From an uncultured Oscillibacter sp. (GTDB lineage: Bacteria; Bacillota; Clostridia; Oscillospirales; Oscillospiraceae): a DNA stretch of 9,597 nucleotides. Positions 1-9,597 of this stretch are shown here, piece after piece; within the stretch, counting starts at the first letter, position 1, and every line of letters starts with the position of its first letter. The notes under the pieces are model-generated. The model had not been told where the DNA came from. It worked only from the letters and a program-made list of their open reading frames with translations, and did no database searches. A program made the position numbers and the translations under genes. Location of the stretch: positions 1 to 9,597 of the forward strand of contig CAMNAE010000043.1 in the NCBI GenBank assembly GCA_946530565.1, in the 5' to 3' direction.

Positions 1-401
1 GCGTCGACGCGAAGGACGGCCTCGTCGCGGTCAACGGCTGGCTCGAGGAGAGCCGGGAATCAAGCTTCACGTTTTGTGAAAAGCTCCGCGATCTCGGCGT
101 GAAGACGGTCATCTATACCGACATCGCCAAGGACGGCATGCTCTCGGGCCCGAATCTCGAGGCCTACGGCCGCCTCGCGGAACTGAAGGGCCTCGACATC
201 GTCGCCTCCGGCGGCGTCAGCTCGATCGCGGACATCCGCGCCCTGCGCGCGCTCGGCATCCGCGGCGCGATCCTCGGCAAGGCGCTCTACGACGGCCGGC
301 TCGACCTCGGCATGTGCCTGCGCGAGGCCGGCGACGTCCCGCAGCGCTTCGACGACGATGAGGACGAAGAGCTCTACGGCGACATGCCGCTCATGCTTTA
401 A
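1..401 (+). CDS. hisA: Phosphoribosylformimino-5-aminoimidazole carboxamide ribotide isomerase, 3' part (HisA)
   Basis: This is the C-terminal half of HisA; the 5' end lies outside the window and the first complete codon is at position 3. HisA is a cytosolic TIM-barrel enzyme that performs the Amadori isomerisation of ProFAR to PRFAR in histidine biosynthesis. The visible part starts with VDAKDGLVAVNGW, whose first Asp matches the second catalytic Asp of the family. It continues with IYTDIAKDGMLSGPN (the conserved T-D strand), then VASGGVSS and GAILGKALYDG, which are the phosphate-binding ends of the last strands. The hisF gene follows, as expected for a his operon. An oddity is the tail after the barrel: about 22 residues rich in Asp/Glu (RFDDDEDEELYGD) beyond where most HisA proteins stop. 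The TAA stop is at 399-401. Identification is firm; the role of the tail is unknown. Confidence 0.96.
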   Translation, partial: VDAKDGLVAVNGWLEESRESSFTFCEKLRDLGVKTVIYTDIAKDGMLSGPNLEAYGRLAELKGLDIVASGGVSSIADIRALRALGIRGAILGKALYDGRLDLGMCLREAGDVPQRFDDDEDEELYGDMPLML

Positions 402-613
402 TTCACCTTTGAAGCTTTGCTTCAAAGGTGAGATACTCGCGCTTATCGCAGCGGGCTGCGCCCGCTTTGGTCGGCGCGAGAGCTCGCACAGCTCGCCTTG
501 CCGGTGTTTTTGCACCGGCAAAGCCGGGGCAAAAACGATTGAAATCGCCCTGCGGACGTTGTGAGAGTGGAGCGAATCACTCTCTATTTGCTTAAAACGG
601 GAGAAAAGTTGCC
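402..613. repeat. Hairpin-dense hisA-hisF spacer
   Basis: This 212-base gap holds no convincing gene but is packed with inverted repeats. Seen directly: a perfect 13-bp stem with 3-nt loop (403-415/419-431); an outer 7-bp stem CTCGCGC/GCGCGAG (436-442/474-480) enclosing GCGGGC/GCCCGC (451-456/460-465); GAGCT/AGCTC (480-484/490-494); TTGCCGGTG/CACCGGCAA (498-506/513-521); CGATT/AATCG (536-540/543-547); and GAGAGTG/CACTCTC (563-569/578-584). No T-tract follows any stem on the + strand, so a plain terminator is unlikely. Such gaps in Clostridia often consist of interspersed palindromic (REP/MITE-like) repeats; that reading is an inference. The hisF ribosome binding site (GGGAG, 599-603) lies just after the hairpins. 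Confidence 0.7.
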
Positions 614-1369
614 ATGCTTGCCAAACGCATCATTCCGTGCCTGGATATCAAAGACGGGAGAGTCGTGAAGGGCACGAACTTTCAGGGACTCCGCGAGGTC
701 GCGGACCCGGTGGAGCTCGCCCGCTTCTACTCCGGCGCCGGGGCCGATGAGCTCGTCTTCTACGACATCACGGCCTCCTACGAGGGCCGCGCGCTCTTTA
801 CCGACGTACTAAAGCGCGTCGCGGGCGAGGTCTTCATCCCGCTCACCGTCGGCGGCGGGATCCGCACGCTCGATGATTTCGACCGCGTCCTGAAATGCGG
901 GGCCGACAAGGTCTCGGTGAACTCCGGCGCGATCGCCGACCCGGGCCTGATCGGCGCGGCCGCGAAGCGCTACGGCGACCAGTGCGTCGTGCTCTCGATG
1001 GATGTAAAGCGCGTGGACGGGCAGTTCCGGCTCTTTGCCAAGGGCGGGCGTGAGGATACGGGCATCGACGCGCTCGCCTGGGCCGAGCGGGGCGCGGCCG
1101 CCGGCGCCGGCGAGATCGTTCTGAACTCGATCGACACCGACGGCGTCAGGCAGGGCTTTGATCTTGAGATGCTGGATGCCCTCGCCGCGCGGGTGAAGGT
1201 CCCGATCGTCGCGAGCGGCGGCGCCGGGAAGATCGGGGACTTCATCACGCTCTTTGCACACAAAGGCATCGACGCCGGCCTCGCCGCGAGCATCTTCCAC
1301 TCCCGCCAGGTGGAGATCGCGGAGCTCAAGCGCCAACTGCACGCCGCCGGCATCCCCGTGCGGCTGTGA
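614..1369 (+). CDS. hisF: Imidazole glycerol phosphate synthase cyclase subunit HisF
   Basis: HisF is the TIM-barrel cyclase of the HisH-HisF complex. It takes ammonia from the HisH glutaminase and PRFAR to make imidazole glycerol phosphate and AICAR, linking histidine and purine metabolism. At 251 residues it has the normal family length. The N-terminus reads MLAKRIIPCLDIKDGRVVKG, with catalytic Asp11. The second catalytic Asp is Asp130 in VVLSMDVKR. Phosphate-binding loops are visible as VGGGIR (79-84) and VASGGAGK near residue 200. It ends in the usual AELKRQLHAAGIPVR tail. The ATG start has GGGAG at 599-603, ten bases upstream. It sits between hisA and hisIE in operon orientation, but the flanking gaps are unusually long (212 and 226 bases) and full of palindromic repeats. 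hisH is not in the window and presumably lies upstream. Confidence 0.98.
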   Translation: MLAKRIIPCLDIKDGRVVKGTNFQGLREVADPVELARFYSGAGADELVFYDITASYEGRALFTDVLKRVAGEVFIPLTVGGGIRTLDDFDRVLKCGADKVSVNSGAIADPGLIGAAAKRYGDQCVVLSMDVKRVDGQFRLFAKGGREDTGIDALAWAERGAAAGAGEIVLNSIDTDGVRQGFDLEMLDALAARVKVPIVASGGAGKIGDFITLFAHKGIDAGLAASIFHSRQVEIAELKRQLHAAGIPVRL

Positions 1370-1376
1370 CCCCTGC

Positions 1377-1448
1377 CGCAGCCGCATAAGCCCCCATACT
1401 GCACTGCGCAACGTTTTGGACCCCTCAGTCGCAGCCGCATAAGCCCCC
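1377..1448. repeat. Two direct copies of a 19-bp motif
   Basis: The motif CGCAGCCGCATAAGCCCCC occurs at 1377-1395 and again at 1430-1448. Both copies are preceded by GACCCCT (1368-1374 and 1419-1425). The first lacks the CAGT that forms part of the inverted repeat in the second. The first copy is therefore best read as a truncated duplicate of the left end of the element at 1420-1522, and it begins inside the TGA of hisF. Confidence 0.8.
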
Positions 1449-1522
1449 CTGAAAGGGTTCGGTCCCCTCGTTTCGGCCCCCCTGAAAGGGAGGCTGGCAG
1501 CCCGAAGGGCTGACTGAGGGGT
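1420..1522. mobile_element. MITE-like palindromic element with 11-bp terminal inverted repeats
   Basis: The ends are ACCCCTCAGTC (1420-1430) and GACTGAGGGGT (1512-1522), perfect inverted repeats. Inside are two direct copies of a 15-bp motif GCCCCCCTGAAAGGG (1443-1457 and 1476-1490). There is also a hairpin CAGCCC-GAA-GGGCTG (1498-1512) that runs into the right end. The element is 103 bp and encodes no protein. CCCCTCAGTC/CCCTTTCAGGGG-type elements resemble interspersed repeats that I recall from Ruminococcaceae genomes; this is recognition from memory, not a search. It could be a non-autonomous transposable element or a REP-like structured repeat. No target-site duplication was established. 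Confidence 0.65.
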
Positions 1523-1581
1523 TTCTCTCCTCCGCGCACGCTATGACACAGAAGATACGCTTTTTGTAAATCTTTCGCACA

Positions 1582-1587
1582 AAGAGG
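1582..1587 (+). promoter_or_regulatory. Ribosome binding site that decides the hisIE start
   Basis: AAGAGG lies eight bases before the ATG at 1596. An in-frame GTG at 1587 overlaps this site, so the ATG is the better start. Confidence 0.75.
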
Positions 1588-1595
1588 TGTTCCCC

Positions 1596-2231
1596 ATGGA
1601 GCTCAAATTTGACGAAAAGGGCCTGATCCCCGCCATCGTGCAGGATCACTACAGCAAGCAGGTCCTGACCCTGGCCTACATGAACGCCGAGAGCCTCGCG
1701 CTCACGATCGCCGAGGGCCGCACGGTGTTCTTCAGCCGCAGCCGCCAGTGTCTCTGGCGCAAGGGCGAGGAGAGCGGCAACGTGCAGCACGTCGTCTCGA
1801 TCACGGCCGACTGCGACGCGGACGCGCTCGTTGTTGAGGTCGTAAAGGACGGCCCCGCCTGCCACACCGGCGCCGAGAGCTGCTTCTTCCAGCCGGTCTA
1901 TGTCTCCGAGGAGCTGCGGCAGTTCAGCTACGAGGGGCTCTATCAGCTGCTCAGGGGCCGTCTCACGGACCCGCAGGAGGGCAGCTACACGAGCTATCTC
2001 TTTGAAAAGGGGCTCGACAAGATCTTAAAGAAGGTCGGCGAGGAGTGCACCGAGGTCATCATCGCCGGGCGCAAGGAGGATAAAGAGGAGACGATCTACG
2101 AGATCGCGGACCTTGCCTATCATGTGATGGTTCTGATGGTGCAGCAGGGTATCACGCTTGAGGACATCGCGCGCGAGCTTGAAAAGCGCCACGTGATCGA
2201 CCACAAGGTCAAGCAGGAGCGCATGCAATGA
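1596..2231 (+). CDS. hisIE: Bifunctional phosphoribosyl-AMP cyclohydrolase / phosphoribosyl-ATP pyrophosphatase
   Basis: This cytosolic enzyme catalyses steps two and three of histidine synthesis: HisE removes pyrophosphate from PR-ATP and HisI opens the adenine ring of PR-AMP. HisI covers about residues 1-110. It shows [20 protein letters not shown], the acidic cluster DCDADAL (Asp72, Asp74, Asp76; Mg2+ ligands in the family) and [13 protein letters not shown], giving the zinc cysteines Cys73, Cys89 and Cys96. HisE covers about 114-200 and shows [24 protein letters not shown] and [13 protein letters not shown], the EE/E...D helical motifs of all-alpha NTP pyrophosphatases. The 211-residue length fits the fused form. 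The ATG at 1596 is preferred over an in-frame GTG at 1587 because the latter lies in the Shine-Dalgarno. The stop overlaps the next start in ATGA (2228-2231), suggesting translational coupling to the phosphatase gene. Confidence 0.97.
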
Positions 2232-3055
2232 TCCTGCGGCCCGAACACTGCTCGGTGCACACGCACTGCACGCTCTGCGACGGCAGGGCGACGGCCGCCG
2301 AGATGGCCGCCGCCGCGTATGCCGCAGGCGTACAGTACTTCGGCTTTTCCTGCCACTCCCCGACACCCTCCCCCTATGACGTCGGCTTCGTGCTGCCGGA
2401 CGACGTGACGGAATATCGCGCGACTGTCGCCGCGCTTCAAAAAGACTACGCCGGGCGCATGGAGATCCTCTGCGGCATCGAGCTGGACTCCACCTCTGCG
2501 CTGGCCCCCTCCGGCTTTGACTACTGGATCGGCTCGGTGCACTATCTGCGCGCTCCTGACGGCGCGTTTTACGCCGCGGACTGGGATGAAGAGCAGTTTC
2601 TCTCCGCGCGCGATCGGCTCTGCGGCGGCGACGCGCTCGCGGTGACGGAGCGGTATTTTGAAGCCGTCGGCGCCATGGCGGAGCGCAAGCCCACGATCCT
2701 CGGGCACATCGACCTCATCCGCAAGCTGAACCGCGGCGACCGGCTCTTCCCTGAATCGGATGCGCGCTATACCCGCGCCGCGCTCGGCGCGCTGCACCGG
2801 GCGGATCCCGAAAAAACGCTCCTTGAGATCAACACCGGCGGCATGCGCCGCGGCTACCGGGACACCCCCTACCCCGCGCTCTTTTTGCTGAAAGATTGGC
2901 GGGAGATGGGCGGTCGGATCATCCTGACCGCCGACGCGCACGACGCGGGCGGGATCGTCTACGCCTACGATGCCGCCGCTGAGATTGCAAGGGCCGCGGG
3001 CTTCAAAGAGGCGTCGCTCCTGACTGCCTCCGGCGAGGTCCCCTGCGCGCTCTAA
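2228..3055 (+). CDS. hisK: Histidinol-phosphatase, PHP family
   Basis: This is the PHP-type histidinol-phosphatase (called hisK or hisJ in Firmicutes), which dephosphorylates L-histidinol phosphate and is unrelated to the HAD-type HisB enzyme. Metal-binding motifs of the PHP fold are in order: [11 protein letters not shown] (His11, His13, Asp18), FSCHSP (His43), CGIELD (Glu85), GSVHYL (His105), GHIDLIRK (His160) and [11 protein letters not shown] (Asp236, His238). The length of 275 residues is typical. The ATG overlaps the hisIE stop by four bases, and its AGGAG (2215-2219) lies inside hisIE. It closes the visible his operon. Downstream is a large palindrome and a convergent two-component operon. 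Membership of the his pathway rests on both motif set and context. Substrate specificity within the PHP family is inferred. Confidence 0.93.
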
Positions 3056-3090
3056 AGTGCAGGCATGATCCGTTGGGACATAGCGACGCT

Positions 3091-3196
3091 TCATCCTGAA
3101 AAAAACGAAGGATCTGTCCTCAGACGCACGGTGTTCTTCACCGGAACACGGTTCGTCTGAAGACAGATCCTTCGTCGTCTGCGCTCCTCAGGATGA
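3091..3196. repeat. Inverted pair of CATCCTGA...CGAAGGATCT-type repeats
   Basis: The left unit runs TCATCCTGA (3091-3099), A-tract, ACGAAGGATCTGTC (3105-3118). The right unit is its inverse, GACAGATCCTTCGT (3162-3175) then TCAGGATGA (3188-3196). Units of the form CATCCTGAGCG...CGAAGGATCT are widespread interspersed repeats in bacterial genomes, as I recall. Here two such units face each other between convergent genes. The left unit has the usual GAGCGC-like middle replaced by a run of seven A, while the right unit keeps GCGCTCC (3181-3187). Confidence 0.7.
3099..3175 (-). terminator. Rho-independent terminator of the kinase-regulator operon
   Basis: Read on the - strand, a long hairpin pairs 3105-3118 with 3162-3175 (14 bp). 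After one C-A mismatch it continues with 3120-3126/3154-3160 (7 bp) and, past a small internal loop, 3131-3136/3144-3149 (6 bp). It is followed at once by seven U residues (A-tract 3099-3105 on the + strand). It lies 38 bases past the regulator stop codon. On the + strand the same stem, with a weaker T5 tract at 3205-3209 after the outer 9-bp arms, may also help end the his transcript. Confidence 0.75.
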
Positions 3197-3212
3197 CAGG
3201 CTTATTTTTGAC

Positions 3213-3827
3213 TCATTTCAGATACCTTCGGATGTCGCCGCGCTTTTCGAGGCCCATTTTCTCCTTGACGACGCCTACCAGCTTCTTGGTGTAGGGCATG
3301 GAGATATTCAGCATCTCCGAGATCTCCCGGTCGGAGCGGAACTGTGCCATCAGCCCGGCGACGTCTGATTCCCGGCCGGTCAGGGGCTCCAGAAGGGCGG
3401 AAAGCTTTTTTTCATCCAGGATCCCGGCGCCGCTGCGGGCCGCTGTCAGGTTCAGGTAGTGCCGGAGGCGCAGCAGCAGCACACGCATTCCGACCGGCTT
3501 TTTGAGGTAATCCAGCACATTCTGCGAAAGCCCCTTCAGTTCCTCCTGCTCGTCCGTAAGGCCGGTCAGGAACACCACCGGGATCTTCCTGAGCGCTTCC
3601 TCCGCCTCCAGTCGATCCAGCACTTCATAGCCGTTCATCCCTGGCATGCTGATATCCAAAAGGATCAAGTCGGGGAGCGACGGCCCTGCGGAGCCTTTCA
3701 ATAAGGCCAGAGCCGATTCTCCCGAATCCGCCGTCAGCACATCGTAAAAGGGCTGCAGCGCCTCTTGCATCATCGCCAGCGTCCCATGGTCGTCATCCAC
3801 GATCAGGATCCTGTTTCTTGCCTCCAT
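3213..3827 (-). CDS. Response regulator, REC plus LuxR/GerE-type helix-turn-helix
   Basis: This 204-residue cytosolic transcription regulator is the likely output of the adjacent hybrid kinase. The REC domain (about 5-122) has the acidic pocket Asp11-Asp13 (ILIVDDD), phospho-acceptor Asp58 (LILLDISMPG), Thr88 (VVFLTGL) and Lys110-Pro111 (YLKKPVG). The C-terminal region (about 147-204) starts LTGRESDVAGLMAQFRSDRE, continues EISEMLNIS and ends near KEKMGLEKRGDIRRYL. This matches the LuxR/GerE pattern (LTxRExxVL...IAexLxis..TVK.H...i..KLg), although the recognition helix (SMPYTKKLVGVVKEKM) is divergent. The start has GAAGGG six bases upstream and lies 15 bases after the kinase stop, so the two are co-transcribed. 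I infer that it binds the GTATAC boxes at 6112-6174. No specific gene name can be assigned. Confidence 0.92.
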   Translation of the reverse strand: MEARNRILIVDDDHGTLAMMQEALQPFYDVLTADSGESALALLKGSAGPSLPDLILLDISMPGMNGYEVLDRLEAEEALRKIPVVFLTGLTDEQEELKGLSQNVLDYLKKPVGMRVLLLRLRHYLNLTAARSGAGILDEKKLSALLEPLTGRESDVAGLMAQFRSDREISEMLNISMPYTKKLVGVVKEKMGLEKRGDIRRYLK

Positions 3828-3842
3828 GTCATTCCCTTCTCT

Positions 3843-6038
3843 TCATGCGTCCGGTGCCGCTTTCTGACCGAATACCTCCAGCGCTTCCAGCAGCAGCGCC
3901 TCCCCCCGGCCGACCGTGTCGTACTCCGCGCTCAGAACGGGAAGCGTCAGCGTGAGCAGCGCCGTCTCATCCCGGTGCCGTTCCATATATGCGCAAAGCG
4001 CCGCAAGGTCTCTTGCCCCGATGCCTTTCGCGGCCGCTTTCAGGGTGTGGACAAAGTGGAAGAGCGCATCTTCCGCGATCGCCGCCCCGCCGCTGCCGCC
4101 GGAGGCGGCGGCCCCGCTCAGGCTATATAGCTCCTCTTTGAAGCGGAGGAAATGCTCCGCCCGCATCCGGAGATTGTCGACGGAACCGCCGTCAAGCTCC
4201 AGGGCGTCCTCCAGGTGGATATGGCACGGAAGGAGCCGTTCGGAAAGCTTCGCCTGCTCTTCCTCCGGGAGCTTGCGGAAGGAGGGGTCCCGGACCAGAC
4301 GGACCCGTTCCCCGAGCTGACGCATCAGCATTTCCCCGATCTCCCGCATGCTGACAGGCTTTGCAAGGTAGTCCGCAAAGCCCTCATGGATCAGTTTTTC
4401 CCTTGTGCCCGCAAGGGCGTCCGCGGTCAGGGCGACCACGGGGGTCTCAAGCTCCGGATGCTCCTCCCGGATCCGGCGCAGCGTCTCTCTGCCGTCCATC
4501 TCCGGCATCATGATATCCATGAAGATCAGGTCATAGTCCCGGATCTCCAGCATTTCCAGCGCTTCCCTGCCGCTTTCCACATCGTCGGTGCGGATCAGCG
4601 TGGGTTTTAAGAGATCGCACATGACCTGCCGGTTGAATTCGTTGTCATCGACCACCAATATCCTGACGTCCGGCGCCAGGATGCTGGCGAAGGGCTCCGT
4701 TCTGGGCGAGACCGAAGACCAGTCGCTCCTCTGGCCGACGGACGCGGGATCCTGCACCCGCTGCGGGATGCGGACGGTGAAGCGGCTGCCCTTCCCGGGC
4801 GCGCTCTCACAGCGCACCGTCCCCTGCATCTCCTCCGCCAGATCCTTCACGATGGCAAGGCCGAGGCCCGTGCCCTCGTAGCTGCCCGAGGACTGCAGGG
4901 CTCCGCGCTCGAAGGGGAGAAAGACCCGCTCGAGATCCTCCGGGGCAATGCCGATGCCGCTGTCCTCCACCTCGATCCGGAGCACGATGTCGCGCCCGGC
5001 GTCCTCCCGCAGAAAGCGCAGCGTGACGCCGCCCCGGTCCGTGTATTTCACGGCGTTCCCGGCGAGGTTGTTGACGATCTTCCGGATGGCCTCCACGTTT
5101 CCCAACATAACGGACGGAAGCGACTCCTCCGCCTCCAGCCGGAAGGAAAGTCCGGCTCGTCTTGCGCTGTCCTTCCACATGGTCTCGCTTTCCTTTAAAA
5201 GCTGCGCCGTCAGATACGGCGCCTCCGGAAGCCGCATCCTGCCGGATTCGATCCGGGAGATGTCCAGGATGTCCTCGATCAGGGAAAGCAGGATCCTGCA
5301 GGAGATGCGGATGTTGTCGGTCCAGCCGCGGATCTCATCGGAGACCGTGCGTTCCGCGATCAGCTCATTCATGGAGATCACGGTGTTGAGGGGCGTGCGG
5401 ATGTCGTGGCTCATGTTGGCAAGAAAGGCCGTTTTCGCCTCACTGGCGGAGAGCGCCTCCTGCCGCGCCCGGTCCAGCTCCTCCTGCTTGCTGCGGTTCA
5501 AGCGCAGCTGCAGATACATGGTAACGGCCAGGGCCGCGGAGACCACCGGCAGGGCGATGAGGATGTCCGTCAGGATCTTCCGCTCGTCCGTAAAGGGGTG
5601 CACCGCCTCCGGATGCCTGTAGGCCGCAAGGCAGAGGAAGCTGTACCAGCAGACCTCGGCCAGGACGAAGACCGGCATCTGCGGCCCTTCCAGCATAAAG
5701 GCGGTAAAGACCACCGCCAGGATGAAATAAAGCGGCATGCCGCCCTTGTAGCCCCCGCCGGAGAAGAACAGCGCGGTGAAGGCGAGGAAAAAGACCAGCA
5801 CGATGGTGAGCATCATGGACAGGCGGTATTTCCCGCTCCGGGCCGCATACACGAGGAGGATGAGCGCCAGAAGCGCCGCGCCCCAGCAGAGCAGGGTGTT
5901 CAGGAGCGGAAGACCCAGGATGAAGTTGAGGGCGCCCGCGATCAGGCTCACGATGACGCCGCCGGTCCCGAGGATCCGGAAGAGCCGGATCCGAAGCTCC
6001 GATGTATTGTCCGATTCGGCAGCAGTAATATTTTTCAT
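3843..6038 (-). CDS. Membrane-bound hybrid sensor histidine kinase with REC and HPt domains
   Basis: Using the ATG at 6038 the protein has 731 residues. The N-terminal third has about six hydrophobic segments (roughly 22-42, 45-64, 74-93, 101-117, 120-140, 156-176) and no large external loop, so the signal is probably sensed in or near the membrane. A basic, polar linker (RLNRSKQEELDRARQEA) leads to HisKA with FLANMSHDIRTPLNT (His211). The HATPase shows the N box NNLAGNAVKYTD (Asn328), G1 EDSGIGI and G2 EGTGLGLAIVK. The receiver domain (about 457-576) contains RILVVDDNEFNRQ, Asp508 in LIFMDIMMPEMDG, and YLAKPVSM. The C-terminus has an HPt module with FVHTLKAAAKGIGA (His664). Phosphate should thus pass His211-Asp508-His664 and then to Asp58 of the regulator encoded 15 bases downstream. 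The input signal is unknown. A GTG-initiated form from 6086 is possible but less likely. Confidence 0.93.
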   Translation of the reverse strand: MKNITAAESDNTSELRIRLFRILGTGGVIVSLIAGALNFILGLPLLNTLLCWGAALLALILLVYAARSGKYRLSMMLTIVLVFFLAFTALFFSGGGYKGGMPLYFILAVVFTAFMLEGPQMPVFVLAEVCWYSFLCLAAYRHPEAVHPFTDERKILTDILIALPVVSAALAVTMYLQLRLNRSKQEELDRARQEALSASEAKTAFLANMSHDIRTPLNTVISMNELIAERTVSDEIRGWTDNIRISCRILLSLIEDILDISRIESGRMRLPEAPYLTAQLLKESETMWKDSARRAGLSFRLEAEESLPSVMLGNVEAIRKIVNNLAGNAVKYTDRGGVTLRFLREDAGRDIVLRIEVEDSGIGIAPEDLERVFLPFERGALQSSGSYEGTGLGLAIVKDLAEEMQGTVRCESAPGKGSRFTVRIPQRVQDPASVGQRSDWSSVSPRTEPFASILAPDVRILVVDDNEFNRQVMCDLLKPTLIRTDDVESGREALEMLEIRDYDLIFMDIMMPEMDGRETLRRIREEHPELETPVVALTADALAGTREKLIHEGFADYLAKPVSMREIGEMLMRQLGERVRLVRDPSFRKLPEEEQAKLSERLLPCHIHLEDALELDGGSVDNLRMRAEHFLRFKEELYSLSGAAASGGSGGAAIAEDALFHFVHTLKAAAKGIGARDLAALCAYMERHRDETALLTLTLPVLSAEYDTVGRGEALLLEALEVFGQKAAPDA

Positions 6039-6045
6039 GAAGCTT

Positions 6046-6050
6046 ACCTC
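6046..6050 (-). promoter_or_regulatory. Ribosome binding site that decides the kinase start
   Basis: GAGGT on the - strand sits seven bases before the ATG at 6038. The in-frame GTG at 6086 has no comparable site and would fall only just upstream of the predicted - strand -10 element, so the ATG is chosen. Confidence 0.75.
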
Positions 6051-6076
6051 AACAGCAGATGATCCCTTTTGACCTG

Positions 6077-6085
6077 ATGATAGCA
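6077..6085 (-). promoter_or_regulatory. Putative extended -10 promoter for the kinase-regulator operon
   Basis: On the - strand TGCTATCAT forms an extended -10 element (hexamer 6082 to 6077). No good -35 is present at the expected distance. A weak promoter core with an upstream activator box (6112-6125) suggests positive control. The predicted start of transcription is near 6070. Confidence 0.5.
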
Positions 6086-6111
6086 CACCCGAGCCGGGAG
6101 CACAGGATGCG

Positions 6112-6125
6112 AAAAGTATACTCTT
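6112..6125. promoter_or_regulatory. Candidate operator box 1 (AGTATACT core)
   Basis: AAAAGTATACTCTT contains the 8-bp palindrome AGTATACT (6115-6122). It is the exact inverse of box 2 at 6161-6174. Its centre (6118.5) is 36.5 bp from the edge of the - strand -10 hexamer. That corresponds to roughly -48.5 from the predicted start of the kinase transcript, directly upstream of the -35 region. Confidence 0.65.
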
Positions 6126-6127
6126 TT

Positions 6128-6146
6128 CGTTTTTCAGTGAAAAACG
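6128..6146. promoter_or_regulatory. 19-bp palindrome between the two operator boxes
   Basis: CGTTTTTC-AGT-GAAAAACG is a perfect inverted repeat with 8-bp arms and a 3-bp centre. It lies between the AGTATACT boxes, with its centre at 6137, six bases off the symmetry axis. It may be a second regulator's site, or a structural element between the divergent promoters. It lacks the flanking T-tract expected of a terminator. Confidence 0.5.
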
Positions 6147-6160
6147 GTTCCGATCACCAT

Positions 6161-6174
6161 AAGAGTATACTTTT
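6161..6174. promoter_or_regulatory. Candidate operator box 2 (AGTATACT core)
   Basis: AAGAGTATACTTTT is the exact reverse complement of box 1, with its core AGTATACT at 6164-6171. Its centre (6167.5) is 36.5 bp before the edge of the + strand -10 hexamer at 6204, again about -48.5 from the predicted start. The most obvious candidate to bind it is the LuxR-type regulator encoded nearby; this is an inference from proximity and symmetry. Confidence 0.65.
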
Positions 6175-6203
6175 GGTATGTATTTTTCAAGAACAGAAGC
6201 TCC

Positions 6204-6209
6204 TATAAT
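6204..6209 (+). promoter_or_regulatory. -10 element of the surface-protein promoter
   Basis: A consensus TATAAT, with transcription expected to start near 6216 and a leader of about 50 bases. The region 17 bp upstream (6181-6186, TATTTT) is a poor -35, so activation from box 2 is plausible. Just downstream the leader has a tandem 8-bp repeat, AGATTCTC twice (6217-6232). Confidence 0.6.
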
Positions 6210-6264
6210 GATTCATAGATTCTCAGATTCTCAGACGAGCCAATGAGTCAAAGGAGATGATCCA

Positions 6265-9200
6265 ATGCGAGCAAAGGAAACAATCGGCCGCAAAAGGAGG
6301 AGCGGCGGAGCGCTCGGGGGCAGGCTGCCCTCTTTCATGGCGCTTGCCCTGGCTGTGACCCTGCTGCCGGGCCTTCTGAGCTTTGCGACGGCAGGAGCCA
6401 AGGCCGCGGAAGCGGAACCGGGCGGCGCTGCAGGCGAGATCTACACGTCCTACACCGTGGACGCAGGGACCTCATCGCACTGGGGCGACGGGTATTACGG
6501 CTATCTGCTCGACGGCGACCCCGCCACGAAATGGGGCTGCGAGATCCACGAAACGCTGTTCATCGAATTCCACAGCGCGGAGGCGATCACGCCTGAGGCA
6601 TACATTCTGACGACAGGCCACGATACGGCAAATTACGCGCACCGCAACCCCAAAGACTGGTGCATCAAAGCGAAGAAAAACGCCGCGGACGACTGGACGA
6701 CCATCGCGGCGGTCACGGGCGATACGACGCTGCAGGCGGTCAATTCGCAGGACTGCGAATTCGGTCTCGACGTCAAAAACGCCGCCTGGCAGTATTTCCG
6801 CTTTGAGGTGAGCAAGACCGGCAGCGGAGAGTTTCAGCTCGCCGAGCTGCGGTTCCGGCTCGCCTCACAGCTCGACCCGCTCGATCTTAAAAACGCCTCC
6901 GTGAGCGGCCTTTCGTCCGACTATGTCTATACGGGCAGCGAGATCGAGCCCGCCTGCAGCGTAACGGCAGCGGACGGGACCGCGTTGACCAGGGGCAGTG
7001 ATTATACGCTCAGCATCTCCCCGTCGCCCGTCCGGGAACCCGGCAGCTATACGCTGACGCTCACCGGCGCGGGGCGCTATACGGGAACAAAGACCGCTTC
7101 GTTCACTGTGCGCGCAGCGACGGTGGATATTTCCGACCTCGGAACGCAGGATCTGGTCTTTTACTGGAAGAACGGGAGCTCTGCGGTCCAATGGCGCGTG
7201 ATCTCCCCCGCGGGCGACGTGAAGCTCCCCGACAGCAGCGCCGCGGATGAAATTCTGCTGCTCTCGAACAGCGGCACCTACGCCAAGTTCGACGAGGACG
7301 GTTCGAACGCCTGGAAGGGCAGCGACGCGCAGAATCAATGCGTCGCGCTGTATGACGCCCATACCGACGCCGTCGAGCGGGCCGCGCTCCGGACGACGAC
7401 CATTACGGAAACCGAAAGTTACGCCGGTTTCGACCCGACATCGGTGGAAGGCGAGCACTTCTTCCTGCTCTCCGCCAGGGAATCCGAGACCTATTTTACC
7501 GACAGTCAGGATCGCTCCGCGTTCTTTTTGAGTCACTGGTACCTTCGCTCGGCCTATCCGACTTATGCGGATCTGATCGGCGTGGTAAAAGAGGGCGGCG
7601 ACTGGGCGGACGCGGGCAAAGTGAGCTATGCCAGCCCATTGGAGTGGTCAAACATACGGCCCGCCTGCAATCTCGATCCGGCGCGCGTTGTGATGGTGAG
7701 CCCCTCAAGCGGCGATCCGGGCACTTCCGGCCAGATCGCGGCGTTCCCGGAAAATCCGAATCGGATGTGGCGGCTGACCCTTCTGGACGACGCACGCAGC
7801 GGCTTTTCCGTAGCGGAGAGCGCTTTGGAGACCTCGGCCGGCGGTACGGTGAGCGTTTCCTACAGCGGCGCGCAGTACGGAGCGCAGGAATACCTGACGG
7901 TGCTGCTCTTCGACGCAGACGGCGGAGCCCTCGGCTGGGGCAGAGTGGGGCCGCTGACGTCCGCAGACGGCACGGCGCGGTTCACCCTTCCGGAGACCCT
8001 GCAGCCGGGGAGCTATACGCTCAAGCTGCTCAACGAACGCAAGGGCGAGGGATACTGCTCGAACGCGGCCGGCGCTTTTCGCAGCGTTGCGCTGACGGTC
8101 AACGCAAAGCCGGTGCTTAAGGTGCAGGCGGAAGACCTGACCGTGACCTACAGCGGCGCGGACGTGCCGGATGACGCCATCCTCGGCACGGCGACCTCTG
8201 CTGGAGAAAGCATTCAGGGGAAATGGTCCTTCGCCTCCGGCCAGACGCGCAAAAACGTCTCCGACAGCGGCGTAAAGCAGGTGATCTTTACCCCGGACGA
8301 CACCGCGACCTTCGAGCCCTTCCTGACCACGCTGACGCTCACGATCGAGCCGAAGGAGGTCACGGTCGTGCCGGACTCGCTATCAAAGCATGTGGGAGAG
8401 CCGGACCCCGCGCTGACCGCGACCGTCACCGGCCTTTGCGGCTCCGACACGATCGAGTATACGCTGACGCGCGACGCGGGCGAAACACCTAATACTTTTT
8501 ATGCGATTCGCGCCTCAGGCGCGACCCAACAGGGCAACTATCGCGTTTCGTATCCAACAACAGTCGGTAGGTTTAGGATCGTTGGCCACAGCCCCAGAGC
8601 GACCCGGGCCGTGCCCGCGGGCTGCGAGACAGAGGGCAGCAGCGCGTACTGGACCTGCGCGGTCTGCGGCAAGTTCTTCTCCGACGAAAGCTGCACGGCC
8701 GAGATCGCGGCGGACAGCTGGGTCATCCCGGCGCTCGGCCACAAGCCGGGCACGGCGCAGCGCGAGAACGAGGAGGCGGCGACCTGCACGGAAGGCGGCG
8801 GCTATGATGAGGTCGTGTACTGCGGCGCCTGCAGCAAGGAGCTCAGCCGCGAGCGCAAGACGATCCCGGCGCTCGGCCACGCCTACGGCACGCCGGACTA
8901 TGAATGGGCCGCCGACAATACGGCCGTGACCGCGCAGGCAGTCTGCGCGCATGACGCAGCGCACGTGATCGAAGAGACCGTATCAACGACCTACGCCGAG
9001 ACCACCCCCGCGACCGAAAACGCTACGGGCATCGGCACCTGGACGGCGGCCTTTACAAACACGCACTTCAAGACCCAGACGAAGCAGGTCGTCATCCCCC
9101 AACTCATCCACGTCCACAGCCTTGTAAAGACCGAAGCCATCCCCGCCGGCTGTGAGACAGAGGGCAGGAGCGCATACTGGAAATGCAGCGGCTGCTATAA

Positions 9201-9597
9201 ATACTTCTCAGACGCCGCCGGCACGACCGAGATCGCCGCAAACAGCTGGTCCATCCCCGCCACGGGCCACACGCCCGGCGCGGAGCAGCGCAGAAATGAG
9301 ACGGCGGCGAAGTGCACGGTAGACGGCGGCTATGATACGGTCGTGAGCTGCAGCAGCTGCGGCCTGGTGCTCAGCCGCACGCATATAACGATCCCGGCCA
9401 CCGGCCACACGCCGGGAGATCCGCAGCGTGAAAACGAGATCCCGGCGACCTGCAGGGCGGAGGGCAAGTATGATGCGGTCGTGTACTGCAGCACCTGCAA
9501 TCAGGAGCTCAGCCGCGAGCGCACGACGATCCCCGTGCTCGGCCACAGCTACGGCACGCCGGAATACACCTGGGCCGCGGACAACACGACCGTGACT
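6265..9597 (+). CDS. Large secreted multi-domain surface protein, 3' end beyond window
   Basis: An open frame of 1111 codons starts at ATG 6265, with AGGAG at 6252-6256 eight bases upstream, and is still open at the window edge. Residues 1-47 form a signal peptide: basic n-region (GRKRR), hydrophobic FMALALAVTLLPGLLSFATA, and AxA-type cleavage near residues 43-47. Residues 58-199 resemble an F5/8 type C (discoidin) carbohydrate-binding domain (YLLDGDPATKWG, YFRFEVSKTG, FQLAELRF). An Ig-like domain follows (200-285; VYTGSEIEPACSV, GSYTLTLTGAGRYTGT). Residues about 293-480 look like a DUF6273 domain (VQWRVISP, FLLSARES, WYLRSAYP, WSNIRPACNLDP). Next come a beta-sandwich region (about 497-613) and an MBG-like region (616-773; VPDSLSKHVGEPDPAL). 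From 775 there are cysteine repeats. It probably sits on the cell surface and may bind glycans. No anchor is seen because the C-terminus is missing. Domain names are from pattern memory. Confidence 0.9.
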   Translation, partial: MRAKETIGRKRRSGGALGGRLPSFMALALAVTLLPGLLSFATAGAKAAEAEPGGAAGEIYTSYTVDAGTSSHWGDGYYGYLLDGDPATKWGCEIHETLFIEFHSAEAITPEAYILTTGHDTANYAHRNPKDWCIKAKKNAADDWTTIAAVTGDTTLQAVNSQDCEFGLDVKNAAWQYFRFEVSKTGSGEFQLAELRFRLASQLDPLDLKNASVSGLSSDYVYTGSEIEPACSVTAADGTALTRGSDYTLSISPSPVREPGSYTLTLTGAGRYTGTKTASFTVRAATVDISDLGTQDLVFYWKNGSSAVQWRVISPAGDVKLPDSSAADEILLLSNSGTYAKFDEDGSNAWKGSDAQNQCVALYDAHTDAVERAALRTTTITETESYAGFDPTSVEGEHFFLLSARESETYFTDSQDRSAFFLSHWYLRSAYPTYADLIGVVKEGGDWADAGKVSYASPLEWSNIRPACNLDPARVVMVSPSSGDPGTSGQIAAFPENPNRMWRLTLLDDARSGFSVAESALETSAGGTVSVSYSGAQYGAQEYLTVLLFDADGGALGWGRVGPLTSADGTARFTLPETLQPGSYTLKLLNERKGEGYCSNAAGAFRSVALTVNAKPVLKVQAEDLTVTYSGADVPDDAILGTATSAGESIQGKWSFASGQTRKNVSDSGVKQVIFTPDDTATFEPFLTTLTLTIEPKEVTVVPDSLSKHVGEPDPALTATVTGLCGSDTIEYTLTRDAGETPNTFYAIRASGATQQGNYRVSYPTTVGRFRIVGHSPRATRAVPAGCETEGSSAYWTCAVCGKFFSDESCTAEIAADSWVIPALGHKPGTAQRENEEAATCTEGGGYDEVVYCGACSKELSRERKTIPALGHAYGTPDYEWAADNTAVTAQAVCAHDAAHVIEETVSTTYAETTPATENATGIGTWTAAFTNTHFKTQTKQVVIPQLIHVHSLVKTEAIPAGCETEGRSAYWKCSGCYKYFSDAAGTTEIAANSWSIPATGHTPGAEQRRNETAAKCTVDGGYDTVVSCSSCGLVLSRTHITIPATGHTPGDPQRENEIPATCRAEGKYDAVVYCSTCNQELSRERTTIPVLGHSYGTPEYTWAADNTTVT
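8587..9597 (+). repeat. Modular cysteine repeats within the surface protein (order A-B-C-A-B-B-C)
   Basis: Three unit types alternate, each ending in a short I-P-x-x-G/I-H motif. Type A (about 52 residues) is at 8587-8742 and 9112-9270, with shared PAGCETEG, SAYW, CxxC, FSD and EIAA. Type B (46 residues) is at 8743-8880, 9271-9408 and 9409-9546, with a single Cys, GGYD or GKYD, V-V, then CxxC and L-S-R. Type C (77 residues) is at 8881-9111 and 9547-9597 (cut by the edge), with YGTP.Y.WAADN. Every A and B unit follows C-x10 or x11-C-x2-C ... G-H. This could be a metal site or a disulfide pattern. Similar units occur in giant surface proteins of gut Clostridia as far as I recall; their function is not known to me. 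Confidence 0.85.

What the first reader, a model, noticed from the sequence alone, without database searches (positions are those of the whole stretch)
6077..6209. Mirror-symmetric divergent promoter region with paired AGTATACT boxes
Two perfect inverted 14-bp boxes (6112-6125, 6161-6174) have their midpoint at 6143. The + strand TATAAT begins at 6204 and the - strand TATCAT begins at 6082; these two positions also mirror exactly about 6143. Each box is centred 36.5 bp from its own -10, and both promoters have poor -35 hexamers. This geometry is hard to get by chance and suggests one activator driving both the kinase-regulator operon and the surface-protein gene, with the adjacent LuxR-type regulator as the obvious candidate.
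Basis: partly seen in the sequence, partly recalled or inferred. Interest (0 to 1): 0.72.

Follow-up and report, generated by a model that had tools for sequence, protein, structure and literature searches.

The report
Two-way self-activating promoter with twin boxes
Between a sensor-kinase/regulator gene pair and a gene for a predicted surface protein lie two matching palindromic boxes, each 32 bases from its own promoter-like TATAAT-type signal, and the same layout recurs in a related bacterium beside a different gene; the pair's own regulator likely binds the boxes and would switch on both itself and the surface gene.

Summary
The decisive result is a genome of another genus in the same family (G186). 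A scan for paired AGTATACT and a separate kinase search met at one place, where both cores again sit exactly 32 nt from a TATAAT, while the box-to-box distance is 38 instead of 49 bp. In 400 family genomes, AGTATACTTTTSG-N27-TATMAT occurs without mismatch four times: both promoters of both kinase loci. The divergent gene differs: surface protein here, unrelated lipoprotein in G186. A third, distant system (G390) has a different LuxR-type domain and a different box, found within 2 mismatches only before its kinase and before a linked lipoprotein gene. The simplest reading is a dedicated operator of the adjacent NarL/FixJ-type regulator, activating its own operon and one exported protein. Binding and activation are inferred, not shown. 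The layout resembles Bordetella bvgAS-fhaB. The core AGTATACT has been proposed in print for another regulator, Enterococcus BsrR, where it overlaps a -10.

The parts
6112..6125 (-). Box 1 (kinase-side operator), AAGAGTATACTTTT read on the - strand; palindromic core 6115-6122
   Evidence: 12 of 14 dyad matches here, 14 of 14 at the G186 counterpart
6161..6174 (+). Box 2 (surface-gene-side operator), AAGAGTATACTTTT; palindromic core 6164-6171
   Evidence: counterpart in G186 at L160:9144-9157
6077..6085 (-). Kinase-operon extended -10: TGC-TATCAT (TATCAT 6082-6077)
   Evidence: TGT-TATAAT at the same 32-nt distance from the core in G186
6204..6209 (+). Surface-gene -10, TATAAT
   Evidence: TATAAT at the same 32-nt distance from the core in G186
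6083..6114 (-). Kinase-side spacer between core and -10; begins TTTCGCATCCTGTG
   Evidence: 23 of 32 positions identical in G186; no -35 hexamer
6172..6203 (+). Surface-side spacer between core and -10; begins TTTGGTAT
   Evidence: 20 of 32 positions identical in G186; no -35 hexamer
6123..6163 (.). Inter-core spacer, 41 nt; contains a local inverted repeat 6128-6146
   Evidence: 30 nt and without evident similarity in G186: 11 bp shorter
3843..6038 (-). Hybrid histidine kinase (HisKA, HATPase, receiver, sub-threshold Hpt; membrane N-terminus by eye), ATG at 6038
   Evidence: Pfam; ortholog in G186
3213..3827 (-). Response regulator of NarL/FixJ kind (receiver + LuxR-type HTH), 15 nt downstream of the kinase; proposed binder of the boxes
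6265..9597 (+). Predicted surface protein (signal peptide by eye, weak F5/8 discoidin-like match, MBG domain); runs off the contig
   Evidence: Pfam

Best explanation
The twin palindromes are likely the operators of the adjacent LuxR-type response regulator, which when phosphorylated by the hybrid kinase would bind one box upstream of each divergent promoter and activate both the kinase-regulator operon (positive feedback) and the predicted surface-protein gene. Shown from sequence: both boxes and both -10 hexamers exist at a fixed 32-nt core-to-(-10) distance; this is kept at the orthologous locus of another genus while the distance between the boxes is not; none of the four promoters has a recognisable -35; the full module is otherwise absent without mismatch from 400 family genomes. 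Inferred: that the regulator is the binder; that it activates rather than represses (each box would lie about -55 to -42 from the predicted start, upstream of the core promoter, and no -35 is seen); and that each box acts on its own promoter, the 11-bp change in box spacing being roughly one helical turn. The target gene appears exchangeable.
For: Two separate searches meet at G186:C21: paired AGTATACT (7 of 400 genomes including the own) and kinase at E<=1e-110 (4 of 400 including the own). Identical core-to-(-10) distance on all four promoters, box spacing 49 versus 38 bp. Module AGTATACTTTTSG-N27-TATMAT: 4 zero-mismatch hits in 400 genomes, all at the two kinase loci. No other module within 3 mismatches in the own genome. 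HTH more conserved than receiver: mean pairwise identity 81% versus 62% over 33 hand-picked regulators; ISMPYTKKLV identical in 25 of those 33, the other 8 differing at one position. In G390 a different HTH (17 of 55 identical to the window's) goes with a different 15-bp dyad found, within 2 mismatches, only before the kinase and before a linked lipoprotein gene. NarL/FixJ-type architecture.
Against: No binding, transcription-start or expression data. Only two loci share this exact box; DNA of the closer protein relatives could not be fetched. At up to 2 mismatches the module is no commoner than background: 30 of 400 genomes hit, against about 49 (hand count) for the reversed control, whose mismatch numbers are not given. 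The G390 dyad search also had 2 reversed-control hits. The G186 regulator frame has an in-frame TAG in its receiver domain, so it may be non-functional or mis-assembled. In G390 the box-to-(-10) distance is about 6 bp shorter. GerE is below Pfam's cut-off, and OmpR-type structures also match the model, PrrA with the higher TM. The kinase-side extended -10 could work without an activator. In Enterococcus the same core was proposed as a site of a different regulator, overlapping a -10.
Confidence: 0.73

Rival explanations
1. The boxes are operators of the same regulator but it represses one or both promoters, for example by bridging the two boxes into a loop.
For: Two palindromic sites 49 or 38 bp apart, an 11-bp difference close to one helical turn, would suit co-operative binding on one face; the kinase promoter has an extended -10 that may need no activator.
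Against: The boxes lie upstream of, not over, the proposed core promoters in all four cases; no -35 in either species; what is strictly kept is the box-to-(-10) distance, as expected for contact with polymerase. Only two loci inform on the spacing.
Confidence: 0.13
2. The boxes bind some other, unlinked dimeric regulator (for example a GntR-, MarR- or PadR-type protein).
For: AGTATACT is a short perfect dyad of a kind bound by several families (recalled, no call); GerE is sub-threshold; the same core was proposed for an Enterococcus regulator, BsrR (PMC6522849, section 17 read).
Against: Module without mismatch only at the kinase loci and not elsewhere in the own genome within 3 mismatches, unlike a regulon of an unlinked factor; the box differs where the linked HTH differs.
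Confidence: 0.1
3. AGTATACT is not an operator but a pair of back-to-back -10 hexamers (TATACT on both strands).
For: The scan finds TTTTCA-17-TATACT on the - strand at 6143-6115 (mean 0.4 in shuffles). In Enterococcus the published motif TMGAGTATAMTA begins 5 bp before the -10, so its TATACT is that -10.
Against: At the G186 counterpart the best -35 for that reading has 2 of 6 matches, and no box there has more than 3 of 6; conservation extends over AAAA/TTTT arms and to a second -10 at fixed distance; the G390 counterpart box has no TATA.
Confidence: 0.04

Closest known systems
Bordetella bvgAS-fhaB divergon
   Same: A kinase plus NarL/FixJ-type regulator operon transcribed divergently from a large surface adhesin gene: in the B. 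bronchiseptica cluster fhaB lies between the divergently transcribed bvgAS and the fim operon (PMC2225982, passages). Inverted-repeat regulator sites upstream of fhaB. The hybrid HK-receiver-Hpt layout of BvgS, the NarL type of BvgA and bvgAS autoregulation are recalled.
   Different: No homology claimed beyond the families. fhaB has several heptad sites (in B. holmesii the one centred at -47.5 is the poorest match and a construct with it alone was virtually inactive) versus one 14-bp palindrome per promoter here; plain membrane sensor by eye, not Venus flytraps; BvgAS runs a large regulon, this one appears private. In B. holmesii and B. avium fhaB is not beside bvgAS either.
LiaR/VraR operators (cell-envelope stress, Firmicutes)
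   Same: Regulators of the same structural kind (one search lists VraR); dyad site upstream of the promoter: LiaR protects -76 to -52 of PliaI and its motif is T(X)4C(X)4G(X)4A (PMC7191749, passages).
   Different: AAAAGTATACTTTT does not match that motif; nearer to the -10; hybrid kinase here.
Enterococcus BsrXRS and its putative site TMGAGTATAMTA
   Same: Two-component regulator thought to control its own operon; the predicted site contains the same AGTATACT core in 6 of 7 listed strains (PMC6522849, section 17 read).
   Different: Site predicted by motif search; the gel shift used the whole 143-bp region; it overlaps the -10 instead of lying 32 nt upstream; single, not paired; the paper's passages do not name the regulator's family (its ~230-residue DNA-binding domain suggests OmpR type, my inference).
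Staphylococcal agr P2/P3 divergent promoters (recalled)
   Same: One response regulator drives two divergent promoters from paired sites, including its own operon.
   Different: AgrA is a LytTR regulator binding direct repeats; target is a regulatory RNA; peptide signal.

Membership tests
NarL/FixJ (LuxR-type) response regulators | N-terminal receiver with conserved acidic pocket and lysine | tested here: met
   Response_reg 81.5 bits; D11-D13, D58, K109 invariant in 34 rows
NarL/FixJ (LuxR-type) response regulators | C-terminal LuxR-type four-helix HTH | tested here: met
   Profile matches over receiver and HTH to StyR (3-194), VraR (4-197) and NarL (5-198) chains; helices 151-161, 166-173, 177-191, 196-202. 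Against: GerE 18.9 bits, below the 23.5 cut-off; fold matches to FixJ, DesR, LiaR, VraR, NarL have whole-protein TM of only about 0.45-0.55 and OmpR-type proteins are in the same list, PrrA at 0.65
NarL/FixJ (LuxR-type) response regulators | Binds dyad DNA as a dimer | not testable with these tools
   needs footprinting; a 14-bp dyad is present beside its operon
bvgAS-fhaB-type divergon | Hybrid kinase + NarL-type regulator operon divergent from a surface protein gene | tested here: met
   (Hpt below its cut-off; surface location predicted)
bvgAS-fhaB-type divergon | Regulator activates both divergent promoters | not testable with these tools
   inferred from box position and missing -35s
bvgAS-fhaB-type divergon | Several regulator sites per promoter and a large unlinked regulon (regulon recalled) | tested here: not met
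   one box per promoter; no further module within 3 mismatches in the assembled 69%
LiaR/VraR operator | T(X)4C(X)4G(X)4A motif | tested here: not met
   by eye against the motif quoted in PMC7191749
Standard sigma-70/sigma-A promoters | -10 hexamer with a -35 hexamer 15-19 nt upstream | tested here: not met
   -10s present; -35 at most 2 of 6 (window) or 3 of 6 (G186)

The most novel reading that the evidence does not exclude
A portable regulatory cassette: a phosphorelay kinase, a regulator with a nearly frozen DNA-reading helix and a rigid two-way promoter form one unit that moves between Clostridia-like bacteria, keeps its 32-nt box-to-start geometry, tolerates box-to-box changes in whole helical turns, and plugs in different exported proteins on the open side; across its wider family the operator code co-evolves with the helix.
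Probability: 0.35. Interest if true: 0.72.

Novelty: new member of a known kind. Interest (0 to 1): 0.5.

Why it matters
For most two-component systems known only from genome bins the operator is unknown. Here sequence alone gives a concrete operator, its geometry and a candidate regulator. That regulator has 651 relatives at E<=1e-10, of which 120 were listed and some may share only the receiver; named relatives are labelled Clostridium, Eubacterium, Stomatobaculum or Lachnospiraceae. If right, one footprint would calibrate many of them, and the promoter would be a testable case of a conserved switch whose output gene changes.

Tried and rejected
Regulon search in the own genome: the 14-mer with up to 2 mismatches gives three exact sites, two being the boxes and one (C155:4738) in an open frame at a contig end; on the side the contig still covers there is AGATCT, not a -10, at the right distance, and on the other side only 21 bases remain. 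The weaker hits (C139, C201, C41, C144) are unpaired (genes looked at only for C139). With the -10 included there is no further site within 3 mismatches. G186:C6:37051 (2 mismatches) lies just after a TTGACA/TATAAT promoter in front of an L10-like gene (by eye) and looks incidental. One exact module in the viral collection lies inside a glycosyltransferase-like frame (by eye): taken as chance.

Kinase relatives at 30-41% in the own genus, the other families of the order and genome contigs: within the fetched flanks only the window, G186 and G390 carry a full-length regulator of this kind; L058 and L091 gave weak matches. The sister species of G186 lacks the kinase at E<=1e-110, as do 85 other genomes of the own genus; 286 other family genomes of at least 95% completeness lack it at E<=1e-105. 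These searches score only the best few candidates per genome. G264 (34%) lacks the core and its contig ends after the kinase. Regulator searches in the viral and plasmid collections gave only receiver-level matches. Terminator reading of box 1 rejected: no predicted gene reads into it. The inner repeat 6128-6146 is not seen in G186.

Literature: AGTATACT is in 240 papers, 20 listed; of these I opened two for passages. PMC7253601 (CopY operators) holds it only incidentally. PMC6522849 proposes TMGAGTATAMTA for BsrR, which I had missed at first; I therefore dropped the claim that the core is undescribed, raised the -10 rival from 0.03 to 0.04 and lowered the main reading from 0.74 to 0.73. AGTATACTTTT is in 8 papers, seen as titles and abstract starts, none on a bacterial operator by title. 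A search combining this regulator type with Lachnospiraceae found none. Searches were listings. The remaining 220 papers were not seen.

Full report
What was checked. The boxes, hexamers and symmetry are exactly as described. Each box is a 14-bp near-palindrome around AGTATACT; the core is 32 nt from its own -10 on both sides. Dinucleotide shuffles of 6039-6264 gave a 14-mer direct or inverted repeat in 3 of 5000, and shuffled flanks gave a mirrored pair of 5-of-6 -10s in 5 of 5000. The tests were framed after the pattern was seen.

Genes. The window is a contig of a 1.83-Mb genome bin, 69% complete, in 306 contigs. Leftward lie a hybrid histidine kinase (HisKA, HATPase, receiver; Hpt at 22.1 bits, below its cut-off of 24.6; ATG at 6038) and, 15 nt later, a response regulator; rightward a predicted exported protein with an MBG domain and a weak F5/8-like match that runs off the contig. 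The regulator is NarL/FixJ-like: its alignment profile matches StyR, VraR and NarL over receiver and HTH, although the best scores in that search are receiver-only matches. The model (mean pLDDT 86) shows four helices in the HTH region. FixJ, DesR, LiaR, VraR and NarL are among the fold matches with TM about 0.45-0.55, but so are OmpR-type regulators, PrrA at 0.65. Pfam GerE alone is sub-threshold.

Conservation test. Two searches were run on 400 genomes of the family (the handles shown agree). Paired AGTATACT with a 26-56-nt gap hit 7 genomes including the own. The kinase at E<=1e-110 hit 4 including the own. They meet at G186:C21, where the pair lies just upstream of a kinase 62-63% identical. 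Aligned, the G186 region keeps box 2 and GGTAT, box 1 and CGCATCCTGTG, and both -10s, now TATAAT on both sides. Core-to-(-10) distance is 32 nt in all four promoters; identity in the spacers is 23 of 32 (kinase side) and 20 of 32 (other side). The cores are 49 bp apart in the window and 38 bp in G186, with no evident similarity between them. In G186 both boxes are perfect 14-bp palindromes, AAAAGTATACTTTT. The other five genomes with AGTATACT pairs (G168, G321, G091, G240, G285) had no kinase at that threshold, and the genes around their pairs were not studied.

Specificity. AGTATACTTTTSG-N27-TATMAT with up to 2 mismatches gave 34 matches in 30 of 400 genomes: 4 with no mismatch, 1 with one (G148), 29 with two. 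The reversed control hit about 49 genomes by my hand count, so the two-mismatch hits are background; the call does not say how many control hits were free of mismatches. The four perfect hits are both promoters of both kinase loci. In the own genome there is no third module within 3 mismatches and no control hit. About 30% of the own genome is missing, so a small regulon cannot be excluded.

Promoter anatomy. No -35 better than 2 of 6 (window) or 3 of 6 (G186) at spacers of 15-19 nt; the kinase-side -10 is extended (TGN) in both species. The boxes would sit at about -55 to -42 from a start 7 nt past the -10, upstream of the core promoter (inference). This favours activation over repression. 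Reading the box itself as a -10 finds a 4-of-6 -35 only at one box and strand of the window and at most 3 of 6 in G186.

Who binds. The regulator has 651 relatives at E<=1e-10, 120 listed. I aligned the window regulator, 32 of those 120 (chosen by hand for spread) and the G390 regulator. Leaving G390 out, mean pairwise identity is 62% in the receiver and 81% in the HTH; ISMPYTKKLV is identical in 25 of 33 and off by one residue in the other 8. Between the window and G186 the identity is 64% for the N-terminal piece and 77% for the C-terminal piece. Seventeen contig lengths recur between the kinase list and the regulator list, matched by eye, which hints that the two genes are often linked; this is indirect. 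G390 has a kinase 41% identical, a regulator with a different HTH (17 of 55 identical) and a linked lipoprotein gene downstream. It shows GTAACCGTTAGTGAC before the kinase and before the lipoprotein, and nowhere else in that genome within 2 mismatches; the reversed control also gave 2 hits. There the box lies 22 and 23 nt from a -10-like hexamer, a different geometry. Same wiring with a different box and a different HTH is the best available evidence that the linked regulator reads the box.

Output gene. The gene on the open side is not conserved: window surface protein versus G186 lipoprotein, BLASTP E 1.6; the G186 and G390 lipoproteins are only weakly alike (E 0.03). All three look exported (signal peptide or lipobox by eye).

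Against. Two loci only for the exact box; no wet data; the G186 regulator frame has an in-frame TAG, so that locus may be decaying or mis-assembled; the kinase is absent at E<=1e-110 from 85 other genomes of the genus, so it is patchy, or the bin is mixed.

Known relatives. The layout closely resembles bvgAS-fhaB (passages of PMC2225982; BvgS domain order, BvgA type and autoregulation recalled), but it is not filed there: one box per promoter and no regulon found. LiaR's motif (PMC7191749 passages) does not match. The core itself is in print as a predicted site of Enterococcus BsrR, TMGAGTATAMTA, where it overlaps the -10 and where the gel shift used a whole 143-bp region (PMC6522849, section 17 read). 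I file the window as a new member of a known kind: an autoregulated NarL/FixJ phosphorelay with a divergent exported target and a predicted 14-bp operator, AAAAGTATACTTTT, at a fixed distance from the -10.

Noticed in passing
L160:11536-12146 (G186): The regulator frame of G186 carries an in-frame TAG in the receiver domain, with a downstream GTG-started frame holding the whole HTH.
   Followed up: partly
L161:6452-6466 and 9661-9675 (G390): A 15-bp dyad GTAACCGTTAGTGAC occurs only twice in the G390 genome within 2 mismatches: before the kinase and before a linked lipoprotein gene.
   Followed up: yes
L167:1450-1560 (G186:C6): AGTATACTTTTCG directly after a TTGACA/TATAAT promoter in the leader of an L10-like ribosomal protein gene.
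   Followed up: partly
window 6128-6146: Local inverted repeat CGTTTTTCA-G-TGAAAAACG between the two boxes; not seen in G186.
   Followed up: partly
window 3-3055: Histidine biosynthesis genes by eye (hisA end, hisF, hisI/E) followed by a PHP-domain protein, convergent with the kinase operon.
   Followed up: no
L073 (G091:C8:72406-72447): A near-perfect long palindrome bounded by AGTATACT on both ends, possibly a transposon end or hairpin.
   Followed up: no
L070, L071 (G321, G168): The same 46-bp AGTATACT pair, identical in two species of one genus, with unknown context.
   Followed up: no
L160:7370-9046 (G186): Lipoprotein-like protein with a long Asp/Tyr-rich (DDYYDD) tail beside the box pair.
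   Followed up: partly
PMC6522849, table 2 (literature): The Enterococcus BsrR motif TMGAGTATAMTA may simply be a conserved TATACT -10, since it starts 5 bp before the stated -10.
   Followed up: partly
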